Below are positions 1-64,000 of a DNA stretch of 64,000 nucleotides, piece by piece. The stretch spans positions 1 through 64,000 of the forward strand of contig JAJDWB010000001.1 in the NCBI GenBank assembly GCA_022825855.1, written 5' to 3'. The position numbers and the translations under genes were made by a program. The notes under the pieces are model-generated. The model was not told where the DNA came from and made no database searches. It saw nothing but the letters and a program-made list of their open reading frames with translations. How positions within the stretch are numbered: the first letter of the stretch is position 1; every line of letters starts with the position of its first letter. The DNA comes from Dehalococcoidia bacterium. Lineage in GTDB: Bacteria > Chloroflexota > Dehalococcoidia > Bin125.

Positions 1-1176
1 GCGGGGACTGCCCGCTCCGGCCTCGGGCAGGGCCGCGCGGGGACTGCCCGCCGCGGTCCATCGCGGCTCCGGGCTCATCCCCGCGCTCGGCGCGCCCGGC
101 GGCCGGTAGACTCGCGCGCCGACCCGCGGCGGAGAGAGGTAGCGCCCCTGGGAGAGCGCGTCGCGGATCGCGCGCTGGACCAGCGCGAAGGCGAGCCCGG
201 GTTCGCGCAGCTTGACCTCGGTCTTGGCCGGGTGGATGTTCACGTCGACCGCCTCCGGCGGCACGGTCAGGCGGACCAGACAGAGCGGGAACGAGCCCGG
301 AGGCAGCCAATCGCGGTAGGCTTCCTGCACGGCGTAAGCCAGGCGGCGGTCCTGCACCGGCCGCCCGTTGACGAACAGCCTGAGGCCGTCGCGCGTGCGG
401 CGCGCGTCCTCGACCGCGCCGGCCAGTCCGTCCAGAGCGACCGCGCCGCGTTCGGAGCTCGACTTCAGCCTGAACGCCCCCTGGGCGGCGCGCTCGGTGA
501 AGACCGAGGCGGCCGCCGCGCGCAGCTGCGATTCCATGTCGGCGCCCGAGGCCTCGTGCTCGAGCGGCGCGCGGCCGTCCAGGGCCAGCCGCAGCGAGGC
601 CTCGGGCCGGGCCAGCACGGCGTCCGAGGCGACCCGCAGCAGCGCCGCGCGCTCGGACCTCGGTCCGGCCAGAAAGGCGCGGCGGGCGGGTTGATTGGCG
701 AACAGATCGTCCAACTCGACCGTCGTGCCCACCGCCCGCGCCGCCGGACGCACCTCGCCCGCGGCGCCGTCCTCGAACTCGATCGCCGCCGCCCGTTGCG
801 AGCCGGCCGCGCGGCTGACCATCCGCAGCCGCCCGGCCGCCGCCGCCATGGCCGGCAGCGCTTCGCCGCGAAAGCCGTAGCTGCCCAGCCGCGCCAGGTC
901 CTCGACCCGCTCCAGCTTCGAGGTCGCGTGGCGGCGGAAGGCGAGCGCCATCTGGTCTCGGGCGATGCCGCGCCCGTCGTCGTGCACACAGATCCGCTCC
1001 CGGCCCGCCCCCGAGATATCGACCCCGATCCGGCCCGCGCCGGCGTCGGCCGCGTTTTCGATCAGCTCCTTGAGCGCCGCCGCGGGCCGCTCGACCACCT
1101 CGCCCGCCGCGATCTGCGCCGCGACCGGATCGCTCAGTTCGCGGATCGGCCGCGGCTGGGTGCGTGCCGCGTTCAT
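1..1176 (-). CDS. mutL: DNA mismatch repair protein MutL, N-terminal part (cut by left edge)
   Basis: GHKL-family ATPase that couples MutS mismatch recognition to downstream repair. The visible 392 codons carry the N-terminal ATPase set in order: KELIENAADAGA (about residues 36-47), DDGRGI, ATSKLERVEDL and YGFRGEAL, then the MutL second subdomain with the NVHPAKTEVK motif. The reading frame is still open at base 1, so the proline/alanine-rich linker is only partly seen and the C-terminal dimerisation domain is missing. The ATG (1176-1174) overlaps the mutS stop as ATGA, indicating translational coupling and a mutS-mutL operon. In the linker a 14-bp unit, GCGGGGACTGCCCG, occurs twice 36 bp apart (1-14 and 37-50), matching a 12-residue linker repeat. 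Whether an endonuclease motif is present cannot be judged from this part. Confidence 0.95.
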   Translation of the reverse strand, partial: MNAARTQPRPIRELSDPVAAQIAAGEVVERPAAALKELIENAADAGAGRIGVDISGAGRERICVHDDGRGIARDQMALAFRRHATSKLERVEDLARLGSYGFRGEALPAMAAAAGRLRMVSRAAGSQRAAAIEFEDGAAGEVRPAARAVGTTVELDDLFANQPARRAFLAGPRSERAALLRVASDAVLARPEASLRLALDGRAPLEHEASGADMESQLRAAAASVFTERAAQGAFRLKSSSERGAVALDGLAGAVEDARRTRDGLRLFVNGRPVQDRRLAYAVQEAYRDWLPPGSFPLCLVRLTVPPEAVDVNIHPAKTEVKLREPGLAFALVQRAIRDALSQGRYLSPPRVGARVYRPPGAPSAGMSPEPRWTAAGSPRAALPEAGAGSPR

Positions 1177-4085
1177 GATCCCGCCTCCGCCATCTGGCCC
1201 AACGCCGCCCGACCCGTGGCCGGCTCCGCGCCGCGCTCCCCGGCCGTCCGCTCGCGCAACTCGGTGTGCGCCTGATCGCACAGGGCATAGAGCGCCGAAA
1301 TCGCCTCCAGCGGGGTCAACCCGTCCACGTCCAGGTCGGCCAGATCGCGCACGATCGGATGCAGCGGCGGCGGCATCAGCGTCAGCTGCGGCCCCGCCGG
1401 CGGCCCCGCCGGCAGCCCCGACGGCAGCTTGGCTGCGGACGCTGGACCGGCCGCGGCCGTCCGCTCCGGGCGCCCGGCCCGTTGTTCCTGTTCATAGCGC
1501 TCGAGCAGCAGCGCCGCCCGCTCGACCACGCGCTCGGGCAGCCCGGCCTGGCGCGCGACCTGGACCCCGTAGGAGCGATCGGCCGCGCCGGGAGCAACGC
1601 GGTAGGGAAAGATCAGCTCGCCCGCCGCCGTCTCCTCGACCTGGACCGCGGCGTTCTCGACCCTGCTCAGCTCGCCCGCGAGCGCGGTCAACTCGTGGAA
1701 GTGGGTGGCGAACAGCGTCCGCGGGCCGCGCTCGCCGCGACCGGCCAGCTCCTCCGCCACCGCCCGCGCGATCGCCATCCCGTCCCAGGTCGAGGTACCG
1801 CGGCCGATCTCGTCGAGCAGGACCAGCGAGCGCTCCGTCGCCCCATGCAGCAGGCGCGCCGTCTCCAGCATCTCGACCATGAACGTCGAGCGGCCCCGGG
1901 CCAGCTCGTCGTGCGCCCCGACCCGCGCGAAGATGCGGTCGATCAGGCCGACCCGGGCCCGCGCGGCGGGCACGAACGCGCCCGCCTGGGCCAGCACCGC
2001 GATCAGCGCCGCCTGGCGCAGGTAGGTCGACTTGCCGGCCATGTTGGGACCGGTGACCAGCATCAGCTGCGGCGCGCGCCGGCCGTCCGCGGCGAGGCGC
2101 GCGTCGTTGGGCACGAATCCGCCCTGGGCGGCGCGCGCCTCGACGATCGGGTGACGGCCGGACTCGATCACGAGTTCTGCCGAGTGATCGAGTTCCGGTC
2201 TGGTCCAGGCGCGCTCGGCCGCGACCGCGGCCAGGGCGCAGGCCGCGTCCAGCCGCGCCGCGGCGCCCGCCTGCAGGCGGACGGCGCCGGCTTCGCCCAG
2301 CAGGGCTGCGCGCAGCCGCTCGACCGCGGCCCGCTCGGCTTCGGCCAGTTCCTCCTCCGCCTGCTCGAGCTCCGCCGCCACGGCGCGCAGGCGCGGTTCG
2401 GTGAAGCGTTCCCGGTCGCGCAGCGACTGCCGCCGCTCCCAGCTCTCGGGCGCGCGCGCGGCCTGTCCCCGGCTCAGCTCGATCTGGTAGCCGAAGGTGC
2501 GGTGATAGCCGATCGTCGCCCCGGCGATGCCCGATTCCTCGCGCAGCGTCGCCTCGAGCGCCGCCAGCCGTTCGCGGCAGCGGTCGGCCCGGGCGCGCGC
2601 GCGGTCGACGTCGGCGTCCACGCCCGCGCAGACGACGCCGCGTCCGAACTCGGCCGGCGGTTGCTCGGGCAGGGCCTCGAGCAGCCGCCGCGCCGCCTCC
2701 GGCGCCGGCCCCAGCGAGGCCGCCAGCCGGCCCAGCGCCGCCTCGGGCGCGCTGGGATGATTGGTGCGCGTCGCCTCTGCCGGTGCGGCTGTCTCGTCCG
2801 CCCGTGCGTCTCCGGTCTCGGGCGCGCTCTCGACGATCAGCCGCCCCAGGCGCTCCGCCTCGATCAGTCCGGCCCCCAGCGCGCGCAATTCGGCCGGCGC
2901 CGCCAGCGCCGAGGCGGTGCGGCCCAGCAGCCGCTCCGGGTCGCCGACGCCGCGCAGCCCCGAGGTCAGGGCCCGCCTGAGCGCCGGACGCTCATAGAGC
3001 GCCTCGACCCGGTCCAGCCGCCGGCCAATCCGTTCGAGGTCGAGCAGCGGCGCCGCCAGCGCCGCCCGCAGCCAGCGCCGGCCGGGCGCCGTGGCGCAGC
3101 GATCGAGCGAGCCCATCAGCGTCTCCCCCGCTCCTCCGTCCGCCTCGACGATGCCCAGGGCGCGCCCCGTGGCCCGGTCCCAGCCCAGCCGCGAGGCCGC
3201 GTCCAGCCAGACCGGCGGGGCGAGGTGCCGCAGCCCGGGCCCGGCCTGCGGCGCAGCCCCGCCCTCCGCCGTGCCGGCGTCTGCCTCGGGCAGGGCTCGG
3301 CGCAGGTAGGCCAACAACGCTCCCAGCGCCCGCAGCGCCGCAGCGTTCGGCTCCAGCCCGAACGCCTCGGCCGGCGCCGCGAACTGACGCGCCACGGCCC
3401 GCCGCGCCCGCTCGCTGCCGAACTCGTGCGCCGGCCGGAGGGTCAGCGCCGGCGCCCCCGGCTCGGCGGCCCGACCGAGCCCGGCGGCCGTCTCCTCGTC
3501 CGAATCGGCCAGGATCAACTCGCGCGCGCCCAGCCCGGCCAGTTGATCCGCCGCCCGCTCCCACAGGGCCGGCGCTCCCGCCTCGGCGTCTTCGGCCTCG
3601 GCTGGCAGTTCGACCAGATGGCAGGACCCGGTCGTGATGTCGGCCGCGGCGATGCCCAGCCGCAGGCCGCCGCGGCCGCGCTCGACCCAGAGGGCGGCGC
3701 AGGCCGACGCCTCGCCCGCCTCCAGCAGGGCCGGCTCCAGCGCCGTGCCCGGCGAGACCACGCGGACGACACCGCGGCGGACCAGTTGGCGCGAGGCCGA
3801 GGGACGCTCGAGCTGCTCGCAGATCGCCACCCGGTGGCCGCGGCCAACCAGCCGGGCCAGGTGGCCCTCGACCGAGCGCACCGGTACCCCGGCCAGGGGC
3901 GATCGCAGCCCGCCGCCCATCGGCTTCGAGGTCAGCGCGATGTCCAGCTCCGAGGCGACCAGCTTGGCATCCTCGTCGAACGTCTCGTAGAAGTCGCCCA
4001 AACGGAAGAACAGGATCGCGTCGGGATAGCGCGCCTTAAGCTCCAGATACTGGCGTCTGACCGGTGTCACCCTGCCCATGCCCAT
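1173..4085 (-). CDS. mutS: DNA mismatch repair protein MutS
   Basis: Mismatch-recognition ATPase, 970 residues, longer than the roughly 850 usual for MutS because of Ala/Pro/Gly-rich insertions. The mismatch-wedging F-x-E motif is present as FYE (residues 32-34) in the N-terminal domain, which marks a mismatch-repair MutS rather than MutS2. The C-terminal ATPase has the Walker A GPNMAGKSTYLRQ, Walker B LVLLDEIGRGT and a downstream ATHFHEL motif. Two in-frame ATGs lie 6 bp apart (4085 and 4079); a GAGG about 8 bp upstream fits the second better, so the true start may be 4079. It is upstream of mutL with a 4-bp overlap, the standard repair operon. A second MutS-family gene (mutS2) lies at 29.0 kb. 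Confidence 0.96.
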   Translation of the reverse strand: MGMGRVTPVRRQYLELKARYPDAILFFRLGDFYETFDEDAKLVASELDIALTSKPMGGGLRSPLAGVPVRSVEGHLARLVGRGHRVAICEQLERPSASRQLVRRGVVRVVSPGTALEPALLEAGEASACAALWVERGRGGLRLGIAAADITTGSCHLVELPAEAEDAEAGAPALWERAADQLAGLGARELILADSDEETAAGLGRAAEPGAPALTLRPAHEFGSERARRAVARQFAAPAEAFGLEPNAAALRALGALLAYLRRALPEADAGTAEGGAAPQAGPGLRHLAPPVWLDAASRLGWDRATGRALGIVEADGGAGETLMGSLDRCATAPGRRWLRAALAAPLLDLERIGRRLDRVEALYERPALRRALTSGLRGVGDPERLLGRTASALAAPAELRALGAGLIEAERLGRLIVESAPETGDARADETAAPAEATRTNHPSAPEAALGRLAASLGPAPEAARRLLEALPEQPPAEFGRGVVCAGVDADVDRARARADRCRERLAALEATLREESGIAGATIGYHRTFGYQIELSRGQAARAPESWERRQSLRDRERFTEPRLRAVAAELEQAEEELAEAERAAVERLRAALLGEAGAVRLQAGAAARLDAACALAAVAAERAWTRPELDHSAELVIESGRHPIVEARAAQGGFVPNDARLAADGRRAPQLMLVTGPNMAGKSTYLRQAALIAVLAQAGAFVPAARARVGLIDRIFARVGAHDELARGRSTFMVEMLETARLLHGATERSLVLLDEIGRGTSTWDGMAIARAVAEELAGRGERGPRTLFATHFHELTALAGELSRVENAAVQVEETAAGELIFPYRVAPGAADRSYGVQVARQAGLPERVVERAALLLERYEQEQRAGRPERTAAAGPASAAKLPSGLPAGPPAGPQLTLMPPPLHPIVRDLADLDVDGLTPLEAISALYALCDQAHTELRERTAGERGAEPATGRAALGQMAEAGS

Positions 4086-4095
4086 AGCCTCAGAC

Positions 4096-4111
4096 TACAC
4101 GATACCGTGTA
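4096..4111. promoter_or_regulatory. Inverted repeat upstream of mutS (possible operator)
   Basis: Perfect 6-bp arms TACACG and CGTGTA separated by ATAC, 10 bp upstream of the mutS start. The 178-bp gap 4086-4263 between mutS and the 3' end of the nuoF-like gene has no other convincing structure. The position suits an operator or promoter element for mutS-mutL. No regulator can be assigned. Confidence 0.3.
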
Positions 4112-4263
4112 CGCGCACAAGCGCGAACCGTTGATCGGTACAGGCAGGTTATCAATATCAGGGCCTGGGCGCGACGATTCGCAGCCTGATCCGTGGGCAG
4201 AGCCGGCGATCTGTGGACAACGGCGCCGATCGCGCGAACGGGTCAGCGCCCGGCCGAGGGCGC

Positions 4264-6204
4264 TCAAACGACCGAGAGCGTGGCCAGGAAGCGGTCCTCG
4301 ACCCGGATCGCCTCGGGCGCGATCTCGCGGCAGACGTCGCAGTGGATGCAGGCCGGCTGGTCGATCCGCCACTCGCCGGGGTCTTCGGCGGGTGCGTCCG
4401 AGTCCTCGTCGGCCGCCGCCTCGTCTCTCTCGGCCGTCGGCGCGCGCTGGATGCAGGCCGTGGGACAGAGCGCGGCCGCCTGCTCGAGACGCGGGTCGGA
4501 CGGGTCGGCGATCAGATAGCGGGTCAGGCCGGGCGCGACCCGGGCCGGATCGCGTTTCTCGGCGATGTGCGTGTCCAGTTCGTCGCGGAAGTAGTTGACC
4601 AGCCCGCGCACGGCGTAGGGCGTGAACTGGCCGTGCAGGCAGTTGGCGTTCTGCAGGGTCTGGTCGATCACCCCGATCCGCTCCAGGTCCTCCGCCCGGC
4701 CGTCGCCGTGCATGATCCGCTCCAGCACTTCGACCAGCCGCTGCGAGCCGCCGTGGCAGGTCGTGCAGCGGCCGCAGGATTCGTCCTCGCAGAACTCGGA
4801 GAAGTACTTGGTCAGGTCGACCGCCGATGCGCGCTCGTCGAACAGGATCAGCCCGCCCGAGCCCAACAGCACGCCGCGCTCGGTGAAGGGCGGACGCTCA
4901 AGCCGCAGCCCCAGATCGTCGGCCGAGAGCAGGCCGCCCAGCGGGCCGCCGGGCTGGATGCCCTTGGGCGCGTAGCCCTCGGGCGGACCGCCGCCGCAGC
5001 CCAGTAGCAGTTCGTCCATGCCCATGCCGAAGGGCACCTCGAGGATGCCGGGGCGCGCCAGCGCGCCAGAGATCGAGAACATCTTGGTGCCCGGGTCCGA
5101 TTCGGTGCCGTGCTCGCGGTACCAGTTGGCGCCGTGCTGCACGATCAAGGGCACGTTGGCGTAGGTTTCGGTGTTGTTCACATTCGAGGGTTCGGAGAAG
5201 ACGCCCTTCTGGGCGGGGAAGGGCGGGCGAATCTTGGGCATCCCGCGGATGCCCTCGACCGAGGCGATCAGGCCGGTCTCCTCGCCGCAGACGTAGGAGC
5301 CCGCGCCGCGCGTCACTTCCAGATCGAAGCTGAAGTCGGTGCCCAGAATCCCGTCGCCCAGCAGACCGCGCTCGCGCGCCTGCTCGATCGCCAGCTCCAT
5401 CCGCGCGATCGAGAGCGGATATTCGTCGCGGATGTAGATGAATCCGTAGTCCGAGCCGGTCGCCTTGCCGGCGATCGCCATGCCCTCGATCACCAGATGC
5501 GGGTCGGATTCCATCAGCACGCGGTTGACGAAGGCGCCCGGATCGCCCTCGTCGGCGTTGCAGACCAGGTACTTGGTCGGTCCGGGCGCGCCCAGCAAGA
5601 ACTTCCACTTCTGCCCGGCGGGAAAGCCGCCGCCGCCGCGGCCGCCGACGCCGGCGGCCAGGACCAGGTCGCAGATCGCCATCGGCTCCATCCCGATCGC
5701 CCGGTCCAGCGCCTCGTAGGCGCCCTCGGCGATCGCCTCGTCCAGCGACTCCGGATCGATTACGCCCATCACCCGCATCAGGCGCCGCTGCTGGGGCGCC
5801 CAGAAGGGATGCTCGGCCAGCGCGGGCACACCGGCCGCCGGCGTGCGCGCGCCGATCAGCCAGGGCTCGGCCTCCTCGGCCGGATTGCCGCCCAGCGCGG
5901 CCCGCAGGAACTCGGCGGCGTCCTCGGGCCGGACCGGTCCGTAGACCACGGCTCCCCCGCCCATCGTGGCGGGGCGCTCGATCTCGACCACCGGCTCCAG
6001 CCAGGAGAGTCCCAGCGTGCCCACGCGGATCAGCTCGGCGTCGTGCTCGGCCGCCAGCGGTTCCAGCGCTTCCCAGAGCCGGTCGGCTTCGGCCGCGATC
6101 GAGGAAGTCGACAGGTCGACCCGGACCAGCGGCCGCTGGGGCGCGCGGCGCGGGGCGGCGCTCAGCTCGGCGGCTTCGCGCAGTTCGTCGTAGGCGCTGC
6201 TCAT
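4264..6204 (-). CDS. nuoF: NuoF-like NADH:acceptor oxidoreductase subunit with C-terminal ferredoxin-type domain
   Basis: 646-residue flavoprotein subunit of the NuoF/HoxF/FdhB type that would oxidise or reduce NAD(H) with FMN. Visible in order: an N-terminal thioredoxin-like segment, the nucleotide/FMN motif GRGGGGFPAGQKW, NADEGDPGAF, the SLBB region, the N3 [4Fe-4S] motif ESCGRCTTC with a distal Cys in NANCLHG, and a C-terminal region with CPTAC and CIHCDVC that could hold one further Fe-S cluster. In the N-terminal domain the cysteines that normally bind a [2Fe-2S] cluster are gone: GTLGLSWLEP stands where relatives have GCxGLCxLEP. The last ferredoxin motif also lacks the fourth Cys (REIAP rather than a CP ending). 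The start overlaps the nuoE stop as ATGA. No catalytic partner (formate dehydrogenase, hydrogenase or complex I) is in the window, so its redox partner is unknown. Confidence 0.85.
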   Translation of the reverse strand: MSSAYDELREAAELSAAPRRAPQRPLVRVDLSTSSIAAEADRLWEALEPLAAEHDAELIRVGTLGLSWLEPVVEIERPATMGGGAVVYGPVRPEDAAEFLRAALGGNPAEEAEPWLIGARTPAAGVPALAEHPFWAPQQRRLMRVMGVIDPESLDEAIAEGAYEALDRAIGMEPMAICDLVLAAGVGGRGGGGFPAGQKWKFLLGAPGPTKYLVCNADEGDPGAFVNRVLMESDPHLVIEGMAIAGKATGSDYGFIYIRDEYPLSIARMELAIEQARERGLLGDGILGTDFSFDLEVTRGAGSYVCGEETGLIASVEGIRGMPKIRPPFPAQKGVFSEPSNVNNTETYANVPLIVQHGANWYREHGTESDPGTKMFSISGALARPGILEVPFGMGMDELLLGCGGGPPEGYAPKGIQPGGPLGGLLSADDLGLRLERPPFTERGVLLGSGGLILFDERASAVDLTKYFSEFCEDESCGRCTTCHGGSQRLVEVLERIMHGDGRAEDLERIGVIDQTLQNANCLHGQFTPYAVRGLVNYFRDELDTHIAEKRDPARVAPGLTRYLIADPSDPRLEQAAALCPTACIQRAPTAERDEAAADEDSDAPAEDPGEWRIDQPACIHCDVCREIAPEAIRVEDRFLATLSVV

Positions 6205-6782
6205 CGGCCCGTCCCCTCCGCTGCCTCGTCGGCGGCCTCAGGCGCATGCGCCGCCCCGTAGACCTGTTCGGCCTCGACGAACGTGGCCGGCGCGATCTTG
6301 ATCGGCCGCTCGGGCCAGTCGATCGGATCCTCGCCCGCCTTCAGCCGGCGGGCCAGCTTGACCGAGTCGACCATCGTCAGCGGGCCGACCACGCGGCCGT
6401 TGACCCAGACCATCGGCGCCCGTTCGCAAGTGCCGTTGCACTGGCCCAGCCAGAGCCCCAGTTCGTCGTCCTCGGTGTTCTCGCCCAGCCGGCAGCCGAA
6501 CTCGGCCTCGAAAATGCGGCGGATTCTGTCACCGCCGACGACCCGGCAGGAAGGACCCGAGCACCAGGTCACCAGGGTGTCGGGCGGGGGCGAATGGCGG
6601 AACTCGGCGTAGAACGTGGCCGGTCCGTAGACCTGGGCTTCGGTGACCCGCAGGTGACGCGCGATCAGGCGGATCGCGTCGCGGGAGATCCAGCCCAACT
6701 CCTCCTGCGCCAGATGCAGGGCGCGCAGCATCTCGCCCTGCTGGCGCGGCAGCTGCTCAAGCAGACCGGCAAAGCGTTCCAT
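6201..6782 (-). CDS. nuoE: NuoE-like [2Fe-2S] thioredoxin-fold subunit
   Basis: 193 residues with the NuoE fold: an N-terminal helical part (QEELGWIS followed by VYGPATFYAEF) and a thioredoxin-like domain with the four cluster ligands as CSGPSC (C-x4-C) and CNGTC (C-x3-C). It normally carries one [2Fe-2S] cluster and passes electrons to or from the FMN subunit. The ATG at 6782-6780 was chosen because MERFAGLL matches the usual NuoE N-terminus. It is translationally coupled to the following nuoF-like gene (ATGA). A threefold 11-bp tandem repeat lies about 50 bp upstream of the start and may control the pair. Confidence 0.88.
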   Translation of the reverse strand: MERFAGLLEQLPRQQGEMLRALHLAQEELGWISRDAIRLIARHLRVTEAQVYGPATFYAEFRHSPPPDTLVTWCSGPSCRVVGGDRIRRIFEAEFGCRLGENTEDDELGLWLGQCNGTCERAPMVWVNGRVVGPLTMVDSVKLARRLKAGEDPIDWPERPIKIAPATFVEAEQVYGAAHAPEAADEAAEGTGR

Positions 6783-6833
6783 CCCTGCTCCCGTCGCTCT
6801 GGCGCACTGCTCGCATGCTATCCGCGCGTCCAA

Positions 6834-6866
6834 TTGGGAACAAGTTGCGAACAAGTTGGGAACAAG
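6834..6866. repeat. Three tandem 11-bp repeats upstream of nuoE-nuoF
   Basis: TTGGGAACAAG (6834-6844), TTGCGAACAAG (6845-6855) and TTGGGAACAAG (6856-6866) follow one another without spacers; only one base differs. The 11-bp period is about one helical turn, so a protein could bind all three copies on the same face. The array sits between the nuoE start (6782) and the end of the SMP-30 gene (6887), where the promoter of the minus-strand nuoE-nuoF pair is expected. Confidence 0.6.
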
Positions 6867-6886
6867 CGGCCTGCCGCCGAGCGAGG

Positions 6887-7807
6887 TCAGGCGTTGTAGT
6901 GCAGGCGCAGGCCGGGACGCGGCCACTCGCACGAGATCAGCCGGCCCGTGGTCGAGAGCGTGATGTAGGCGGTGCGCAGCTCCGGCCCGCCGAAACAGAT
7001 GTTGGTCGTCAGCGGGTCGTCGCCCACGGCGACGTGCTCGACCGCGCCGGTGGACGGGTCGATCACGGTGACGCCGCCCGGTCCGATCGTGGCCACGCAG
7101 ACGTTGCCCGATTCCTCCAGCGCGAGCGAGTCGAAGAGCGTGTAGCCGCCGGCGTTGGCGACGAACGATTGGAAGCCCGCAGCCGCGTTGTCCTGGGCGA
7201 GCACGCCGGGTTCGGCGATCTCCCAGCCGAACAGCCGCCCGGTGGGCGTCTCGGCGATATAGACGTGGCTGTCGCCCGGGGCCAGGCCGACGCCGTTGGC
7301 GCCGCCCGGGATCGGGAAGACGGCGCGCGAGATGTGATTGCCGTCGGTCGTCGCGTAGTAGAGCGCGCCCAGGTCGCGGTCGAACTCGCGGTTCTTGCCC
7401 AGGTCGGAGAACCAGAAGCCGCCGGCGGCGTCGAAGACGATATCGTTCGGGCCCTTGAGCGGAGTCCCGTCGCACTCGGTGTAGACGGTCTCGACCGCGC
7501 CGGTCTCGATGTTGACGCGCTGGATCGAGCCGGTGGTGTAGTCCCGCGCCTGTCCTGAGGGCAGCAGGCGGCCGCCGGCGCGGCTCCATTCGAAGCCGCC
7601 GTTGTTCGTGATCCAGACATGCCCGTCGGGGCCCACGGCGGCGCCGTTGGGTCCGCCGCCGGTCTCGGCCACGACCTCGACCCGGCCCTCCGTCGTGACG
7701 CGCGAGAGCGTGCCGCGCGCGATCTCGGTGAGGATGACCGAGCCGTCGTCCATGGCGATCGGGCCCTCGGGAAACTCCAGCCCCGAGGCCAGCTCGACGA
7801 AATCCAT
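6887..7807 (-). CDS. SMP-30/gluconolactonase/LRE family protein
   Basis: 306-residue six-bladed beta-propeller of the SMP-30/gluconolactonase family, which hydrolyses sugar lactones or related esters with one divalent metal. The usual metal ligands appear as the Glu in LEFPEGP, the Asn in KGPNDIVFD and the Asp in LFDSLALEE. Repeated GPDGHVWIT-, GGFWFSDLG- and SHVYIAETPTG-like strands mark the blades. There is no signal peptide, so it is probably cytoplasmic. It lies 40 bp downstream of a small unknown gene on the same strand. The substrate is not predictable from sequence. Confidence 0.85.
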   Translation of the reverse strand: MDFVELASGLEFPEGPIAMDDGSVILTEIARGTLSRVTTEGRVEVVAETGGGPNGAAVGPDGHVWITNNGGFEWSRAGGRLLPSGQARDYTTGSIQRVNIETGAVETVYTECDGTPLKGPNDIVFDAAGGFWFSDLGKNREFDRDLGALYYATTDGNHISRAVFPIPGGANGVGLAPGDSHVYIAETPTGRLFGWEIAEPGVLAQDNAAAGFQSFVANAGGYTLFDSLALEESGNVCVATIGPGGVTVIDPSTGAVEHVAVGDDPLTTNICFGGPELRTAYITLSTTGRLISCEWPRPGLRLHYNA

Positions 7808-7847
7808 TACGGTCTGCTTTCCAGAAGTCGGTACGTCAGGGCCGATC

Positions 7848-8237
7848 CTAACCGCTCTCGGCGGGCGGCGTCTGCAGGTAGTAGGTGCGGCGCTCGCGCG
7901 GGCCGATGATGTGATCGATGCAGAGAGCGAGCTGCGCCTGCTCGGGCATGCGCAGCACGACCTGAGGATTGGTGCGCAGGAGCGGCTCGAGCGCGCCTTG
8001 CGGCTGGACCTGGCTGACCTCGACCGCGTAGGTGTCGGCCGGCAGCGAGGCCGGGCGCGGTCTGACTACCGCGCGGGCCAGGAGCGCGCCCGACGGCGTC
8101 AGGATGGTGCAGGCGACCGCTCGCGGCGCGGCCTCGGCCGGCGCCGCGTGGGCGTGTCGTTCGTCGATGCCGGCGGCGTCGCGCTCGGCCAACCAGGGAA
8201 CCGGCGCCGCCGCGGGCGCCGCAGATGTCGTGACCAT
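7848..8237 (-). CDS. Hypothetical protein, 129 aa
   Basis: Not recognised. The first 40 residues are Ala/Pro/His-rich and probably disordered; the remainder (from about RAVACTILTPSG to the end) reads as a compact beta-rich domain ending in a YYLQT strand. The ATG at 8237 is preceded by AGAGGG at a reasonable spacing, while the longer open frame upstream has no initiation signal. It could be co-transcribed with the SMP-30-like gene 40 bp downstream and is divergent from the SDR at 8373. Confidence 0.55.
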   Translation of the reverse strand: MVTTSAAPAAAPVPWLAERDAAGIDERHAHAAPAEAAPRAVACTILTPSGALLARAVVRPRPASLPADTYAVEVSQVQPQGALEPLLRTNPQVVLRMPEQAQLALCIDHIIGPRERRTYYLQTPPAESG

Positions 8238-8372
8238 CAAACCCTCTGTCCAGGAGGACCGCCCGTCCAACCGCCAATACTGCTTTAGCAAGGTTTCGCT
8301 CGTTCCGTCAAGTCGGCGGGCGCCTTGTATCCTGCCTGCTGAACCAACTGCTTCCGGAAAGGACCCAGAGTC

Positions 8373-9320
8373 ATGGGTAATCGACTTGCAGGACGCGTCG
8401 CGATCGTGACCGGCGCGGGACGGGGGATCGGGCGCGGACACGCGCTGCTGCTGGCCTCCGAGGGCGCGCGCGTCGTGGTCAACGACTACGGCGGCTCGCA
8501 GGGCGGCGAGCTGGACGGCGAGGCGGGACCGGCCGACGAGGTCGTGAACGCGATCAAGGACGCCGGCGGCGACGCGGTGGCCAACTACGACTCGGTCGCC
8601 GAGATGGACGCGGGCGAGCGCATGGTGCAGCAGGCGCTGGACGCCTTCGGCCGGCTCGACATCCTGATCAACAACGCCGGCATCCTGCGCGACCGGATGG
8701 TCTTCAACATGACCGAAGAGGAGTGGGACGTCGTCGTCGACGTGCACCTCAAGGGTCACTTCACGGTGACCAAGTTCGCCGCCCAGGTCTTCCGCCAGCA
8801 GCGCTCGGGGCGGATCGTCAACACGTCGTCCGAGTCGGGGCTGGGCAACATGGGCCAGGCCAACTACGCGGCGGCCAAGGAGGGCATCGTCGGGCTGACC
8901 CGGACGCTGGCCCGCGACCTGGGCCGCTACGGTGTGACCGCCAACGCGATCCGGCCGCGGGCCGGCACGCGGCTGACCCTGACCGAGGAGCTGGCCGAGG
9001 CCCAGCGCCGGGCGCGCGAGGCGGGCCTGGCCGCCGGAGACGCGGGCGACATCGACTTCGGCGCCGACCGCGAGGCGATGATGGCGCCGGAGAACGTCTC
9101 GCCGTTCACGGTCTGGCTGTGCACCGACGCGGCGGCCAACATCAACGGGCGCGATTTCCTCGTCTGGGGCAACGAGGTGGGCATGTACTCGCTGCCCACG
9201 GTCGAGGCGGCGGTCTTCGCCGCGGGCACCGGCTTCACGCTGGACGAGCTTGACCGCGTCGCGGCCCAGTCCTACCTGGGCTCGCAGAAGAATCCCTGGC
9301 CGGCACAGGCCCCGCGTTAG
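8373..9320 (+). CDS. Short-chain dehydrogenase/reductase (HSD17B4-like SDR)
   Basis: 315-residue NAD(P)-dependent oxidoreductase with a Rossmann fold. Motifs: GAGRGIGRG cofactor loop near the N-terminus, NNAG, catalytic Ser in NTSSES, and YAAAK with catalytic Tyr and Lys. The stretch VVVNDYGG and the long insertion before the C-terminus resemble the 3-hydroxyacyl-CoA dehydrogenase part of peroxisomal multifunctional enzyme type 2 and its bacterial relatives, so a beta-oxidation-type or hydroxysteroid substrate is plausible but not shown. AAAGGA about 10 bp upstream supports the ATG. It is followed after 75 bp by a dienelactone hydrolase on the same strand. Confidence 0.88.
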   Translation: MGNRLAGRVAIVTGAGRGIGRGHALLLASEGARVVVNDYGGSQGGELDGEAGPADEVVNAIKDAGGDAVANYDSVAEMDAGERMVQQALDAFGRLDILINNAGILRDRMVFNMTEEEWDVVVDVHLKGHFTVTKFAAQVFRQQRSGRIVNTSSESGLGNMGQANYAAAKEGIVGLTRTLARDLGRYGVTANAIRPRAGTRLTLTEELAEAQRRAREAGLAAGDAGDIDFGADREAMMAPENVSPFTVWLCTDAAANINGRDFLVWGNEVGMYSLPTVEAAVFAAGTGFTLDELDRVAAQSYLGSQKNPWPAQAPR

Positions 9321-9395
9321 GCCGGCACCGGCTCGCGCCAGGCCGACGCAGGCTTGCGCCGGGTCTGCCAGACCCCACTGCTGAAGGAACCACCG

Positions 9396-10091
9396 ATGGC
9401 TATTCTCGCGCACGAACAGATCGAATTCGCCGCCAACGGCGGCAGCGCCACGGGCTACCTCGCCAGCCCCGCCGAGGGCGGACCCTATCCCGGGGTCGTG
9501 GTGATCCAGGAATGGTGGGGGCTGAACCCCAACATCTGCGACATCGCCAACCGGATCGCGGCCGAAGGCTACGTGGCGCTCGCGCCCGACCTCTTCCACG
9601 GCTCGGTGACGGCAGAGCCGGACGAGGCGCAGAAACTGATGATGTCGCTGCAGGAGCCCAACGCGCTGGTCGACATGTCGGGCGCAGTGTCCGCGCTGCA
9701 GGCGCGGGACGAGGTGCGCTCGGACCGGATCGGCGTGACCGGCTTCTGCCTCGGCGGGGGGATGTCGCTGCTGCTGGCGATGAACAATCCCGCCGTTGTT
9801 GCGGCGGCGCCGTTCTACGGCGTGCCGGGCGCGGGCATGGGCGACGCCGGCCAGATCCAGGGCGCCGTGATGGGCTTCTACGCCGGGCACGACGACTGGA
9901 TCACGTCCGAGGTCGTGGCGGGCATCCAGTCGGCGCTGGACGGGGCCGGGGTGCGCCACGAGATCCACATGTACCCGGACTCGCACCACGGCTTCTTCAA
10001 CGACACCAGCCCGGACGTGCACGACCCCGACGCCGCGGCCGACGCCTGGGAGAAACTCAAGGCCTTCTTCGCGGCCGAGCTGCAGGGTTAG
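9396..10091 (+). CDS. Dienelactone hydrolase family protein
   Basis: 231-residue alpha/beta hydrolase of the dienelactone hydrolase type. The nucleophile is cysteine in GFCLGG, as in carboxymethylenebutenolidase, with Asp in YAGHDDW and His in DSHHGFF completing the triad; VVIQEWWGLN forms the oxyanion-side strand. The ATG at 9396 has GAAGGAACC in front of it. Family members open unsaturated lactones in aromatic degradation, but many have other ester substrates. Its 3' end is followed by a 430-bp region with no clear gene. Confidence 0.87.
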   Translation: MAILAHEQIEFAANGGSATGYLASPAEGGPYPGVVVIQEWWGLNPNICDIANRIAAEGYVALAPDLFHGSVTAEPDEAQKLMMSLQEPNALVDMSGAVSALQARDEVRSDRIGVTGFCLGGGMSLLLAMNNPAVVAAAPFYGVPGAGMGDAGQIQGAVMGFYAGHDDWITSEVVAGIQSALDGAGVRHEIHMYPDSHHGFFNDTSPDVHDPDAAADAWEKLKAFFAAELQG

Positions 10092-10520
10092 CCGACTTCG
10101 GGCCCGTTCAGGGATCGCCTGATTGCCGGCTCGCCGGCCGCCCAAACGGCCGCGATCGGGCCGGGGGTGCAATTTTCGCGGCGAACTGCGGCGGAATGGC
10201 GCTGTTTTGCGGTGTTTTGCTGGCGAACGGCGCTGCATGATGTCAGATTTGGTCAGATCCGGTCAGATTTTGTCTGGTTGAGGTCAGATCCGGGTGAGAT
10301 TCGTCGGCGCGAGGGTGGGCCGGGTCGGGGAATGTCGGGTGAGTTGACGGGCTTCATGACAGGTTCCTGAGTTGCTGGTCTCGGTTGGTGATCCTCTATT
10401 GTAATCGTACGCACGTTCGATGGCGCGGACGTGGTGTGTCGGGGGCGACGGAGGTACGGAGACGGCGAACGCCCCCTCGATCGAGGGGGCGCTTCGGTCG
10501 TGCGTCCGCTGATTGGGGCG
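10092..10520. other. Gene-poor gap with periodic repeats and a possible HTH-gene relic
   Basis: No full gene. GTCAGATT/GTCAGATC units start at 10242, 10252 and 10262 (10-bp period) and again at 10283. Read on the minus strand, the array leads into ATG (10238) and a peptide beginning MQRRSPAKHRKTA. The tail of the HTH gene at 32.2 kb has a similar order: three 10-bp CCGATCAAAA-type units and then MWRRESAKQHRTTA (from 32828). A 34-codon minus-strand frame (10357-10253) starts MKPVNS, has AGGAACC upstream and a TACAAT -10-like box near 10400. An imperfect inverted repeat TCGTACGCACGTTCGA (10405-10420) lies just upstream of that box. A decayed copy of the HTH-type gene or a small nonautonomous element fits best. 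Confidence 0.4.
10470..10491. terminator. Perfect 22-bp palindrome, likely terminator of the gene at 10521
   Basis: Self-complementary arms CGCCCCCTCGA and TCGAGGGGGCG meet without a spacer. It lies 29 bp past the stop codon of the minus-strand gene at 10521, where a hairpin terminator would be expected. There is no T-run on either side, so a factor-assisted terminator or a protein-binding palindrome remains possible. Confidence 0.45.
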
Positions 10521-10850
10521 TTAGAGCTCGAGCATGCCGGATTCGGCCTCGGCCTCGTCTTCGGACTCCTTGTCCGCGCCGAGGCCGACGCCGATGTAGA
10601 CGAAGCCGCCGGCGGCGAGACCGATGAACAGGCCGGCGCCGATGATGATCCAGAGCAGCCAGGCGTCGAAGCCGCCGTCGGCCGAGGAGAGGTGCTGGTT
10701 GCCCGCGCCGAGGTTGATCATGATCGCGTGGACGACGATGGCGAGGATGTTGCCGACGATCAGTCCGGGCGCGAGCAGCGCCAACTGGATCGGGATCGGC
10801 GCGTCCTTGAGCCACTGCGGCATCATGAAGGAAGGAACCAGAGGAGGCAT
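10521..10850 (-). CDS. Small two-TM membrane protein, 109 aa
   Basis: Not recognised. The sequence has two hydrophobic segments, about residues 22-46 (LALLAPGLIVGNILAIVVHAIMI) and 68-90 (LLWIIIGAGLFIGLAAGGFVYIG), joined by a short polar loop, and ends in an acidic tail (KESEDEAEAESGMLEL). Glycine and small residues in both helices suggest helix packing or oligomerisation. The start MPPLVPSFMMPQW is one of several nearby Mets; AGAGGAGGC-like purines cannot be placed with certainty. A perfect palindrome lies just past the stop. Confidence 0.6.
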   Translation of the reverse strand: MPPLVPSFMMPQWLKDAPIPIQLALLAPGLIVGNILAIVVHAIMINLGAGNQHLSSADGGFDAWLLWIIIGAGLFIGLAAGGFVYIGVGLGADKESEDEAEAESGMLEL

Positions 10851-11001
10851 CGCGTCAATCCCTACTCGCTGTCGCTCGTTGCTCGCTCGAACTGTCCACA
10901 GTATCGCCCGACTCTCCGCTTTCGTCTAGCCGCCTGATCGAATTGGCCGGATCGGCGGCCGCGATAGCGCACAACGCGTATTCGCGGATACGATAATCCG
11001 C

Positions 11002-12948
11002 ATGTCAACCAGACCCCCCGGCGCGACGCGCCTGCTTCCCCTGCGCCGGCGGCGGCTGTCCCGCCGCAGTCTGCTGGCCGCTTCCGCGCGCGCCGGTGTC
11101 GGCGCGGCCGGTCTGGCGCTGGTCGGCTGCTCGGACGACGAAGACCAGGCGCAGGCGCTGGCGCAGCAGGACGAGCCGCCGGAACCGCCGCAAGCGCAGT
11201 CCGCTCCAGCAGAGTCTCAGCAGGCGCAACAGGCGCAACAGGTCCAGCAGAGCGAGGATTCGCAGCCGGACGCGCAGGCGGTCCAGGCTGAGGCGGCGAG
11301 CGGACCGCAGTCGGGCGGGGTGATCCGGCTGTGGCTGGCGACCGAGCGGCACGACCGCTGGGACCCGCACCGATCGCGGTTCCGCTACACGCGGGCGATG
11401 CACAGCCTGATGTACAACCGGCTGATCCGGCCGGCGTCGGTCGCCAGCGGCGAGCTGGAGGCGGACCTGGCATCGCTGCCGGAGATGCCGGACGAGACGA
11501 CCTACGTGTTCCGCATCGATCCGGCGGCCGTGTTCTGGGACTCGGAACCGACCGGTGGCCGCGCGGTGACCGCCGAGGACGCGCGCTGGAACATCCAGCG
11601 GCAGCGCGACGCGCTGGACGCGGGCGGCCTGCCCGATCCGCACTTTTTCCGCCGCAGCGTCTACGACCGCACGGCGAGCGTCGAGGCGACGTCGGACGAG
11701 ACGCTGACGCTGACCACGCCGCGGCCCGACGCGACCTACCTGGCCTCGGTACACGGCTCGCCGTTTGCCTGGATCACGAGTCCGGAAGCGGCCGAGCTGC
11801 ACGGCGACGCCTGGCGCGACGACCCGTCCGACGTGTTTCTGAACAGCGGCACGGGGCCGTACACGCCGCTGCTCTACAACGGCTTCGAGCTGACCCTGGC
11901 CCGTTCCGGCAACTGGTGGCGCGGCGATTCCGCTTACGCGGACGGGGTCACGTTCACCTCGGGCGATCCCAACAACATCGTCAGCCTCTACGACGCGGCG
12001 GCGTTCGACGCGGCCGGTTTCCCCTTGACCAACGAGACGGTGGAGTCGCTGCGCGAGCGGTATCCCGAGCATCCCGGGTTCGAGCGCCCGCTCGACGCGG
12101 GCGTGGAACTGCTGGCGCCGCTGAGCGCGGACCCCGAATCGCCCCTGTCCGATCCGCGCGTGCTGCGGGCGGCCTCGATCGCGATCGATCGGCCGGCGCT
12201 GGTCGAGCGGCTCTACGCCGGGCACGGGCGGCCGAGCGGTCCGGCGCCCTGGTTCCTCGACGGCTGGAGCCTGTCGGACTCGCTGCTGGCGGGATTCCCC
12301 GCCTACCGCGGCGATCGGGAGGCCGATCTGGCCGAGAGCGGGCAGCTCGTCTCGGCCGCCGGCGGCGCGGGCGCCGTGGGCGCGATGACGCTGGTCGTCG
12401 CCGACCTGTTCGAGGGCTTCTTCGCCGGATCGGGCGAGGCGGTGCGGGCGATGATCGCCGAGGCGACGGGACTCGAGGTCGAGCGCGAGCTGCGTCCGTT
12501 CGCCGAGGCGATCGACCAGTTGCGCGGCGGCGAGCGTTTCCTCTTCCTGGGCTGGGGCGCGGCGCCGCAGCAGGCCGATCCGACCGATCAGTGGGCCGAG
12601 AGTTTGCACTCGGCCGGCGTCCGGCACTGGAGCGACGACACCGACGCCGAGATCGACGGGCTGATCGAGCAGATGCAGACGACCTTCAACCGCGCGGCGC
12701 GGCAGGACCTGGCGCACCAGTTGCAGGAGCGTCTGCTGGGCGGCGACGCGCACCAGTGGCGGGTCAAGCTGGTCAACGGAATCCAGTTGGGCATCCACCA
12801 GCCCTGGTTCCAGCCCGACCGGAGGCTGTTCGAGTACGCCTGGTCGACCGAGCGGGTCGCCACGTCGTGGCTCGACACGGGCCACGAGTCCTACCCGTCA
12901 GGCCGGGAGCTGCCGGAGCCGGAGGCAGAGGCCGACGCGGGCGGCTAG
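11002..12948 (+). CDS. Tat-exported solute-binding lipoprotein, SBP_bac_5 (oligopeptide/nickel) family
   Basis: 648 residues. The N-terminus has a twin-arginine signal (RRRRLSRRSLLAA), a hydrophobic stretch and a lipobox LVGC, so it is probably a Tat-exported, lipid-anchored protein. A Gln/Glu/Pro-rich disordered tether of about 50 residues follows, then the family 5 binding-protein fold (SGGVIRLWLATERHDRWDPHRSR at the domain start, YNRLIRP, DVFLNSGTGPY, and C-terminal lobe). No permease or ATPase genes adjoin it, so it is an orphan component. An inverted repeat GCGGAT-ACGATA-ATCCGC (10984-11001) ends exactly at the ATG, leaving no room for a ribosome-binding site; leaderless initiation or a downstream start are possible. 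Confidence 0.85.
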   Translation: MSTRPPGATRLLPLRRRRLSRRSLLAASARAGVGAAGLALVGCSDDEDQAQALAQQDEPPEPPQAQSAPAESQQAQQAQQVQQSEDSQPDAQAVQAEAASGPQSGGVIRLWLATERHDRWDPHRSRFRYTRAMHSLMYNRLIRPASVASGELEADLASLPEMPDETTYVFRIDPAAVFWDSEPTGGRAVTAEDARWNIQRQRDALDAGGLPDPHFFRRSVYDRTASVEATSDETLTLTTPRPDATYLASVHGSPFAWITSPEAAELHGDAWRDDPSDVFLNSGTGPYTPLLYNGFELTLARSGNWWRGDSAYADGVTFTSGDPNNIVSLYDAAAFDAAGFPLTNETVESLRERYPEHPGFERPLDAGVELLAPLSADPESPLSDPRVLRAASIAIDRPALVERLYAGHGRPSGPAPWFLDGWSLSDSLLAGFPAYRGDREADLAESGQLVSAAGGAGAVGAMTLVVADLFEGFFAGSGEAVRAMIAEATGLEVERELRPFAEAIDQLRGGERFLFLGWGAAPQQADPTDQWAESLHSAGVRHWSDDTDAEIDGLIEQMQTTFNRAARQDLAHQLQERLLGGDAHQWRVKLVNGIQLGIHQPWFQPDRRLFEYAWSTERVATSWLDTGHESYPSGRELPEPEAEADAGG

Positions 12949-12949
12949 A

Positions 12950-13357
12950 TCAGGCCCAGCGGCGGCGGTGCTCGCGCTCGAACTCGAGGATGCGGCGGTA
13001 GACGCGGACCATTTCCCGATCGCGCGCCAGCGGTTCCTGCGGCGGCTTGATCACTGCGCCGCCCAGGGCCTCGACGATCTCGCGGTGGTCGTCGATGATG
13101 AAGTCGGGCACGATGTCGGTGAACAGGTGCAGCCGCTGGCGGTACTGGAAGATCGGCTTGCCCATGATCCCGGCGAGCAGCGGCCAGAGGTCGTGCTTGT
13201 CGGCGACCTCGCGGCGGGCGCCGTAGCCGGACCACATGTAGACGTGGTGTCCGCGCTCCTGCAGCCGCTCTAGCACCTCGCGGGCGTAGGGGCGCAGGTG
13301 CAGGTTCCAGGAGACGAGGCAGCCGTCGACGTCGAAGAAGATGTTGAGCGGGCGCAC
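12950..13357 (-). CDS. HAD-like hydrolase domain protein
   Basis: About 135 residues beginning near the HAD motif I, NIFFDVDGCLVSW, where the first Asp would be the nucleophile. MWSGYG fits motif II (Ser) and FIIDDHRE fits the terminal acidic motif, so a phosphatase or phosphotransferase fold is likely. A GTG at 13357 places motif I at the N-terminus, as usual; another in-frame GTG at 13384 would add nine residues and overlap the divergent gene. The lack of a clear cap domain suggests a minimal HAD protein. It is convergent with the binding-protein gene (2 bp between the ends). The substrate is unknown. Confidence 0.65.
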   Translation of the reverse strand: MRPLNIFFDVDGCLVSWNLHLRPYAREVLERLQERGHHVYMWSGYGARREVADKHDLWPLLAGIMGKPIFQYRQRLHLFTDIVPDFIIDDHREIVEALGGAVIKPPQEPLARDREMVRVYRRILEFEREHRRRWA

Positions 13358-13377
13358 GAACGTTAGCCTAGCGCCAG

Positions 13378-13683
13378 ATGTCACATGCAGCGCGGACCTT
13401 GCAGTCGTGGTGCCGGCACCTGAACCAGGCCGAGCCCGGCCGCCACTTCCGGATGAAGAGCGGTCGGGAGTGCTGGCGCTGCGCGTTCCGCAACCGGGGC
13501 ATGCTGCGCCGGTCGGCGCTGACGTCGGCGGTGGTGGGGACGATCCTGGTGGCGATCAACCAGGGCACGGTGATCGTCGGCGGGGATGGGTCGGCCGAGT
13601 TGGCCTGGAAGATTCCCCTGACCTACTGCGTGCCGTTCCTGGTGGCGAGTTGGGGTGCGTTGGGCAATGCCTATGTGCACTGA
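13378..13683 (+). CDS. Small membrane protein, NrtS-like (possible nitrate/nitrite transporter)
   Basis: 101 residues. The C-terminal 60 residues (RRSALTSAVVGTILVAINQGTVI... and IPLTYCVPFLVASWGAL) have the two-TM pattern and conserved INQG and LTYxVPF elements I associate with NrtS-type nitrate/nitrite transporters. The N-terminal 40 residues are unusual: hydrophilic, Arg-rich, with a CWRC pair (C-x2-C) that might bind metal with upstream Cys/His. No ribosome-binding site is evident before the ATG, and the start region overlaps an alternative start of the HAD gene. The true start may be further in, for example at MKSGRECW or MLRRSAL. Confidence 0.5.
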   Translation: MSHAARTLQSWCRHLNQAEPGRHFRMKSGRECWRCAFRNRGMLRRSALTSAVVGTILVAINQGTVIVGGDGSAELAWKIPLTYCVPFLVASWGALGNAYVH

Positions 13684-13755
13684 CGCTTGAAACCGCGTTG
13701 CTGACAGCCGGTTTGACGCTCATTTGGCGCGCTTGGCCTCGGAGAGGGAACGATA

Positions 13756-14181
13756 ATGGTTACGCACGAAGAGATGCTAGAGAGTTTCACGGAGGAAGAG
13801 CGACGGGAGATTGATCGACTCTCGCAACTGTTACGTCTCGAACTGGAGTCGCTGGACAATTTCCGACGCGCGATTGAGCAAACCCAGGCCAGCATCGGCG
13901 AGCGGCTGGGCGTGAACCGCGAGGATCTCTCCCACCTCGAGCAGCCCAGCGATCTGCTGCTCTCTACCCTGAGCCGCTACGTCGCCGAGTGCGGCGGCAA
14001 GCTCAACATCGTGGTTGAGTACCCGGATCGGGCGCCGATTGCGTTGACGGATATTCGCGTGTTCGAGGACGAGTACCACGATCCCGACGACGCCGATTTC
14101 GAACTCTCGTCGCTGTCAGCCGATTGGGATGCGCCCCCTGATGGCAAGCCCGTGAAGGACGATTCCCAAACCGCTGCCTAG
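13756..14181 (+). CDS. XRE/HigA-type helix-turn-helix protein
   Basis: 141 residues. An N-terminal helical part (EEERREIDRLSQLLRLELESLDNFRRAI) is followed by an HTH with IGERLGVNREDLSHLEQPSDLLLSTLSRYV and the GGKLNIVVEYPD strand typical of HigA-like antitoxins. An acidic C-terminal tail of about 40 residues follows. AGAGGGAACG upstream of the ATG is a good ribosome-binding site. No HigB/RelE-like toxin gene lies next to it: the upstream neighbour is the NrtS-like gene and the downstream one is a convergent acyl-CoA dehydrogenase whose stop overlaps this gene's end. It may be an orphan or repurposed regulator. Confidence 0.75.
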   Translation: MVTHEEMLESFTEEERREIDRLSQLLRLELESLDNFRRAIEQTQASIGERLGVNREDLSHLEQPSDLLLSTLSRYVAECGGKLNIVVEYPDRAPIALTDIRVFEDEYHDPDDADFELSSLSADWDAPPDGKPVKDDSQTAA

Positions 14182-15362
14182 CGCGGCAGGCCGAGGCCTC
14201 GGGTGGCGATGATGTTGCGCATGATCTCGGAGGTGCCGGCGGCGATCGTGAGCGGGACGGCGTTGAGGTACTCGTCGGGCAGGCGGCCGTGGAGCGGGGC
14301 GTGGTCCTGCTCGCCGGAGAGGCCGCCGGCGAGGCCGAACATATTGATCATGCCGGCCAGGCGCTGATTGATCATCGTGCCGTAGAGCTTCGACATCGAT
14401 GCCTCGTGGTTGGGCACCAGGCCCTGCGACTGCATCCAGGCGACGCGGTAGGCGAGCCAGCGGCCGACGGTGAACTCGATCTGCAGGTCGGCCAGCTTGT
14501 GCCGGATGCGCGAGTCCTCGTCCGGTCGGGTGCCGTCGGGCCGGGGCTGGCTGGCGAGCTCGGTCAGCTCGCCCAGCAGACGCACGCCGGAGACGACGCG
14601 GGAGATGCCGGAGCGCTCGAAATCGAGCGTGGTCGTGGCGACGTACCAGCCGCGGTTCTCCTCGCCGACCATGTTGGAGGCGGGCACGCGGACGTCCTCG
14701 AAAAAGACCTCGTTGAAGTGGTGACGGTTGGCCATGTTGACCAGCGGCCGGACGGTGATGCCGGGGGTCTTCATGTCGAGCAGGAAGAAGGAGATGCCGC
14801 GGTGCTTGGGCGCGTCGGGCTCGGTGCGGGCGAGCATGAAGATGTAGTCGGCGTGCTGCGCGCCCGAGGTCCAGATCTTCTGACCGTTGATGATGTAGTC
14901 GTCGCCGTCGCGCTGGGCGCGGGTCTGCAGCGAGGCGAGGTCGGAGCCGGAGCCGGGCTCGGAGAATCCCTGGCACCACTGGATGTCGGCCGAGCGGATG
15001 CGGGGCAGGAAGAACTCCTTCTGCTCGTCCGAGCCGTACATGATGATCGTCGGTCCGACGCGGTCGACGCCCTGGTTGTAGGTCGGGGCGCGGTGATGGG
15101 CCATGGTCTCGTTGAACATGGCCTGTCGGATCGGTCCGGCGCCGGCGCCGCCGTGCTCGACCGGCCAGCCCAGCGTCAGCCAGCCGCGCTCGGCCAGCGC
15201 CTTGTGGAAGCCGCGAGTGAACTCCCAGCGCTCGCGGTTGGCGGCGCCGTCCTCGGCCGGCCCCTCGGAGAGGTCGGCCCAGCCGGGCGGCAACTGCTGG
15301 CCGAGGAAGTCCAGCACCTCCTCGCGAAAGGCCACATCCTCCGCCGAGAATTTGAAGTCCAT
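14178..15362 (-). CDS. Acyl-CoA dehydrogenase
   Basis: 394-residue FAD-dependent acyl-CoA dehydrogenase. Visible features: N-terminal helical domain from MDFKFSAEDVAFREEV, the FAD/substrate segment QWCQGFSEPGSGSDLASLQTRA, IINGQKIWTSGAQHADY, and the C-terminal AAGTSEIMRNIIATRGLGLPR typical of the family. The N-terminal LPPGWADL resembles acyl-CoA dehydrogenases that act on branched, cyclic or steroid side-chain acyl-CoAs, but I cannot assign the substrate. The ATG at 15362 has GGGAGC upstream. It is divergent from the CoA-transferase at 15439, with 76 bp between starts, suggesting joint control of CoA-ester activation and oxidation. Confidence 0.92.
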   Translation of the reverse strand: MDFKFSAEDVAFREEVLDFLGQQLPPGWADLSEGPAEDGAANRERWEFTRGFHKALAERGWLTLGWPVEHGGAGAGPIRQAMFNETMAHHRAPTYNQGVDRVGPTIIMYGSDEQKEFFLPRIRSADIQWCQGFSEPGSGSDLASLQTRAQRDGDDYIINGQKIWTSGAQHADYIFMLARTEPDAPKHRGISFFLLDMKTPGITVRPLVNMANRHHFNEVFFEDVRVPASNMVGEENRGWYVATTTLDFERSGISRVVSGVRLLGELTELASQPRPDGTRPDEDSRIRHKLADLQIEFTVGRWLAYRVAWMQSQGLVPNHEASMSKLYGTMINQRLAGMINMFGLAGGLSGEQDHAPLHGRLPDEYLNAVPLTIAAGTSEIMRNIIATRGLGLPR

Positions 15363-15438
15363 GATCGTGCTCCCGCCGCGATTGGTCCGTTCGGTCAGAT
15401 TAACAGAGGGCCGGCGGTTCGCCACTAGACTCTCTCTC

Positions 15439-17781
15439 ATGCCTGACAGAGCGGGACCGCTTGGCGATGTGCGGGTGATCGACCTGACCGACGACCGCGG
15501 GGTCTATGCGGGGAAGCTGCTAGGGGACCTGGGCGCGGAGGTGATCCGGGTCGAGCCCGAGAGCGGGGATCCGCTGCGAGAGCGCGGGCCGATGCATGGC
15601 AACGGGGCGTCGTTGTGGCACGCGTTCTTCGCCAGTTCGCGCCAGTTCGCGAGCGGCGATGCGGATGTTGCGGCGGCGCTGACCGGGTCCGCCGACATCG
15701 TGCTGGATTGCGAGCGGCTGGCGGATGCGGAGGCGCTGCTGGCGGCCAATCCGGCGCTGGTGGTCGTCGACGTGACGTCGTTCGGTCGTTCGGGTCCGTG
15801 GCGCGACTTCCTGGCGCCGGGCCTGGTCGCGGAGGCGCTGGGCGGGGTGGCGGCGACTTCGGGCGACACGGACACGCCGCCACTCAAGCTATACGGCGAC
15901 CAGTACGCCTTTGTCGCAGGCGTCTATGCCGCGATCGGCGCGTTGGCTGCATTGCGGCATGCGCGCGAGACGGGCGAGGGCCAGATTGTCCGGCTGAGCG
16001 TGCACGAGGCGCTCTGCACGATCCTCGAGCACGTCTTGATGTGGGCCTGGTACCACGAGCATGTGCCATTCGCCGACGGTCCGGTGCTGCCGCGCCAGGG
16101 CTCCCTCCACTGGTCCAGCGCCTACGTCGTCATGCAGGCGATTGGCGGCTCGATCATGATCACGCCGACGCCGGACTTCTCGAGGCAGGTCGCCTGGCTG
16201 GTCGAGGAGGGCACGGGGCTGGAGCTGCTGGACGAGCGCTTCAGCGATCCGGCCAACGTGGCCGAGATGATCACGCTGACGATGCAGACGCTGCGCGCGT
16301 GGGTTGCGGGCAAGGAGGTCGAGTCGTTTTTCCACGAGGCGCAGGCGCGGCATCATCCCTACGGCTGGGTGATGACGACAGCGGAGGTGGCGGGCAACCC
16401 GCAGCTTGAGGCGCGCGACTGGTGGGCCGAGTATGCAGTCGGCGACGCGACGGCTCGCGGTCCCGGAGCGCCGTATCACTTCTCGGAGACTCCGTGGCGG
16501 ATTGGCGGGGGTGCAAGGGTGGAAGCGACGGAACCCCCTCAGTCCCTTCGGGACAGCTCCCCCCTGGAAGGGGGCAGCGATCACGAGGCTGCGGGGCCGT
16601 TGGCAAGGGTTCGGGTGCTCGACTTCACGCATGTGCTGGCGGGGCCGTTTGCGACGCGGGTGCTGGGCGACATGGGCGCGGACGTGGTCAAGGTGATGTC
16701 GGAGACGCGCGTCTCGCTGGCGGGCGGGCCGGACAGTCCGTATCACACGATGTGGAACCGCAACAAGCGGGTCTTCCAGCTCGACCTGAGCCGTCCCGAG
16801 GCTCGGGAGATTGCGCGCAAGCTGGCGCTGGAGGCGGATGTCGTGATTGACAACTTCTCGGTCGGCGTGCTCGATCGCTGGGGTCTGGGCTACGAGTCGA
16901 TCCGTCCGGAGAATCCCGGCGTGGTCTACATCGGCATGTCGGGGATGGGCGTCTCGGGTCCGTGGTCCAACTACGTGACCTACGCGCCGACCGTGCACGC
17001 ACTGGCCGGGCTGACCTACCTGACCGGCGTGCCGGGCCGCAACGACATCGGGATCGGCTTCAGCTACAACGACCACATGGCCGGGCTGCACGGCGCGGTC
17101 GCGATCCTGGCGGCGCTGGAGGCGCGGCGGACGACGGGCGTGGGCCAGCAGATCGACATGAGCCAGTTCGAGGTCGGCGTCTCGTTCTCCGGCCCGGCGC
17201 TGCTCGACTTCTTCGCCAACGGGGTCGCCGCAGAACCGGTCGGCAACGACCCGCCCTGGGAAGCGTGGACGCCGCACGGGGTCTATCCCTGCCGGGGGGA
17301 CGACGAATGGTGCGCCATCGCGGTCGTCAACGATCATCAGTGGCGGGCGTTATGTCGCTTGATGGACGCCGACGATTGGCTCGCAGATTCATTCCTGGAC
17401 AACAGCGAAGGCCGGCGGGAGCGGCGAGCGCAGATCGATGCGCGGATCGGCGAGTGGACGCGAACTCAGGATCGGTACGAGCTGATGGCTCGCTGCCAGG
17501 CGGCGGGCGTGCCGGCCGGAGTCGTGCAGACGGGGTTCGACCTGACCGAGCGCGATCCGCAGCTCGCGCACTCGGGGATGTTCTTCGACTTCGGCGATCC
17601 GCATCCCATGCTCGGCCCGCTCAAGGGCGATCGCTTGCCGCTGCAGTTCGAGCGCACCCCGGCCACGGTCTACCGCCGCTCCGAGGTCTTCGGCGAGTCG
17701 AACAAGTCGGTCGCGTCGGACTGGCTGGGGATGTCGGCAGAGGAGGTCGAGCGCCTGGAGTCAGACGGGGTGATTGAGTGA
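15439..17781 (+). CDS. Tandem class III CoA-transferase (two CaiB/BaiF domains)
   Basis: 780 residues containing two complete CaiB/BaiF-type domains. Domain 1 starts LGDVRVIDLTDD and has the GDQYAF segment with a candidate catalytic Asp; domain 2 starts ARVRVLDFTHVLAGPFATRVLGDMGADVVKV and has SYNDHMAGLHGA. Most family members are single-domain homodimers that interlock, so the fusion would put both halves of the dimer on one chain. Domain 1 is more divergent. The roughly 35-residue linker (about residues 357-390) contains a GC-rich palindromic element, annotated separately. The reaction would be CoA transfer between two carboxylates; the divergent acyl-CoA dehydrogenase neighbour suggests a catabolic acyl chain. 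Confidence 0.88.
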   Translation: MPDRAGPLGDVRVIDLTDDRGVYAGKLLGDLGAEVIRVEPESGDPLRERGPMHGNGASLWHAFFASSRQFASGDADVAAALTGSADIVLDCERLADAEALLAANPALVVVDVTSFGRSGPWRDFLAPGLVAEALGGVAATSGDTDTPPLKLYGDQYAFVAGVYAAIGALAALRHARETGEGQIVRLSVHEALCTILEHVLMWAWYHEHVPFADGPVLPRQGSLHWSSAYVVMQAIGGSIMITPTPDFSRQVAWLVEEGTGLELLDERFSDPANVAEMITLTMQTLRAWVAGKEVESFFHEAQARHHPYGWVMTTAEVAGNPQLEARDWWAEYAVGDATARGPGAPYHFSETPWRIGGGARVEATEPPQSLRDSSPLEGGSDHEAAGPLARVRVLDFTHVLAGPFATRVLGDMGADVVKVMSETRVSLAGGPDSPYHTMWNRNKRVFQLDLSRPEAREIARKLALEADVVIDNFSVGVLDRWGLGYESIRPENPGVVYIGMSGMGVSGPWSNYVTYAPTVHALAGLTYLTGVPGRNDIGIGFSYNDHMAGLHGAVAILAALEARRTTGVGQQIDMSQFEVGVSFSGPALLDFFANGVAAEPVGNDPPWEAWTPHGVYPCRGDDEWCAIAVVNDHQWRALCRLMDADDWLADSFLDNSEGRRERRAQIDARIGEWTRTQDRYELMARCQAAGVPAGVVQTGFDLTERDPQLAHSGMFFDFGDPHPMLGPLKGDRLPLQFERTPATVYRRSEVFGESNKSVASDWLGMSAEEVERLESDGVIE
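16532..16580 (+). repeat. Double-hairpin palindromic element inside the CoA-transferase linker
   Basis: GTCCC-TTC-GGGAC (16542-16554) is followed by CCCCC-TGGAA-GGGGG (16560-16574). The two hairpins separated by AGCTC resemble dispersed palindromic repeats of the CCCTCAGTC...CAGCTCCCCC...GGGGG type that I recall from intergenic regions of several bacteria. Here the element is translated in frame as part of the flexible linker (peptide around EPPQSLRDSSPLEGG), leaving both domains intact. Confidence 0.5.
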
Positions 17782-17836
17782 TTCGGGCAGTCGGGCGCCG
17801 CTCCATGCCGCTGGGCCGGGGGGCGACTTCCTCTCG

Positions 17837-19483
17837 CTACCTGACCACCGAGTAGTCGATCTCCTTCGACGTGATGACCTCGATCAGCGCCGCCTGGCCG
17901 TCTTCGGTGGCCCGGATGCCTCGCTTGAAGGCTTCCTTAAGGTCGGCGGGGGATTCGACGCGCTCTCCGTAGCCTCCGAAGGCCTTGGCCATGTCGGCGT
18001 AGTGGCCGGAGATGTCGGTGGCGCGGTACTTCTCGGTCGCGGTCTTCATGATCGGCAGCTCGATCGCCATCGAGAAGTTGTTGAGCAGCACGCTGAGGAT
18101 GGGGATGTTCTCGCGCACCGCGGTCTCGAAGTCCATGCCGGTCATGCCGATCGCGGCGTCGCCCCAGACGTTGAGGCAGGTCTTCTCGGGACTGGCGACC
18201 TTGGCGCCCATGGCGTAGCCGAGGCCGGTGCCCAACTGCGTGGTCTTGCCCCAGCCGATGTAGCTGAGCGGGGTGGTCGAGTTCCAGAAGGGCGACATCT
18301 GGTCGCGCGGCGAACCGGCGTCGTGGGTGGCGACGACGTTGTCAATGCCGACCGTCTCGTCAAGCGTTGCGTGCAGGTCGCGCAGGGCGCGGTAGGGATT
18401 GATCGGCGCGTCGTCGGAGTCGGTCTTGTGCGCCCAGTCCCGGCGCCATGCGCCGTTGGTCTCGGCGATTTTGGCGGCGACGGCGTCGGCGCGGCCGCGC
18501 GGGCCGGAGATCAGTTCGCGGACCTCGGCGATGATCGCCTCGAGCACGAGCCCGGCGTCGCCGACGACGCCTTCCGAGATCTCGACCTCGTTGTTGAAGT
18601 CCTCGGGGTCGAGCGTCGAGTGGATGTAGTACGGACCCCTGGGCATCTGCAGGCCGAAGCCGGTCTTGGCGAAGGAGCAGCCGATGCCGAAGATCACGTC
18701 GGCGTCGCGGATGAACTCATGCACGGCGCGCGGGTAGGCGCGGCCGCCGGAGCCGAGCGAGAGCGGATGCGTCTCGGGGAACGCGCTCTTGCCCTGCAGC
18801 GAGGTCGTGACCGGCGATTCGAGCAGTTCGGCGAGTTCGCGGAGCTGGTCCCAGGCGCGGGCATAGTGGACGCCCTGGCCGGCGTAGATCACGGGCCGCT
18901 CGGCGTTGACCAGCGTCTGGGCGGCCTTGCGCGCGTCGGCCGGGTCGGGACCGGAGCGGTAGGCGGGCGTGGGAGTGTAGTCGAGCGGCTCGGCGATCTC
19001 GGCGCCCCAGAGGTCGCCGGGGATTTCCAGCACGACCGGCCGCTGGCGGCCGTTCTTGGCGTGGGTGAAGGCGCGGCGGACGGCGTTGGCGAGGTCGTTG
19101 GCATCGGTCAACTGCTCGGTCCACTTGCTCACGTGCTGGAAGTTGACCAGTCCGGAGAAGTTGGGCGCGACGTTGGTCTGAGCGCGGGCGTAGCCGCCGG
19201 GGATGGCGACCATCGGCGCCGACTCGGACCAGGCCTGGGCGAGCCCGCCGAAGGAGTTCTCGGAGCCGGGGCCGTTCTGGGTCAGGTAGACCGCCACCCG
19301 GTCGCCCGAGTTCATGCGGGCGAAGGCGTCGGCGATGTGGATGCCGGTGCGCTCCTGGCGCACGATGATCGTGCGGATATCGGCCTCGGCGGCGGCCTCG
19401 AAGATCGGGTTGACGGGGTAGCCGACGACGAAGTCGACGCCTTCCCGCTTGAGCATTTCAGCGATGGCGTTTGCGGTTCTCAT
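17837..19483 (-). CDS. Thiamine-diphosphate-dependent enzyme, acetolactate synthase-like
   Basis: 548-residue ThDP enzyme with the three-domain order of acetohydroxyacid synthase and benzoylformate decarboxylase. The Glu that activates ThDP is in IIVRQERTGIHIADAFAR; the Mg/ThDP motif is GDAAIGMTGMDFETA ending in LNN, with GDA in place of the common GDG. Residues that specify FAD binding in true acetolactate synthase cannot be judged. It has a good AGGGAGACCC ribosome-binding site. No small regulatory ilvN subunit adjoins it and the neighbour is an amidase, so an oxalyl-CoA decarboxylase- or sulfopyruvate decarboxylase-like catabolic role is as likely as branched-chain amino-acid synthesis. 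Confidence 0.85.
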   Translation of the reverse strand: MRTANAIAEMLKREGVDFVVGYPVNPIFEAAAEADIRTIIVRQERTGIHIADAFARMNSGDRVAVYLTQNGPGSENSFGGLAQAWSESAPMVAIPGGYARAQTNVAPNFSGLVNFQHVSKWTEQLTDANDLANAVRRAFTHAKNGRQRPVVLEIPGDLWGAEIAEPLDYTPTPAYRSGPDPADARKAAQTLVNAERPVIYAGQGVHYARAWDQLRELAELLESPVTTSLQGKSAFPETHPLSLGSGGRAYPRAVHEFIRDADVIFGIGCSFAKTGFGLQMPRGPYYIHSTLDPEDFNNEVEISEGVVGDAGLVLEAIIAEVRELISGPRGRADAVAAKIAETNGAWRRDWAHKTDSDDAPINPYRALRDLHATLDETVGIDNVVATHDAGSPRDQMSPFWNSTTPLSYIGWGKTTQLGTGLGYAMGAKVASPEKTCLNVWGDAAIGMTGMDFETAVRENIPILSVLLNNFSMAIELPIMKTATEKYRATDISGHYADMAKAFGGYGERVESPADLKEAFKRGIRATEDGQAALIEVITSKEIDYSVVR

Positions 19484-19507
19484 GGTTGGGTCTCCCTGGC
19501 AGTCTGG

Positions 19508-20950
19508 CTAGTCGGAGTGTACGGGAGGCTTGCGGCCGGCCCAGGGCTGGGCGGCCTCGAGCTGTGCCCCCAGCCTGATCAGGGTCGCCTCGTCGGCGTA
19601 GGGCGCGACGAACTGCGTCCCGACCGGCAGGCCCGCTTCGCTCCAGTAGAGCGGCATCGAGGCCGCGGGGTTGCCGGAGGCGTTGAACAGCGAGGTGAAG
19701 CCCACCGTGCGCTGGACATCCACGCCCTGCGCCGCCAGATCCTCCCGATCCAGCGACAGCCGGCCCAGCGGCAGCGGCGTCGTCGCCATCGTCGGAGTCA
19801 GCATCACGTCGTAGCCGGGACCGTCGACGCCGGCGAACCAGCGTCCGACGTAGCGGCCGATCGCGTGGACGGCGCGGGTCGCGGCGATGTACTCGGTCGC
19901 GGTCGGCATCTCACCCGAGATCATGCGCCAGGTCAGTGGCTCCATGTCCTCGGGATTGGGCGTCCGGCCCAGTTCCGCCGCCTTCTGGTCGAAGGCCAGC
20001 TTGGTCGAGGGTCGGACGATGTCGAAGAGCGGGTTGCGCACTTCCTCGGGGATGTTGAGCACGGCGTCCTCGACTTCGTGGCCGAGCGAGCGCAGCAGTT
20101 CGGCCGAGTGCTCGGCGGCGGCGATGCACTCGCCGTCGATCTCGCACTCGTTGAACGGCTGCACGATCATCCCGATCCGCAGCTTGCCCGGATCGCGCCC
20201 GACCTCGTCCGCCCAGGGACGCTCGGGCGGCGGCGCATAGTAGGGCGCGCCGATGTCGGGTCCGGCGGTGGCGTCGAGCAGCACGGCGGAGTCGCGGACC
20301 GAGCGGGAGACGACGTGCACGGTCGACATGCCCGCCCAGCCCTCGCCGACGTCGGGTCCGGCCGGCGTTCGCGCGCGCGTCGGCTTGAGACCGAAGAGTC
20401 CGTTGCAGGTTGCGGGAATGCGGATCGAGCCGCCGCCGTCGGAGGCGTTGGCGACGGGGATGACGCCCGCGGCCACGGCGGCGGCCGCGCCGCCCGAGGA
20501 TCCGCCGGCGGTGTGCTCGAGGTTCCACGGATTGCGCGTCTTGCCGTGCAGTTGCGACTCGGTGGTCGAGGTGATGCCCATCTCCGGCGAGGTGGTCCGC
20601 CCGAAGATCGAGAGGCCGGCCGCCTTGTAGCGGATCACCATCTCCGAGTCGTGATCGGGAATCGTGTCGGCGAAGACCTTGGAGCCGCTGGAGATCGGCT
20701 GTCCGGCGTAGAGCGTGCCCAGGTCCTTGAGCAGGAACGGCACGCCGTGCATCGGACCTTCGGGCAGCCCGCGCAGCGCGTTCTCGCGGGCGTGGTCGTA
20801 CCAGGGGTAGACGACCGCGTTGATCTGCGGATTGACGCGCTCGGCGCGCTCGATCGCTTCGTCGAGCAGCTCGATTGCCGACACTTCGCCGTCGGCCACC
20901 ATGCGCGCCAGTTCGACGCCGTCGAGGTCCGAGTATCCCTGAATCGCCAT
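19508..20950 (-). CDS. Amidase signature family hydrolase
   Basis: 480 residues with the Ser-cisSer-Lys catalytic set: Lys in PFLLKDLGTLYAG, the cis-Ser in HTAGGSSGGAAAAVAAG and the nucleophile in SDGGGSIRIPA. Family members hydrolyse amides, including acyl amides and Gln-tRNA precursors; the lack of neighbouring gatB/gatC and the C-terminal sequence argue for a catabolic amidase. The ATG at 20950 has GGAGAGGA upstream and gives the typical MAIQGYSDLDGVELARMV start. It is 24 bp upstream of the ThDP enzyme on the same strand and probably co-transcribed. Confidence 0.92.
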   Translation of the reverse strand: MAIQGYSDLDGVELARMVADGEVSAIELLDEAIERAERVNPQINAVVYPWYDHARENALRGLPEGPMHGVPFLLKDLGTLYAGQPISSGSKVFADTIPDHDSEMVIRYKAAGLSIFGRTTSPEMGITSTTESQLHGKTRNPWNLEHTAGGSSGGAAAAVAAGVIPVANASDGGGSIRIPATCNGLFGLKPTRARTPAGPDVGEGWAGMSTVHVVSRSVRDSAVLLDATAGPDIGAPYYAPPPERPWADEVGRDPGKLRIGMIVQPFNECEIDGECIAAAEHSAELLRSLGHEVEDAVLNIPEEVRNPLFDIVRPSTKLAFDQKAAELGRTPNPEDMEPLTWRMISGEMPTATEYIAATRAVHAIGRYVGRWFAGVDGPGYDVMLTPTMATTPLPLGRLSLDREDLAAQGVDVQRTVGFTSLFNASGNPAASMPLYWSEAGLPVGTQFVAPYADEATLIRLGAQLEAAQPWAGRKPPVHSD

Positions 20951-20978
20951 TGTTCCGTCCTCTCCTAAGCTGCTACAC

Positions 20979-21680
20979 ATGCTACGCACCGACGGACGCG
21001 GGCCCCGCGAGTTACGTCCACTGAGCTTCGAACTCGACGTGCAGCGCCACGCCGACGGCTCGTGCATCGTCTCGCTGGGCGAGACGCAGGTGCTCTGCGC
21101 GGTCACGGTCGAGGAGCAGGTGCCGCGCTGGATGCGCGGCTCGGGACGCGGCTGGCTGACGGCCGAGTACAACATGCTGCCTGCCAGCACGAACACGCGA
21201 TCGGGCCGCGAGCGGGTGCTCGGGGCGGGTCGGACCAAGGAGATCCAGCGGCTGATCGGGCGCAGTCTCAGGGCCGCCGTCGATCTCGACGCGCTGGGCG
21301 AGCGGACCTTCAACATCGATTGTGACGTGCTCAACGCCGACGGCGGCACGCGCACGGCGGCCGTGACGGGCGCCTTTGTGGCGGTGTCGCGGGCGGTCGG
21401 CGGGCTGGCCTACGAGCGTTCGCCTATCCGTGCGGCCGTAGCCGCGGTCAGCGTCGGCCTCCGCGAGGGACAGGTGCTGGTCGATCTCAACTACGAGGAA
21501 GACTCGAGCGCCGACGTCGACTGCAACATCGTCGGTCTGGCCAACGGCGGACTGGTCGAGGTGCAGGGCACGGCCGAGGGCGAGTCGTTCACGCCGGATC
21601 AGCTCGGCGAGATGGTCGCGGCAGCGCGCTCGGCGCTGGAAGAGATGTTCGCGGCGCAGAGGTCCGCTGCGGGAGCCTAG
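20979..21680 (+). CDS. rph: Ribonuclease PH
   Basis: 233-residue phosphate-dependent 3'-5' exoribonuclease that trims tRNA 3' ends. It starts RTDGRGPRELRPLSFE and carries GETQVLCAVTVEE, WLTAEYNMLPAST, the RxGRxxEIQRLIGRSLRA substrate-binding helix and NIDCDVLNADGGTRTAAVTGA, all hallmark RNase PH motifs, plus DLNYEEDSSADVDCN and VEVQGTAEGESF at the active site. The length matches the family. It is divergent from the amidase (28 bp between starts) and its stop overlaps the convergent HIT-like gene by 4 bp. Confidence 0.96.
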   Translation: MLRTDGRGPRELRPLSFELDVQRHADGSCIVSLGETQVLCAVTVEEQVPRWMRGSGRGWLTAEYNMLPASTNTRSGRERVLGAGRTKEIQRLIGRSLRAAVDLDALGERTFNIDCDVLNADGGTRTAAVTGAFVAVSRAVGGLAYERSPIRAAVAAVSVGLREGQVLVDLNYEEDSSADVDCNIVGLANGGLVEVQGTAEGESFTPDQLGEMVAAARSALEEMFAAQRSAAGA

Positions 21681-22543
21681 AAGTAGTCGGCGTAGAGGCC
21701 GAGGTGGCTGCCGCCGATCAAGAGGACGTGTCCGGGACCGTATTCCTCGTCGGCCTGCTGACCGGGGAAGTTGCTCATCACCCGGAATCCGCCCGGGGAG
21801 GCTTCCTGCCCGTAGGCGGCGACATCCGCACCAACCTGCCCGACATCCTGCCACATCGACCATTGCGATACCGGCTCCCTGGGCACGGCGAGCAGCGCCA
21901 TCCTGGGCAGCGATCGATGCGGCGAGGAGAAGCCGACCGAGACGGTCACCTGCCAGAGGTTCGAGCGTCCCGCCTCGAGCGTGGGCAGCGCGTCGTAGAA
22001 GACGGTCGAGTCGGTCTCGTGGACGACGCTGCAGCCGTTGCCGGTCACGGCCTCGAGCCACGGCACGCCGGTCGGCGCCCAGCGCGAGCGGTCGAGCTCC
22101 TTGGCCGCGTGGACCTGGAGGTGGGCGTGCGGCTGCGACTGCTCGCCCATCGCGCCGAAGTTGCAGAACACGCGGAAGCCCGACGGAGCGCGCTCGGGAT
22201 TGCGATCCTGCAGCCAGGCGACCGCCTGCTCGCCGTGGTCGCGGGCCGTCGCCCCGACCTCGCCCAGGTCGGTCCAGAGCTCGTACTGCTGGCAGTGGAA
22301 CGGAGTGGCGCAGTCCGTGTGCCAGCCGGGAATCACGAGCGAGGTCAGGTCGAAGAACAGGAACTGGTTCTCGAATACGAACACGTCCGGGCGCGAGTCG
22401 CACCAGGGCACGGACGGATCGCCGCGCCGGGAATCGATGAAGCGACGCTCGCCGTCGCGAAAGAAGAGCGCCGACTCCGTTCCCTCCGCGATTCCGCAGA
22501 AGACGCAGAATCGCGAGGGTCGCTGGCCCGGCTTGTTCGGCAT
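21677..22543 (-). CDS. HIT/GalT-like superfamily protein
   Basis: 288 residues. The N-terminal RFCVFCGIAEGTESALFF has a C-x2-C zinc-type start seen in HIT hydrolases, followed by VFVFENQFLFFD and a QPHAHLQVH segment that fits the histidine triad region. A later half, including GFSSPHRSLPRMALLAVPREP and PGHVLLIGGSHLGLYADYF, resembles the second half of galactose-1-phosphate uridylyltransferase-like or Ap4A phosphorylase-like proteins. It probably acts on a nucleotide substrate. MPNKPGQRPSRF at 22543 is preferred over the longer open frame upstream, which has a GC-biased, unconvincing N-terminus. Confidence 0.65.
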   Translation of the reverse strand: MPNKPGQRPSRFCVFCGIAEGTESALFFRDGERRFIDSRRGDPSVPWCDSRPDVFVFENQFLFFDLTSLVIPGWHTDCATPFHCQQYELWTDLGEVGATARDHGEQAVAWLQDRNPERAPSGFRVFCNFGAMGEQSQPHAHLQVHAAKELDRSRWAPTGVPWLEAVTGNGCSVVHETDSTVFYDALPTLEAGRSNLWQVTVSVGFSSPHRSLPRMALLAVPREPVSQWSMWQDVGQVGADVAAYGQEASPGGFRVMSNFPGQQADEEYGPGHVLLIGGSHLGLYADYF

Positions 22544-22670
22544 GCGCCTCAGCGTCGCACCAATCTCCCGCCTGCGCAAACGGGTGAGATACGATCTGGG
22601 CAGTCCGTCGAGTCGAGCCTTACCGCCCGCGGGCGCGGACTCGCCAGGAGCACGACGAGGACTCCCACTC

Positions 22671-23888
22671 ATGGTCAACGTGCAGCCGTTCCGAGGTCTC
22701 CGCTACGACCCCGACATGGTTGGCGACTGGGGCGCGGTGCTGGGTCCGCCCTACGACATCGTCGACGCCGATCAGACGGCGCAGCTCAAGGCGTCCAGTC
22801 GCTACCAGATCGCGCACATCGAGACGGCGGCCGGCGACGACATCGCCTCGGCGGCGCGAACGCTGGGAGACTGGCGCGCATCCGGGGCGGTCGTGCAGGA
22901 CGCGGCCCCGTCCTTCTACTTGCACGAGCACGTCTTCGGCGACGGATCCCAGCGGCGAGTGCGAAGAGCGATCTTCGGTGCGGTCGAGCTGACGCCCTGG
23001 GGCGAGGGCGTGATGGCCCACGAACGCACGATGCCCGGACCCAAGGCCACGCGCACGGCGCTGCGCTCGGTCGTGGGCGCGGATGTCTCGCCGCTGATGG
23101 CATTCGTCCCCGATGCCGAGGGCGCGCTGTCGGAGCTGATCGAGATTGCCGCGCAATTGCCGACGCTCTACGAAGGCACGGATCCGACCGGCGATACACA
23201 CACGCTGCGCCGGATCGACGGGGCGAACACCGTCTCGCGGATTGCCGACGCCTTCGCCAACGACACGATCTACATGGCCGATGGGCATCACCGCTACGAG
23301 TCGGCGCTCGACGCGATCGACGAACGGCCCGGATCGCGCCGGGTGCTGATGGGCATTGTCTGCCAGTCGGATCCGGCGCTGGTCGTCGGAGCCACCCACC
23401 GCATCATTCACGGCCGGATACCGGCCAGCCTGGTCGCCCAACTGGGTCGCGGCTTTCGCGTCGACGAGGCCGATCCGGCGGCGCTGGCCGACGCCTTGCC
23501 CGAGGGCAGCCCGGATATCGGACTGATCACGCGGGACGGCGCCTGGACGCTGCAGCCCACAGAGGCGGGGCGGCGGTCGATGCCCGACGACGTGCCCGAC
23601 GCCTGGCGCAACCTGGCCCCGGCCGTCCTCCAGCACCTGATCCTGGAGCCGCTGCTGGGGATCGACGCCGCCGCGCTGGCCGGCGGCGAGGCCGTGACCT
23701 ACACGCACCATCTCGGCGAACTCGTGCAGGCGGTGTCGGACGGCAGCGCCGGCGCCGGATTCGTCCTGCCCGCGCCCACACTGCAGGATGTGATCGACAC
23801 TGCCGACGCCGGCTCGTTCATGCCGCAGAAAAGCACCTACTTCGTGCCCAAGCTGCCGACCGGGCTGGTGCTGCATCCACTGGACTGA
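22671..23888 (+). CDS. DUF1015 family protein
   Basis: 405 residues, the full length of the DUF1015 family. Characteristic segments are VNVQPFRGLRYDP at the start, LGPPYDIVDADQ, a central YMADGHHRYESALDA (DGHHR is the family hallmark and resembles the ParB/sulfiredoxin-type nucleotide loop), and the C-terminal SFMPQKSTYFVPKLPTGLVLHPLD. The biochemical function is not established as far as I know. It is convergent with serA (30 bp between ends), and I recall DUF1015 genes often lying near serA or serC, which suggests a link to serine or phosphoserine metabolism. A ribosome-binding site is not obvious (GACGAGGACTCCCACTC). Confidence 0.85.
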   Translation: MVNVQPFRGLRYDPDMVGDWGAVLGPPYDIVDADQTAQLKASSRYQIAHIETAAGDDIASAARTLGDWRASGAVVQDAAPSFYLHEHVFGDGSQRRVRRAIFGAVELTPWGEGVMAHERTMPGPKATRTALRSVVGADVSPLMAFVPDAEGALSELIEIAAQLPTLYEGTDPTGDTHTLRRIDGANTVSRIADAFANDTIYMADGHHRYESALDAIDERPGSRRVLMGIVCQSDPALVVGATHRIIHGRIPASLVAQLGRGFRVDEADPAALADALPEGSPDIGLITRDGAWTLQPTEAGRRSMPDDVPDAWRNLAPAVLQHLILEPLLGIDAAALAGGEAVTYTHHLGELVQAVSDGSAGAGFVLPAPTLQDVIDTADAGSFMPQKSTYFVPKLPTGLVLHPLD

Positions 23889-23918
23889 AGACGGAACGGG
23901 CGGCCGCCGGGGCCGCTG

Positions 23919-25532
23919 TTACATCTGCGCCTGCGACACGTCCTCCACGCCGTCGATCGAGCTCAACACGACGACTTCCTCGGGTGACAGGGCTCGCGAG
24001 ATCGTGAGCGCCATCAGCGACATGCCGCCCGGATTCTCCAGGCTGAAGCCGACGTCCATGGCCGCGATGTTGACATCGAGGTCGCCCAGCGCCATGCCCA
24101 CCTTGCCCACCCGTCCGGGCCGGTCCTCGTTGCGCAGCACGAGCAGGTGCAGGTGATCCTGCGCTCGTCCCGGCCGGTGCATCGACGCGGCGATGTGGAC
24201 GTGGAAGCCGTTGATCTCGACCACTGCCGCGCGGCTGTGCTCCAGCGTGCCCATCAGCGAAGTCGCGCCCGAGGATGTGCGCAGCTCCACGGTGATCGTC
24301 GAGGTGTAGGGTTCCGCGTCGGGCGTCTTGCGTTCGGAGATGCGCCAGCCCCGGTGGGCGATCACGTTGTTGATGTTGACCAGGTTGACGTGCTCGTCCG
24401 AGATCGGCGCGAGCAGTCCGGCGACGACGGAGGCCTTGAGCGGCGTCACGTCGTAATTGGCGACCTCGCCGCGGTAGTGGATCACGATGTCGCGCCACTG
24501 GCCGCTGGCGAGTTGGGTCGCCAGCCGGCCGCACATCTCGGCGACCGACAGATACGGCCCCACGGCCTCCAGCGATTCCGGATCGATCATCGGCGCGTTG
24601 ACCGCCGCCTGCGATGGTTGTCCGGCGAGCACCTTGAGCGTCTCGGTCGCGATGTCGACCGCGACCCGCTCTTGCGCCTCCTGCGTCGACGCGCCGAGGT
24701 GCGGCGTGGCCAGCACGAGCGGATGCTGGACGAGCGGGTTCTCCTGCGCCGGCTCGGAGGCGAACACGTCCAGCGCCGCGCCGCTCAGCCTGCCCGAGTC
24801 CAGCGCCTCAAGCAGCGCCGACTCGTCCACCAGGCGGCCGCGCGCCGTGTTGACCAGCAGCGCGCCCGGCTTGATTGCCGACAGTTCCTCCGCGCCCAGC
24901 AGCGGCGGCGCATCGGGCGATGCCGAGGAGTGCAGGGTCACGACGTCCGACTGCGCCAGCAGCTCGGCCAGCGGCGCGAGTTCCGCTCCGACGCTGCGGG
25001 CGCGCTCCTCGGAGACGAACGGATCGAAGGCGATCGTGCGCATCTCCATCGCCTGCAGGCGCCGCGCGACGGCTGCGCCCACCAGTCCCAGGCCGACGAT
25101 GCCGGCCGTCTTGCCGCGCAGCTCGGCCCCGATGAACGCGGATCGATTCCACTCGCCCGAGCGCAGCGACGCATTGGCGGCGGCCAGGTGACGCGACAGC
25201 GAGAGCAGCAGGCCGATCGCCAGTTCGGCCGCGGAGACCGTGTTGCCGCCGGCCGCGTTGAGCACGATGATCCCGCGCTCGGAGGCCGCATCGAGGTCGA
25301 TGTTGTCGACGCCCGCGCCGGCCCGGCCGATCACGCGCAGGTTCGGCGCCGACGCAATCAAATCCCGATCGACCTGCGTCCCGCTGCGCACGATCAATCC
25401 CTGGCAATCGGCAATCGCTTCCGTCAACTCTGTCCGCGACAGGCCCGTCCGCGCGTCCACCTCCGCCGCCGCGCGCAGAATCGACAACCCCTCCTCGGCG
25501 AGCGATTCACTGACCAGGATTCGTGCGGTCAT
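23919..25532 (-). CDS. serA: D-3-phosphoglycerate dehydrogenase
   Basis: 537-residue first enzyme of serine synthesis, of the long (type 1) form. Order: substrate-binding N-terminal domain (SESLAEEGLSIL, IVRSGTQVD), nucleotide-binding domain with GLGLVGAAVARRL, catalytic Arg in VNTARGRLVDESAL, Glu in DVFASEPAQENPL and His in ATPHLGASTQEAQERV, then the intervening ASB domain and a C-terminal ACT domain (LHLLVLRNEDRPGRVGKVGMALGDLDVNIAAM) for serine feedback. It follows the class V aminotransferase gene (25601-26725) after 68 bp on the same strand, an arrangement that would supply 3-phosphohydroxypyruvate and then transaminate it. Confidence 0.97.
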   Translation of the reverse strand: MTARILVSESLAEEGLSILRAAAEVDARTGLSRTELTEAIADCQGLIVRSGTQVDRDLIASAPNLRVIGRAGAGVDNIDLDAASERGIIVLNAAGGNTVSAAELAIGLLLSLSRHLAAANASLRSGEWNRSAFIGAELRGKTAGIVGLGLVGAAVARRLQAMEMRTIAFDPFVSEERARSVGAELAPLAELLAQSDVVTLHSSASPDAPPLLGAEELSAIKPGALLVNTARGRLVDESALLEALDSGRLSGAALDVFASEPAQENPLVQHPLVLATPHLGASTQEAQERVAVDIATETLKVLAGQPSQAAVNAPMIDPESLEAVGPYLSVAEMCGRLATQLASGQWRDIVIHYRGEVANYDVTPLKASVVAGLLAPISDEHVNLVNINNVIAHRGWRISERKTPDAEPYTSTITVELRTSSGATSLMGTLEHSRAAVVEINGFHVHIAASMHRPGRAQDHLHLLVLRNEDRPGRVGKVGMALGDLDVNIAAMDVGFSLENPGGMSLMALTISRALSPEEVVVLSSIDGVEDVSQAQM

Positions 25533-25600
25533 GGTGCGTGCCAGTGCTCCCTCGTTGGGAGTGGCCCCGAGTCTGTCGCGGGGCAGAGCGTGCAGCCTGA

Positions 25601-26725
25601 CTAGCCGTCGATCCCCGGGATCACCGCGCCCTCGGCCGGCGCGAATCCCTCCGCCACCAGCGCCTGTTGCAGCGCGGCGAAGCAGGCGCTGAACTCGGCC
25701 TCGTCCAGGTAGCCGAGGTGGCCGATCCGCCAGATCGACGCGGCCAGCTTGCCCTGGCCGCCGGCGATCACCACGTCGTGCTCCTCGCGCAGACGCCGGG
25801 TCACGGCGGCGCCGGTCATGCCCTCGGGCACCTGGACCGCCGTGACCGTGTCCGAGGCGTAGCGCTCCTCGGCCAGCAACTTCAGGCCCAGCGCCCGGGC
25901 CGCCGACCGCGTCCACGAGGCAAAGCGGTGATGGCGCGCGAAGATCGCCTCCGGACCCTCGTCGATCAGCATCGGCAGCGCCGCGTCCATCGCGTACATC
26001 GTCGGCAGCGACGGCGTCCAGGGCGGTTGCCCGCGTTCGGCGTAGTCGTGGTGGGTGGTCAGATCGAAGTAGAAGCTCGGCATCGTCGATCGCTCCGCCG
26101 CCCGCCAGCCGCGCTCCGACAGCGCCGCCATCGCGATCCCGGGCGGCGACAGCCAGCCCTTCTGCGACGCCGTCACGACCGCATCCAGCCCCCAGTCGTC
26201 CATCCGCATCTCGATCGAGCCCAGCGACGAGACCGCGTCGACGACGATCAACGGATCCGCGACCTCGCGGACCGCCGCGGCAATCTCGCCGATCGGATTG
26301 GTCACGCCGGTCGAGGTTTCGTTGTGCGTGATCAGCAGCGCGTCGTACTCGTCCTGCTGGATCAGTTCGGCGACTAGCTCCGGCGTCGCCGCCTCGCCCC
26401 ACTCGATCTGCGAACGGGTCACGTCCGCCCCGTAACGCTCGGCAATCGTGCCGAAGCGATCGCCGAACGAGCCGACGGTCACACAGAGCGCCTTGTCGCC
26501 CGGCGACATCGTGTTCACGATCGCCGCCTCCATCGCGCCGGTTCCCGAAGCCGAGATGATCAGGATCTCCTGATCGGTGCCGAAGAAGGGCTGGATCCCG
26601 CTGGTCAGACGCTCCAGCAGCTCGGCGAACTCGGGACCGCGATGATTGATCATCTCCCCGCTCGCCGCCGCCAGCACCTCGGGCGGGCACGGCGTGGGAC
26701 CGGGAATTCTCAGATTCGTTGTCAT
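25601..26725 (-). CDS. Class V PLP aminotransferase (phosphoserine / serine-glyoxylate type)
   Basis: 374-residue PLP enzyme of aminotransferase class V. It starts LRIPGPTPCPPEVL, has INHRGPEFAELL, the phosphate-cup motif ASGTGAMEAAI, DAVSSLGS with the cofactor Asp, and ASQKGWLSPPG with the PLP lysine. This pattern fits the alanine-glyoxylate / serine-pyruvate group more than classical SerC; in many bacteria such a protein serves as phosphoserine aminotransferase next to serA, which is the context here. The ATG at 26725 is favoured over an in-frame TTG three codons upstream. It is divergent from selA. Confidence 0.88.
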   Translation of the reverse strand: MTTNLRIPGPTPCPPEVLAAASGEMINHRGPEFAELLERLTSGIQPFFGTDQEILIISASGTGAMEAAIVNTMSPGDKALCVTVGSFGDRFGTIAERYGADVTRSQIEWGEAATPELVAELIQQDEYDALLITHNETSTGVTNPIGEIAAAVREVADPLIVVDAVSSLGSIEMRMDDWGLDAVVTASQKGWLSPPGIAMAALSERGWRAAERSTMPSFYFDLTTHHDYAERGQPPWTPSLPTMYAMDAALPMLIDEGPEAIFARHHRFASWTRSAARALGLKLLAEERYASDTVTAVQVPEGMTGAAVTRRLREEHDVVIAGGQGKLAASIWRIGHLGYLDEAEFSACFAALQQALVAEGFAPAEGAVIPGIDG

Positions 26726-26832
26726 ACTGCTCAAGAACCGTTCTTTAGCATGAAGACATGCGCCGGACCGTCCGGCGCCTGGTTGCCAATCGGTCGAAGC
26801 GTATCAGCGCCGCTGGTGCTGCGGACTCGCGA

Positions 26833-28239
26833 ATGTCGAACACTGCTCACCAGCCAACGGATCGCGCCGCGCGGCTGCGGGCCTTGCCCAGCGTCGACCG
26901 CGTGCTCGCCCAGGCGCCCCTCGCCGACGCGCTGGATCGCCTCCCCCGCGCCGACGTGACCGACGCCGTCCGCCAGGCGATCGAGGATGCCCGCACCGCG
27001 CTGATCGCCGATCGAGACGCCCCGATCGACGCCGCCGAGCTGGCCCGGCTCGCCGCCGGCTCGTTGACCACGCTGCTGCGTCCCTCGCTGCGGGCCGTGA
27101 TCAACGCCACCGGCGTCGTGATTCACACCAACCTCGGACGCGCGCCGGTCTCCGAGGCTGCAGAGCTCGCCATGTCCCGCGCGGCGAGCGGATACTCCAA
27201 CCTCGAGTACGAGCTGGACGCCGGCTCGCGCGGCTCGCGCTCGGACCACCTCGAGTCGCTGCTCCACGCCGTCAGCGGCGCGGAGGCCGGCATCGCCGTC
27301 AACAACAACGCCGCCGCGCTCTACTTCGCGCTCAACGCCCACGGCGCCGCCCACGCGCCGGTCAACGAAGTCATCGTCTCGCGCGGACAGGCCGTCGAGA
27401 TCGGCGGCGGATTCCGCATCCCCGATGTGCTGCGCCAATCCGGCGCGCGGCTCGTCGAGGTCGGCGCGACCAACCGCACCCGCGCTCGCGACTACGCCAA
27501 CGCCGTCTCCGAGCGGACCGCCGCCATCCTGCGCGTACATTCCTCCAACTTCCGCATGGTCGGCTTCACCGAGGAGCCCTCGGTCGCCGAGCTGCGCCAG
27601 GTCGCCGACGAAGCCGGCGTCCTGCTGATCGACGACGTCGGCAGCGGTTGCCTGCTCGATACCCGGCAGTTCGGACTCAGCTACGAGCCGCGCCCCCAGG
27701 ACAGCGTCGCCGCCGGCGCCGACCTCGTGTTGTTCAGCGGCGACAAGCTGCTCGGCGGACCCCAGGCCGGACTGATCGTCGGCACACGCGAGTCGATCGA
27801 TCCGCTCCGCCGCCATCCCTTGATGCGCGCGCTGCGTCTCGACAAGGCAGCCATCGCCGGACTCGCCGCCACGCTGCACCACTACGTCGGCGGCGAAGCG
27901 GTCGAGGAAGTCCCGATCTGGCGCATGATCGCAGCCGAGGCCGAAGACCTGCACGCACGCGCCGGCAGTTGGCGCAACGCGCTCGGCGCGGGCGAGCTTG
28001 AGCCCGGCGAATCGCCGATCGGCGGCGGCTCCCTGCCCGGCGAGACCCGGCCGACCTGCGTCTGGAGCCTCGCGCACCCGCACCCATCCGAGGCCGCGCG
28101 CCAGCTTCGGCTCAATGATCCGCCGATCGTCGCCCGGGTCGAACGCGATCGGCTCGTCCTCGACCCGCGCACCGTCCTGTCCGGCCAGGATGCCGACGTG
28201 ATCGACGCGCTGCGCGCGGTGATCGGAGTGGCGTCTTGA
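26833..28239 (+). CDS. selA: L-seryl-tRNA(Sec) selenium transferase
   Basis: 468 residues, the usual SelA length. SelA is a PLP enzyme that converts Ser-tRNA(Sec) to Sec-tRNA(Sec) using selenophosphate. It opens with LRALPSVDRVLAQ and carries VINATGVVIHTNLGRAP, YSNLEYELDAGSRGSR, AVNNNAAAL, GATNRTRARDY, DDVGSGCL and the PLP lysine in FSGDKLLGGPQAG (K305). An upstream in-frame ATG at 26758 would add 25 basic residues with no ribosome-binding site, so 26833 is preferred. No selB, selD or tRNA-Sec is visible in the window. Its stop overlaps the TTG start of the next gene (TTGA). Confidence 0.93.
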   Translation: MSNTAHQPTDRAARLRALPSVDRVLAQAPLADALDRLPRADVTDAVRQAIEDARTALIADRDAPIDAAELARLAAGSLTTLLRPSLRAVINATGVVIHTNLGRAPVSEAAELAMSRAASGYSNLEYELDAGSRGSRSDHLESLLHAVSGAEAGIAVNNNAAALYFALNAHGAAHAPVNEVIVSRGQAVEIGGGFRIPDVLRQSGARLVEVGATNRTRARDYANAVSERTAAILRVHSSNFRMVGFTEEPSVAELRQVADEAGVLLIDDVGSGCLLDTRQFGLSYEPRPQDSVAAGADLVLFSGDKLLGGPQAGLIVGTRESIDPLRRHPLMRALRLDKAAIAGLAATLHHYVGGEAVEEVPIWRMIAAEAEDLHARAGSWRNALGAGELEPGESPIGGGSLPGETRPTCVWSLAHPHPSEAARQLRLNDPPIVARVERDRLVLDPRTVLSGQDADVIDALRAVIGVAS

Positions 28240-29024
28240 TCGTCCTCGGCGCCGTCCTGCCGCATCCGCCGGTGTTGCTCGCGGAGATCGGACAGGGACG
28301 CGAACGCCAGGCGCAGGCGACGCTGGACGCCTACGCGACGGTCGCAAGCCGACTGCGCCAGCTCGGCGTCACGCGCCTGCTGATCATTTCCACCCACGGG
28401 ATCGTTACGCTCAACCGGTTTCACATCCTCAACCGCCCGCTCCGCGGCAATCTCGCCCGATTCGACGCGCCCGAGGTTCAGTTCCAGCGCGAGCTCGATG
28501 CGCCGCTTACTGAGGCCCTGTTCGAGTCCGCCCAATCAGCCGACGTCCCGCTCGCCCGCGCCAACGGCTGGGAAGAGTCCGACCACTCGCTAGGCGTCCC
28601 GCTGACGCTGCTCGCCGACGCCGTCCCCGAACGCATCGCCGTGGTCAGCATGAGCTTCCGCCCGCCCGAGGATCATCTCCGCTTCGGCCGCGCCATGGCC
28701 GGCGCTCTGGCCGCGATCGACGAGCCCACAGCCGTGATCGCCTCCGGCGATGCCGTGCACACGCTCTCCGACGCCTCCGCCTACGGCCAGCACCCGCGCG
28801 CGGCAGAGGTCCAGCAACAGGTCGAGTCCGCGCTGCTGGCCTGGGACCCCGAGCCGCTCTGCGAGATCGACGAGCACCTGCGCCGCCAGGTCGACGAGTC
28901 GATCATTTCGCCCACGTTGATCCTGATGGGCGCGTTGCACGGCCAGGAGGCGATTCCGCATATCCTTGCCTCAGAGCATCCTTGGGGCGTCGGTTATGTC
29001 ACGTCCCTGATTGAACTCAGCTAG
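28236..29024 (+). CDS. Class III extradiol dioxygenase-like / Memo-like protein
   Basis: 262 residues of the LigB/Memo fold. VLGAVLPHPPVLLAEIG places a candidate metal His near the N-terminus, with LLIISTHG, ANGWEESDHSLGVPLTLL and AVIASGDAVHTLSD as further conserved stretches. True ring-cleaving dioxygenases bind non-haem iron through two His and a Glu; the Memo/AmmeMemoRadiSam system B branch shares the fold with other functions, and I cannot decide between them. The only start in front of the conserved region is TTG at 28236, overlapping the selA stop, so expression is probably coupled to selA. mutS2 follows after 11 bp. Confidence 0.7.
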   Translation: MIVLGAVLPHPPVLLAEIGQGRERQAQATLDAYATVASRLRQLGVTRLLIISTHGIVTLNRFHILNRPLRGNLARFDAPEVQFQRELDAPLTEALFESAQSADVPLARANGWEESDHSLGVPLTLLADAVPERIAVVSMSFRPPEDHLRFGRAMAGALAAIDEPTAVIASGDAVHTLSDASAYGQHPRAAEVQQQVESALLAWDPEPLCEIDEHLRRQVDESIISPTLILMGALHGQEAIPHILASEHPWGVGYVTSLIELS

Positions 29025-29035
29025 GACCAACCACC

Positions 29036-31459
29036 GTGGACGCCAGGAGCATCGCCGTCCTCGAGTTCCCCAAGATCATCGACCGGCTGGCCGGACTCTG
29101 CGGCAGCCCCGGTGGACGCGAGCTGGCGCGCTCGCTCGAACCCAGCACCGACGCCGAAGAGGTCCGCCGCCGGCTCGCCGCCACCGCCGAGGCGCGCAAA
29201 CTGGCCTCACTCAAGCCCAACTATCACCTCGGTCAGGCGCCCGACATCGGCGCGAACCTGCTCGCAGCCTCCCGTGCCGCCATCCTGCCCGCCTCCGACA
29301 TCCTCGAGGTCGCGATCCTCTTGCGCACCGCGCGCCACGCCAGGAACCAGATCGCGCCGCTCGCCCGCGAATTGCCGCAACTCGCCCGGCTCGCCCAGCG
29401 GATCGCCGACTTCTCGCCGCTGATCCGCGAGATCGAATCCACCATCGACGAGCGCGGCGAGGTACCCGACGACGCCTCACCCGCCCTCGCCGAGGCTCGG
29501 GCGCTGGTGCGCACGATGCAGGAGCGGCTCGAGCGGCAGCTCGAACGCACGCTGCGCCACGCCGTCTCCGAGGGCATCGCACAGGAGTCGCTGATCACCG
29601 AGCGTGACGGCCGCTATGTGATTCCGATCAAGGCGGAACTGCGCAGCGCGCTGCCCAGCGTCGTCCACGACGTCTCCGCCTCCGGCGCGACGCTGTTCGT
29701 CGAGCCGCTGGCGGTGGTCGAGCTCGGCAACCGGCTGCGCGAGGCGCGGCGCGAGGAGGAGCGCGAGGTCGAGCGCATCCTGCGCGCGCTCTGCCGCGAG
29801 ATCGGCGAGGAGGCCGGAGCAATCCGCGCCGCGACCCGCTGCCTCTCCGCCATCGACCTCGCTCAGGCCAAGGCCCGGCTCGCTGCCGAGCTCGACGCCC
29901 CGCTGCCCGCCGACGACGACCGGCTCAACTGGATCTCGGACGAATCGACCGACCTGATCCTGCATTCCGCCCGCCATCCGCTGCTCACAGGCGAGGTCGT
30001 GCCGATCTCGGCCACGCTCAACGCCGACGCCCGCTGCGTCCTGATCACCGGTCCCAACACGGGCGGCAAGACGGTGGCGCTCAAAACCGTCGGGCTGCTC
30101 TGCCTGATGGCCCAGGCCGGACTGCCGATCCCGGCCGAACTCGGCACCCGGCTGCCGATCCTCCAGGACATCTTCGCCGACATCGGCGACGAACAGTCGA
30201 TCGAGCAATCGCTCTCCACCTTCTCCGCGCACATGACCAACATCGTGCGGATCATCAACGCCGCCGGACCGCGCACGCTGGTGCTGCTGGACGAGCTGGG
30301 CGCGGGCACCGATCCGTCCGAGGGCGCGGCTCTGGCCCGCTCGCTGCTGGAGGAATTCCTCGAACTCGATTGCATGCTGGTCGCCACGACCCACCACGGT
30401 GAACTCAAGGTCTTCGCCCACGCGGCCGAAGGCATCGTCAACGCCTCGGCCGAGTTCGACACCCAGACCCTGCGGCCCACCTACCGCATCATCATGGGTA
30501 CCCCGGGCCGCTCCAACGCGCTCGCCATCGCCCGCCGGCTGGGCATGCCCGATCGCATCCTCGACCGCGCCCGCGAGGGCGAGACGACCGAGGCCGCCAC
30601 GCTCGAACACCTGCTCGCCGAGCTCCAGCACGAGCGCGACGAGTTCGCCGGCCAGGTCCGCGCCGAGCGCGTCGCGCGCGAGGAAGCGGAAGAAATCCGC
30701 ACCAACCTGGCCGAGCGGCGCGAGGCGATCGAGGCGGAGCGCGACGCCGTGCTCGCCCGCACCGAGCGCGCCATGGAGGACGAGCTGGCCCAGTTCCGGC
30801 GCTCGCTGCGCGCCTCGCTCAAGGAGCTCGAACGGCGCCAGTCGCGCGAGCGGGCCGAGGAGCTGGCCGAGCAGCGAGCCGAACAGGGCCGCGAGCGTCT
30901 GCAGCGAGTCCGCCGCGAGCGCGCCAACCAGCGCCGCCGCCGCGTCGAACGCAAGCCCGAGGAGTCATCGTTCGACCCGGACAGCCTGGGCAGCGGCGAT
31001 TTCATCTACCTGCGCGGACTGCCCGAGCCGGGCGAAGTGCTGACGCCGGTCGAGGACGGCGCGCTGGAAGTGCAGCTTGGCTCGCTGCGTACGCGCGTCC
31101 GGGTCGAGCAGATCGAACGACTCGCGCCCGCCGGCGCGCCCGAGCGGGAGTCCGAGCGCCCGCTGCGAGGCATGGGCGCCACGGTCGGCAACATGCCCCG
31201 GCCGCCCGTCGATCCGGGATCGAAGATCGATCTGCGCGGTCAGGTCACCGACGACGCGCTGCCCATGGTCGATTCCTTCCTCGATGTCGCCTACCGCGCC
31301 GGACAGACCCGGCTCGAGGTCGTGCACGGCAAGGGCACCGGCGCGCTGCGCCGCGCCGTCCGCGACCTGCTCCGGCGGCACCCGCTGGTCACCAGCTTCG
31401 AGAGCGCCGAGCCCAAGCAGGGCGGCGACGGCGTCACTATCGTCACGCTGGTCGGATAG
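29036..31459 (+). CDS. mutS2: Endonuclease MutS2
   Basis: 807 residues with full MutS2 architecture: helical core, clamp region, ATPase with Walker A TGPNTGGKTVALKTVG and Walker B LVLLDELGAGTDPSEGAALA, a long Arg/Glu-rich coiled coil (about residues 540-640) and a C-terminal Smr nuclease domain with KIDLRGQ and VVHGKGTGALRRAVRDLL. There is no FxE mismatch motif, as expected. MutS2 acts on recombination intermediates and, in some bacteria, on collided ribosomes. GTG at 29036 follows TAGGACC. It is the third gene of a selA-led run. Confidence 0.96.
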   Translation: MDARSIAVLEFPKIIDRLAGLCGSPGGRELARSLEPSTDAEEVRRRLAATAEARKLASLKPNYHLGQAPDIGANLLAASRAAILPASDILEVAILLRTARHARNQIAPLARELPQLARLAQRIADFSPLIREIESTIDERGEVPDDASPALAEARALVRTMQERLERQLERTLRHAVSEGIAQESLITERDGRYVIPIKAELRSALPSVVHDVSASGATLFVEPLAVVELGNRLREARREEEREVERILRALCREIGEEAGAIRAATRCLSAIDLAQAKARLAAELDAPLPADDDRLNWISDESTDLILHSARHPLLTGEVVPISATLNADARCVLITGPNTGGKTVALKTVGLLCLMAQAGLPIPAELGTRLPILQDIFADIGDEQSIEQSLSTFSAHMTNIVRIINAAGPRTLVLLDELGAGTDPSEGAALARSLLEEFLELDCMLVATTHHGELKVFAHAAEGIVNASAEFDTQTLRPTYRIIMGTPGRSNALAIARRLGMPDRILDRAREGETTEAATLEHLLAELQHERDEFAGQVRAERVAREEAEEIRTNLAERREAIEAERDAVLARTERAMEDELAQFRRSLRASLKELERRQSRERAEELAEQRAEQGRERLQRVRRERANQRRRRVERKPEESSFDPDSLGSGDFIYLRGLPEPGEVLTPVEDGALEVQLGSLRTRVRVEQIERLAPAGAPERESERPLRGMGATVGNMPRPPVDPGSKIDLRGQVTDDALPMVDSFLDVAYRAGQTRLEVVHGKGTGALRRAVRDLLRRHPLVTSFESAEPKQGGDGVTIVTLVG

Positions 31460-31469
31460 CAGGGTCGAC

Positions 31470-32099
31470 ATGGTCCTCCGACGCATCGCCGAAGCCATCG
31501 ACCGGCGCCCCAACACGGGACGCGTCCGGCGCAGCATCCTCCAGCTCGCCGCCGACGACTTCGTCAAGCAGTTGCCCCAGCGCAAGGGACGCTCCGGCAA
31601 CTGGGGCGTCAGCGGCTGGGACGTCTCCAACCTCGCCCATCCCGCCTTCTGGAGCATGGCCCTGCTCAGCCAGCGCCGCCAGCGCTTCGCCATGACCCTG
31701 ATCGGTCAGGTCTACGTCGATCAGGCCGCCGTCCAGCCCTACGTGCAGGAGAAACGCGCCACCGAGCAGGTGCTGGACAGCCTCGACGGGATCGAAGCCG
31801 ACTCGCTCGTCGGTTTCGTCGACGCCGCCGTGATGCTGTTCCAGCCGCCCAACTCCAGCGGCGCCCCGCTCGTGCCGGCCGACCAGGCGGCCGAGATTCT
31901 GCGGCTCGCCCTGCTGCGCGGCGCGATGGTCGGCGAGTTGCGGCCCGACGATGTGCGCTCCGCATGGAGCGGCGCCCATCCCGACCAGGTCGAGCAGCAC
32001 GGACCCGAGGTCGCCTGGAAGAAGGCACAGGGCCGAGCCGAGATGCTGCTCGAAGGCTGGTCCCAGTCGCGCCGATCCCAGGGCCGTCGCATTATCTAG
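31470..32099 (+). CDS. Hypothetical protein, 209 aa
   Basis: Not recognised. The sequence is predicted to be mostly helical and soluble, with conserved-looking stretches SNLAHPAFWSMALLSQRRQRFA and AAEILRLALLRGAMVGELRPDDVRSAWSG, and a basic C-terminus (QSRRSQGRRII). AGGG precedes the ATG 10 bp after the mutS2 stop, so it is likely part of the same transcript. There are no transmembrane segments or signal peptide. Confidence 0.65.
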   Translation: MVLRRIAEAIDRRPNTGRVRRSILQLAADDFVKQLPQRKGRSGNWGVSGWDVSNLAHPAFWSMALLSQRRQRFAMTLIGQVYVDQAAVQPYVQEKRATEQVLDSLDGIEADSLVGFVDAAVMLFQPPNSSGAPLVPADQAAEILRLALLRGAMVGELRPDDVRSAWSGAHPDQVEQHGPEVAWKKAQGRAEMLLEGWSQSRRSQGRRII

Positions 32100-32179
32100 G
32101 TAACGTTCGCGCTCCCCCGCCGCCGCCGCTTCACGCTACTCTATATAGAACGCCTGTACATACGCCAAAGGAGCACGCC

Positions 32180-32890
32180 ATGAACCCTCGACGCCGAACC
32201 CTCGCCATCCAGGCCCACAGCCTCCACTGCCGCGGACTCACCCACCGGCAAATCGGCGAACGGATGAACCGCTCCCCCTCCACCGTCGGCGGATACCTCA
32301 AGGATTTCCACGACCATCGCGACGAGATCATCCAGTCCCTCGCCGCCGACCAACTCGCCCATTCCCTCGCCGGACTCGCCACCGAGGATCCGGATCTCCA
32401 CCAGCAGCACATCAACGCCGCCCGCGAACTCCGCCTCCAGACCGACACCCTCGACCGCGTCGTCGACCGCAGGCAGCGCCGCGACCGCCGAGTCCAGGAA
32501 GAGGAGATCCACGACGCCCTCCGCAACATCGAGGCCTACGGAGACCTCGCCCTGGCTCTGGGCGAACACAGCCCCTGGAACGACCCGCACACCATCACCC
32601 ACTTCATCGAAACCGGCGAGCTGCTCGAAGAGCCGGATCCGCCGGACAGCGCTCCCGCCGTCTCCCCGCAAGCTCCGTCCGACGCCCCCGGTCAGATCCC
32701 GCTCCAGACCGAACACCGACCCGCCGGGATCGCACCAGCGACACCGGAATTCGAACACAACCGATCAAAACCGATCAAAACCGATCGCGTTCCGGCCGCT
32801 TCATCAGCGAATCAGGCCAATTCCGCCATGTGGCGCCGAGAATCCGCGAAACAACACCGAACAACCGCCGCAGCTAACCTCGGGCCATGA
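32180..32890 (+). CDS. Helix-turn-helix protein with disordered repeat-bearing tail
   Basis: 236 residues. Residues 1-50 form an HTH of the transposase/sigma-like type (CRGLTHRQIGERMNRSPSTVGGYLKD). A long helix rich in Asp, Arg and Gln follows (to about residue 135), then a Pro-rich disordered tail. Codons 190-200 consist of a 10-bp DNA repeat, CCGATCAAAA, giving SKPIKTDR, and the tail ends MWRRESAKQHRTTAAANLGP. A shorter element with the same repeat-then-MxRRxxAKxHRxTA order lies on the minus strand at 10.2 kb. AAAGGAG fixes the ATG at 32180; a TATATA box lies near 32140. The stop overlaps the rarA ATG. Confidence 0.7.
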   Translation: MNPRRRTLAIQAHSLHCRGLTHRQIGERMNRSPSTVGGYLKDFHDHRDEIIQSLAADQLAHSLAGLATEDPDLHQQHINAARELRLQTDTLDRVVDRRQRRDRRVQEEEIHDALRNIEAYGDLALALGEHSPWNDPHTITHFIETGELLEEPDPPDSAPAVSPQAPSDAPGQIPLQTEHRPAGIAPATPEFEHNRSKPIKTDRVPAASSANQANSAMWRRESAKQHRTTAAANLGP

Positions 32891-34179
32891 CGACCCGAAG
32901 CAGTGGCATGAGAGGCATGTTCGACGACGCCGGCGTCGTCGACCCCGCCGCGCCCCTGGCCGCGCGCATGCGTCCGCGCAGTCTCGACGAGATCGTCGGC
33001 CAGCAGCAGCTCGTCGCTCCCGGCGCGCCCTTGCGCCGCGCGATCGAGGCCGACGCGCCACCCTCCTGCATCCTCTGGGGACCGCCCGGATGCGGCAAGA
33101 CGACCATCGCCCAGGTCATCGCCCGCGAGTCCCGGGCGCAGTTCACCCAGCTCTCGGCCGTCTCCAGCGGCGTCGCCGACCTGCGTAAGGTGATCGCCGC
33201 CGCCGAGGCCGGACGCCGCGACGGCCTCGCGCGAACGCTGCTCTTCATCGACGAAATCCACCGCTTCAACAAGGCCCAGCAGGACGCCGTCCTGCACGCC
33301 GTCGAGGACGGCACGATCACCCTGATCGGCGCAACCACCGAGAATCCCTCCTTCGAAGTCATCGCACCGCTGCTCAGCCGCACCCGCGTCTTCAAGCTCG
33401 AGCCGCTGGACGCGACAGAAATCCGCCGCCTGCTGCAGCGGGCCATCGCGGACCCCGACCGCGGTCTGGGCCGGAGTCCGCCCGCGATCGACGAACCCGC
33501 GCTCGACGCCATCGCCAACATCGCCGGCGGCGACGCCCGCGTGGCGCTCAACACGCTGCAGGCCGCCGTCGACAACTGCACCGGGCAGAACCGGACCATC
33601 GGCGTCGACGACGTGTCCGAGGTCGCTCAGCGCGCCCTGCCCTACGACAAGGGCGGCGACGCGCACTTCGACACGATCAGCGCCTTCATCAAGTCGGTCC
33701 GCGGCTCCGATCCCGACGCCGCCGTCTACTGGCTCGCGCGGATGCTCGAAGCAGGCGAGGACCCGATGTTCGTCGCGCGGCGAATCGTCATCCTCGCCGC
33801 CGAGGACATCGGCCTGGCCGACCCGCAGGCGCTCTCGGTCGCCGTCGCCGCGCAGCAGGCGACGCACCTGATCGGCATGCCCGAGTGCACGCTCGTGCTC
33901 TCCGAGGCCGCCATCTATCTCGCCCGCGCGCCCAAGAGCAACTCCGCGATGCAGGCCTACTCGGCCGCCGTGAGCGCGGTCCGCGAGTCCGGCGCATTGC
34001 CCGTCCCGCTCCACCTGCGCAACGCCGCGACCGGACTCACGGCCGCGCACGGCTACGGCAAGGACTATCAGTACGCGCACGACTACGAGGGCGGCGTCGC
34101 CCCCGACCAGCAGCACCTGCCCGACGAACTCTCCGGCGCCGCTTTCTACCGGGCATCCGAGCGGGACGTGCAGCCGTGA
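32887..34179 (+). CDS. rarA: Replication-associated recombination protein RarA (MgsA)
   Basis: 430-residue AAA+ ATPase acting at stalled replication forks. It begins MFDDAGVVDPAAPLAARMRPRSLDEIVGQQQL, has Walker A WGPPGCGKTT, Walker B LLFIDEIHRFNKAQQDAVL, sensor 1 GATTENPSFEV, the sensor 2/lid region and the C-terminal MgsA oligomerisation domain (KSVRGSDPDAAVYWLARMLEAGEDPMFVARR). The length matches the family. The start overlaps the HTH gene stop (ATGA) and its stop overlaps the next start (GTGA), so the three genes form a tightly coupled unit. Confidence 0.95.
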   Translation: MTTRSSGMRGMFDDAGVVDPAAPLAARMRPRSLDEIVGQQQLVAPGAPLRRAIEADAPPSCILWGPPGCGKTTIAQVIARESRAQFTQLSAVSSGVADLRKVIAAAEAGRRDGLARTLLFIDEIHRFNKAQQDAVLHAVEDGTITLIGATTENPSFEVIAPLLSRTRVFKLEPLDATEIRRLLQRAIADPDRGLGRSPPAIDEPALDAIANIAGGDARVALNTLQAAVDNCTGQNRTIGVDDVSEVAQRALPYDKGGDAHFDTISAFIKSVRGSDPDAAVYWLARMLEAGEDPMFVARRIVILAAEDIGLADPQALSVAVAAQQATHLIGMPECTLVLSEAAIYLARAPKSNSAMQAYSAAVSAVRESGALPVPLHLRNAATGLTAAHGYGKDYQYAHDYEGGVAPDQQHLPDELSGAAFYRASERDVQP

Positions 34180-34511
34180 AGCCACGACAGCGATTCGACG
34201 AACTCGGAATGCCCGCCGTCGAGGCGGTCGCGGCGCTGTTCGGTACCGAACCCGTCCGCCAGGACTGGAATCTGCCCGACGACGATATCGGCGTCTGGGA
34301 AGTGCTCTACCGCGCCGAGACCGGCAACATCCGCATCCTGCTCTGGCCCGCCATCGCCCGGATCGACGTCACCGTCGGACCTCACATGTGGGTCGTCAAG
34401 GGCGTGCGCGAGGTCGAGGTCATCGACGAACTGGAGTGCATCGCCCGCTTCGGCGAGGACGGGGTACTGACCGTCGCGCGTAACGGCCAGGTGATCCTGA
34501 CTTCGCCGTAG
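34176..34511 (+). CDS. Hypothetical protein, 111 aa, coupled to rarA
   Basis: Not recognised. It is compact, with alternating strands in the second half (IRILLWPAIARIDVTVGPHMWVVKGVREVEVID...VLTVARNGQVIL) suggesting a small beta-sandwich or barrel. The GTG at 34176 overlaps the rarA stop (GTGA). There are no signal peptide or membrane segments. Its position suggests a role linked to rarA or the HTH protein, but no function can be named. Confidence 0.6.
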   Translation: MKPRQRFDELGMPAVEAVAALFGTEPVRQDWNLPDDDIGVWEVLYRAETGNIRILLWPAIARIDVTVGPHMWVVKGVREVEVIDELECIARFGEDGVLTVARNGQVILTSP

Positions 34512-34541
34512 GAGGCCAGCGCATGGATAAACGATTAAGTC

Positions 34542-34606
34542 GCCCCCCGCGCAGGCGGGGGCCGCGTGACCGGATACGAGCTCGCTGGCCCCGCCTTCGC
34601 GGGGCC
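34542..34606 (+). repeat. Paired GC hairpins between convergent genes (REP-like, probable terminator)
   Basis: CCCCCGC-GCAG-GCGGGGG (34544-34561) and GGCCCCGC-CTTC-GCGGGGCC (34587-34606) are separated by 25 bp. They lie between the plus-strand gene ending at 34511 and the minus-strand Nudix gene ending at 34644, where a bidirectional terminator is expected. Two perfect GC stems with short loops also fit a REP/BIME-type repeat pair. There is no T-run. Confidence 0.5.
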
Positions 34607-34643
34607 GACTCAAGCATGGTTGCTCGCGCAAATCTCCCTTGAG

Positions 34644-35267
34644 TCAACTGGGCTCGGGAATCGGCAACCCGCGCAGTCGGGCCAGGTCGTCCAGGAACCG
34701 GCCCAGCATCGTCGCCGTCGCGCCGAAGATCCGGTGTCCCTCGTACCAGTACTCGCGCATGTGGAAGACCTGGCCGTCGCGCTCGCGCCGCTCGAACGCC
34801 ACGTTGGACGCATCCAGCAGGTGCGACAGCGACGGCGTGATGATCTCCCCCACCTCGATCGCCAGCGGGCGGAAGGGGTACGGAGCGCGGTCGATCAGAC
34901 CCACATACGGCGTGACGTGGAAGTCGGACATCGTCCGGTAGTGCGACTGCTCGCCCAGGATGTCCACGTGTTCCGGCCGCAGCCCGACCTCTTCGTCGGC
35001 CTCCCGCAGCGCCGCCGCCATCGGATGTTCGTCCGCCGAGTCCAGCGCGCCCCCGGGGAACGAGATCTCGCCCTTGTGATGCTCCACTTCGTGCGAGCGC
35101 ACCGTCAGCACCACCTCCGGGTCGTCGTAGGGCAGCAGGGCGATCAACACCGCCGCCCGCCAGCGGCCAATGTCCTCGGGCAGCTTCTGGATGTCATGGC
35201 TGGCCGCGGCCGAACGGACATCGGCGATCGCTCCGGCCTCGTGTTCCCGGTCCACATAGTCAGGCAT
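34644..35267 (-). CDS. Nudix hydrolase, CoA pyrophosphatase type
   Basis: 207 residues. The segment HHKGEISFPGGALDSADEHPM followed by AALREADEEVGL contains the LxxHxGxxxFPGG motif specific to CoA pyrophosphatases directly before the Nudix box. The spacing inside the box is one residue longer than the standard G-x5-E consensus. It would cleave CoA or acyl-CoA to 4'-phosphopantetheine and 3',5'-ADP. The N-terminal 25 residues are variable. It is divergent from the barrel protein at 35400. Confidence 0.88.
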   Translation of the reverse strand: MPDYVDREHEAGAIADVRSAAASHDIQKLPEDIGRWRAAVLIALLPYDDPEVVLTVRSHEVEHHKGEISFPGGALDSADEHPMAAALREADEEVGLRPEHVDILGEQSHYRTMSDFHVTPYVGLIDRAPYPFRPLAIEVGEIITPSLSHLLDASNVAFERRERDGQVFHMREYWYEGHRIFGATATMLGRFLDDLARLRGLPIPEPS

Positions 35268-35399
35268 CGATGTCCACCATCCCGGCTCGCCCGCATCAAC
35301 GCGAGCGCCTCGGTCGTCGCCGCCCAGCCTACGTCACCGACCAGCGCCGCCCGAGTCGTGAGCGCTGAGCTAGCCTGCCCGGACGATGGCAGGACGGGA

Positions 35400-36452
35400 G
35401 TGAGTCAAGCCGTGGCCTCGTCTCCGGGCATCCAACACAGGCCAATCGGCGCGCACCTGGTCGGCAGCGTGCCCCTCGCCGACAGCGAGTCGGTCTTCCG
35501 AGCGGCGGCGACAAGCCTGGGCAGCCGCCTGCGCCGGATCCCCGACGGCGAGACCGGCATCCGCACCAACTGGATTCAGTGGCAATGGCCGCTGCTCGCC
35601 CAGGTCGATCAACTGCAGACCGCCGATGAGGCGCCGGGACCCTGGGGTCCGCGATTCCAACTGCGGCCCGGGTCCGTGATCACGGCATCCGATTTGCCCG
35701 ACACCGGCTACCGCGACGCCGCCCTGGAATCATGGCAGGTCTTCTCTCGGCTCAAGCAGGAAGGCGTGATCGCGTCTGCTGCCCGCTTCCAGGTCTGCCT
35801 GCCGACCCCGCTCGCCGTCACCCACATCCGCATCGTGCCCGCCGACCAGGCCGCAGTCGAAGACGCCTACGAGCACAAGCTGCTGGAAGAGCTCGACGGG
35901 ATCATCGACGCCGTCCCGGCCGAGGAACTCGCGGTCCAGTGGGACACGGCCGTCGAGTTCGCCCTGCTCGAGGGTCTGCTCGACACCTTCGTCGCCGAGC
36001 CCGAATCGGACATCCTCGAGCGCCTGGTTCGGCTCGGAGATCACGTGCCTTCCGGTGTGGAAATGGGCTACCACCTCTGCTACGGCGATGTCGAGCACCA
36101 GCACTTCGTCCAGCCCGCCGACACCGGAAAGCTGGTCGCCATCGCCAACGGCGTCGCGGCCGGCCTGAACCGACCGCTCAACTGGATCCACATGCCGGTT
36201 CCGCGAGACCGCAGCGACGATGCCTACTTCGAGCCGCTTCGCGAGCTGCGCCTGCACCCTCGGACGGAGCTGTATCTCGGCCTCGTGCACATCACCGACG
36301 GTGTCGACGGGGCGAACGCCCGGATCGAGGCTGCGCGCCGAGCCGTCAATGAGTTCGGCGTCGCGACAGAGTGCGGTCTCGGCCGGCGGCCGCCCGAGAC
36401 CATTCCCGCGCTGCTGGATCTGCACGCCGATGTGGCCGCGCTGATGAGTTGA
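35400..36452 (+). CDS. MetE C-terminal / UroD-like TIM-barrel protein
   Basis: About 350 residues. GAHLVGSVPLADSESVFRAA, RIPDGETGIRTNWIQWQ, VQWDTAVEFALLEG, GYHLCYGDVEHQHF and ATECGLGRRPPETIPALLDLHADV resemble the catalytic barrel of cobalamin-independent methionine synthase and UroD-like proteins. HLCYGD and ECGLG place Cys and acidic residues where zinc is bound in MetE, but a full ligand set cannot be confirmed. There is no N-terminal MetE domain and no vitamin B12-binding partner. GTG at 35400 is a guess; GTG at 35412 is also possible. A methyl-transfer role is likely, the substrate unknown. Confidence 0.65.
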   Translation: MSQAVASSPGIQHRPIGAHLVGSVPLADSESVFRAAATSLGSRLRRIPDGETGIRTNWIQWQWPLLAQVDQLQTADEAPGPWGPRFQLRPGSVITASDLPDTGYRDAALESWQVFSRLKQEGVIASAARFQVCLPTPLAVTHIRIVPADQAAVEDAYEHKLLEELDGIIDAVPAEELAVQWDTAVEFALLEGLLDTFVAEPESDILERLVRLGDHVPSGVEMGYHLCYGDVEHQHFVQPADTGKLVAIANGVAAGLNRPLNWIHMPVPRDRSDDAYFEPLRELRLHPRTELYLGLVHITDGVDGANARIEAARRAVNEFGVATECGLGRRPPETIPALLDLHADVAALMS

Positions 36453-36493
36453 CGCCATTCTGCAGCGGGTCAAGGACGAGGGCATCGCCTACA

Positions 36494-37363
36494 TCACCGA
36501 CTAGCGCCGCTCTCGTCATAGCCCTGATCGCGCTCGCGCTTGAAGGCTGCCCAGCCCTGCTCCTCGCGGACGCGCTGGCGGTCCGATCCGACCGCGTCGT
36601 CGGCCTCCATCAGCTCGCGCAGCGCGTCGTGGTCGCGATAGCCGACAGCGTCGATCAGACCCATCTGCTCGTAGACCAAGTTGACGAGCCGTTTGTTCAG
36701 GCGCACCACCGACGGCGGCAAGGACGCCAGCTTGCGCGCCATCTCGTCCGCCGCCTGGTCAAGCTGATCGTCCGGCACGACGCGATTGACCAGGCCCATC
36801 CGCAGCGCGTCCTGCGCGCCCACGACCTCGCCCAGCAGCAGCACTTCCTTGGCCTGCTTCTGGCCGACCAGGAAGGGCGTGATCAGGACGGGGACGCCGA
36901 AGCCGTGGCGGATCTGGATCTCACCGAGCTTCGCGTTGTCCGAGGCCACGGTCAGGTCGCAGACGCCGGCCAACTCGCAACCCTGACCGACCGCGTGTCC
37001 GCGCACGGCGGCAATCACCGGCTTGGCGAACGACCAGATGCGCATCATCACGTCGATCGAGCTGGGAGCGGGATCGTCGTCGGGATAGAGCGACGACCAG
37101 AGGTCGCCGCCGGCGGAGAAGGCCCGTCCCGCGCCGGTCAGGATCACGGCGCGTACGTCGTCGTCCGACTCGGCGCGATCCAGCGCCTGGTCGAGCAGGC
37201 GGGTCACGTTCTTGTTGATCGCGTTCAGCACGATCGGCCGGTTGAGCGTGATCCGGGCCACGCCCCCGGCTGCCTCATAGCGCACGTCGTCGGGCGACGG
37301 CGGCGGGATAGCGATGCCGTCCGGGGTCCGCTTCCAAGCGCTCGTGTCGGGTTCGGTGGTCAT
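36494..37363 (-). CDS. Enoyl-CoA hydratase/isomerase family protein
   Basis: 289 residues of the crotonase fold. The oxyanion-hole segments are AGRAFSAGGDLWSS and VRGHAVGQGCELAGVCDLTVA; PIVLNAINKNVTRLL and LNKRLVNLVYEQMG are also conserved. The usual catalytic Glu pair of hydratases is not clearly present, so an isomerase, hydrolase or decarboxylase activity on an acyl-CoA is possible. GGAGTAGGAACG precedes the ATG. The M16 peptidase gene ends just upstream of this start on the same strand (8 bp apart), so both may be co-transcribed. Confidence 0.88.
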   Translation of the reverse strand: MTTEPDTSAWKRTPDGIAIPPPSPDDVRYEAAGGVARITLNRPIVLNAINKNVTRLLDQALDRAESDDDVRAVILTGAGRAFSAGGDLWSSLYPDDDPAPSSIDVMMRIWSFAKPVIAAVRGHAVGQGCELAGVCDLTVASDNAKLGEIQIRHGFGVPVLITPFLVGQKQAKEVLLLGEVVGAQDALRMGLVNRVVPDDQLDQAADEMARKLASLPPSVVRLNKRLVNLVYEQMGLIDAVGYRDHDALRELMEADDAVGSDRQRVREEQGWAAFKRERDQGYDESGASR

Positions 37364-37371
37364 TGACGTTC

Positions 37372-40300
37372 CTACTCCTGCTCGGGATAGAGCACGACGC
37401 GGACCCAGCGATCCGTCGGCAGGATGCGTCCGGCGGCGGCGACCACCTGGTCGAGCGTCAGCGCATCGACCCGCTCCTCGTAGTTGGTGATCAAGTCGAA
37501 CGACTCACCGCGGATCAGCACGGTCTCGATCTGACTTACCCAGTAACTGTTCTCTCGCAGGTCTTCCGCGTAGGCGACACGCAGTTGCTCCTTGACCGTG
37601 TCGAGGTAGCTCTGCTCGCCGCCGTCGCGGATCCAGTCCAGCTCGATTTCGATTTCGCCCAGCAGCTCCTCGACGCGATCCGGATCGCTGCCAAAGATAA
37701 TCGCCGCCTGGTACTCGGAGTCCGGTATTGAACTCAATCTGCCCCAGACCGAGATGCTGTAGGTGCCGCCCAACGCCTCGCGAATCCGTTCGCGCAGACG
37801 GGTTCCCAACATCTCTCCCGCGACCTCGACTGCTAGCGCTTCTTCACGGCTCCAGACGCTCTCGCCTTCGAAGACCCAGACCGTGTTGCTGCGTTGCTCG
37901 ATGCCGCTGTACACGGCCTCATCGATCACTCCCGGCGGCGGGTCGACGTGGTGGTCGACCCACTCTTCGAGCCGGCCGGTCGTCGGCAGGCTGGCAAGGT
38001 ACGTCTCGCTCAGCGTTCGCAGCTGATCCCAGTCAAACGCGCCAACGAACACGAACCGTGCATCGCCAAGGTCGGCAAAGCGGTCGGCGTAGACCGCCTC
38101 CGCTCGTTCCATGTTCAGTTCGTCAACCACCTCGAGGCTGAACGGCCGTCCTCTCAGGTGACCCTGGCTGAGCAGCGAGTTGACCCGGTCGAACAGCACG
38201 GCATCCGGCTGGGTCGGACGCAGCTCCGCGGAGCTGCGCAGCCGCTCCTCGAAGGTTGAGTAGAAGTCCGGATCCAGTCGGGCCGCGGTCGCGTACAGGT
38301 GGATGAGCTGGAACATCACTTCAAGGTCCTGCGGCGACGCCTCGCCGCGCAGTCCCTCGATCAGTTCATTGATGTATGGAGTCACGCTCGCTCGCACGCC
38401 GGCCAGTAGCCGGTCCAGCGCGACGCTGTCGTGCTCGCCGACTCCGCTGCCCTGGATCAGGTCGTCTGCGTAGAGGGCAGACACGTAGTCCTCGTCCGAG
38501 ACCAGCGACGTGCCTCCCGGACTGAAGGCGGTGAATCGCACTTCGTCGTCCTTGAAGTCGGTCTGCTTGGCGACCACGATGATGCCGTTCGACAGCGTCC
38601 ACTGGACCGCGTCAATCGATTCGATCTGCATTTCGTCCACGATGCGGCCGGCTGTAGGAATCGATGCGATCAGCGGCTCGTCGCTGGATTCGTCGGCGTA
38701 GGGCTCAACGACCATCGAGCCGGCGTCGACAAGCTGTGCGCTCAATACCGCTTCGAGCGCTTCGCCGCCGGTCGGGTCGATGCCCTCCGGTCCCAGCACC
38801 AGCAGCACGCTGTTGCGAACCTCGGTCCAGGCCCGCGCGACCGCATTGACATCGGCCAGCGACACCTGCGGCAGCAGGGCGCGGGTGAGGTCCCACTGCG
38901 CCTCGATGCCCGTTGCAGGGGCGCCGCTGAGGAAGTGCGAGCGGTACGAAATCGCAATCTGCGAGGAATCGATCTGCTCGCGATTGGTGTACTGGCGTTC
39001 GACCCCGCTGAGCAGGTTGATCTTCTCGCGTTCCAGCTCCGAGGCGGTGAACCCGTGCTGTCCGGCGCGCTGGATTTCCTCCAGCATGGCCGTGACGCCG
39101 CGCTCGACGCCTTCCTGGGTTGTGGCAACGGCAAACTGTTCAATATCCAGCGTCAGGACGAACGGCGAGTATCCGGCGAATGAGCCCAGGTAGGGCGGAT
39201 CGGCCTCCTGGCCGCGCTCGAACAGCCGGGCATTGAGCATGGCAAAGGCGAGTCCGCTGGTCAGGCTGCGCTGCAACGCAGCCACATCGCGACCCCGTTC
39301 GGGCGACAGTTTGCGCACGAGCACGATCTGCGTGTAGGGCGCTTCAGGATCGGTGAACACGTCGACCTGCGGCTGCTCGTTGCCGGGAACGTCAAACAGC
39401 GGCCGCTCCACGGCTTCGGCCACGGCCGCCCGTTCCTGGTTCGCTTCGCCCTCGGGCGGCGGCGCGAAGTGCCGCCTGATCCTCGACTCCATCTCCGCGA
39501 CCTCGAAGTCGCCCACGGCGACCACGGCCATCAGGCTCGGCCGGTACCAGCGCTCGTAGAAGGCGCGCAGTTCTTCGGCCGGCGCGGTTTCGAGTACTTC
39601 GAGCAACCCGATCGGATCGCGCTCGGCGTACTGAGACGAGCCGAAGAGCAGCGGGTAGAGATTGCTGTAGAAGCGGGAATCGAATCCCTGGAACAGGCGG
39701 CGCTCCTCGATCACCACGCCGCGTTCCAGCTCCACTTCCTCTGGATCAAACGCGATGGCATAGGCCCAGTCGCTGAGAATATGGAAGGTGGTCTCCATGA
39801 TCTCGGCGTCGTCGGTCGGCACTTCGAGGAAGTAGACCGTCTCGTCCAGTCCGGTGTAGGCGTTCAGGTGCGCGCCGAAGTCGCTGCCGATCGACTCCAG
39901 GTACTCGACGATTTCCTGCTTCTCGAAGCGCTCCGTGCCGTTGAACGCCATGTGCTCGACAAAGTGGGCGAGCCCGCGTTGCTGTTCTTCCTCCAACACC
40001 GACCCGGCGCGGACCACGAGTGACAGATGCGCTCGACCCTGCGGCTCCGAGTTCTGGCGAATGTAGTAGGTCAATCCATTGCTCAGCGTTCCGACCGTGA
40101 CGTCGGGATCGAACGGCAGCGGATCGTCAGGATCGAATACGGGCAGTTCCGGCTCGGCATCTTCCTCCGACTCTTCCGCTTCGACCTCTGCTGCAGCATC
40201 TTCTTGCTCTGCTTGTTCGGCATCAGGCTCAGGCGGCTGCTCGTCCCCTGCCGCTTGCTCCGCTTGCTCTGCCGCCGCCTGCCCGTCTTGCTGAGGCTGT

Positions 40301-40464
40301 TCGATCGCCGCAGTTTGATCTGCCTGTTCTGGCTGCTCGGCCTGCTGCGTGACCGCCTGAGTTGGGCGCTCCGACGGCGGAGCATCGTTCGAGCAGCCGA
40401 CGACGGCGACGAACAGTAGCAACCCCAGAAGGAACGAAACAGACAACTTGATCCGAGCCCTCAC
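37372..40464 (-). CDS. M16 family zinc peptidase lipoprotein (PqqL-like)
   Basis: 1030 residues. A lipoprotein signal (RARIKLSVSFLLGLLLFVAVVGC) is followed by about 95 residues rich in Gln, Glu and Ala, then four M16 domains. The first active domain has the inverted zinc motif HFVEH (RGLAHFVEHMAFNGTERF) and a distal Glu in LDETVYFLEVPT; the second half (SNGIIVVAKQTDFKDDEVRFTAFS...) is the inactive chamber half. Family members degrade peptides in the cell envelope. GTG at 40464 is preferred because AAGGAAAGGG lies just upstream; an extension to 40503 has no such signal. The acidic linker probably keeps the chamber away from the membrane. Confidence 0.92.
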   Translation of the reverse strand: MRARIKLSVSFLLGLLLFVAVVGCSNDAPPSERPTQAVTQQAEQPEQADQTAAIEQPQQDGQAAAEQAEQAAGDEQPPEPDAEQAEQEDAAAEVEAEESEEDAEPELPVFDPDDPLPFDPDVTVGTLSNGLTYYIRQNSEPQGRAHLSLVVRAGSVLEEEQQRGLAHFVEHMAFNGTERFEKQEIVEYLESIGSDFGAHLNAYTGLDETVYFLEVPTDDAEIMETTFHILSDWAYAIAFDPEEVELERGVVIEERRLFQGFDSRFYSNLYPLLFGSSQYAERDPIGLLEVLETAPAEELRAFYERWYRPSLMAVVAVGDFEVAEMESRIRRHFAPPPEGEANQERAAVAEAVERPLFDVPGNEQPQVDVFTDPEAPYTQIVLVRKLSPERGRDVAALQRSLTSGLAFAMLNARLFERGQEADPPYLGSFAGYSPFVLTLDIEQFAVATTQEGVERGVTAMLEEIQRAGQHGFTASELEREKINLLSGVERQYTNREQIDSSQIAISYRSHFLSGAPATGIEAQWDLTRALLPQVSLADVNAVARAWTEVRNSVLLVLGPEGIDPTGGEALEAVLSAQLVDAGSMVVEPYADESSDEPLIASIPTAGRIVDEMQIESIDAVQWTLSNGIIVVAKQTDFKDDEVRFTAFSPGGTSLVSDEDYVSALYADDLIQGSGVGEHDSVALDRLLAGVRASVTPYINELIEGLRGEASPQDLEVMFQLIHLYATAARLDPDFYSTFEERLRSSAELRPTQPDAVLFDRVNSLLSQGHLRGRPFSLEVVDELNMERAEAVYADRFADLGDARFVFVGAFDWDQLRTLSETYLASLPTTGRLEEWVDHHVDPPPGVIDEAVYSGIEQRSNTVWVFEGESVWSREEALAVEVAGEMLGTRLRERIREALGGTYSISVWGRLSSIPDSEYQAAIIFGSDPDRVEELLGEIEIELDWIRDGGEQSYLDTVKEQLRVAYAEDLRENSYWVSQIETVLIRGESFDLITNYEERVDALTLDQVVAAAGRILPTDRWVRVVLYPEQE

Positions 40465-40633
40465 TGCGCTGCCCTTTCCTTGCCGGTGGCCGCGCCGCGC
40501 CACGGGCGCGCACCCGCCACAGTGTCCGCGTTCGGTTCACTACACGCTGTTCACCAGTAGCCGCTATGTGTAGCGCAGCGCAGGCGCGGCACAAGTGCCC
40601 GCGCCACGCATGACAGGACGGGCGAGGCGGGCG

Positions 40634-42259
40634 CTAGGACAGCGTGAAGCCCTCGTAACCGTTGGCGGCGACCTCCTCCAGCCGCTCGCGATAGCGTGGT
40701 GCGCCGCCCGGATAGATCATGTAGCGCTGGTGGTCGTGCTTGCCGTGGCCGTCGACGTTGGAGTTGTAGCCGGTGAACCAGCTCTTGACCTTGCTCATCA
40801 ACTGGAACTGGTACATCTCCTGCACGTGCTGCCGCCAGGCTGATTCCGCATCCGCGTTCGCTTCGATCCGCCGGTAGCCATGATCGCGCATGTAGCAGAG
40901 CAGGTCGGAAATCCAGTCGACTGCCGTCTCGATGCCGCGCGGGTAGTTGGTCGAGACCGAGCCGCCCTGCGGCCCGCTCAGCATCAGCAGGTTTGGGAAC
41001 CCTGAGGTCTGCATGCCCAGCAGCGTGTCCGGACTCTCCGCCCACTTCTCGCGCAGCGCCAGCCCGTCCGAGCCGGTCATGTTGATCCGGTCGAACGCGC
41101 CCGTGATCGCGTCGAAGCCGGTCGCGTAGATGATCAGATCGAACTCGTAGTCCTGCTCCGACGTCTTCAGCCCCGTGGGCGTAATCCGCTCGATCGGCGT
41201 CTCGTTGATGTCGATCAGCCGGACGTTCTCGCGGTTGTAGGCCTCGTAGTAACGAGTCTCCAGCGGGACACGTCGGGTGCCGAATCCGTGATCTTTGGGA
41301 ATCAGCTGCTCGGCCGTGACTGGATCATGGACGCGCGAGCGGATCTTGTCTGCGATGAACTCCGAGTACTCGGCGTTCGCCTCGGGATTGATGCCCACAT
41401 CGATGAAGTTGCCCATCCAGACACTGAAGCCGCGCGCCGCGTAGATCTTCTCCCACAGATCGAGCCGCTCTTCGCGCGGTACGTCACGCATCTTGCGCGG
41501 ATCGGGACTGTGCAGGAATCCGCCGGCGTTGCGGCGGCAGATCTCGAAGATCTCGTCGTACGACGACTTGATGTCCGCCAGATCTGCCGGATCAATCTCG
41601 TCATTGTGCAGCGGGGCGCACCAGTTTGGCCGCCGCTGGAACACGGTTAGCTCGCCGACCTTGTCCGCGATCTCCGAGATCACCTGGACGCCCGTCGCGC
41701 CGGTGCCGATCACGGCCACGCGCTTGCCCGTCAGCTCGACCGGATCGTGCGGCCAGTAGTAAGTGTGCCAGGCGTCGCCCTCAAAACTGTCGCGTCCCGG
41801 AATCCTCGGCAATGTCGCCGCAGACAGCATCCCGATTGCGGTCAGCAGAAAGCGGCCCGTGAACTCGCGACCGTCCTCCAGTCGCACCCGCCAGAAACAA
41901 CCGCCCTCGTCGAACGTCGCGGCCTCGACCTTGCAGCCGAACTGCATGTGCTGGCGCAGGTCGAACTTGTCGACGACATGATTCAGGTAACGCAGCGTCT
42001 CGGCTTGACCGGCGAAGTGCTCGCTCCAGTCCCACTCGTCCAGCAGCTCCTTGGAGAAGGAGTATCCGTAGGTGTAGCTCTCCGAGTCGAACCGCGCGCC
42101 GGGATAGCGATTCCAGTACCAGGTGCCGCCCGGTCCGTCAGCCGCCTCGAGCACAGTCGCACTCATGCCCAACTCCTGCAGCCGGTAGATCTGGTAGATC
42201 CCGGCCACTCCCGCGCCGATCACGACGGCGTCGTATTGCGGCTCTAGCGATTCAGTCAT
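40634..42259 (-). CDS. Flavin-containing (Baeyer-Villiger type) monooxygenase
   Basis: 541-residue class B flavoprotein monooxygenase. It has two Rossmann motifs, GAGVAGIYQIYRL (FAD) and GTGATGVQVISEI (NADPH), with the Baeyer-Villiger fingerprint FEGDAWHTYYWP between them. WYWNRYPGARFDSES is typical of cyclohexanone- and steroid-monooxygenase relatives. It would insert oxygen into a ketone or cyclic ketone using NADPH. The ATG at 42259 has AAGGAGCGTGAG upstream. The LLM-type flavin gene lies 42 bp upstream on the same strand and may share its transcript. A steroid ketone substrate is an attractive but unsupported idea given the sterol cluster 6 kb away. Confidence 0.93.
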   Translation of the reverse strand: MTESLEPQYDAVVIGAGVAGIYQIYRLQELGMSATVLEAADGPGGTWYWNRYPGARFDSESYTYGYSFSKELLDEWDWSEHFAGQAETLRYLNHVVDKFDLRQHMQFGCKVEAATFDEGGCFWRVRLEDGREFTGRFLLTAIGMLSAATLPRIPGRDSFEGDAWHTYYWPHDPVELTGKRVAVIGTGATGVQVISEIADKVGELTVFQRRPNWCAPLHNDEIDPADLADIKSSYDEIFEICRRNAGGFLHSPDPRKMRDVPREERLDLWEKIYAARGFSVWMGNFIDVGINPEANAEYSEFIADKIRSRVHDPVTAEQLIPKDHGFGTRRVPLETRYYEAYNRENVRLIDINETPIERITPTGLKTSEQDYEFDLIIYATGFDAITGAFDRINMTGSDGLALREKWAESPDTLLGMQTSGFPNLLMLSGPQGGSVSTNYPRGIETAVDWISDLLCYMRDHGYRRIEANADAESAWRQHVQEMYQFQLMSKVKSWFTGYNSNVDGHGKHDHQRYMIYPGGAPRYRERLEEVAANGYEGFTLS

Positions 42260-42301
42260 CTCACGCTCCTTCAATCCAGTTCGGCCGTTTGCCCCGATGC
42301 A

Positions 42302-43594
42302 TCAATCGGCGGCCGCAAGCGGCTCGTTGGTAGCCGGACTGACCTCAAACGGACCGTTCAGGTCCAACTCTGCCCCCATTTCGCGCACTGCCGGCAGCAC
42401 CTCTTCGCCCATCAATCGCAGACTGCGCATCGCGTCGGCGTGATCCATCGAGCCGTCGCCGTCCCAGAAGATGATTGCCCCCGGACGCAGTTCTTCCAGC
42501 ACGTGGCGGATCTTGGGCAGCACGGTTGAAGGCGTGCCGTGGATAATGCTCAGCTTGTCGACCTGCTCCTGGAAGGTGCCTCGATAGTCGCGAGGTTCCG
42601 CCGGCTGGGCTGCGCCCGTCAGCGCCTGCCGACGCTCAGTGCGTCCCCTCGACGCGGCGATTGCCCGGATCTGGGAGGTGGGCAGCACCTCAGTCCGGGA
42701 GGTCAGGCCCGGCAGCGACTGCAGGAAGGGCCGGACCTGGCCCTGATTGCCCTCGAGGAACGGGTTGCTGGGACCCTGCAGGTACTTGCGAGCGGTGTCC
42801 TCGGCCAGTTCGTCGGTCTCGTCCACGTGGACCTTGAACAGATAAGCCGTGTGCTGCGTGCCGGCCTCATAGCCGGCCTCGCGGGCACAGTTTCGGTAGT
42901 AGTCGAACGACTGCTTGGTCGGCTCGATGTCGGTCGCCAGCATCACATAGGGATAGCGCCGCTCGGCCGCCCACTTGACCGTGTTACGGCTCATCACACC
43001 GGGAATCCAGATCGGCGGATGCGGATCCGAGTATGGCCGCGCCCACGGGTTGACGTAGCGGTACTGGTAGTGCTCGCCTTCCCAGCGGAACGGTCCGGGC
43101 GTGGTCCAGGCCTTGACGATGAAATCGTGGGCCTCCTGGTAGCGCTCCCAGTTGAACGGCGAGGCCGAGTTGTGCGCCACCGATTCGCGGCCGGTCCCTC
43201 GCACCCAGCCGCTGACCAGCCGTCCTCGCGAGATCATGTCGATCTCGGCCAACTCTTCCGCCAGCCAAAGCGGATCGTCCCAGATCGGCAGCACATTGCC
43301 CAGCAGAACGATCTTAGCCTTGCTCGTGATGCGTGCGAGAATCGCCGCTTCGACGTTCATCACACCGCCCATGCAGAAGGGCGTCGAGTGATGCTCGTTG
43401 AGCATCAGGCCGTCGAAGCCCATCTCCTCGGCGTAGATCTTTTCGTCCAGATAACGGTTGTACAGCTCTGCCCCGATGCGGGGGTCGTAGCTGCCGTTGC
43501 TCAGATCGAGGTCCTGGATATCTCGACCGGCCGCTCCGAAGTAGCCGGAGTTGGGGTCCTGGTAAGGCCGCTCGGTGAAGTAGCCGATGAACAT
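42302..43594 (-). CDS. LLM class flavin-dependent oxidoreductase
   Basis: 430 residues of the bacterial luciferase-like TIM barrel. MFIGYFTERPYQDP at the start, GFDGLMLNEHHST, KIVLLGNVLPIWDDPLWLAEELAEIDMISRGRLVSGWVRG and PIWIPGVMSRNTVKWAAERRYP are characteristic. Members use reduced FMN or F420; the binding residues are not specific enough to choose. An insertion around residues 290-350 (SQIRAIAASRGRTERRQ...) makes it longer than usual. GGAGGCGTGAC precedes the ATG. It is paired with the Baeyer-Villiger-type gene downstream. Confidence 0.92.
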   Translation of the reverse strand: MFIGYFTERPYQDPNSGYFGAAGRDIQDLDLSNGSYDPRIGAELYNRYLDEKIYAEEMGFDGLMLNEHHSTPFCMGGVMNVEAAILARITSKAKIVLLGNVLPIWDDPLWLAEELAEIDMISRGRLVSGWVRGTGRESVAHNSASPFNWERYQEAHDFIVKAWTTPGPFRWEGEHYQYRYVNPWARPYSDPHPPIWIPGVMSRNTVKWAAERRYPYVMLATDIEPTKQSFDYYRNCAREAGYEAGTQHTAYLFKVHVDETDELAEDTARKYLQGPSNPFLEGNQGQVRPFLQSLPGLTSRTEVLPTSQIRAIAASRGRTERRQALTGAAQPAEPRDYRGTFQEQVDKLSIIHGTPSTVLPKIRHVLEELRPGAIIFWDGDGSMDHADAMRSLRLMGEEVLPAVREMGAELDLNGPFEVSPATNEPLAAAD

Positions 43595-43733
43595 GTCACG
43601 CCTCCAGGGAGCTGAGCCCGGCTGCACCCGCCACGCAGGCTGTGAACGCAGTCTAGGAGCCGGACGATTCTGCGGTGTCGGCTGGCCGCGATTGCAGTGG
43701 ACTAGGATCGTCTATTGGCAGGAGGCGCATCCA

Positions 43734-44378
43734 ATGCAGTTCCGGCAGCACCAGAAGGAAGCGATCGCTCGGGGAGAGCAAACGCTCACGTTCCGCCGCT
43801 GGCGCCGGCCGCAAGCCAAAGTCGGCGGACGCTACCGCGTCGGATCGCATGTGATCGAGGTCGCGTCGGTCCGGCAGGTTCAGCCTTCTGAGATCTCAGT
43901 CGCGGACGCCCGCGCCGCCGGCCACGACTCACCGAAAGCCACGCTCGACGCGGTGCGCGCCAACCAGCGCGTGTCGGGCGATCCCGATGCGCCGCTCTAT
44001 CGGATCGAGTTCCGATCGCTTGGCGAGCAGGCCGATCCACGTGCCGTGCTGGCCGCGGACGACTCCCTGCAATCGGAGGAGATTGTTGAACTGACGGCGC
44101 GGCTGGGCAAGATGGACGCCCGCTCGCAGCACGGTCCCTGGACACAGCTCACGCTGGAAGCGATTGCCGAGGCGCCAGGTCGCCGCGCCGCCGAGTTGGC
44201 CGCGGCTCAGTCGCGCGAGACGAAGAGATTCAAGGCCGACGTGCGCAAGCTCAAGGCGCTCGGCCTGACAATCAGCCTCGAAGTCGGCTACCGGTTGTCG
44301 CCCCGCGGCCGAGTAGTGCTTGACGCGTTGCGAAAGCCTACGACTGCCGAGCCGCCGCGATCTCGCGCGCCGCGCTGA
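43734..44378 (+). CDS. ASCH/PUA-like domain protein with winged-helix-like C-terminus
   Basis: 214 residues. The N-terminal 110 residues (FRQHQKEAIARGEQTLTFRRWRRPQAKVGGRYRVGSHVIEVASVRQVQP) match the ASCH pattern, including the basic TFRRW-type stretch; ASCH domains are PUA-like and often bind RNA or nucleosides. The C-terminal part (GPWTQLTLEAIAEAPGRRAAELAAAQSRETKRFKADVRKLKALGLT) resembles a winged helix. GGAGG with 8-bp spacing fixes the ATG. Its last 41 bp overlap the 3' end of the convergent gene below. The role is unknown. Confidence 0.7.
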   Translation: MQFRQHQKEAIARGEQTLTFRRWRRPQAKVGGRYRVGSHVIEVASVRQVQPSEISVADARAAGHDSPKATLDAVRANQRVSGDPDAPLYRIEFRSLGEQADPRAVLAADDSLQSEEIVELTARLGKMDARSQHGPWTQLTLEAIAEAPGRRAAELAAAQSRETKRFKADVRKLKALGLTISLEVGYRLSPRGRVVLDALRKPTTAEPPRSRAPR

Positions 44379-44733
44379 CTACACCGGGAAGCGCGGCCGT
44401 CAATTCCCGCTGATTCAGCGACTCGGCTACACCCGGATATCCGGCTCGCTCGATCATCGGTCCCAGACGACCACGCTCGAAGCAGTTCAGGGTCCAGTCG
44501 AGCGCGTCGCCGGCGGCGGTCAGGTCGAGCATCAGGCGCTCGTCGTCGGCCTGCGGTCCGTAGTGGTAATGGGGCGCGACGCGGAAGCAGTCGAACCTCA
44601 GCAGTTCCGTGTCCTGTCCGTCAACCTCGGCGCGCACTTCGATGCAGAGTCCTTCATCGCCTGCGATGTCGTCGCGGTAGTGCATCGCAAACGCGATGGA
44701 GCCGGCGTCGACTCGTCCCTGATTCTCACTCAT
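44338..44733 (-). CDS. Hypothetical protein, 131 aa
   Basis: Not recognised with confidence. The beta-rich N-terminal half includes AIAFAMHYRDDIAGDEGLCIEVRAEVDGQDTELLRFDCF, followed by APHYHYGP (a possible His-rich metal site) and a helical second half with LMLDLTAAGDALDWTLNCF. CAGGAGACGG precedes the ATG. It overlaps the convergent ASCH gene by 41 bp and is divergent from the STAS gene. The sequence has the look of a conserved family, but I cannot name it. Confidence 0.6.
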   Translation of the reverse strand: MSENQGRVDAGSIAFAMHYRDDIAGDEGLCIEVRAEVDGQDTELLRFDCFRVAPHYHYGPQADDERLMLDLTAAGDALDWTLNCFERGRLGPMIERAGYPGVAESLNQRELTAALPGVVSAAREIAAARQS

Positions 44734-44906
44734 GATCCGTCTCCTGGGCCTGTTGGCAGGCCAACTGTTGGCCCGGCGGTTCGCCGGGGAGGCCAAGCTA
44801 GCACAGCAGAATCGGCAGCGACCTGCCGAGCCGACGCGCAGCGTTTGCCGATCACTTCCCTATTCTGTGACAACAGCCCGGAGGACGGATACGGAGAGAC
44901 GGCGCC

Positions 44907-45242
44907 ATGATCGACTTGCAGGACGAATTCAACGACGACGTGCTCGTGCTCAACCCCACCGGCCGCATCGACGGCGCCAACGCCAAGGAGTACGAACAGT
45001 CCCTGCTCGATCGGATCAAGGAGGGACACTCCAAAATCCTGCTCGACTGCGGGAGCGTGAACTACATTTCTTCGGCCGGATTGCGCGTCTTGCTGATGGC
45101 TTCCCGCCGAGCCGGAGAGTCGGCCGGTCAACTGGTCCTCTGCGCCGTGCAAGACCAGGTGCGAGACGTGTTCCGCTTCTCCGGCTTCGAGGAGATCATT
45201 TCGATCCACGGCGACCGCGAGGCTGCCCTCGAGTCGTTTTAG
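44907..45242 (+). CDS. STAS domain protein (anti-sigma factor antagonist type)
   Basis: 111 residues, the size of SpoIIAA/RsbV. The phosphorylatable Ser lies in VNYISSAGLRVLL, and VLVLNPTGRIDGANAKEYEQSLLD and VRDVFRFSGFEEII match the family. These proteins bind anti-sigma kinases in partner-switching control; no kinase or sigma factor gene is adjacent. It lies 102 bp upstream of the Anbu operon on the same strand, so it may regulate or be co-expressed with it. The start has GGAGAGACGGCGCC in front. Confidence 0.88.
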   Translation: MIDLQDEFNDDVLVLNPTGRIDGANAKEYEQSLLDRIKEGHSKILLDCGSVNYISSAGLRVLLMASRRAGESAGQLVLCAVQDQVRDVFRFSGFEEIISIHGDREAALESF

Positions 45243-45344
45243 GGCGAACTCGGATCGGCGGTCAGGCCCTCGTGTCTGACACCGCACCGACAGCGCCGGG
45301 CGGTCCCGCCGCTGCGATACAATCTGCGCCGACGGGAACCGCCC

Positions 45345-46805
45345 ATGACGAACGCCCTGCTCGATGGATACTCAGACGACGGCGCGGTCTACGACGAGAT
45401 GTTCGACGACGCGGGCGCGTTTCGCGACGACTACCGAGAACTGGGTGAACAGCTCGCCCGCTGGTCGTTGGACGACCATCTGCAGCGCGAGGAGCGCGCC
45501 GACCTCGCCCTGCTCAGCGCCGGGATCACCTTCAACGTCTACTCGGAGGAAGAGGGCACCGAGCGGATCTTTCCCTTTTCGCTGATTCCACGGATCGTCG
45601 GTGCGCAGGAGTGGGCCCGGATCGAGGCCGGCCTCACACAACGACTGCAGGCGCTCAACCTGTTCCTGCTCGACATCTACGGCTCGCGGCGGATCATCAA
45701 GGAACACGTGGTTCCTGAAGAGATCGTGCTCAGCTCGCCCGGGTTCCAGCCCGAGATGAAGGGCTTCCGGCCCCCGCTCGACATCTACGCACACATCGCC
45801 GGCTGCGACCTCGTCCGCGACGAGCAGCAGGGCATGGTCGTCCTGGAGGACAATCTGCGCACGCCGTCGGGCGTCTCCTACGTCCTGGAGAACCGCGCCG
45901 TGATGCTGCGCGTCGTGCCGGATCTGTTTCCCCGCTGGGGCGTGCGCGCTGTCGCTGACTATCCCAATCAACTCATGTCGATGCTGCTTTCCGTGCGTCC
46001 TTCCGACAGCAACGATCCGCCGCGCGCCGTGCTGCTCACCCCCGGTCTGTACAACTCCGCCTACTTCGAGCACTCGTTCCTCAGCAACCAGATGGGCATC
46101 CCGCTGGTCGAAGGCTCCGACCTGACTGTGGGCGACGATGATGTTGTGTATCTCCGTTCGACCACAGGGCTCGAGCGCGTTGATGTGATCTACCGGCGGA
46201 TCGACGACGATTTCCTCGATCCCGAGGTCTACCGCACGGACTCAATGCTCGGCGTGCCCGGACTGATGCGCGCCTACCGCCGGGGACACGTGACGCTGGT
46301 CAACGCGCCCGGCGCCGGCGTCGCCGATGACAAGGTGGTCTATCGATGGGTGCCGGAGATCATTCGTTTCTACCTGGACGAAGATCCGATCCTGCCCAAT
46401 GTCGAGACCTTCTCAGCGCTCATTGATTCGGAGTTGGATCACATACGCGCCCATGCACGCGATCTCGTGATCAAGCCGGCCAACGCCTCGGGCGGTTACG
46501 GCGTCCTGATCGGCGCGCAGGCCTCTGAGTCGGAGTTGGAAGACACGCTGGCCCAGGTCGAGGCCGAGCCGCGCAACTGGATTGCTCAACCGCTGCTCGA
46601 GTTCAGCACGATCCCCACCTTCGACGACGACCTGCTCAAGCCGCGTCGATCCGACCTGCGCCCCTTCGTGCTCTCGGGACAGGACACCTGGGTGATTCCC
46701 GGCGGCCTGACTCGCGTCGCCCTGCGGGAGGGCTCCTATGTCGTGAACTCCTCACAGGGCGGCGGCAGCAAGGACACCTGGGTGCTAAACGAGGAGCCCG
46801 ACTGA
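45345..46805 (+). CDS. Circularly permuted ATP-grasp protein of the Anbu operon
   Basis: 486 residues of the circularly permuted type 2 ATP-grasp family (formerly DUF404/407). Marker stretches: LQALNLFLLDIYGSRRIIKE, HIAGCDLVRDEQQGMVVLEDNLRTPSGVSYVLENR, LLTPGLYNSAYFEHSFL, LVKPANASGGYGVL-like segment (here DLVIKPANASGGYGVLIG) and RVALREGSYVVNSSQGGGSKDTWVL. Such proteins ligate amines or peptides using ATP; the target in Anbu operons is not established to my knowledge. The stop overlaps the start of the alpha-E gene (TGATG). Confidence 0.92.
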   Translation: MTNALLDGYSDDGAVYDEMFDDAGAFRDDYRELGEQLARWSLDDHLQREERADLALLSAGITFNVYSEEEGTERIFPFSLIPRIVGAQEWARIEAGLTQRLQALNLFLLDIYGSRRIIKEHVVPEEIVLSSPGFQPEMKGFRPPLDIYAHIAGCDLVRDEQQGMVVLEDNLRTPSGVSYVLENRAVMLRVVPDLFPRWGVRAVADYPNQLMSMLLSVRPSDSNDPPRAVLLTPGLYNSAYFEHSFLSNQMGIPLVEGSDLTVGDDDVVYLRSTTGLERVDVIYRRIDDDFLDPEVYRTDSMLGVPGLMRAYRRGHVTLVNAPGAGVADDKVVYRWVPEIIRFYLDEDPILPNVETFSALIDSELDHIRAHARDLVIKPANASGGYGVLIGAQASESELEDTLAQVEAEPRNWIAQPLLEFSTIPTFDDDLLKPRRSDLRPFVLSGQDTWVIPGGLTRVALREGSYVVNSSQGGGSKDTWVLNEEPD

Positions 46806-47782
46806 TGCTCAGCCGCGTGGCAGAGAACCTGTTCTGGCTTGGGCGCTACCTGGAGCGCGCCGAGAACATCGCCCGTATGGCGCGGGTCGAGCACGAGGTA
46901 TCGCTCGAAAGCGGGCAGGAGATCTGGCACAGCCTGGTCAGCACCACTGCGTCCAATCAGCTCTTCTGGAACAACCTGGCCGAGTCGCCCGATCTGACCC
47001 ACTCGGAGTTTTTGATTTTCTCCATGGACAATCCGGCCTCGCTGCGCTCAACCCTGGTCCGCGCGAGAGAGTTGGCCCGCGGCCTGCGCGAGCACATCTC
47101 GCGCGAGGTCTGGGAAGAGATCAACGCCCTCTATCTCTATCTCGCCCTGCGCAAGCAGTACATCGCCAGCGACATCCACGAGTTCTGCACCGAGACTCAG
47201 CGGCGCACCCAGACGATCCTCGGTCTATACGACAACACGGTGCTGCGCGACGAGGGTCGCGAGTGGTTCCGCTGCGGCATGTATCTCGAGCGCGCCGACA
47301 TGACCAGCCGGATCATCGACGCCAAGTATCACATCCTGCTGCCCGGCGGCGATTCGATCGGCGGCCCCTTCGATCGCTTCCAATGGATGGCTGTGCTGCG
47401 CTCTGCCTCGGCGCGCGAGGCGTACCGCCGAATGGGCAACAACGAGGTCGACGGCCTCCTGGTCGCCGAGCTGTTGGTCTTCTCGCAGGAATTCCCGCGC
47501 AGCCTCGCGTTCTGCGTGCAGGCGCTCCTGCGTCACTTCCAGCAAGCCACGGTCCTCACCCCGCGGCGGCGCCGCGCCGCGGCCGAACGAGGCGTCACGT
47601 TGCTGCACCTGGACATCGGTGCCCGGGACATGGAGCAGCTAATCGAGGACGGCCTGCACGAGTTCATCGACTTCTTTCAGCAGCGCCTGATCGATATCGA
47701 TCGAGCGATCACCGACGACATCTTCCGCGCGGAACCCGGCGCCGGCCAGAGTCAGCGCATGGCGACGATGGACAGCGGCTGA
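46805..47782 (+). CDS. Alpha-E domain protein (DUF403) of the Anbu operon
   Basis: 325-residue all-helical protein with the family's opening MLSRVAENLFWLGRYLERAENIARM and a C-terminal AITDDIFR. The alpha-E protein regularly follows the circularly permuted ATP-grasp gene, as here with a 1-bp overlap. It is thought to work with the ATP-grasp enzyme. There are no membrane segments. Anbu follows after 1 bp. Confidence 0.92.
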   Translation: MLSRVAENLFWLGRYLERAENIARMARVEHEVSLESGQEIWHSLVSTTASNQLFWNNLAESPDLTHSEFLIFSMDNPASLRSTLVRARELARGLREHISREVWEEINALYLYLALRKQYIASDIHEFCTETQRRTQTILGLYDNTVLRDEGREWFRCGMYLERADMTSRIIDAKYHILLPGGDSIGGPFDRFQWMAVLRSASAREAYRRMGNNEVDGLLVAELLVFSQEFPRSLAFCVQALLRHFQQATVLTPRRRRAAAERGVTLLHLDIGARDMEQLIEDGLHEFIDFFQQRLIDIDRAITDDIFRAEPGAGQSQRMATMDSG

Positions 47783-47783
47783 C

Positions 47784-48521
47784 ATGACCTACTGCCTGGG
47801 TATCAAGTGCCGCGAGGGCCTCGTCGCGATCGCGGACACACGGATCACGAGCGGATCCGAAGTTTCGACCGCCAAGAAGATCGCCGTGCACCGGGGCGAC
47901 GGGCATACGATGTTTGTGCTGACCAGCGGTCTGCGCTCTGTCCGTGACAAGGCCATCACCTACTTCGAGGAACGCCTGCGCCGCAACGAGCACGAGCTCA
48001 CCCGCTCCTACCAGGCCGTCAACGCCCTGGCCGAAGAGATGCGGCGCGTCTACGACGAGGACAACGACTGGCTGCTTAAGGCCGGATTGCACTTCGACCT
48101 GCACTGCATCGTCGGCAGCCAGATGACCGAGGACGACGCGCCTCACCTCTATCTGCTCTATCCGCAGGGCAACTGGGTCGAGGTCTCGCAGGGCACGCCC
48201 TACCTGATCATCGGCGAGACCCGCTTCGGCAAGCCGATCCTCGATCGCGCGCTGCGCTACGACGCCTCGCTCGAAGAGGCGCTGCGACTGGGAGTCCTCT
48301 CCTTCAACTCAACCGAGGCCAGCTCCGCCGATGTCGGTCCACCCGTGGATGCCATCGTCTACCCGGCTGATTCGTTCGCCGCCAGCGAGCACCGGTTCGA
48401 CGCCAATGAACTGGCGCCAATTGCGCAGTTCTGGCAGAACGCCATCGAGGACGCCGTCAACCGCTCGGCAATTCCGTTCGCCCAACTCGCTCGCTCCATC
48501 GGGCTCGATCCCGCCGACTAG
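47784..48521 (+). CDS. Anbu, proteasome-like Ntn hydrolase
   Basis: 245 residues of the Anbu family (bacterial relative of proteasome beta subunits and HslV). The chain starts MTYCLGIKCREGLVAIADTR; Met removal would expose Thr2 as the N-terminal nucleophile. GSEVSTAKKI supplies the family lysine region, with YLIIGETRFGKPILDRAL typical of Anbu. Structures of homologues form open helical rings. It is the last gene of the operon (ATP-grasp, alpha-E, Anbu). The transglutaminase-like gene often present in such operons is absent, and no ATPase partner is near. Confidence 0.92.
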   Translation: MTYCLGIKCREGLVAIADTRITSGSEVSTAKKIAVHRGDGHTMFVLTSGLRSVRDKAITYFEERLRRNEHELTRSYQAVNALAEEMRRVYDEDNDWLLKAGLHFDLHCIVGSQMTEDDAPHLYLLYPQGNWVEVSQGTPYLIIGETRFGKPILDRALRYDASLEEALRLGVLSFNSTEASSADVGPPVDAIVYPADSFAASEHRFDANELAPIAQFWQNAIEDAVNRSAIPFAQLARSIGLDPAD

Positions 48522-48568
48522 CCATCAACTCCCAATCAGCGCCGCGCCCGCGCAGGACTGGCACTCGC

Positions 48569-49315
48569 TCAGCCGATGCCGAGCACGCTGAAGTTGCCGT
48601 CCACGATCAGCCGAATCGAGACATATAGTCCCACCATCGGGATCAGAATCCAGATCGAGTTCGGCAAGACCATGAACACGTAGAAGTCGCGCCCGCCAAC
48701 GCGGTCTCGCTTCCCGCCGACAAAGAAGCTGACCAGGTAGAGCGAGGACATGTAGACCCACTGCCAGAAGAGCATCGTGGCGAGGATGCCGACCGCGATG
48801 GCAGGCAGTAGCCCTCCGGTCATGGTCACGTAGAGAATCAGGGTCGTTACCGGCGTAGCGAAGCCGTTGGCGATATCGACGTTGAAGCCATACGTGTTGC
48901 GATTTGTGTATGCCGAATCAAACACCGAGTAGGCCGCCCAAACGTCTGCCCAGAGCCTTGGCGAGCAGGCCTGCCGCAAGGGCACCCTGGTGGTTAGGAA
49001 GGCGACGGCCGGTGTGCGACCAGTGGCATCTCCCCACTCGCGCCAACGCTCACCGGAGGCCTTGATCTCGTCGATGCGGAAGTACAGGCACATCTCCCAG
49101 TAGCAAATCATGAGATTGATCGAGAAAAACAGGCTGAGCAGGATGTAGAAAAAGCTTGGCCCGCCGTGCAAGGCGGAGTGGACGGCGATGCCCGGCACCC
49201 ACAGGGCCACGATCGCAATCGCGGCCAACAGGCCCGTCGGCGCCGACCAGCGGCCAGCCGGCTGACCCGGCTCCCAGGCTGCCCGATAGGAGTGGTCAGC
49301 ACCCGTGCTTGCCAT
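48569..49315 (-). CDS. Five-TM protein aligned to EBP/EXPERA sterol isomerases
   Basis: 248 residues with five hydrophobic segments (about 28-48, 54-79, 150-168, 169-199, 210-237), the EBP topology and size. By eye it aligns with human EBP (sterol delta8-delta7 isomerase): Glu in TM2 (E74 with E80), a loop W-x2-Y-x3-DS-x-Y (W126, Y129, D133, Y136) with WKEYAKGDSRY, an acidic residue at TM3 (D147 with E122), and NSIWILIP (N219, W222) with the catalytic NALWLVLP. The EBP His76 position is Ile here. AGGGGA precedes the ATG. It is divergent from the sterol operon, 307 bp away. If correct it would move the double bond after C-14 demethylation; a different membrane enzyme remains possible. Confidence 0.5.
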   Translation of the reverse strand: MASTGADHSYRAAWEPGQPAGRWSAPTGLLAAIAIVALWVPGIAVHSALHGGPSFFYILLSLFFSINLMICYWEMCLYFRIDEIKASGERWREWGDATGRTPAVAFLTTRVPLRQACSPRLWADVWAAYSVFDSAYTNRNTYGFNVDIANGFATPVTTLILYVTMTGGLLPAIAVGILATMLFWQWVYMSSLYLVSFFVGGKRDRVGGRDFYVFMVLPNSIWILIPMVGLYVSIRLIVDGNFSVLGIG

Positions 49316-49622
49316 CAGTGACGTCCCCTACTGACCAATGCCGTCCCGCTCGCCGCCATGGAAGCAGCAGATTCGAGCGACTACGATGCCGACCGCATCC
49401 AGAGAAAGTCCGGCCGATGTGCAGGATAGCGACGCTCGCTTTCCACGCAGCGCTCGCCGTGTCCGGCCGACACGTGACGGGCTGGTGTCGAGATCACGAA
49501 TCGACGCCATCACCTGTGCCGCTGTCGCTTGCATGTTCTGCAATCTTGCGTGTCTGAGAGGCGCAGATTAACGTTGGACTCGTACTCAATGTCCGCTGCC
49601 TGATACGCAGTGTGGGAACTCC
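49316..49622. promoter_or_regulatory. Divergent promoter region of the sterol operon
   Basis: 307 bp between divergent starts with no gene. It holds an inverted repeat TTGCA-TGTTC-TGCAA (49529-49543), 79 bp before the sdmB-like ATG, a candidate operator. A TTGGAC at 49573 might be a -35 box, but no matching -10 at normal spacing is clear. Both the EBP-like gene and the five-gene sterol operon would be controlled from here. Confidence 0.4.
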
Positions 49623-50717
49623 ATGGACTCAGACTCACCCTCAAGTCCCTCCGGCACATCGGCGCCGCCCGTGTTTCTCACGGGAGCAGCAGGCCATGTA
49701 GGGGCGAACCTCGTGCGCAGATTGCTCGATGACGACATACGAGTCCGAGTGTTGTTGCGTCCCGAGGACAACAACGAAGCCCTTGAAGGGCTTGACGTTG
49801 AACGTGTCTACGGCGACCTTCGCGACCTCGACGCCATGCGGCAAGCCGTGGCAGGCTGCCACGGCGTCTACCACGTCGCCGCGCTCGTCTCGACTATCGA
49901 CGGTGACGATGCCCACCGCCGTGACGTGTTCGAGTCCAACGTGCTGGGCACCCGCAATGTGCTGCAGGCTGCGCGCGAGTCCGACGCCGGCAAGGTCGTC
50001 GTGACCGGCTCCTTCAGCGCCGTTGGATACGATCTTGACGACACGTCCGCGCCGGCCCGGGAGTCGATGCCGTTCTATCCAATGGAACGCACGATGCCCT
50101 ACGAACGCAGCAAGGCGATGGTCGAGAGCGAGTGCTGGCACGCGGCCGCGACCGGCCAGGAAGTGGTCATCGCCACCTGCTGCGCTGTGCTGGGCGGCAA
50201 CGACTTCTTGCCATCGAGGGTGGGTCGCACGCTGTGCGACTTCGCCAACCGCAAGCTGCACGCATATGTCGATGGCGGATTCGAATTCGTGGCCGCCAAC
50301 GACATCGTCCAGGGACATCGACTCTGCATGGAGCGCGGACGTTCGGGGGAAAAGTACATCTTCAGCACCCAGTTCCAGACGATCTCCGACCTCCTCGACC
50401 ACTTCCAGGAGATCACCGGCGTCCAACGTCCCCGCCGGCAGATTCCGCTGGGGTTGATGCTCCCACTCGCGGAGGTCTCCAGCCATCTCCTCAGCAGGCT
50501 CTATCCGAGCTATCCGCAACGCTTCACGCCCGGCGCGATTCGCCTGTTGCAGCTGCGGCGCCACGCCGACACCAGCAAGGCGAGAGAAGAACTCGGATTC
50601 CAACCATCGACCATCCGCGCCGCCTTGGAGGACGCTTACGCGTTTCACTTTGAGCGGGGTGCGATCACGAACACCCGCGCCAAGCGCCCGGAACGGGCCG
50701 TCGCAACGCAGGCTTAA
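49623..50717 (+). CDS. sdmB: SdmB-like NAD(P)-dependent sterol dehydrogenase (3beta-HSD family), copy 1
   Basis: 364 residues of the extended SDR / 3beta-hydroxysteroid dehydrogenase family. FLTGAAGHVGANLVRRL is the NAD(P)-binding loop, and YERSK (Y160, K164) the catalytic pair. In bacterial C-4 demethylation as described in Methylococcus, SdmB oxidises the 3-hydroxyl and decarboxylates the C-4 carboxylate made by the Rieske enzyme SdmA. The Rieske gene follows after 46 bp, which supports this role. A close paralogue lies at 59001; even at DNA level the cofactor-binding region is strongly similar. It is the first gene of the operon; GGGA precedes the ATG. Confidence 0.75.
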   Translation: MDSDSPSSPSGTSAPPVFLTGAAGHVGANLVRRLLDDDIRVRVLLRPEDNNEALEGLDVERVYGDLRDLDAMRQAVAGCHGVYHVAALVSTIDGDDAHRRDVFESNVLGTRNVLQAARESDAGKVVVTGSFSAVGYDLDDTSAPARESMPFYPMERTMPYERSKAMVESECWHAAATGQEVVIATCCAVLGGNDFLPSRVGRTLCDFANRKLHAYVDGGFEFVAANDIVQGHRLCMERGRSGEKYIFSTQFQTISDLLDHFQEITGVQRPRRQIPLGLMLPLAEVSSHLLSRLYPSYPQRFTPGAIRLLQLRRHADTSKAREELGFQPSTIRAALEDAYAFHFERGAITNTRAKRPERAVATQA

Positions 50718-50763
50718 ACATGGCAAACTGGATAGCGAACGCGAGCAAGGGAAGTTGCTTGAC

Positions 50764-51876
50764 ATGACTGTCGACACGGACGCGCCGCCGACCGCACCTC
50801 CCGCGTTCGGAAGCGCCGATAACCTGCGCCAGCGGGCGCGATCGGTGGGCATGAACCCGGACTACTGGTACGCCGTCGAGGAAGTACGCAATGTCGACCC
50901 CGGCTCTGTGACCGAGGTCGTCTTCTGGAAGCAGTCCATCGCCCTCTACCGCTCCGAGGACGGCTCCTTCCACGCAATGGAGAATCGCTGCCTGCACCGC
51001 CAGATCAAGCTGTCACTGGGCGAGGTCGAGGGTTGCCGGCTGGTCTGCGGTTACCACGGCTGGGAGTACGACGAAGACGGCCAGGTCGCCGAGATCCCCG
51101 ACCTGTTCGGGCGCAAGCAGGCCCCGCGACTCTCGGTGCGCACGTATCCCGTGCAGGTCCGCTACGGTCTGGTCTGGATCTTCCCCGGAGATCCGGCCCT
51201 GACCGACGAGCGGAAGATCCCTGAGATTCCGGAACTCGAAGGCCCGGGACGATGGGCCTGCGTTCCGCTGACCTTCGATCTCTCGGCTCACCACTCGATC
51301 ATCATCGACAACGTCAGCGACTTCTCTCACGCTTACCTCCACCGCCAGTACCGGCCTTTCGACGGCGCCACGCTCACCCGACACGAGACCATTGGCGACA
51401 ACGTGCACCTCGCCTACGAGACGCGAGTCGGTCGGGGCCGCATCTCCGGGCTGTTCGTCGATCACGAGCGGCTCAACACCAATCACATGGAACTCTGCTA
51501 CGAGTATCCGTATCAGCGCTCAGACACCGACGGCGAGATCAAGCACTGGCTGTTCGTGCTGCCGATCGACGAGCGGACAACGCGCACCTTCTTCCTCTTC
51601 TACTTCCGCTCGCTCAAGATCCCCATGCTGCCGGTCCGGATTCCCCGCTGGGCGATGACCACGGTCCTGCGACTCGCCAACCGGATGTTGATCGGTCCGC
51701 TGCTCTCGCAGGACCGCTGGGCAGTTGAAGCTGAGCAGACCGGCTACGAGCACAACTGGAACGCCGCACCGATCGAAGTCAATCCGGTCGTGCGTTCCTT
51801 CCAGCAGGTAACCGTCCGCAAGTGGCAGGAGCACCTCGACCAAGAAGAGGCAGCCGCGAAAGCGATCGATGCCTGA
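50764..51876 (+). CDS. sdmA: SdmA-like Rieske non-haem iron oxygenase (sterol C-4 demethylase)
   Basis: 370-residue Rieske oxygenase. The Rieske cluster ligands are C76-x-H78 and C95-x2-H98 (NRCLHRQ and VCGYHGW). The mononuclear iron site is in VSDFSHAYLHRQ (H189, H193, with D186 as the bridging Asp). In bacteria this class (SdmA) oxidises the C-4 methyl group of sterols, replacing the eukaryotic ERG25/SMO enzyme. The ATG at 50764 has AAGGGAAG upstream. The stop overlaps the reductase gene by 8 bp. The electron-transfer partner is not in the window. Other Rieske roles such as KshA-type steroid hydroxylation cannot be excluded, but the neighbours favour C-4 demethylation. Confidence 0.78.
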   Translation: MTVDTDAPPTAPPAFGSADNLRQRARSVGMNPDYWYAVEEVRNVDPGSVTEVVFWKQSIALYRSEDGSFHAMENRCLHRQIKLSLGEVEGCRLVCGYHGWEYDEDGQVAEIPDLFGRKQAPRLSVRTYPVQVRYGLVWIFPGDPALTDERKIPEIPELEGPGRWACVPLTFDLSAHHSIIIDNVSDFSHAYLHRQYRPFDGATLTRHETIGDNVHLAYETRVGRGRISGLFVDHERLNTNHMELCYEYPYQRSDTDGEIKHWLFVLPIDERTTRTFFLFYFRSLKIPMLPVRIPRWAMTTVLRLANRMLIGPLLSQDRWAVEAEQTGYEHNWNAAPIEVNPVVRSFQQVTVRKWQEHLDQEEAAAKAIDA

Positions 51877-52966
51877 ACAACTCTCCGAATGGACGAGTTT
51901 CTCTGGCGGCCAGTTGCTTGAGGCGGCGGCGATCTTCTTGGCGTTCGTCGGCGTTCTGTTGCTGGGGTCGAAGTGGCTGCCCGGTCGTCGCGAGGGGAGC
52001 GGCCCCGATCTCGACGGCGCGACCCGTACCTACACGCTGAACGGGCTCCCGCTACTGCTGGTCGCCATGCTCGTGGCCGTGCTCGGCGACGTGTTCGGAG
52101 CGTTTTCGCTGTCCGTGCTGCACACCCACTTTGCCGAGTTGTTCGTGGTAGCCAACATCTTCGCCTTCGCGCTGACGGCGGTGTTGTACCTGCAAGGATC
52201 TCGCAGCGGAGTCGAGTCGCCGGGATTCTGGCGAGGCCTGTTCTTCGGCCGGGTGTCCAACCCCAGTTGGTTGGGCGTCGACGTCAAACTGTTCAGCTAC
52301 CGTCCGTCCCTGATCGCGCTGGCGCTGTTCAACGTATCGTTTGCCGCGGTGCAGTACGACACGTATGGCGAGCTGTCGTTACAGATGATCCTCTACCAAG
52401 TGTTCACGTTCGTTTACGTCCTGAACTACTTCCAATTTGAGTACGGCATGATCTACACGTGGGACATCGTCTCCGAGCGCTTTGGCTGGATGCTGGCCTG
52501 GGGAGACTACGTGCTGGTGCCGTTCTTCTATTGCCTGTCGGGCTGGTGGGTCTTGCACGAGACAGACTCCTTCCCCGGCTGGGCCGCAGCGCTGATTTGC
52601 TTGCTGTTTGTCGTGGGATTCTGCATGTTTCGCGGCGCCAACGAACAGAAGCACCGCTTCAAGCAGAACCCGCAGGTGTCAATCTGGAGGCGGACGGCCG
52701 AGACGCTGGACGGTCGGTTGCTGGTATCGGGGTTCTGGGGCGTGGGGCGTCACTTGAACTACACGGGCGAGATTTGCGTGTACTTCGCGTTCGCCCTGAC
52801 GACCGCGTTCGCGTCCTGGATTCCGTTCGCCCTGCCCGTCTGGCTGGCTGCGCTGTTATGGCATCGCGCCAGGCGCGACGACCGACGTTGCCGGACCAAG
52901 TACGGCGAACTCTGGGAACGTTACACCGAGCGCGTGCCGCACGCTCTGATTCCCGGCGTCTACTAG
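51869..52966 (+). CDS. ERG4/ERG24-family sterol reductase (probably delta14)
   Basis: 365-residue integral membrane protein with about nine hydrophobic segments. The C-terminal signature LLVSGFWGVGRHLNYTGE (residues about 284-301) and the ending KYGELWERYTERVPHALIPGVY are the two defining motifs of the ERG4/ERG24/DHCR7 family, where they bind NADPH and sterol. ERG24-type delta14 reduction directly follows CYP51 in the pathway, and the CYP51 gene is next, so C-14 reductase is the best guess; delta7 or delta24(28) reductase activity is not excluded. The gene overlaps sdmA by 8 bp. Confidence 0.82.
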   Translation: MPEQLSEWTSFSGGQLLEAAAIFLAFVGVLLLGSKWLPGRREGSGPDLDGATRTYTLNGLPLLLVAMLVAVLGDVFGAFSLSVLHTHFAELFVVANIFAFALTAVLYLQGSRSGVESPGFWRGLFFGRVSNPSWLGVDVKLFSYRPSLIALALFNVSFAAVQYDTYGELSLQMILYQVFTFVYVLNYFQFEYGMIYTWDIVSERFGWMLAWGDYVLVPFFYCLSGWWVLHETDSFPGWAAALICLLFVVGFCMFRGANEQKHRFKQNPQVSIWRRTAETLDGRLLVSGFWGVGRHLNYTGEICVYFAFALTTAFASWIPFALPVWLAALLWHRARRDDRRCRTKYGELWERYTERVPHALIPGVY

Positions 52967-52999
52967 ACTGACCGCCTGAGCACGCCCAAGAGGACACAC

Positions 53000-54388
53000 A
53001 TGGTCCAACTGCGCAGCAAGTTGACTTCTTCACCGGAGCAGCGTTCGATACCGGAACTGGACGGTGGAGCGCCGCTGATCGGTCACCTGCTGGATTTCCA
53101 ACGCGATCCGGTGGCGATGCTGAGTCGCGGCAGGCGCCAGTTGGGCGAGCTGTTCCAGTTCCGGCTCGGACCGCGACCGTTCGTGCTCTTCAGCGGGCCC
53201 GAGGCGCACGACGCCTACTTCAGCGCTCCGGAGGATCAACTCAACGCGAAGGCGGTCTACCAGTTCACGGTGCCAATCTTCGGTCGCGGCGTGGCCTACG
53301 ATGTCGCTCCCCAAATCATGGCCGAACAGCTCGGTTTTCTCTACCCGGCGCTCCGGGAAGCGGCGATGCAGCGGTTCGCCCGGATCATGTTCGAGGAAGT
53401 CTCGCTCTTCGCCGACTCGCTCGGAGAAGAGGGCGAGTTCGATCTTCCCGCTGCCATGAACGAATTGACCGTCAACATTGCCAGTCGTTGCCTGATTGGA
53501 CAGGAAGTTCGGGACCAGGTCGACTCCGGGTTCGCCGATGCTTATCACGATCTGCAGAAGGGCATCAACACCCTGGGATTCTTCTTTCCTCGGCTGCCGA
53601 CCCCCGCGCATCGCAGCCGCGATCGGGCGCGCAGACAGGTGGCAGATATCTTCGGCCAGGTGATGGCGGCTCGCCGCCGTTCAGGAACACATCACGACGA
53701 CTTCATGCGGTCGCTCATGGACGCCAGCTACTCCGACGGCCGCGCGCTGAGTGATGAAGAAGTGACCGGGATCCTCTTGACCGTGTTGTTTGCAGGCCAG
53801 CACACCAGCGCTGTGCTCGCCACCTGGACCGGGCTGGAGCTGATGAGAACGCCGGATTACGTAGAACGGGTGAGGGATGAGTCCCACGCCATCTACGGCG
53901 AGTCCGGGTTAATGAGCCTCGAGGGCCTCAAGCAACAAGTGACCATCGAACACGCGGTGCGGGAGTGCGAGCGGCTCCACCCGCCATTGATCATGTTGAT
54001 CCGCAAGGTGCTGCAGCCGATGCCCTACGGCGATTATGTCGTGCCCGCCGGCACCCTGGCCATGGTATCGCCCGCGGTGGCTCACCGGCTGCCCGAGCTG
54101 TTCGCCGATCCGGACCGATTCAATCCGGATCGCTTCGCGCCTCCTGCCCGCGAGGACAAGCAGCACCACTACTCCCTGATCGGGTTCGGCGGCGGCGCGC
54201 ATCGCTGTATGGGCAAACACTTCGCCGAGACGCAGATCCAGGCGATCTGGACCGTGTTGCTCGACCGTTTCGACTTCAGTCTCGCGACCGGGTTCCCGAG
54301 TCCCAACTACGGGAGTTGGGTGACCGGACCCCAGACGCCCTGCCGAGTGCGCTACCGGCGCCGCTCGCAGGAAAGCGCCTTCCGGTGA
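53000..54388 (+). CDS. cyp51: Sterol 14alpha-demethylase CYP51
   Basis: 462-residue cytochrome P450. Two CYP51-specific signatures are present: the B'-helix motif Y87-x5-I-FG-x-GV-x-YD101 (VYQFTVPIFGRGVAYD) and the I-helix AGQHTS (265-270), the form found in eukaryotic CYP51. K-helix ECERLHPP, and the haem motif FGGGAHRCMG with C403 as axial ligand. The whole chain resembles Mycobacterium CYP51, including the RYRRR ending, and has no N-terminal membrane anchor. It removes the 14alpha-methyl of lanosterol-type sterols by three oxidations. The gene begins 33 bp after the reductase and overlaps the SQMO-OSC start (GTGA). The redox partner is not in the window. Confidence 0.92.
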   Translation: MVQLRSKLTSSPEQRSIPELDGGAPLIGHLLDFQRDPVAMLSRGRRQLGELFQFRLGPRPFVLFSGPEAHDAYFSAPEDQLNAKAVYQFTVPIFGRGVAYDVAPQIMAEQLGFLYPALREAAMQRFARIMFEEVSLFADSLGEEGEFDLPAAMNELTVNIASRCLIGQEVRDQVDSGFADAYHDLQKGINTLGFFFPRLPTPAHRSRDRARRQVADIFGQVMAARRRSGTHHDDFMRSLMDASYSDGRALSDEEVTGILLTVLFAGQHTSAVLATWTGLELMRTPDYVERVRDESHAIYGESGLMSLEGLKQQVTIEHAVRECERLHPPLIMLIRKVLQPMPYGDYVVPAGTLAMVSPAVAHRLPELFADPDRFNPDRFAPPAREDKQHHYSLIGFGGGAHRCMGKHFAETQIQAIWTVLLDRFDFSLATGFPSPNYGSWVTGPQTPCRVRYRRRSQESAFR

Positions 54389-57300
54389 CAGACAGGACCG
54401 GCAACCACTATGACGTGGCCGTCGTCGGCGCCGGTCCCGTGGGCAGCGTGTGCGCGATTGCTCACGCCCGGCGCGGCTATCGGGTCGCCCTGTTCGAGGC
54501 GAATCCTTCGGCTTCCAACCGGCTGGCCGGCGAGTGGTTGCACCCGCCGGCCGCGCGAATCTTGAGTGACCTCGGGATCTCGGCGGAGACCCAGGACCAG
54601 AGCACGGCCGGAGAGGGATTCGCCGTGTTTCCGGAGGACGGCCGCGAACCGATCGCGCTGCCCTATGCGAGCGGCTCCCGCGCCCTGGTCTGCGAGCATT
54701 CGGCGCTCGTCTCGAGTCTGCGTGAGGCCGCCGGGAACGAGCCCGGCGTCGAACTCAGGATGCACGCCCGCGTCGACGCCGTCGAAGACGGCCAACTGAC
54801 GTACTCCCAGAACGGCACTAGCGAAACCGTGACAGCCGAGAGGATTGTTGGCGCCGACGGCCGCTCCTCCGTCGTCCGCCGTTCGCTGGGTCTGACCGCC
54901 GGCGCCATGACCTGCTCGCGGATGATTGGGCTCACGCTTGAGGGGGCGAGCCTGCCTCTGGAAGGCTACGGCCACGTGATCAGCGGTGCGCCCGGTCCGA
55001 TGCTCATCTATCGACTGGGCGATGATCGAATCCGGGCCGTGGTTGACATCCCCTTGCACTACGCGCCTCGAGACTGGAAGGGTCTGCTGTCGGACTCGTA
55101 CGCCCGATGGATGCCGGAGCAACTACGGCATGCATTCCTCGACGCCTGGTCGGACGAGCGCGTGCACGCCGCCGCCAATGTCGTCAATCCGCGCGTAACC
55201 TATGGCACCTCGCAGCGAGTGCTGATCGGCGACGCCGCCGGACACTACCACCCGCTGACTGCTACGGGACTCACGCTCGGACTCGGAGACGCCGTCGCGC
55301 TGGCCGGCAGCGAAGACTTTCGCGATTTTCGCAACCAACGATTCGATGCCACGCGAGTGCCGGAGTTGCTGGCTATGGGCTTGTACGAAGCGTTCGCCGA
55401 TCATCGTGCGGAAGCGGCGGCGCTCCGACAGGCGATGTACGGGCGCTGGCGAAGGAGCGGCGCCGTCCGCGCCCGGACGATGCGGCTCCTCGCCTGCGAG
55501 GACACGTCGGTCGGCAGCCTCAGCCGCGAGTTCTCGACGACGGTGGCCTGGGCGCTCAAGACCACGGTCCCTCGAACCGTCAATCCGGCCGCCTGGCGAC
55601 AGTTCTTCGGCGTTGCTCGAGGCATGGGAAATCGATTCGGCTGGCTCATGCAGGCAGGCTGGCATCTGCACAGCGTCCGACGAGCCGAGGGCAGCCAACC
55701 CGAACGAGCCACCGAGACCCTGGCCCACGCGTTTCTGACCTCGATGCCGTCGCTGTCCTCGCGATCCGCCGAGCCGCGCCAGGTCGAGACCGAGTCGCCC
55801 GATGCGCACTCCGCAGTCCAGCGGGCCGCGGCGCGCCTGGTCGACCTCCAGGCCGAGGACGGCGGTTGGGAAGGCGAGATGGTCTGGTGCCCCATGATCA
55901 CGGCCCAGTGGGTGCTGCTGCACCACATCATCGGCCGTCCGATCGAGCCCGGACGACGAGAGAGACTGCTGCGTTACTTCGAGCACGCCCGGCTGCCCGA
56001 AGGAGTCTGGGGCTTGCACGATCACGGGGCGCCGCACCTGTTCGTGACCACCCTCGTCTACGTCGCTTCCCGGCTGCTGGGCGTCGAACACGGCGATCCA
56101 CTGATTGCTCCGGCGCGCCGGTTCCTGCAGCAGGAAGGCACGCTCGGCATTCCGAGCTGGGGCAAGTTCTGGCTGGCGCTGCTCAATCTCTACGACTGGT
56201 CGGGACTGCATCCCGTGCTGCCCGAGCTCTGGAGCCTGCCTCGCCGACTGCCGCTGCATCCCTCGAACTGGTACTGTCACACGCGGCTGATCTACATGGC
56301 TATGGCCTCGATCTACCCGCGCCGTTTCCAGGTTCCCGTCACACCGATCATCGCGTCGCTGCGCGAGGAGCTCTTTCCGCAGGGATTCGAGAGCATCGAC
56401 TTTCCCGCCCAGCGCGATCACTTGAGGGAAGCCGATCTCTTCGCACGACCGACATCGCTGTTGCGCATGGGCTATCGAGGCGCGCAACTGGTTGAGCGTT
56501 TCCACGACCAGGGCCTGCGCGCCCGCTCGATGGACGCGCTGATTAGGCAGATCAAGTGGGAACTGAACACCACCGACCACACGAGCATCTCCCCGGTCAG
56601 CGGCCTGCTCAACATCCTGGCGTTGTGGCTGCACGATCCCAATGACCCCGACTTCCGGCGAGGGCTGGAGCAGGTTGACCTCTGGTTCTGGGAAGACGAC
56701 GAAACCGGCGCTCGCATGACGGGCGCCAGGAGCGCCTCCTGGGACACCGGATTCGCGCTGCAGGCGCTCGCGGCTGCCCGCGGGGTCGACGGCGTGGCTG
56801 AGTCGCTCGAGCGCGGAAGCGGCTACCTCCGGAATCAGCAGATCGTGACCAGTTTCCCCGGTTACCGCGAGGCCTTCCGCAACGACCCCAAGGGCGGCTG
56901 GTGTTTCGCCGCGCGATGGCACGGTTGGCCGGTGACGGACTGCACGGCAGAAGCAGTGCTGGGGCTGGTCGCTGCCGGACCTGGCGCTGTGGGCGCGCAG
57001 GCTCTGCGCGACGCGGTCGGCTTCATGCTGCGCGGACAAAATCGGGACGGCGGATTCGGCAGCTATGAGAGCCAGCGGTCTCGGATCGAGCTCGAACGAG
57101 TCAATCCCGCCGAGATGTTCGGCGAATCGATGACCGAGCACTCCTACGTCGAGTGCACGGCATCCTGTCTCGCGGCCCTCGCCGCCTGCCGGGACCACTC
57201 ACCGGAAGTCATCGATCGGACCGCGGCGACCGCCATGTCGCACGCCGACGCCTGGTTACGCCGGAACCAGGGGGCGGACGGATCGTGGCGCGGCGTCTGG

Positions 57301-57732
57301 GGGGTCCAGTACATCTACGGCACCTTCTTCGGCATCCGCGGACTCGTCGCCGGCGGGGCTCGACCCAACGATCCGGCGCTGCGATCCGCCTGCCAGTGGC
57401 TGGTCGACCGACAGCGCGAGGACGGAGGCTGGGGCGAGCACCACAGCGGCTGCCTGAGCGGAGAGTATGTGCCCCATGACGAGAGCCAGATCATCCAGAC
57501 CGCGTGGGCTCTGATCGCGCTGCTCGAAGCAGGCGACTCGAATTGGGCCGCGATTACCCGCGGTGTGAACTTCCTGATCGACTCCCAGACCCAGGATGGT
57601 TCCTGGCCCAGGCAGGACATGGCCGGCGTGTTCTTCCGCACGGCCTTGCTCGACTACGTGCTCTATCGCCAGTACTTCCCGCTGCACGCGCTGGCGTTGT
57701 ACGAGCAGCGCCGCCGCTCGCGCGGCGCCTGA
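54385..57732 (+). CDS. Squalene monooxygenase - oxidosqualene cyclase fusion protein
   Basis: One 1115-residue chain joins two successive sterol enzymes. Residues 8-430 are a flavin monooxygenase of the squalene epoxidase type: GAGPVGS (FAD), GADGRSSVV (DG motif) and GDAAGHYHPLTATGLTLGLGD (GD motif, D283, with the HPLT characteristic of squalene epoxidases). After a linker (about 452-476) comes a triterpene cyclase from residue 477 with QW repeats (GGWEGE, GGFGSYE, GSWRGVWGVQYIYGTFF, GGWGEHHSGC). The catalytic DCTAE (D852) identifies an oxidosqualene cyclase rather than a squalene-hopene cyclase (DxDDTA). YCHTR (H632) and YVECT (C924) match human H232 and C533; H846 and V850 occupy the product-controlling positions, V favouring lanosterol. 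GTG at 54385 overlaps the CYP51 stop. Confidence 0.93.
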   Translation: MTDRTGNHYDVAVVGAGPVGSVCAIAHARRGYRVALFEANPSASNRLAGEWLHPPAARILSDLGISAETQDQSTAGEGFAVFPEDGREPIALPYASGSRALVCEHSALVSSLREAAGNEPGVELRMHARVDAVEDGQLTYSQNGTSETVTAERIVGADGRSSVVRRSLGLTAGAMTCSRMIGLTLEGASLPLEGYGHVISGAPGPMLIYRLGDDRIRAVVDIPLHYAPRDWKGLLSDSYARWMPEQLRHAFLDAWSDERVHAAANVVNPRVTYGTSQRVLIGDAAGHYHPLTATGLTLGLGDAVALAGSEDFRDFRNQRFDATRVPELLAMGLYEAFADHRAEAAALRQAMYGRWRRSGAVRARTMRLLACEDTSVGSLSREFSTTVAWALKTTVPRTVNPAAWRQFFGVARGMGNRFGWLMQAGWHLHSVRRAEGSQPERATETLAHAFLTSMPSLSSRSAEPRQVETESPDAHSAVQRAAARLVDLQAEDGGWEGEMVWCPMITAQWVLLHHIIGRPIEPGRRERLLRYFEHARLPEGVWGLHDHGAPHLFVTTLVYVASRLLGVEHGDPLIAPARRFLQQEGTLGIPSWGKFWLALLNLYDWSGLHPVLPELWSLPRRLPLHPSNWYCHTRLIYMAMASIYPRRFQVPVTPIIASLREELFPQGFESIDFPAQRDHLREADLFARPTSLLRMGYRGAQLVERFHDQGLRARSMDALIRQIKWELNTTDHTSISPVSGLLNILALWLHDPNDPDFRRGLEQVDLWFWEDDETGARMTGARSASWDTGFALQALAAARGVDGVAESLERGSGYLRNQQIVTSFPGYREAFRNDPKGGWCFAARWHGWPVTDCTAEAVLGLVAAGPGAVGAQALRDAVGFMLRGQNRDGGFGSYESQRSRIELERVNPAEMFGESMTEHSYVECTASCLAALAACRDHSPEVIDRTAATAMSHADAWLRRNQGADGSWRGVWGVQYIYGTFFGIRGLVAGGARPNDPALRSACQWLVDRQREDGGWGEHHSGCLSGEYVPHDESQIIQTAWALIALLEAGDSNWAAITRGVNFLIDSQTQDGSWPRQDMAGVFFRTALLDYVLYRQYFPLHALALYEQRRRSRGA

Positions 57733-57744
57733 TCCCCGCTTCCG

Positions 57745-58776
57745 TCAGTCGTCGGACCCGCCGGGTTTGATCGCCAGGTAGTAGAACATCGGTGTAAAGA
57801 CGCCCGTCTCCCCGCCTTCGACCAGCGCGTCCGCGCCTGCATTGAGAACGCTGCTGATCTCTCTCGCGCCCTCGGGCACAATCCGCAATCCCTCGCCGAT
57901 GCGCAGAGCCAGATTCGTCAGTGCCCGGCCGATCGGCGTCCGCGGCACGCTCGCCAGGCTCAGATCGCGGCCTTGCAACGCCCGATACCAGGGCGTCTCA
58001 GGATCCGCCTCGGGAGCCAGATCGCGCACTTCCACCAGTTCGAATCCGGCCTCGATCAGCGCTTCGCTGACCTCCGACGTGTGCGAGATATCTGGCAGGC
58101 CGTTGCCCTTCATCACCCGCTGCTTGATCCGCATGTGCTCAGCGTTCGCCGAGTCGAACGCGTCGGTCAGACACCATTCGTAGCCCGCGAACTTGCCGCC
58201 CGGACGCAGGACGCGGAAGATCTCGCGAAACACCGCCGTTTTGTCCGGCGCGTGCGGTGTGGCTTCGATGTTGAACGCGGCGTCGAACGACTCGTCGCCC
58301 TCCGGCACTTGCATGTAGTCGCCGTGGATGAACCGGCACTGTGTCTGGACATCCCTCGTGTGACGCTTCGCTCGCTCGATCTGGTACTCGTTCAGGTTGA
58401 TGCCGACGAAGCTCGCGCCCGTGTGACGGGCCAGATTCGCCATCGGCCCACCGACGCCGCAGCCCACGTCCAGCACCTGCATGTCCGAAGTCAGGTCCAG
58501 CCGCTCGGCCAGAAACAGCTCGTGCCTCAGGATCGCGTCGCCGAAGCTCTCGCCCCGGCGTCGAGGCGCGAAGTGGAACGAACGGCCCCAGCCGAACTCG
58601 TAGAAGTCGGTCGCCAGGTTGTAGTAATGATTGACGACGGAGTGGTAGCGGTCCTTGCGCTCCTCAACGCTGCCGTCAAACAGCTCCGCATAGTCGTCAA
58701 CAACCGGTTTGACCTCGTCGGGATCGAGATCGCCAACCGAACGTCCGCTCGAACGCCGAGCAAACAGCCGGCTCAC
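57745..58776 (-). CDS. smt: Sterol C-24 methyltransferase (SMT)
   Basis: 343-residue SAM-dependent methyltransferase with SMT-specific motifs, not only the general fold. YYNLATDFYEFGWG (51-64) followed by SFHFAPR is the sterol-binding region I; LDVGCGVGGP (102-111) binds SAM; NEYQ (129-132); IEATPHAPDK (170-179) matches the SMT YAIEATCHAP motif; and the C-terminus carries GADALVEGGETGVFTPMFYYLAIKP as in plant and fungal SMTs. It would methylate the side chain at C-24, a step long regarded as eukaryotic. GTG at 58776 follows AGGGG. It is transcribed against the main operon (12 bp past the cyclase stop) and divergent from the second SdmB paralogue. Confidence 0.9.
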   Translation of the reverse strand: MSRLFARRSSGRSVGDLDPDEVKPVVDDYAELFDGSVEERKDRYHSVVNHYYNLATDFYEFGWGRSFHFAPRRRGESFGDAILRHELFLAERLDLTSDMQVLDVGCGVGGPMANLARHTGASFVGINLNEYQIERAKRHTRDVQTQCRFIHGDYMQVPEGDESFDAAFNIEATPHAPDKTAVFREIFRVLRPGGKFAGYEWCLTDAFDSANAEHMRIKQRVMKGNGLPDISHTSEVSEALIEAGFELVEVRDLAPEADPETPWYRALQGRDLSLASVPRTPIGRALTNLALRIGEGLRIVPEGAREISSVLNAGADALVEGGETGVFTPMFYYLAIKPGGSDD

Positions 58777-59000
58777 TGGTGGCCCCTGACAATGAGCGTC
58801 GACCCGCAGAGGAGACCGGAACCCGGCTCGTGCTCTCGATGGCTCCGCTGCGCCACTTGCCCGCTCACTTCCTCAGCCCGAACGCCGTCGGCTCCGGATG
58901 GTACCCATGTTAATCCACGAAGGCCGAAGCATGCTCATGGTCTCTTCCCGCGCGGTAGTGTCGTTCCCTTCAGATACAGTGGCTTGAGCAGCAATGGAGC
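58777..59000. promoter_or_regulatory. Divergent intergenic region between SMT and sdmB paralogue 2
   Basis: 224 bp without a gene, holding the promoters of the minus-strand SMT gene and the plus-strand sdmB-like gene. I see no clear -35/-10 pair, inverted repeat or riboswitch-like structure. A GGAG just before the ATG pair at 59001/59004 is the likely ribosome-binding site for the second ATG. Confidence 0.35.
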
Positions 59001-60092
59001 ATGATGGAATCCCAAGAAGCCGAAACCACATCAGGCAACTCGGCGCCGCCGGTGTTTCTCACAGGCGCAGCCGGACATGTAGGCGCCAACCTCGTGCGCA
59101 GACTGCTCCACGACGGCGTGCGTGTTCGCGTGTTGCTCAGACACGAGGACAACAACGCGGCCCTCGAGGGGCTTGATGTCGAGCGCGTCTATGGCGACAT
59201 TCGAGATCTGGACGCCACCAGGCAGGCCGTCGCGGGATGTCACGGCGTCTATCACTGCGCAGCCCTCGTTTCGACGGTCAGCGGGACGCGCGCCCATCGC
59301 CGGGACATCTTCGATAGCAATGTGCTCGGCACGCGCCACGTACTCCAGGCCGCCCGGGAGGCAGACGCGGGGCGGGTTGTCGTGACCGGCTCAATCAGCG
59401 CAATTGGCTATGACCTGGACGATCCGTCGGCTCCCGCCGACGAGTCCATGCCGTTCTACCCAATGGAGAGCAAAACGCCGTACGAACACAGCAAGGCATT
59501 TGTCGAGAAGGAGTGTTGGCACGCCGCGGCCGCCGGTCAGGACGTCGTCGTCGCCACGTCCTGCGCCGTGGTCGGTGGTTACGACTTCTTTCCCTCGCGA
59601 ATGGGCCAGACGCTATGCGACTTCGCCAATCGCAAGCTTCACGCCTACATCGAAGGAGGATTTGAGTGGGTAGCCGCTCAGGATCTCGCGCAGGGGCATC
59701 TGCTGTGTATGGAACACGGACGCACGGGCCAGCGCTACATCTTCAGCACCGAGTTCCTGACGATCTCCCAGTTGCTGGACCTGTTTGAGGAAGTTTCGGG
59801 CGTGCGCCGACCTCGGCTGCGGATACCCATTCGCCCAATGCAGGCCATCGCGCCAATCTCCAGCTATGCGCTTGGCCGGCTGCAGCCGAACTACGAACAG
59901 CGACTCACTCCCTACTCGGTGCGCGTCCTTGGGCAGCGTCGCCGTACCGACATCAGCAAGGCGAGAGAGGAGCTGGGCTATCAGCCGACATCGGTTCGGG
60001 CCGCGATTCATGATGCCTATGCGTTTCACTATCAGCGCAACGCGATCACCAACTCGCGAGCCAATCGCCCTCTGGAATCGTCGGCCGGTTAG
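59001..60092 (+). CDS. SdmB-like NAD(P)-dependent sterol dehydrogenase, copy 2
   Basis: 363-residue paralogue of the protein at 49623, collinear over almost the full length. It shares FLTGAAGHVGANLVRRLL and YEHSK (Y161, K165), and ends with the same ALITNSRAxRP-type tail (here NAITNSRANRP). Two neighbouring ATGs (59001, 59004) are possible starts; the ribosome-binding site spacing favours 59004. The copy may serve the second C-4 methyl removal, the 3-keto reduction, or another 3-hydroxysteroid step. Strong DNA-level similarity of the first 150 bp suggests a fairly recent duplication. The P450 fusion gene follows after 143 bp on the same strand. Confidence 0.75.
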   Translation: MMESQEAETTSGNSAPPVFLTGAAGHVGANLVRRLLHDGVRVRVLLRHEDNNAALEGLDVERVYGDIRDLDATRQAVAGCHGVYHCAALVSTVSGTRAHRRDIFDSNVLGTRHVLQAAREADAGRVVVTGSISAIGYDLDDPSAPADESMPFYPMESKTPYEHSKAFVEKECWHAAAAGQDVVVATSCAVVGGYDFFPSRMGQTLCDFANRKLHAYIEGGFEWVAAQDLAQGHLLCMEHGRTGQRYIFSTEFLTISQLLDLFEEVSGVRRPRLRIPIRPMQAIAPISSYALGRLQPNYEQRLTPYSVRVLGQRRRTDISKAREELGYQPTSVRAAIHDAYAFHYQRNAITNSRANRPLESSAG

Positions 60093-60235
60093 CGGGCAGC
60101 CGAGAGGGCGAGGGCGCGACCGCCGAGTCGGAAACAGGCGCCTTGCACGCCGAATGCACACGTCCGTGCGGCGACTATCCTGAAGTGTGGCAAGTTGAGA
60201 CTCCACGCGGAGTCAAGTTCCGGCGAGATGCACCT

Positions 60236-62272
60236 ATGATCACCGCCACACCGGACCCCAGCACCCACACCAAGACCCTCAGTTTGACTGAGGATCTGAT
60301 CCTGATGTTGCTCAACGAAGAGAGCGGGTTCTTCTATCAGGTACCGGGCTGGGCTCTGAGTTGCACGATCTCCGGCGCGGCTATTGCCCAGCTTTCACTC
60401 TTGTCCCGGCTTCACTCCGACTCCGATTCGCTGATCTTGTTGGATGATTCGAAGACCGGCGACCCCGCCCTGGATCCGGTTCTGGAGGAAATCGCCAGCG
60501 AATCCGAGCAACACAACGTCCAGTACTGGGTCGAACGGCTGGCCCCGCACGCGGAGTCGATCATCGACCGGCGGCTGGAACACCTCGTCGAGAAACGAAT
60601 CCTCAGACACCACGCCGGTGAGTTCTGGACTCTCGCTCCAAACACGGGGCAACTCGACGAGTACATGGTCTCCCGCGAAGGATCCGTCGTCGATTTCGTC
60701 CGAACCCGCATCAGCCGCGTCATCTTCGAGAACGAGATTCCCGACCCGCGAGACATGATCATCATCAGCCTCGTCAATGCCTGTGGCGTCTTCGGCTACA
60801 TCTTCGAACTCGATGAACAGTCGCGCGCCAGGATCGAGTTCATCAGCAACCTCGACGAGATCGGCCGCTCGATCGCGACCGCGGTGACGCAGAGCGTCGC
60901 CTCCCCGCTGCTGCAGCATCCGCCCCTGACCAAGCGTGTGCCCAAGGCGCCCCTGCGTCACTTGCTGTTCAACCGCCACATGCGCGAAGGCAACCTGCCG
61001 GCGCTGTTCGCCGACCTCGCCGCCAGGCACGGTCCGGTCTTCGAAATCACCCCGCCGTTCCAGAAGGAGCGAACGATCTATCTCGCCGGTCCCGAGACCA
61101 ACCAATGGGCGCACAAGCATGGACGCATGTACTTCCGCGCCAAGGAGTACTTCCAGAAGCTCGAGGAAATCTACGGCGTCTCGCGCTCAATCCACTCGAT
61201 GGACGGCGCCGATCACTTCCGCTACCGCAAGGCCATGTCGCCGTCGTACTCCCGCGAGGCCTTGACGGATCGCCTCGACGAAGTGCAGCGCAATGCGCAC
61301 GCACACATGGCCAACTGGCAGGTTGGCGAAGACCTCACCGCCTGCACCAACATGCGGGAGCTGATGAACACGCAGATCTCGCCGCTGCTGATCAGCACCG
61401 AAACCCAGGACATCATCAACGAGGTGATCGACTACAAGGTTCGAGCCCTCAACGTGGGCCTGCTCAAGGTCTTGCCGGACCTCATGCTGAAGACACCGAA
61501 GATACGCCGAAACGCCAGGACCGTTGCGGAGCTGATCGCCCGCGTCCAGCGCACCCATACGCCTGCCCAACGGCTTGGCAAACCGCGGGATGTGGCCGAT
61601 GGTTATCTCGGTCTCAACGCAAGCGACCCGCAGTTCTTGCCGGAGTCCGACTTGGGCGTGCCGCTCGGCACCATGCTCATGGCCAGCATGTACCTCGGTG
61701 ACCAGCTCGGCTTCGCCCTCTATGCGTTGGTGACCCACCCGGAACTGTATGAGCGGGTGACGGCCGAAGCGGACGCTCTGTTTGCCGACGGCAACGTTGA
61801 CGGCGAAGCCATCCGCCCCGACAAGATCGACGTCACCCATCGTGTGTTGATGGAAACGCTGCGCATGTACCCCATCGTCGCGATGGCAATGAAGCACATC
61901 ATGAACACCTGCGTGGTTGAGGGCTTCGAGCTACCGGTCGGTGCGCGCGTGGTCGTGGCCTCGACGGCGACCCACTACATGGAGGACATCTTCCCCGATC
62001 CGTGGACCTTCGACATTGACCGCTACCTGCCTCCCCGAGACGAACATCTCAGCACGGCCTACGCCCCCTACGGTCTGGGGACTCACGCTTGCATGGGCTT
62101 CCGCTGGTCCGAGGTGCAGTTGGCGCTCAACCTGCTCATGCTGGCGCACTACTTCAAATTCGAGTTGGGCGCCGAACCGCCCAAGCGGCTGATCAATTCG
62201 TTCCCCTCGCAGTCGCCCAGCAACAAGATCCTGTTCCGGATCGTCGAACAGCGTCACGAGTTCCGGACCTGA
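60236..62272 (+). CDS. GPP34 (GOLPH3-like) domain - cytochrome P450 fusion
   Basis: 678 residues. The first 220 residues match bacterial GPP34: SLTEDLILMLLNEESGF, SGAAIAQLSLLSRLHSD, TGDPALDPVLEEIA, the RRLEHLVEKRILR helix and the EIPDPRDMIIISLVNACGVF segment. Eukaryotic GOLPH3/Vps74 of this fold binds phosphatidylinositol-4-phosphate at membranes. Residues 225-678 are a P450: ETLRMYP (E540-x2-R543), FDIDRYLPPR and the haem motif YGLGTHACMG (C619). The I helix reads ASMYLGDQLGFALYALVTHPE, without the acid-Thr pair that normally delivers protons to bound oxygen. The ATG at 60236 is chosen because GPP34 starts soon after; a longer frame upstream is unlikely. Role in the pathway unknown, perhaps membrane-directed sterol tailoring. 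Confidence 0.82.
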   Translation: MITATPDPSTHTKTLSLTEDLILMLLNEESGFFYQVPGWALSCTISGAAIAQLSLLSRLHSDSDSLILLDDSKTGDPALDPVLEEIASESEQHNVQYWVERLAPHAESIIDRRLEHLVEKRILRHHAGEFWTLAPNTGQLDEYMVSREGSVVDFVRTRISRVIFENEIPDPRDMIIISLVNACGVFGYIFELDEQSRARIEFISNLDEIGRSIATAVTQSVASPLLQHPPLTKRVPKAPLRHLLFNRHMREGNLPALFADLAARHGPVFEITPPFQKERTIYLAGPETNQWAHKHGRMYFRAKEYFQKLEEIYGVSRSIHSMDGADHFRYRKAMSPSYSREALTDRLDEVQRNAHAHMANWQVGEDLTACTNMRELMNTQISPLLISTETQDIINEVIDYKVRALNVGLLKVLPDLMLKTPKIRRNARTVAELIARVQRTHTPAQRLGKPRDVADGYLGLNASDPQFLPESDLGVPLGTMLMASMYLGDQLGFALYALVTHPELYERVTAEADALFADGNVDGEAIRPDKIDVTHRVLMETLRMYPIVAMAMKHIMNTCVVEGFELPVGARVVVASTATHYMEDIFPDPWTFDIDRYLPPRDEHLSTAYAPYGLGTHACMGFRWSEVQLALNLLMLAHYFKFELGAEPPKRLINSFPSQSPSNKILFRIVEQRHEFRT

Positions 62273-62299
62273 GCCCGGAGCGGAGCCGCCAGCACTGGC

Positions 62300-64000
62300 T
62301 CAGCGCTCCCCGCCGTCGTCGAGCGCCAGATCAAGTTCGTCCCAGGATCGCTCCAGCGACGAACGCAGCCGCATGTTCTGATACGCACCCCAGATCGTCA
62401 TCGCCGGCGGCACCAGAATCGTCGAGACGATCAGCGCGTAGCCGATCGTGATCGCAACGGTGATGCCGAATTGTTGCGTCGCCAGGGTTGGCGCGAAGGC
62501 CAGCACGCCGAGACCGAGGGCCGTGGTCAGCGCTGAACCCAGCAGGGCCGAGCCGGTGGTCGCCAGGGTGCGGATCGCTGCCGCCTCGGGATTGCGGGAA
62601 CGCGAGAACTCCTCGCGGTAGCGGTGAATGACGTGGATCGTGTAGTCCACGCCGATGCCGATCGACAGCGCCGTGATGATCGACGTGGTCAACGTGTAGG
62701 GAATGCCAACCAGCGCCATCGTGCCCAGCACCCAGATCAGCACCAGCACAATCGGTCCGACCGCAACCAGGGCGAGCGCGGGCTGCCGCAGCGTGGTCCA
62801 GTAGAAGATCATCAAGATGGCAAGCGCCACGACGATCGTCGCGACGATTGACTCGGTCTGACGGCTCGTGATCTCGTCGGTCACGGCGACCGAGATGATG
62901 CCATCGGAGGTCGCGGTGATGGCATCGTCGTCACCCTGCCAGATCTCTTCCAGATCGCTCTGGACGTGCCTGACCTTGTCGGCGTCGAGTCCGTAGGCCG
63001 GGAACTGGACCAGGATCCGGTCCGGCCCCGACGGGTCGTTGATCAGATAGTTCTCGATCTGAGGGTGACGTTGCTCGAGCCGATCGAGGAAGGTCTGCAT
63101 CTGCTCCGGGACGAGCTGCAGTCCGGCCGTCGCTTCCTCGTACAGCGCCGCGAGCTCGGCGTCGTATCGATCGCCGGGTTCGCCGCTGTCGTCAACCCAG
63201 TCGCTGGCCAGCAGTTCAAACGAGTTCTCGATCGGCCCGGCCGCCGCGGCCGGACGCCGCTGTTCGTCCTCGAAGACGAACCGCATGTCCTGCAGATTGA
63301 GCAGGGTTCGCGTGTCGGTCGCCTCGGCATCGATCAGGATGCTGATGATCTCAGTCGTGCCGCCGAAGGCGGACTCCAGCGTGTTCAGGTCGGCAAGCGC
63401 GTCGCCGCCGGTCGGCAGCACGTCGTGAATGGTGAACCTCGCCTCGATGTCGGTGGACGCGACGCCGAAGACGATCGAGATCGCCCCGATCACTGCGATG
63501 TACGGCAGCGGACGACGAGTCACGGAGCTGCCCAGCGAGGCTGCCAACGATCTGATCCCGGGAATCGCATCGGCAACCAGTCTCGGCGGCTTCAGCGAGC
63601 CGCGCGCCTCTCGGCGTCGATCGAGAATGGCGCGCGCAGCCGGAATCAGGGTCAGCATCACGATCAGGCTCATGCCGATTCCGAGACCCGACACGATGCC
63701 GAAATCGGCGATCGCGGGAATCGGCGACAGCAGTTGGGCGAACAGGCTGCCGATGGTCGTCACTGCCGCCAGACTCAGCGGAACCATGACGATGCGCATG
63801 CTCGCCCGCAGCGCGTCGATCACCGGCCGCTCGCCGGCCCGCTGCTCGCGATAGTGCGACAGCGCCTGCACGGCATAGTCGACGGTGAGGCCGATCACGA
63901 TGATCGGGATCATCACCGAGATGCCGCTCGGCCGCCCGGTGATTCCCAGGCCGTTCGGCCCCAGCCAGCCTTCCAGTCCGACCAGCCAGATCAGCGAAAC
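62300..64000 (-). CDS. MMPL/RND-family lipid transporter, C-terminal part (cut by right edge)
   Basis: 566 visible residues; the frame is open at base 64000, so the N-terminus is missing. It shows the end of one 6-TM bundle (MIPIIVIGLTVDYAVQ, with the GxxxDY proton-relay motif, through MLTLIPAARAIL), a periplasmic domain of about 200 residues, and a second bundle with GIGVDYTIHVIHRYREEF, the repeated GxxxDY motif. The layout matches MmpL, HpnN and the sterol transporter BstA/Patched-type RND proteins with sterol-sensing-like helices. Its place at the edge of the sterol cluster, 27 bp past the P450 fusion stop and convergent to it, suggests export or transbilayer movement of the sterol product. 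A hopanoid transporter is the alternative. Confidence 0.85.
   Translation of the reverse strand, partial: VSLIWLVGLEGWLGPNGLGITGRPSGISVMIPIIVIGLTVDYAVQALSHYREQRAGERPVIDALRASMRIVMVPLSLAAVTTIGSLFAQLLSPIPAIADFGIVSGLGIGMSLIVMLTLIPAARAILDRRREARGSLKPPRLVADAIPGIRSLAASLGSSVTRRPLPYIAVIGAISIVFGVASTDIEARFTIHDVLPTGGDALADLNTLESAFGGTTEIISILIDAEATDTRTLLNLQDMRFVFEDEQRRPAAAAGPIENSFELLASDWVDDSGEPGDRYDAELAALYEEATAGLQLVPEQMQTFLDRLEQRHPQIENYLINDPSGPDRILVQFPAYGLDADKVRHVQSDLEEIWQGDDDAITATSDGIISVAVTDEITSRQTESIVATIVVALAILMIFYWTTLRQPALALVAVGPIVLVLIWVLGTMALVGIPYTLTTSIITALSIGIGVDYTIHVIHRYREEFSRSRNPEAAAIRTLATTGSALLGSALTTALGLGVLAFAPTLATQQFGITVAITIGYALIVSTILVPPAMTIWGAYQNMRLRSSLERSWDELDLALDDGGER

Follow-up and report, generated by a model that had tools for sequence, protein, structure and literature searches.

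In GOLPH3, residues W81, R90, R171 and R174 bind PI4P and a hydrophobic hairpin is inserted (PMC4414131, PMC13408441), while the basic tails of client enzymes are held in a negatively charged groove (PMC13408441). The steroid gene clusters of sponge symbionts, in the passages of two studies that were searched (PMC9531527, PMC10070321), include ERG24, CYP51, lanosterol synthase, SMT and SdmA/B, with Dehalococcoidia among the carriers, and these passages contained no mention of a GPP34-P450 gene. A literature search found no description of such a fusion either, in agreement with the first-pass annotation, which knew of none; where papers mention both 'GPP34' and P450, their subject is insect pests, and an unrelated insecticidal protein also goes by the name 'Gpp34'.

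The DNA analysed here, a stretch of 64,000 nucleotides from a Dehalococcoidia bacterium (the window), carries a gene in which a GPP34 domain is followed in the same reading frame by a cytochrome P450. Its features are:

60236-62272, + strand: GPP34-P450 fusion gene, an uninterrupted single ORF of 678 aa with an ATG start and no internal stops
60284-60892, + strand: GPP34 (GOLPH3-like) domain, residues 17-219 (PF05719, E 4.5e-29; GOLPH3 fold match)
60350-60352, + strand: W39, the equivalent of GOLPH3 W81 (alignment)
60554-60565, + strand: E107-I110, the positions of GOLPH3 R171/R174, with both Arg missing (alignment)
60614-60634, + strand: hydrophobic beta-hairpin region, residues 127-133, including F130, W131 and L133 (model and alignment)
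60962-62230, + strand: cytochrome P450 domain, residues 243-665 (PF00067, E 8e-34; best Foldseek match 6mcw)
61655-61735, + strand: I-helix, with ASMYLGD instead of AGx(D/E)T and Y486 at the Thr position (alignment)
61853-61864, + strand: ExxR motif, E540-R543, invariant in 51/51 sequences
62063-62098, + strand: haem loop with axial Cys619 (codon 62090-62092), Cys being present in 50/51 sequences

An in-frame TTG is located 5' of the ATG at 60143, from which the product would be 709 aa; from the ATG, ~15 residues precede the GPP34 domain. Both Pfam domains score far above their cut-offs, PF05719 at 102 bits against 29. All of the motifs quoted in the first-pass annotation as a GPP34 pattern are present in the N-terminal part, and its assignment of the remainder to a P450 with an ExxR motif and an axial Cys is borne out by E540-R543, Cys619 and the PF00067 match. 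A GPP34 match was thus obtained for residues ~1-220, and a profile built from 26 fused N-terminal parts matched GOLPH3 (3kn1, E 1e-6) and Vps74. When an AlphaFold model of the N-terminal part (pLDDT 77) was compared with the PDB, only GOLPH3 and Vps74 were matched below E 1e-3, the best match being GOLPH3 9qpq_B (E 3.3e-8, TM 0.68). The full-length model (mean pLDDT 83) includes a complete P450 fold, for which the nearest solved P450 both by sequence and by Foldseek is CYP51 of M. capsulatus (6mcw, TM 0.82 on target).

In total, 58 GPP34-P450 fusions were collected; they come from MAGs of Chloroflexota and, as a result of transfer, of Proteobacteria. Of the 14 other members of the window's genus that were sampled, 13 have the same one-frame pair. 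It extends to other families of the class, to more families across the phylum and to the Proteobacteria MAGs, and single-contig genomes are among the assemblies that carry it. The concern that a frameshift might join two genes was answered by the single frame seen here and by one-frame fusions at 47-89% identity in independent assemblies. As judged against the two nearest orthologues, dN/dS is ~0.08-0.10 for the whole gene and 0.08-0.12 per domain, and the fusion is under purifying selection. The pairing of GPP34 with P450 is therefore confirmed as due neither to chance nor to assembly error.

An alignment was made of 51 fusion sequences, 47-88% identical to that of the window. In a quick tree of 58 sequences, which carried long-branch warnings, all fusions of subfamily I fell on one side of a branch with a support of 100, and were divided into clade A, with the gene of the window, and clade B, the larger of the two. 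Nested within clade B are two sequences from Gammaproteobacteria, indicating horizontal transfer. Sponge MAGs account for two of the nearest relatives, namely MPNM01 bin125 (Aplysina aerophoba) and jk18x25bins.9, a name that follows an Ircinia study (PMC9531527), and the source bacterium is marine and probably sponge-dwelling.

A second fused subfamily (II) is present in the phylum at 30-32% identity, and unfused P450s are found at 28-36%. Members of subfamily II (L138, L139, L140) have a standard I-helix and are followed by an Acyl_transf_3-type acyltransferase gene, shown by Pfam in L138, and a stop codon breaks the reading frame of the L140 copy. A distant GPP34-P450 copy (L104, G005:C20; ~33%) lies on a short contig with its two halves out of frame with each other. 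Two P450s (L133, L134) retain only the last GPP34 helix, have a stop codon within the region of the match and may be decayed fusions. The source genome also encodes a second, stand-alone GPP34 (L113, G000:C16:3827-4423), ~25% identical and located away from sterol genes. A 'split' form, with a stand-alone GPP34 beside P450 or sterol genes, was sought and none was found.

The first-pass annotation had suggested that the P450 may be docked beside a sterol substrate, and a sterol setting is supported by the content of the window, where the fusion gene is accompanied by:

49623-50717, + strand: second SdmB-like gene, 73% identical to the gene at 59001-60092 over 340 aa
50650-51876, + strand: SdmA-like Rieske oxygenase (NF052579, 400 bits, under the curated cut-off of 600)
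51869-52966, + strand: ERG4/ERG24 sterol reductase (PF01222, E 2.7e-66)
53000-54388, + strand: bona fide CYP51 (E 1e-107 to M. capsulatus CYP51)
54385-57732, + strand: squalene epoxidase (SE) fused to oxidosqualene cyclase (OSC), 1115 aa (SE and SQHop_cyclase Pfam domains)
57745-58776, - strand: sterol C-24 methyltransferase (SMT; Sterol_MT_C, E 1.2e-17)
59001-60092, + strand: SdmB-like sterol C-4 demethylation dehydrogenase (NCBIfam NF052578, 303 bits, under the curated cut-off of 600)
62300-64000, - strand: MMPL/HAE3 RND transporter with a sterol-sensing domain (Pfam), a recurrent neighbour that is convergent to the fusion and runs past the window end

Adjacent OSC, CYP51, SdmA/B and SMT genes, as expected of a bacterial sterol biosynthesis cluster, are thus all present together with ERG24, and the cluster is flanked by the two SdmB-like genes (49623-50717 and 59001-60092). 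The SE-OSC reached 746 bits with TIGR03463, under the curated cut-off of 851. As judged by open-frame length, a single SE-OSC ORF is shared by most of the genus's OSC genomes, by most of those in one other family and by a Gammaproteobacterium, and G287 and G317 have an unfused OSC; a literature search for the SE-OSC fusion did not find a description.

The class was sampled with 343 genomes, of which 36 were found to have the full fusion; a true OSC was taken as one scoring >600 bits. All 18 OSC genomes carry the fusion and no OSC was found in the 307 genomes without it, a co-occurrence for which the Fisher p of 2e-20 ignores kinship and is of descriptive value. The other half of the fusion genomes (18/36) are without an OSC, and both squalene cyclase and oxidosqualene cyclase are missing from 11 of the 21 fusion genomes tested, including the single-contig G331. 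The substrate in cyclase-less genomes is therefore either scavenged or not a sterol, and the sterol-type module there probably works on a scavenged sterol or on something else. G331, G421, G456 and G491, among others, have such a module without a cyclase and may alter sterols that are dissolved or come from a host.

Clade A is made up of OSC genomes only, and in three of them (G243, G287 and G317, from two other families) the fusion lies within ~350 bases of the OSC. Within 6 kb of the 32 clade B loci with flanks, an RND transporter is present at 29, a KshA-type Rieske oxygenase at 29, a flavin amine-oxidase-like enzyme at 22 and a methyltransferase with a sterol methyltransferase C-terminal domain at 17; none of these four partner genes was present at any of the 9 stand-alone GPP34 loci. 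The nearest solved protein to the Rieske protein is 3-ketosteroid 9-alpha-hydroxylase, and the nearest to the flavin enzyme is LkcE. Fusions in other genomes adjoin an ERG4/ERG24 pair and another SMT. The search for the domain pair and its neighbours returned a recurrent family in a sterol-type setting. At the nearest orthologue with flanks (L028), the transporter is the only sterol-type gene clearly present within 10 kb. At L046 (14581-16898), L029, L030, L031 and L036, the sterol-type module is adjoined by genes for an MFS transporter and an LppX/LprG-type lipoprotein, a combination also known from lipid export in mycobacteria.

By profile and fold, the N-terminal part belongs to the GPP34/GOLPH3 family, but the W81/R90/R171/R174 pocket for PI4P is not complete. 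W39 is retained in 50/50 rows with a letter at this position and is the sole residue of the four to be kept. The three pocket-Arg positions are occupied by V/A/I46, E/D107 and I/V/M110, with Arg in 0 of 49 fusion rows with a letter. Given that the R174 equivalent is mostly kept in the stand-alone GPP34s of the phylum and also in subfamily II, it was lost within the window's fusion family. The fused GPP34 part is acidic, with a net charge of -13 to -26 and a pI of 4.2-4.8 in 26/26 rows, as are the stand-alone GPP34s of the phylum. An acidic domain without the pocket Arg residues argues against docking on anionic lipid, which the first-pass annotation had proposed for this part; that proposal is weakened and right in part at best, and PI4P or other anionic docking was rejected on these grounds. 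The acidity likewise disfavours bulk electrostatic binding to the membrane. The sequence leaves hydrophobic docking, binding of a neutral lipid, or docking to a protein as possible roles, and docking via a hydrophobic face formed by W39 and the hairpin residues F130, W131 and L133 is possible. A longer hairpin in fused than in stand-alone GPP34s was considered and dropped, as the alignment gap could be placed elsewhere.

The C-terminal part has the Pfam p450 domain, the ExxR motif, the axial Cys and the fold of the P450 superfamily, and an FDxxR motif with D593 and R596, both invariant in the alignment. The invariance of ExxR and near-invariance of the Cys argue, at the level of sequence, for a working haem enzyme. 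The acid-alcohol pair of the I-helix, which is usual though not obligatory in P450s, is missing. In a register that depends on the sequence alignment, the fusion family has (A/S)SxY, mostly ASxY, with Tyr in 51/51 rows of subfamily I, whereas the nearest unfused P450s and subfamily II retain AG(A/L)DT. The loss of this pair indicates, short of proof, non-standard oxygen activation. P450s without the I-helix Thr often show non-standard chemistry, as in CYP74, CYP8A1, CYP152 and P450eryF, though P450eryF is without it and yet hydroxylates. A literature search for sterol P450s without the I-helix Thr found nothing. The fusion was rejected as a 14-demethylase, as the cluster contains a true CYP51, with which it shares 24.5% identity, and as the I-helix motif is missing.

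Taken together, the fusion may be a peripheral haem-binding sterol-tailoring P450, docked hydrophobically by its GPP34 domain at the membrane near sterol and the transporter and using non-standard oxygen activation, a reading for and against which the chances appear evenly balanced. The GPP34 domain would replace the N-terminal membrane anchor of eukaryotic sterol P450s and would lay the enzyme on the membrane via the Trp39 pocket and the F130/W131/L133 hairpin rather than via an anionic phosphoinositide headgroup. Docking of this kind would hold the active site near membrane sterol and the neighbouring sterol-sensing RND transporter, and the P450 would modify a sterol, or an intermediate late in the pathway, elsewhere than at C-14. 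With the I-helix pair lost, the enzyme probably activates oxygen in a non-standard way, whether substrate-assisted, peroxide-driven or by a rearrangement. We infer the sterol substrate from gene neighbourhood and co-occurrence, and the fusion is linked to a pathway step by association. The OSC-less half of the fusion genomes, the flanks of L028 that are poor in sterol genes, and the clustering of the OSC association by ancestry count against a sterol P450.

Other explanations were weighed against this sterol-tailoring reading. An artefact of assembly or annotation, or two genes read as one, is improbable in the extreme: no evidence was found in its support, and it was ruled out by the recurrence of one frame in dozens of independent assemblies together with a dN/dS of ~0.08. 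A possible but less probable role for GPP34 is that of a protein-protein adaptor, whose acidic surface would bind a basic stretch of the RND transporter, the Rieske protein, SMT or a redox partner and so gather the sterol enzymes. The strongly negative charge in all 26 rows, the constant gene partners and the lost pocket Arg are in keeping with such a role, as is the acidic groove in which GOLPH3 holds basic client tails (PMC13408441). However, stand-alone GPP34s are acidic too, so the acidity is not specific to the fusion; the membrane face retains its Trp pocket and its hydrophobic hairpin, and no partner tail was identified.

Alternatively, and this is entertained tentatively, the P450 may not be an ordinary oxygenase and may instead work as a haem isomerase, dehydratase or peroxygenase on an oxygenated sterol supplied by the neighbouring Rieske and flavin enzymes. 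The replacement of Thr by Tyr in every subfamily I row, as against AG(A/L)DT in subfamily II and the closest unfused P450s, and the non-standard chemistry of many Thr-less P450s point in this direction, but P450eryF hydroxylates without the Thr and Y486 or D489 might act as a proton relay. It is doubtful that the substrate is another membrane lipid or a terpenoid, with sterol genes beside the fusion in some genomes only. OSC is missing in half of the fusion genomes and any such cyclase in 11/21, subfamily II is followed by the acyltransferase rather than sterol genes, and MFS and LppX/LprG-type lipoprotein genes are nearby in some genomes. Against this, the SMT with Sterol_MT_C, the KshA-type Rieske protein, ERG4/24-like reductases and the sterol-sensing transporter recur even where OSC is absent.

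The families involved are known and the domain architecture is new; it is recurrent, constrained and tied by gene context to the sterol metabolism of symbiont bacteria, and the fusion is probably a sterol-modifying enzyme of a kind not described before. It adds an uncharacterised, probably oxidative step to the bacterial sterol pathways of sponge symbionts, and the sterols of sponges and their symbionts underlie the dispute on the oldest animal biomarkers. Bacterial GPP34 has almost no assigned function, and its fusion to an enzyme of a sterol cluster is a direct clue that bacteria, too, use the domain in the service of lipid enzymes or to place these at membranes. Stand-alone GPP34s, subfamily II with its standard I-helix and subfamily I without it form a natural series for the role of GPP34 and the lost motif. 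More speculatively, and with little expectation on our part, the fusion could represent a new class of membrane-docked bacterial P450, in which a GOLPH3-type reader of sterol or neutral lipid, formerly of phosphoinositide, feeds membrane sterol to a P450 of non-standard chemistry in symbionts that make their own sterols or modify those of the host.

Among known systems, CYP51 of M. capsulatus, a natural CYP51-ferredoxin fusion (6mcw), resembles the window's protein in its P450 fold, its sterol gene cluster and its fused form. However, the two share ~21% identity, the M. capsulatus protein has AGHHT where the fusion has the I-helix Tyr, and it carries a C-terminal ferredoxin rather than an N-terminal GPP34; the window's cluster has its separate true CYP51. 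GOLPH3 and Vps74 (PF05719) share the fold, the lipid-pocket Trp and the hydrophobic hairpin with the fused domain, which differs in being acidic, without the pocket arginines, fused to an enzyme and preceded by ~15 residues. Stand-alone bacterial GPP34 proteins, such as SCO4440 of Streptomyces (PMC12402492), consist of the same domain but are unfused, and those of Chloroflexota, unlike the fusion, mostly keep the R174 equivalent and do not adjoin sterol genes.
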